Positions 1 to 5,298 of a stretch of DNA of 5,298 nucleotides are shown in pieces. The stretch lies in the NCBI GenBank assembly GCA_016190205.1, contig JACPQZ010000040.1, positions 1-5,298 of the forward strand. Direction: 5' to 3'. The notes beneath the pieces were generated by a model. It was given only the letters and a program-made list of their open reading frames with translations, searched no databases and was not told the origin of the DNA. The translations under genes were made by a program, and so were the position numbers. Position 1 is the first letter of the stretch. Each line of letters starts with the position of its first letter. The DNA is from Candidatus Omnitrophota bacterium (GTDB lineage Bacteria; Omnitrophota; JACPQZ01).

Positions 1-150
1 CTGCGCATGCGCATGGTCCGCCGCAACCCTGTAGAATTCCGGCAGGAAGAATGGCTCACACCCTCCAGGGATCTGTTCCAGCGCCGCCCGCCACTCGCCG
101 GTATCCTCAAGGCCCAGGACGCGCACACTTTCCCGCGTGGTTGGGCTCAT
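1..150 (-). CDS. N-terminus of a putative FemAB-like GNAT acyltransferase (partial, cut by left edge)
   Basis: Fifty codons read open from an ATG at 150-148 to the left edge, so only the N-terminus is visible. The translation begins MSPTTRESVRVLGLEDTGEW and continues with a segment containing FFLPEFYRVAADH. A Trp near residue 20 followed by an aromatic-rich LPEFY segment near residues 34-40 resembles the N-terminus of FemAB-like GNAT acyltransferases, which commonly have a 'D-x-Y-h-x-P-E-Y' stretch there; this is recalled from family knowledge, not a search. The start is well supported: its ATG overlaps the TGA of the upstream aminotransferase gene (ATGA, 4-base overlap), and a GAGG ribosome binding site lies 5 bases upstream. 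If the family call is right, it would transfer an acyl or aminoacyl group, plausibly onto an amine made by the adjacent DegT enzyme. That pairing is inference. No acyl-CoA or tRNA binding motif is visible in this fragment. Confidence 0.6.
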   Translation of the reverse strand, partial: MSPTTRESVRVLGLEDTGEWRAALEQIPGGCEPFFLPEFYRVAADHAHAQ

Positions 151-1148
151 GTTGACCTCGTTATGAGGGAAGACATAAACTCGACCATACGGTCAACCTC
201 TGCCTCAGTCATAGATGGAGCCACCGGCAGGTTCAGCATCCTCTCCGAAAGACGGTGTGAAGCCGTGAAGCACTCCGGCTCGAGCGCGCGTATCAGCGTA
301 TGGTAGAGGCTGGCGACAACAAAGCCCTCTGCCTTCAGGCCGAAATAGAGTTGGTCCCGCAAGGTTGTGTTCGAAACCCTGACGGGGCATGTCTGCGGGA
401 CGGTTCCAACCGGCAAGCCGGGCCAGAGCGGAACGACCGCCGGCGCCAGCGCACGCAGTCGTGTCACGAGCTTATGGTAGTTGGCAACTCTGGCCTGCGA
501 GTGGGCGGTGACATCCTCCTCGAAAACCCGCACCCAGTCGGCATCACACACCTGTCCGGCCGCACCTGGGGGGATGACGGCTGCCAGCGCTTCGGTGTTC
601 AGCTTCAGCACCCCGCCTTCATGGACATCGAACATCTTGTGCATCGAATAGAGGACTGCCTCCCCATCCTTTCCGCAGCTCGCCAATGCCTCGGCGGAAA
701 AATAGGCATGCGCTGCATCTTCAATGACCGGCACCCCCAGATGGCGCGCCAGCCGGATGATGGCTGCCAGTTCCGGATCGGGCCGGCCGAAATAATGGAT
801 GAGAACGAGCGCGCTCGACTGCGGGCTTTCCTCAAGCACCGACTTAAGATGCTCCACGTCTACGGTAAGATCATCGCAGACAGGGTAAAACCGCGCGCTG
901 AGCGAGCGCTCCTGAATCGGGTCATACACGCCGGAGCCCTCGCGCGAGCTATACCCGACGTAGGCCGGCAGAATCACCGCGCCCCCCCGGCACCCGATGG
1001 CCAACGCATCAAGCACCGCGCCGAACGCATCCCGGGCCCGCGGATAGAGTCTCCAGCGAGAAGTGCGGTTTACGCGCCCCGACACCCTGCCGACTGCGCT
1101 GGGCCCCTTCTTAAAGTCAACCATCATTTGCTTGCCGTGACGATCCAT
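147..1148 (-). CDS. DegT/DnrJ/EryC1/StrS-family PLP-dependent aminotransferase
   Basis: A 333-residue protein of the sugar aminotransferase family (fold-type I PLP enzymes, usually about 330-400 residues). Visible landmarks, numbered from this start: RLYPRARDAF (about 33-42), the LPAYVGYSSREGSGVYDP stretch (60-77), LIHYFGRPD (116-124), the EDAAHA PLP-contacting segment (143-148), the SMHKMF segment whose Lys171 should form the PLP aldimine, and the C-terminal LNLPVAPSMTEAEVDRMVE (306-324), typical of the family. It probably moves an amino group from glutamate onto a keto-sugar, although some family members are dehydratases. The start is a choice: ATG 1148 has AAGAGGG 7 bases upstream but overlaps the methyltransferase gene by 25 bases. 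ATG 1127 would give an ATGA overlap like other junctions here, but has only a weak ribosome site. It differs in sequence from the Campylobacter LegC type as I recall it, so the substrate is left open. Confidence 0.85.
   Translation of the reverse strand: MDRHGKQMMVDFKKGPSAVGRVSGRVNRTSRWRLYPRARDAFGAVLDALAIGCRGGAVILPAYVGYSSREGSGVYDPIQERSLSARFYPVCDDLTVDVEHLKSVLEESPQSSALVLIHYFGRPDPELAAIIRLARHLGVPVIEDAAHAYFSAEALASCGKDGEAVLYSMHKMFDVHEGGVLKLNTEALAAVIPPGAAGQVCDADWVRVFEEDVTAHSQARVANYHKLVTRLRALAPAVVPLWPGLPVGTVPQTCPVRVSNTTLRDQLYFGLKAEGFVVASLYHTLIRALEPECFTASHRLSERMLNLPVAPSMTEAEVDRMVEFMSSLITRST
156..159 (-). promoter_or_regulatory. Ribosome binding site of the left-edge acyltransferase gene
   Basis: The minus strand reads ACGAGGTCAACATG here: GAGG followed by a 5-base spacer and the ATG at 150-148. 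It lies inside the end of the DegT coding region, and together with the 4-base ATGA overlap it fixes the start of the partial gene at the left edge. Confidence 0.65.
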
Positions 1149-1801
1149 TGCACGACCCTCTTCGTTCGCCCTTTCAGCGTCCGCTCTCTGCGCTCGTAGC
1201 TTAATTCGGAAAATTCCCGGAATAGCCGGGACAGGTCCGCTTCCGAGAAAAAGTGTATGATTCCGCATCCGACCGCCGGCCCCTCGTTGACCGACTCGAA
1301 GGTACCGGGTTCAATCGCGGCACCGGTTCCCTCGCCCCAGGAACCTTCCCCGATGAGGATCGCGAACAGCTTTCCTCCGGGTGCGAGCACCCGATGCACC
1401 TGGGCTATGATACGCTCGCAATGCCCCAGCCGGTTGTGCTGCACCGCCGCAATGTCGAAGGCCCCCTGGAACATCCCGTCGGCGAAGGGCAGGTTTACCA
1501 AGTCGCCGACCCGAAGCTGGGCCTTCAGGCCGTCCGCCGCCAGCCGCTTTTCCGCGCGCTCAATGGCGACCTTCGACCCGTCAATCCCGCTCACCCGGTA
1601 ACCTTCCCGCGCCAGGAACCATACATTGGCACCGGGACCGCAGCCGAGGTCCAGCAGCTGAATCTGGTCCCGCCCCGGCAGAGGCCCATACGTACGACTG
1701 ACGAACGCAACCAGCTCCTCCGAGGGATATTGTCCCCACGCCCGTGCGCCAAACACGGCATCCCAGATCGGACTCCAAGCTTGAGGAGCTTCTACGTGCA
1801 T
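1124..1801 (-). CDS. Class I SAM-dependent methyltransferase
   Basis: A 225-residue soluble protein with the Rossmann-type methyltransferase core. SAM-binding motif I is LLDLGCGPGAN (49-59). The acidic end of strand 2 lies in SGIDGS (71-76, Asp74). GDLVNLPFADGMF (99-111) is motif II-like, followed by IAAVQHN (117-123) and the post-core LAPGGKL (139-145). The N-terminus (WSPIWDAVFGARAWGQYPSEEL, 9-30, split here as WSPIWDAVFG and ARAWGQYPSEEL) is a small helical cap that I recall from methyltransferases encoded beside neuB-type genes. The acceptor cannot be read from sequence; in this context a nonulosonate, its acyl group or another glycan residue is the best guess. The ATG overlaps the end of the epimerase gene by 10 bases and no good Shine-Dalgarno sequence precedes it, which suggests translational coupling. 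No signal peptide or membrane segment is visible. Confidence 0.88.
   Translation of the reverse strand: MHVEAPQAWSPIWDAVFGARAWGQYPSEELVAFVSRTYGPLPGRDQIQLLDLGCGPGANVWFLAREGYRVSGIDGSKVAIERAEKRLAADGLKAQLRVGDLVNLPFADGMFQGAFDIAAVQHNRLGHCERIIAQVHRVLAPGGKLFAILIGEGSWGEGTGAAIEPGTFESVNEGPAVGCGIIHFFSEADLSRLFREFSELSYERRERTLKGRTKRVVQWIVTASK
1156..1162 (-). promoter_or_regulatory. Probable ribosome binding site of the DegT-family gene
   Basis: The minus strand reads AAGAGGG, followed by a 7-base spacer and ATG at 1148-1146. This is the main reason for choosing 1148 over the ATG at 1127, which has only GGCAAGC upstream. It lies within the methyltransferase coding region. Confidence 0.5.
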
Positions 1802-2955
1802 ATCTGGAACCGCTTCATGCGAATCTGCTCCCCCAACTCGACCGTCTCCAGCACGTTCACGATCTTCTGGGAGGAGCGCCTGTCATAATACGGGTTGACC
1901 AGACCCTTAAGCCTCTCGCGGAACGCGTCCGACAGCGCCTGTTCGAGCCCCGTGCGGATATCCGATGTGTCGTCCGCCACATCGATGACATTTGCCGCCC
2001 GCAACCTGCCCTGCTGGCGGTCTCCCACATTCACTGCGGGCAACTCGAACGAGGGCGCTTCAAGCAGCCCGCTGGATGAGTTGCCAATCATAGCCCGCGC
2101 CCGCCGCATGAGGCTCGCGTAGGCGACCCATCCAAGGCTCTTGACAAACCGCGTCCTGGGCCGGCGCTGGGCATACGCGCACAGAGCGTCATTGATCAGC
2201 TGTCCGCCGGCGTCCCCGTTCGCCGCGGTGATGACAATCAGGCGCCGGTACTCGTCCAGCACCATGGTTAGATGGGCCACTTGGGCGGCAATCCGCTCCG
2301 GTTTAAGCGTGACCGGATGCAAGGTGACCAGGAGGGGAGGTTCCCACTCCGACGGATCAATGCCGATCTTCTGTGCCAGCTCCTCATCCGTAAGCCACTC
2401 TGTCGGGGTGAGGGCATCTAAACTGGGTTCGCCCACGACGTGGATCCGCCAGGGTTCTTCCCCCATCTGGCGAATTCGCGCCGCGCTTTGCTCATTGCTC
2501 GGAAAATGCAGATGACACAACTTCGTCAACGCGTGGCGGAAGGCATCATCCAACACCCCCTCGGTCAGGTCGCCCCCCGAGATGTGCGCGACCGTCAGCC
2601 CGCTCGTCACCCCCGCGACTGCCGCTCCAAACATTTCGTAGCGGTCGGCGATCACCACCAGGATATCCGGCCGGCATGCCGCGAACAGTTGCGCGAAGGA
2701 GCTGATCGAGCGGCCGAGGGCGTCCGCCATGCCGGCCGGTGACTCGACGGCATGGCCGATCGGTATCCGCGCGCTGATCGGGAACCGGTCTGCGAGGATC
2801 TCGCTCTCCGTACGACCGAATTCTTTCATGAGGTGTGAGCCGGTAACCAGGAGTTCCATCTGAAGTGCCGGCCTGGCCACGATCTCACGCAGGACAGGCT
2901 TGATGAATCCGTAGTCCGCCCGTGAGCTGGTGACAACCGCGATGCGCCTACTCAT
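1792..2955 (-). CDS. neuC: NeuC/LegG-family hydrolysing NDP-N-acetylhexosamine 2-epimerase
   Basis: A 387-residue cytosolic enzyme of the GT-B-fold UDP-GlcNAc 2-epimerase family, hydrolysing NeuC/NnaA branch. These enzymes epimerise C2 and release the free sugar (ManNAc from UDP-GlcNAc, or the diacetamido analogue in legionaminate synthesis). Motifs: N-terminal RIAVVTSSRADYG (4-16), VTGSHL (37-42), IADRYEMFGA (102-111), AHISGGDLTEGVLDD (123-137), TLHPVT (211-216), IGNSSSGLLEAP (290-301) and VNVGDRQQGR (308-317). The last two are the conserved nucleotide-binding part of the C-terminal domain. An in-frame ATG at 2985 would add ten residues deep inside neuB; ATG 2955 is preferred because GGAG lies 11 bases upstream and the conserved strand begins right after it. 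It overlaps neuB by 8 bases. The gene symbol is a family assignment: sequence alone does not separate NeuC from LegG. Confidence 0.9.
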   Translation of the reverse strand: MSRRIAVVTSSRADYGFIKPVLREIVARPALQMELLVTGSHLMKEFGRTESEILADRFPISARIPIGHAVESPAGMADALGRSISSFAQLFAACRPDILVVIADRYEMFGAAVAGVTSGLTVAHISGGDLTEGVLDDAFRHALTKLCHLHFPSNEQSAARIRQMGEEPWRIHVVGEPSLDALTPTEWLTDEELAQKIGIDPSEWEPPLLVTLHPVTLKPERIAAQVAHLTMVLDEYRRLIVITAANGDAGGQLINDALCAYAQRRPRTRFVKSLGWVAYASLMRRARAMIGNSSSGLLEAPSFELPAVNVGDRQQGRLRAANVIDVADDTSDIRTGLEQALSDAFRERLKGLVNPYYDRRSSQKIVNVLETVELGEQIRMKRFQICT

Positions 2956-4027
2956 CGGAGAGTGCGCTCCAGTCCAGTAACTCATCCTTCGCCAGGGCCC
3001 GGCGGGTCACCCGCCCGATCACCGATGGCATATCCTTGCTCGCCAGCCCTGTCCCGGGCCGCTTGAGCGTGAGGTCCCGCTCCGCGAGCCGCGTCCCCGC
3101 TCGGAGCACACGAGCCGCCACAATGCTGCGCCGCGCGACCGCCCGCACATCCATCTCAGACGCCCGGGGCCGCTTGTTGCCATCCCCGAGGGCGGATTCC
3201 ACGTTACGGATGGAGGTGACGAGTGCGCGCAACTCGTCCGGCGCGAGCGATGCCCGGTGATCGGGCCCGGGCATCGTTCGGTCGAGCGTGAAGTGCTTCT
3301 CGATGACACACGCCCCCAGCGCCACGGCAGCCAGGGCCACTTCAATCCCCTGTGTATGATCTGAAAATCCTACGGGCACGGCAAAGACCGAGCGCATCGA
3401 ATGCATGACCCTTAAATTCACCTCCTGATGAGGGGCGGGGTAGGCGCTTACGCAATGAAGCAGAATCAGACGACGATTCCCGGTCTGAAAAATGGTTCTG
3501 ACCGCAGTTTCCACTTCATCCAATGTAGACATGCCTGTGGAGAGAATGACGGGCCTTCCTTTTCGTGCAACTATTTCCAAAAACGGAAGATGGGTGATTT
3601 CACCGGATGGGATCTTAAAAACAGGCATTCCGAGCTCATCCAGAAAATCGGCGCTATCTTCATCAAACGGCGTGGACATGAAAAGAATTCCTTTTTTGCG
3701 GGCATGGGCAGCAATTTCGCGGAAGGCGTCGAAGGAAAGCTCGAGCCGCTGGGCCATATTCAATTGCGATTCCGATGAACCGGTCGTCTCCCGTTGATAA
3801 CCCGCTTTGGGAGCGTGGACACTGATCACCTTCTCGGACCGGAACGTCTGAAACTTAATCGCATCGGCACCAGCCGCTTGCGCGGCATCCACGAGTCGAA
3901 ACGCCTGCCGGATATCCCCGTTATGATTGACACCCGCCTCGGCGACGATAAAACAAGGTTCGTCATGCCCGACCTTTCGGCCGGCAATCTCAATCACTTC
4001 GCTCGGTCGCTCGCTCGTTTTCAACAT
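2948..4027 (-). CDS. neuB: NeuB-family nonulosonate (sialic/legionaminic-type acid) synthase
   Basis: A 359-residue enzyme that condenses phosphoenolpyruvate with a free N-acetylated hexosamine to give a nine-carbon nonulosonic acid in the cytosol. The N-terminal TIM barrel shows CFIVAEAGVNHNGD (25-38), AIKFQTF (56-62), GILFMSTPFDEDS (113-125), FKIPSGE (137-143), ILSTGMST (161-168), LLHCVSAYPAP (189-199), GFSDHTQG (220-227) and VIEKHFTLDRTMPGPDH (241-257). His224 and His245 match the family's metal-binding histidines. The C-terminus (about 298-357) is an SAF/antifreeze-like domain with KRPGTGL (322-328), whose Arg reaches the partner subunit's active site in known NeuB structures. Length is normal (about 340-360). 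The start overlaps the upstream gene by 7 bases, with AAGAGAG 10 bases upstream. Its 5' part is near 48% GC and its 3' part near 68%, a sharp change inside one gene. The exact product (Neu, Leg or related) is not decided by eye. Confidence 0.93.
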   Translation of the reverse strand: MLKTSERPSEVIEIAGRKVGHDEPCFIVAEAGVNHNGDIRQAFRLVDAAQAAGADAIKFQTFRSEKVISVHAPKAGYQRETTGSSESQLNMAQRLELSFDAFREIAAHARKKGILFMSTPFDEDSADFLDELGMPVFKIPSGEITHLPFLEIVARKGRPVILSTGMSTLDEVETAVRTIFQTGNRRLILLHCVSAYPAPHQEVNLRVMHSMRSVFAVPVGFSDHTQGIEVALAAVALGACVIEKHFTLDRTMPGPDHRASLAPDELRALVTSIRNVESALGDGNKRPRASEMDVRAVARRSIVAARVLRAGTRLAERDLTLKRPGTGLASKDMPSVIGRVTRRALAKDELLDWSALSDE

Positions 4028-4857
4028 GGGCCCTGAACTCTCTTCGCCTTTAAGCGGGCGGGGGTGGCTGTTTGTTCAACATGCACTCGCCCGCGAGCCC
4101 GGCTCTCCCGATTGATACCCAACAGCTCGGGCTTACGCCTGATGAGCGCCAAAACGTCAGCTAACGAAAACACCTCCCCGGGCCGGTAAAGATCTTCAAA
4201 AATAGATTTGAGAAATCTGTAGTCCTCGGGGTAATCGAGCGATGTTTTCAAGGTCGAATGTTCAAAGGCCGGATCGGGCTCCATTTCGTGTATGCGAAAA
4301 AGGCCTGTCTCCGTAAAATAGGGTGCCCATACTTCCGTCTCCGTTTCGGCTTTCAGGGCACACACCCGAGCCAAGGCGCTGACCTTGATCCCATAAGGGC
4401 CTTGGCCTTGAGGTAAATAGGACGAAAGGATGAAATCGGCTCCTGTACTTTCATAGGCCTCGACTACCCGATCAATATGAAGGGGGTCAACCAAAGGGCA
4501 ATCTGCCGTGATATTTGCAATGGCGTCCACGCCGTGCTCCCGGGCAGCTCTATAAAGTCGGGTGAGCACATCATTCGGGCTCCCTCGGTAACAGAGCACC
4601 CCTTCCTCCCGCGCAATTTTCTCGAGGGCATCGTCCTCGGGATGCGTTGAGGTACAGACAATAATCTTATCCACACGCCTGGCGCGCTTAATCCGATCAA
4701 GTAAGTGGCATATCACCGGCCTGTCCGCAAGGTGCAACAAAACCTTTCTCGACAGGCGCCTCGATTTGAGACGTGCAGTCAGCAGGAATCCGACTCCCTC
4801 ACCACCTGCTTCTTCGCCATACTTTAAGATGCGATTACCCTGCCCTATATTAATCAC
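4021..4857 (-). CDS. SpsF-type cytidylyltransferase (probable CMP-nonulosonate synthetase)
   Basis: A 278-residue protein of the SpsF/acylneuraminate cytidylyltransferase superfamily, which activates sugars with CTP. Motifs: nucleotide-binding loop FLLTARLKSRRLSRKVL (24-40), IIVCTSTHPEDD (65-76), YRGSPNDVLTR (90-100), NITADCPLVDP (115-125) with the metal-site Asp119, and the C-terminal SLDYPEDYRFLKSIFEDLY (206-224), equivalent to the family's 'D-x-P-E-D' segment. Position directly before neuB and neuC suggests it makes the CMP-activated nonulosonate in place of a NeuA. The start is GTG at 4857, the only usual start codon in this frame before the core; an in-frame stop lies at 4870-4872. It gives a 22-residue leader before the first strand and forms a GTGA overlap with the previous gene. 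Oddities: Ser where the family loop usually has Pro-Gly (RLPGK), and a basic tail of about 30 residues (249-278) that looks nonconserved and is GC-rich. Confidence 0.85.
   Translation of the reverse strand: MINIGQGNRILKYGEEAGGEGVGFLLTARLKSRRLSRKVLLHLADRPVICHLLDRIKRARRVDKIIVCTSTHPEDDALEKIAREEGVLCYRGSPNDVLTRLYRAAREHGVDAIANITADCPLVDPLHIDRVVEAYESTGADFILSSYLPQGQGPYGIKVSALARVCALKAETETEVWAPYFTETGLFRIHEMEPDPAFEHSTLKTSLDYPEDYRFLKSIFEDLYRPGEVFSLADVLALIRRKPELLGINRESRARGRVHVEQTATPARLKAKRVQGPC
4199..4218. repeat. Small inverted repeat, copy 1 (AGATTT-GAG-AAATCT)
   Basis: This 20-base stretch inside the cytidylyltransferase gene contains a perfect 6-base inverted repeat around a 3-base loop and matches copy 2 at 4891-4910 at 17 of 20 positions; only the loop differs. 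It encodes part of RFLKSIF on the minus strand. It may be a coding coincidence. Confidence 0.35.
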
Positions 4858-5298
4858 TTGACATCGATCTCAACACCGGCAGCTTCGTATAAAATAGATT
4901 TCACAAATCTCTTTGATTTGTACAATTCTTGAAGACCCTTACCTCTATCAGCACCCAGAACAATCCTCGATAATTCATTCTTTCCTTTTAACTTCAACTT
5001 GACGGATAAATAATCTCTTTTGTTGGGTCCTGTCTTCTTAAACGTATCTACAAGAAAGTTTTCTTTTACCAGAAAATCATAAGTAGTACCGTGTAGAACA
5101 AATTCTCTGACTTCCTCAATATGATTCAGATCAAGGCACAGTCTCTTAATGGAATAGTCCTTGATTTCTTCTATATTGAATTCAGAGGCCTTGACAGGAT
5201 TTTTTTCTAAAATAAAGTTTTCGATGTATGCAATAATGTTTAAAAATACATTTTTGTCAAATAGAACTCTGGGTATAAATTTGAAATTAATAAATTCA
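4854..5298 (-). CDS. C-terminal part of an AT-rich gene of unknown function (cut by right edge)
   Basis: The frame ending in TGA at 4856-4854 is open for 148 codons to the right edge, so the start lies outside the window. That is unlikely by chance in sequence of about 30% GC. The C-terminus reads in part VLHGTTYDFLVKENF, VDTFKKTGPNKRDYL, RIVLGADRGKGLQELY, KSKRFVKSILYEAAG and VEIDVK. It is rich in Lys, Glu, Ile, Phe and Asn, alternates hydrophobic and charged stretches like a soluble alpha/beta protein, and shows no membrane segment. I do not recognise the family. The stop codon overlaps the GTG of the cytidylyltransferase gene (GTGA), so it belongs to the same operon and is probably involved in glycan synthesis or transfer; this is inference. 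At roughly 25-37% GC against 50-68% for its neighbours, it looks recently acquired. Confidence 0.75.
   Translation of the reverse strand, partial: EFINFKFIPRVLFDKNVFLNIIAYIENFILEKNPVKASEFNIEEIKDYSIKRLCLDLNHIEEVREFVLHGTTYDFLVKENFLVDTFKKTGPNKRDYLSVKLKLKGKNELSRIVLGADRGKGLQELYKSKRFVKSILYEAAGVEIDVK
4891..4910. repeat. Small inverted repeat, copy 2 (AGATTT-CAC-AAATCT)
   Basis: This copy lies near the 3' end of the AT-rich right-edge gene and encodes part of RFVKSIL. The stem bases and the preceding AAAAT are identical to copy 1 at 4199-4218, with a different 3-base loop. It lies about 35 bases upstream of the cytidylyltransferase start, where a weak hairpin could form in the message. Confidence 0.35.

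Follow-up and report, generated by a model that had tools for sequence, protein, structure and literature searches.

A legionaminic-acid-type operon from an uncultured Omnitrophota genome, in which a FemAB-like protein probably replaces the usual acetyltransferase

The DNA that we analysed (the window) comprises all 5,298 bp of one contig from an uncultured Omnitrophota genome. In our best reading it represents the 5' half of an operon of the CMP-legionaminic-acid type, whose remainder lies on a second contig, C76. A FemAB protein, accompanied by a methyltransferase and a short PLP-dependent enzyme, appears to take the place of the usual acetylating enzyme, and the legionaminic acid (Leg)-type sugar probably bears an amino-acid group of an uncommon kind. 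We think it likely, though well short of certain, that FemAB aminoacylates N-7, that the methyltransferase caps the added group and that the DegT-fold PLP enzyme acts together with FemAB.

From the gene content, adjacency, homology, folds and replacement pattern that we observed, we infer all substrates and products, the order of steps and the identity of the amino acid. A PtmE-like nucleotidyltransferase, LegB and LegC would make a nucleotide-activated 4-amino-4,6-dideoxy-GlcNAc, onto whose 4-amine FemAB would move an amino acid, probably from aminoacyl-tRNA, in place of LegH/NeuD. NeuC (LegG) would then hydrolyse and epimerise the sugar, and NeuB (LegI) would condense it with PEP, the acylated nitrogen becoming N-7. 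The SpsF-like enzyme would yield the CMP form, the methyltransferase would cap the aminoacyl amine, most likely by N-methylation, and the short DegT-fold enzyme would work with FemAB on the aminoacyl group.

Layout of the operon and pathway class

The first-pass annotation had described six coupled genes in overlapping frames, from SpsF to a FemAB-like start, and ORFs, families and junctions bear this out: all six lie on the minus strand and each start overlaps the preceding stop.

4854-5297, minus strand: C-terminal part of an AT-rich ORF upstream of spsF, with a GTGA overlap with spsF
4021-4857, minus strand: SpsF-like cytidylyltransferase, candidate CMP-nonulosonate synthetase (LegF role) (PF02348, 79 bits)
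2948-4027, minus strand: NeuB/LegI nonulosonate synthase with SAF domain (TIGR03569, 466.6 bits, cut-off 399.65)
1792-2955, minus strand: NeuC/LegG hydrolysing 2-epimerase (TIGR03568, 404.7 bits, cut-off 235.9)
1124-1801, minus strand: SAM-dependent methyltransferase (PF13649, 74 bits)
147-1127, minus strand: short DegT-fold PLP enzyme (PF01041, 59.8 bits, partial match)
1-150, minus strand: FemAB/GNAT aminoacyltransferase-like start of 50 residues that runs off the contig and is completed on C76

The overlaps read GTGA at SpsF, ATGTTGA at NeuB, ATGAGTAG at NeuC, ATGCACGTAG at the methyltransferase, and ATGA at both DegT and FemAB. Since the window is an entire contig, the operon is truncated at both ends. 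One end is joined by C76 through an exact 141-bp overlap, and there the operon runs through FemAB, a TylF-like methyltransferase, a CBS-nucleotidyltransferase (PtmE-like), a LegB-like dehydratase and LegC, on a contig that also holds many more glycan genes. No partner contig was found for the AT-rich end, and the ORF at 4854-5297 had no Pfam or NCBIfam match. A LegB-like dehydratase, of the kind that the first pass had proposed to seek in the flanks, is thus present, adjoined by LegC. The six-gene order, whose conservation it had proposed to check, varies between loci, and only the content is kept.

LegC scores above its family cut-off (TIGR04181, 464.2 versus 420), while the best family match of the LegB-like protein, TIGR04180, stays below it (431.9, cut-off 475). 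In trees, the window's NeuB and NeuC fall among LegB-linked homologues, distant from the Neu5Ac-type E. coli proteins, and the best solved match of NeuC is a GDP/UDP-diNAcBac 2-epimerase (5xvs, E 6e-66). The presence of LegB and LegC in the same operon and this grouping of NeuB and NeuC lead us to assign the pathway to the legionaminic-acid type. The SpsF-like protein (PF02348) is the predicted candidate for the CMP synthetase role; its nearest solved cytidylyltransferase is 6oew (E 1.8e-25), and a homologue is present in another FemAB-containing Leg locus (L041). A NeuD-family LegH (TIGR03570) gave no match above cut-off in the window's genome (G000), and for this reason we describe the pathway as Leg-type but altered in its acylation step, as opposed to canonical Leg5Ac7Ac.

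FemAB as a substitute for LegH

Fifty residues allowed only a guess at the last gene of the window, but its identity as FemAB is proved because the exact overlap with C76 completes the frame, giving a protein of 355 aa (PF13480, 46.7 bits). The structure model was made on a homologue from another Omnitrophota locus (L045/G263), 36% identical to the C76 FemAB. This model (pLDDT 90.7) has a predicted tandem GNAT fold of the FemX type, with Z 26.6, rmsd 3.2 and 307 aligned residues against FemX and Z 23.9 against Sbb17/Sba18, acetyl-CoA GNATs scoring far lower (Z ~15). The homologue thus matches the aminoacyl-tRNA-dependent transferases FemX and Sbb17 over its whole length, although their acceptors are a peptidoglycan precursor or streptothrisamine and their identity to it is 15-17%.

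Among 43 Omnitrophota legB/neuB loci, NeuD, the LegH-type acetyltransferase, occurs in 28 (26 as separate genes, two fused to NeuB), FemAB in five, and the two together in none (p = 0.003, a value that overstates the case as the loci are related and not independent). The other loci without NeuD carry formyltransferase or ATP-grasp genes in its stead. The NeuD family gave no match above cut-off anywhere in G000, G357, G214 and G263, the four Omnitrophota MAGs being 77-94% complete; in a further genome (G389, locus L047) a NeuD-like match elsewhere falls just below it (146.5 versus 160.8). FemAB is therefore probably a substitute for the LegH acetyltransferase, filling a needed step of the pathway rather than adding a decoration. 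The first-pass view of the methyltransferase, DegT and FemAB as extras to plain Neu5Ac has to be revised in this sense, as well as in the pathway class. The genome search covered the NeuD family, and the LegH step could instead be performed by an acetyltransferase of the GNAT type encoded at another site. On the trees, FemAB gain takes seven changes for NeuB and four for NeuC, but the NeuB figure does not differ from that of shuffled labels, so we claim no firm count of independent gains.

The closest precedent is the E. coli O161 O-antigen, which contains Leg5Ac7(D-Ala) (PMC10609480). Its cluster carries, between legC and neuB, a FemA/B gene homologous to the window-type FemAB (76-118 bits), a slot occupied by an acetyltransferase in two E. 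coli Leg clusters that lack FemA/B. Like our operon, it combines LegC, FemA/B, NeuB, NeuC, a PtmE-like nucleotidyltransferase, a cytidylyltransferase and a short DegT-like protein; unlike it, it is devoid of a methyltransferase, its dehydratase is annotated as the UDP-GlcNAc type, its CMP synthetase is NeuA-type instead of SpsF-type and its DegT-like protein belongs to another subtype. The annotated 263-aa version of this protein showed no significant homology to the short DegT family. Extended to its probable true start (327 aa), it scores 17.7 bits on the profile of that family. On another profile it reaches 46 bits, but generic DegT proteins score 40-75 bits there too. We thus rejected it as a family member and regard it as a DegT-fold relative, of a subtype common to Priestia (35 bits). 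The 7-N-D-alanyl Leg of O161 is now tied to two candidate genes. Alanine on N-7 of Leg is also found in Vibrio vulnificus CMCP6, in the form of Leg5Ac7AcAla (PMC7371886), a likeness in structure that differs in the N-acetylation of the alanine. Of the tailored nonulosonate imagined at first pass, an aminoacylated Leg is plausible, with O161 as structural precedent, while amination by DegT stays conjectural. Uncultured Omnitrophota probably make such an aminoacylated Leg.

The data suggest that one position in Leg operons is exchangeable and can be taken by NeuD, FemAB, an ATP-grasp enzyme or a formyltransferase, so that the N-7 group would be predictable from genes. N-acyl groups are a major source of nonulosonate diversity.

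The methyltransferase and the short DegT-fold enzyme

At a threshold of ≥100 bits, the methyltransferase is present in all five FemAB Leg loci and in none of the other 38 (p 1e-6, again overstated by the relatedness of the loci), and no homologue was found on plasmids at E 1e-15. As in the window, the Campylobacter and Legionella CMP-Leg5AmNMe7Ac pathway has Leg core genes and a methyltransferase adjoining neuB; there PtmH, which accompanies the Leg genes and ptmG, N-methylates the 5-acetimidoyl group (PMC3766260). In that pathway, by contrast, the modification is on N-5 and a LegH exists, and neither FemAB nor a short DegT has been described. Clostridium botulinum makes Leg5GluNMe7Ac, an N-methylated amino-acid group on Leg, with a PtmH orthologue (PMC13317340), although the glutamyl group sits on N-5 and FemAB is not named there as the transferase. 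Our likening of the window's methyltransferase to PtmH (Cj1325/ORF 8) draws on published descriptions.

The short DegT protein is modelled at pLDDT 86.9 and resembles DegT aminotransferases at Z ~29. It has an SxHK motif with K168 and an ED at 140-141 (numbered on the translation from base 1139), and D141, S165, H167 and K168 are invariant in 14 homologues, so that it shows the type I fold with PLP lysine and aspartate of the DegT/DnrJ/EryC1/StrS family. Its N-terminus is shorter than in solved members and the N-terminal arm is missing. Four of 384 Omnitrophota genomes, among them that of the window, have a full-length copy, in each case beside NeuB, NeuC, the methyltransferase and FemAB. Two Omnitrophota FemAB Leg loci (L161, G371) are devoid of it, which makes it optional. 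The idea that the trio belongs with neuB/neuC stands for these four genomes. In other phyla, DegT and FemAB are also found together at loci that have no neuB. The two are thus not specific to nonulosonates, unlike the methyltransferase within the loci seen.

Within our main reading, DegT could be a true sugar aminotransferase making a further or acceptor amine that FemAB acylates, a possibility to be taken seriously even if we do not expect it to be right. Its fold and PLP lysine match those of sugar aminotransferases such as GDP-perosamine synthase and ArnB, and one locus (L036) has no second DegT gene within 20 kb. However, the N-terminal arm is missing and the gene is optional, and aminotransferases of the LegC type already occur in most of the nonulosonate (NulO) loci as well as in L038, L039 and Deinococcus, leaving a second aminotransferase without an obvious ketone. 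As a candidate role we retain action with FemAB on the aminoacyl group, with epimerisation to the D form as the leading guess. In its specific form, a PLP epimerase would invert the alpha-carbon of the sugar-bound L-aminoacyl group, supplied by FemAB from tRNA, to D as in O161, which we offer tentatively and consider rather doubtful. Such an activity would, to our knowledge, be new for the DegT family and, if true, would account for the D-amino acids of bacterial glycans.

Other readings of the locus

It is also conceivable, but unlikely, that the pathway is of Leg type while FemAB, the methyltransferase and DegT act on a different sugar residue within the same glycan, an unrecognised acetyltransferase elsewhere doing the LegH step. 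Some DegT-FemAB pairs indeed lie at loci that lack neuB, next to genes of the 4-amino-sugar or L-FucNAc type, and C76 is rich in further glycan genes. Yet FemAB and NeuD exclude each other in Leg loci, the methyltransferase is confined to Leg loci with FemAB, and O161 connects FemA/B with alanylated Leg. Moreover, in several non-nonulosonate loci the pair adjoins aminotransferases making a 4-amine, and on plasmids of Cetobacterium, Priestia and Deinococcus FemAB adjoins PglF/LegC-type genes. We found no close relatives on viral contigs.

That the locus encodes plain N-acetylneuraminate synthesis alongside unrelated tailoring genes is very improbable, and we rejected it: the NCBIfam names of NeuB and NeuC (N-acetylneuraminate synthase, UDP-GlcNAc 2-epimerase) speak for it, but the same models name proteins of LegB/LegC operons alike (L040), and the operon contains LegB and LegC while the trees place the window with Leg loci. 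A second NeuB match in the genome (C33) lies in an aromatic-pathway region and proved to be DAHP synthase-like. A chance or chimeric contig was rejected for the trio, as the overlap with C76 is exact and further phyla share the cassette. GC content climbs from ~37% to 65% along the contig, and the step sits upstream, spanning coupled genes.

Operon layout and pathway class

The first-pass annotation had read six genes in overlapping frames, from an SpsF-type cytidylyltransferase to the start of a FemAB-like protein, and open reading frames and family matches bear this out, with start and preceding stop overlapping at every gene junction. The window is a whole contig (C29) of G000, a 1.65-Mb genome that is 92.8% complete, and contains:

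Minus strand: AT-rich ORF fragment
Minus strand: SpsF-like cytidylyltransferase
Minus strand: NeuB
Minus strand: NeuC
Minus strand: SAM methyltransferase (MT)
Minus strand: short DegT-family protein (DegTs)
Minus strand: FemAB-like protein, 50 residues

This strand ends with the same 141 bases with which C76, a second contig of G000, begins, the type of overlap left by an assembler between neighbouring contigs. A search of G000 located FemAB, PtmE-like, LegB and LegC proteins, all four, in the first 5.1 kb of C76. The joined order is ORF0, spsF, neuB, neuC, MT, degTs, femAB, a tylF-like MT, CBS-NTase, legB-like and legC, then glycan genes. The flank on C76 thus holds a LegB-like dehydratase, of the kind that the annotation had proposed to look for, together with LegC; LegC exceeds its family cut-off and LegB falls somewhat below it (431.9 versus 475).

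NeuB and NeuC, both confirmed, had been taken to set the pathway class. NCBIfam labels the two as N-acetylneuraminate type, and gives identical labels to proteins of LegB/LegC operons. FastTree trees of 46-48 sequences place them among LegB-linked homologues, distant from the Neu-type proteins of E. coli K1, O145 and TCM_B_2. By this placement and the LegB/LegC context, the pathway is of legionaminic-acid (Leg) type. The core of this variant Leg pathway is ordinary; its tailoring is uncommon and informative.

At the upstream end (4751-5298), within the ORF coupled to spsF, GC drops to about 37%, and to 30% over the final 300 bases; the cluster is likely of mosaic origin. Further along it, an HpcH/HpaI aldolase, a KdsB-like cytidylyltransferase and a 2-hydroxyacid dehydrogenase-like gene (C76, 10655-14253) might yield a second CMP-activated keto-deoxy acid.

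Partners of the tailoring genes

Searching 384 Omnitrophota genomes gave three full-length homologues of DegTs beyond the window, all with NeuB, NeuC, MT and FemAB within a few kilobases. Gene content therefore recurs in three other Omnitrophota genomes, but the six-gene order does not. The tie of the trio to neuB/neuC holds at all four Omnitrophota DegTs loci, and a genome_contigs scan added L041, L043 and L047 with the same genes (the MT-family gene of L043 being weaker, 85 bits); the scan also yielded L036-L039 and L046, which have DegTs and FemAB and lack NeuB. Several such NeuB-less loci, and a Deinococcus plasmid, carry genes of 4-amino-sugar type (PglF/WbpM-like dehydratase, LegC/PglE-like aminotransferase, sugar transferase). 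One genome, G263, has two closely similar FemAB-MT-NeuB-LegB loci (L161 on C18, L035 on C25), only one with DegTs.

Partners were counted around 71 LegB genes of the phylum, giving 43 loci with NeuB; these take in the FemAB loci L034 and window/C76, although the neighbourhood retrieved for them stops short of LegB or NeuB. A separate NeuD-type (LegH-type) acetyltransferase occurs in 26 of the 43, and NeuD is fused to NeuB in two more, joined to its N-terminus (L117, 11683-13335; L126, 6742-8409; 551-556 aa). FemAB occurs in five, none of which has NeuD (Fisher p 0.003, falling to 0.001 with a sixth FemAB locus, in G371), and MT at 100 bits or more in 5/5 FemAB loci versus 0/38 others (L126 has a partial match, 85 bits); as the loci are related, p-values for these counts are descriptive. 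No NeuD-family match exceeded the cut-off in the whole genomes G000, G357, G214 and G263, nor in six further genomes, with a near-cut-off match elsewhere in the genome of L047.

Most remaining loci have a formyltransferase-like or ATP-grasp gene. The former, in L130, L142, L144, L148 and L116, where NeuD is absent, suggests N-formyl Leg. The latter, in L116, L132, L141 and L159 (Leg loci with neither NeuD nor FemAB), perhaps marks another N-acylation route; L116 and L159 also have a PHP-domain-like gene and one of zinc-finger/methyltransferase look.

E. coli O161 and a proposed route

The closest characterised relative of this variant is E. coli O161, whose O-antigen includes Leg5NAc7N with D-alanyl (PMC10609480). 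When 5,426 E. coli genomes were searched at the DNA level for distant neuB/neuC matches, strain 22AR0750, annotated with O161 wzx, emerged; in it a FemA/FemB-family gene sits between legC and neuB. Its protein matches all FemABs of this analysis (43-129 bits; family profile, 197 bits); in two other E. coli Leg clusters, FemA/B is absent and an acetyltransferase is present. The gene 3' of neuC is annotated as hypothetical (263 aa, WP_201792914.1), but the open frame reaches back to an ATG further upstream; translation from there gives a DegT-like protein of 327 aa (L182, 10549-11532) that has the motifs SGRSSL and SLRK, so the gene probably starts earlier than annotated and encodes a DegT-fold protein. 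A relative adjoins FemAB on a Priestia plasmid; a short DegT-fold protein therefore accompanies FemAB in two subtypes.

The DegTs model (pLDDT 86.9; residues 1-25 of low confidence) matches about 290 residues of DegT sugar aminotransferases (Z 27-29), and 14 homologues all keep the lysine and aspartate of the PLP site. For the FemAB homologue of L045 (pLDDT 90.7), the model matches FemX at Z 26.6 and the aminoacyl-tRNA-dependent Sbb17/Sba18 at about 24, much more closely than acetyl-CoA enzymes at about 15; such a modelled fold match is no proof of the donor.

We propose that LegB and LegC would form a nucleotide-linked 4-amino sugar whose amine FemAB would aminoacylate, that NeuC and NeuB would convert the product, hexose C-4 becoming C-7 as in established Leg chemistry, and that the SpsF-like enzyme would activate the nonulosonate. 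MT would cap the aminoacyl amine; N-methylated amino-acid groups are known on C. botulinum Leg (PMC13317340). The DegTs-FemAB pair of L039, L046 and Deinococcus has a GNAT gene as its neighbour instead, an arrangement that would be compatible with N-acetylation of this amine. The amino acids supplied by tRNA are in the L form, whereas the alanine of O161 is in the D form; on these grounds we guess that the short DegT protein might epimerise the aminoacyl group once it is bound to the sugar.
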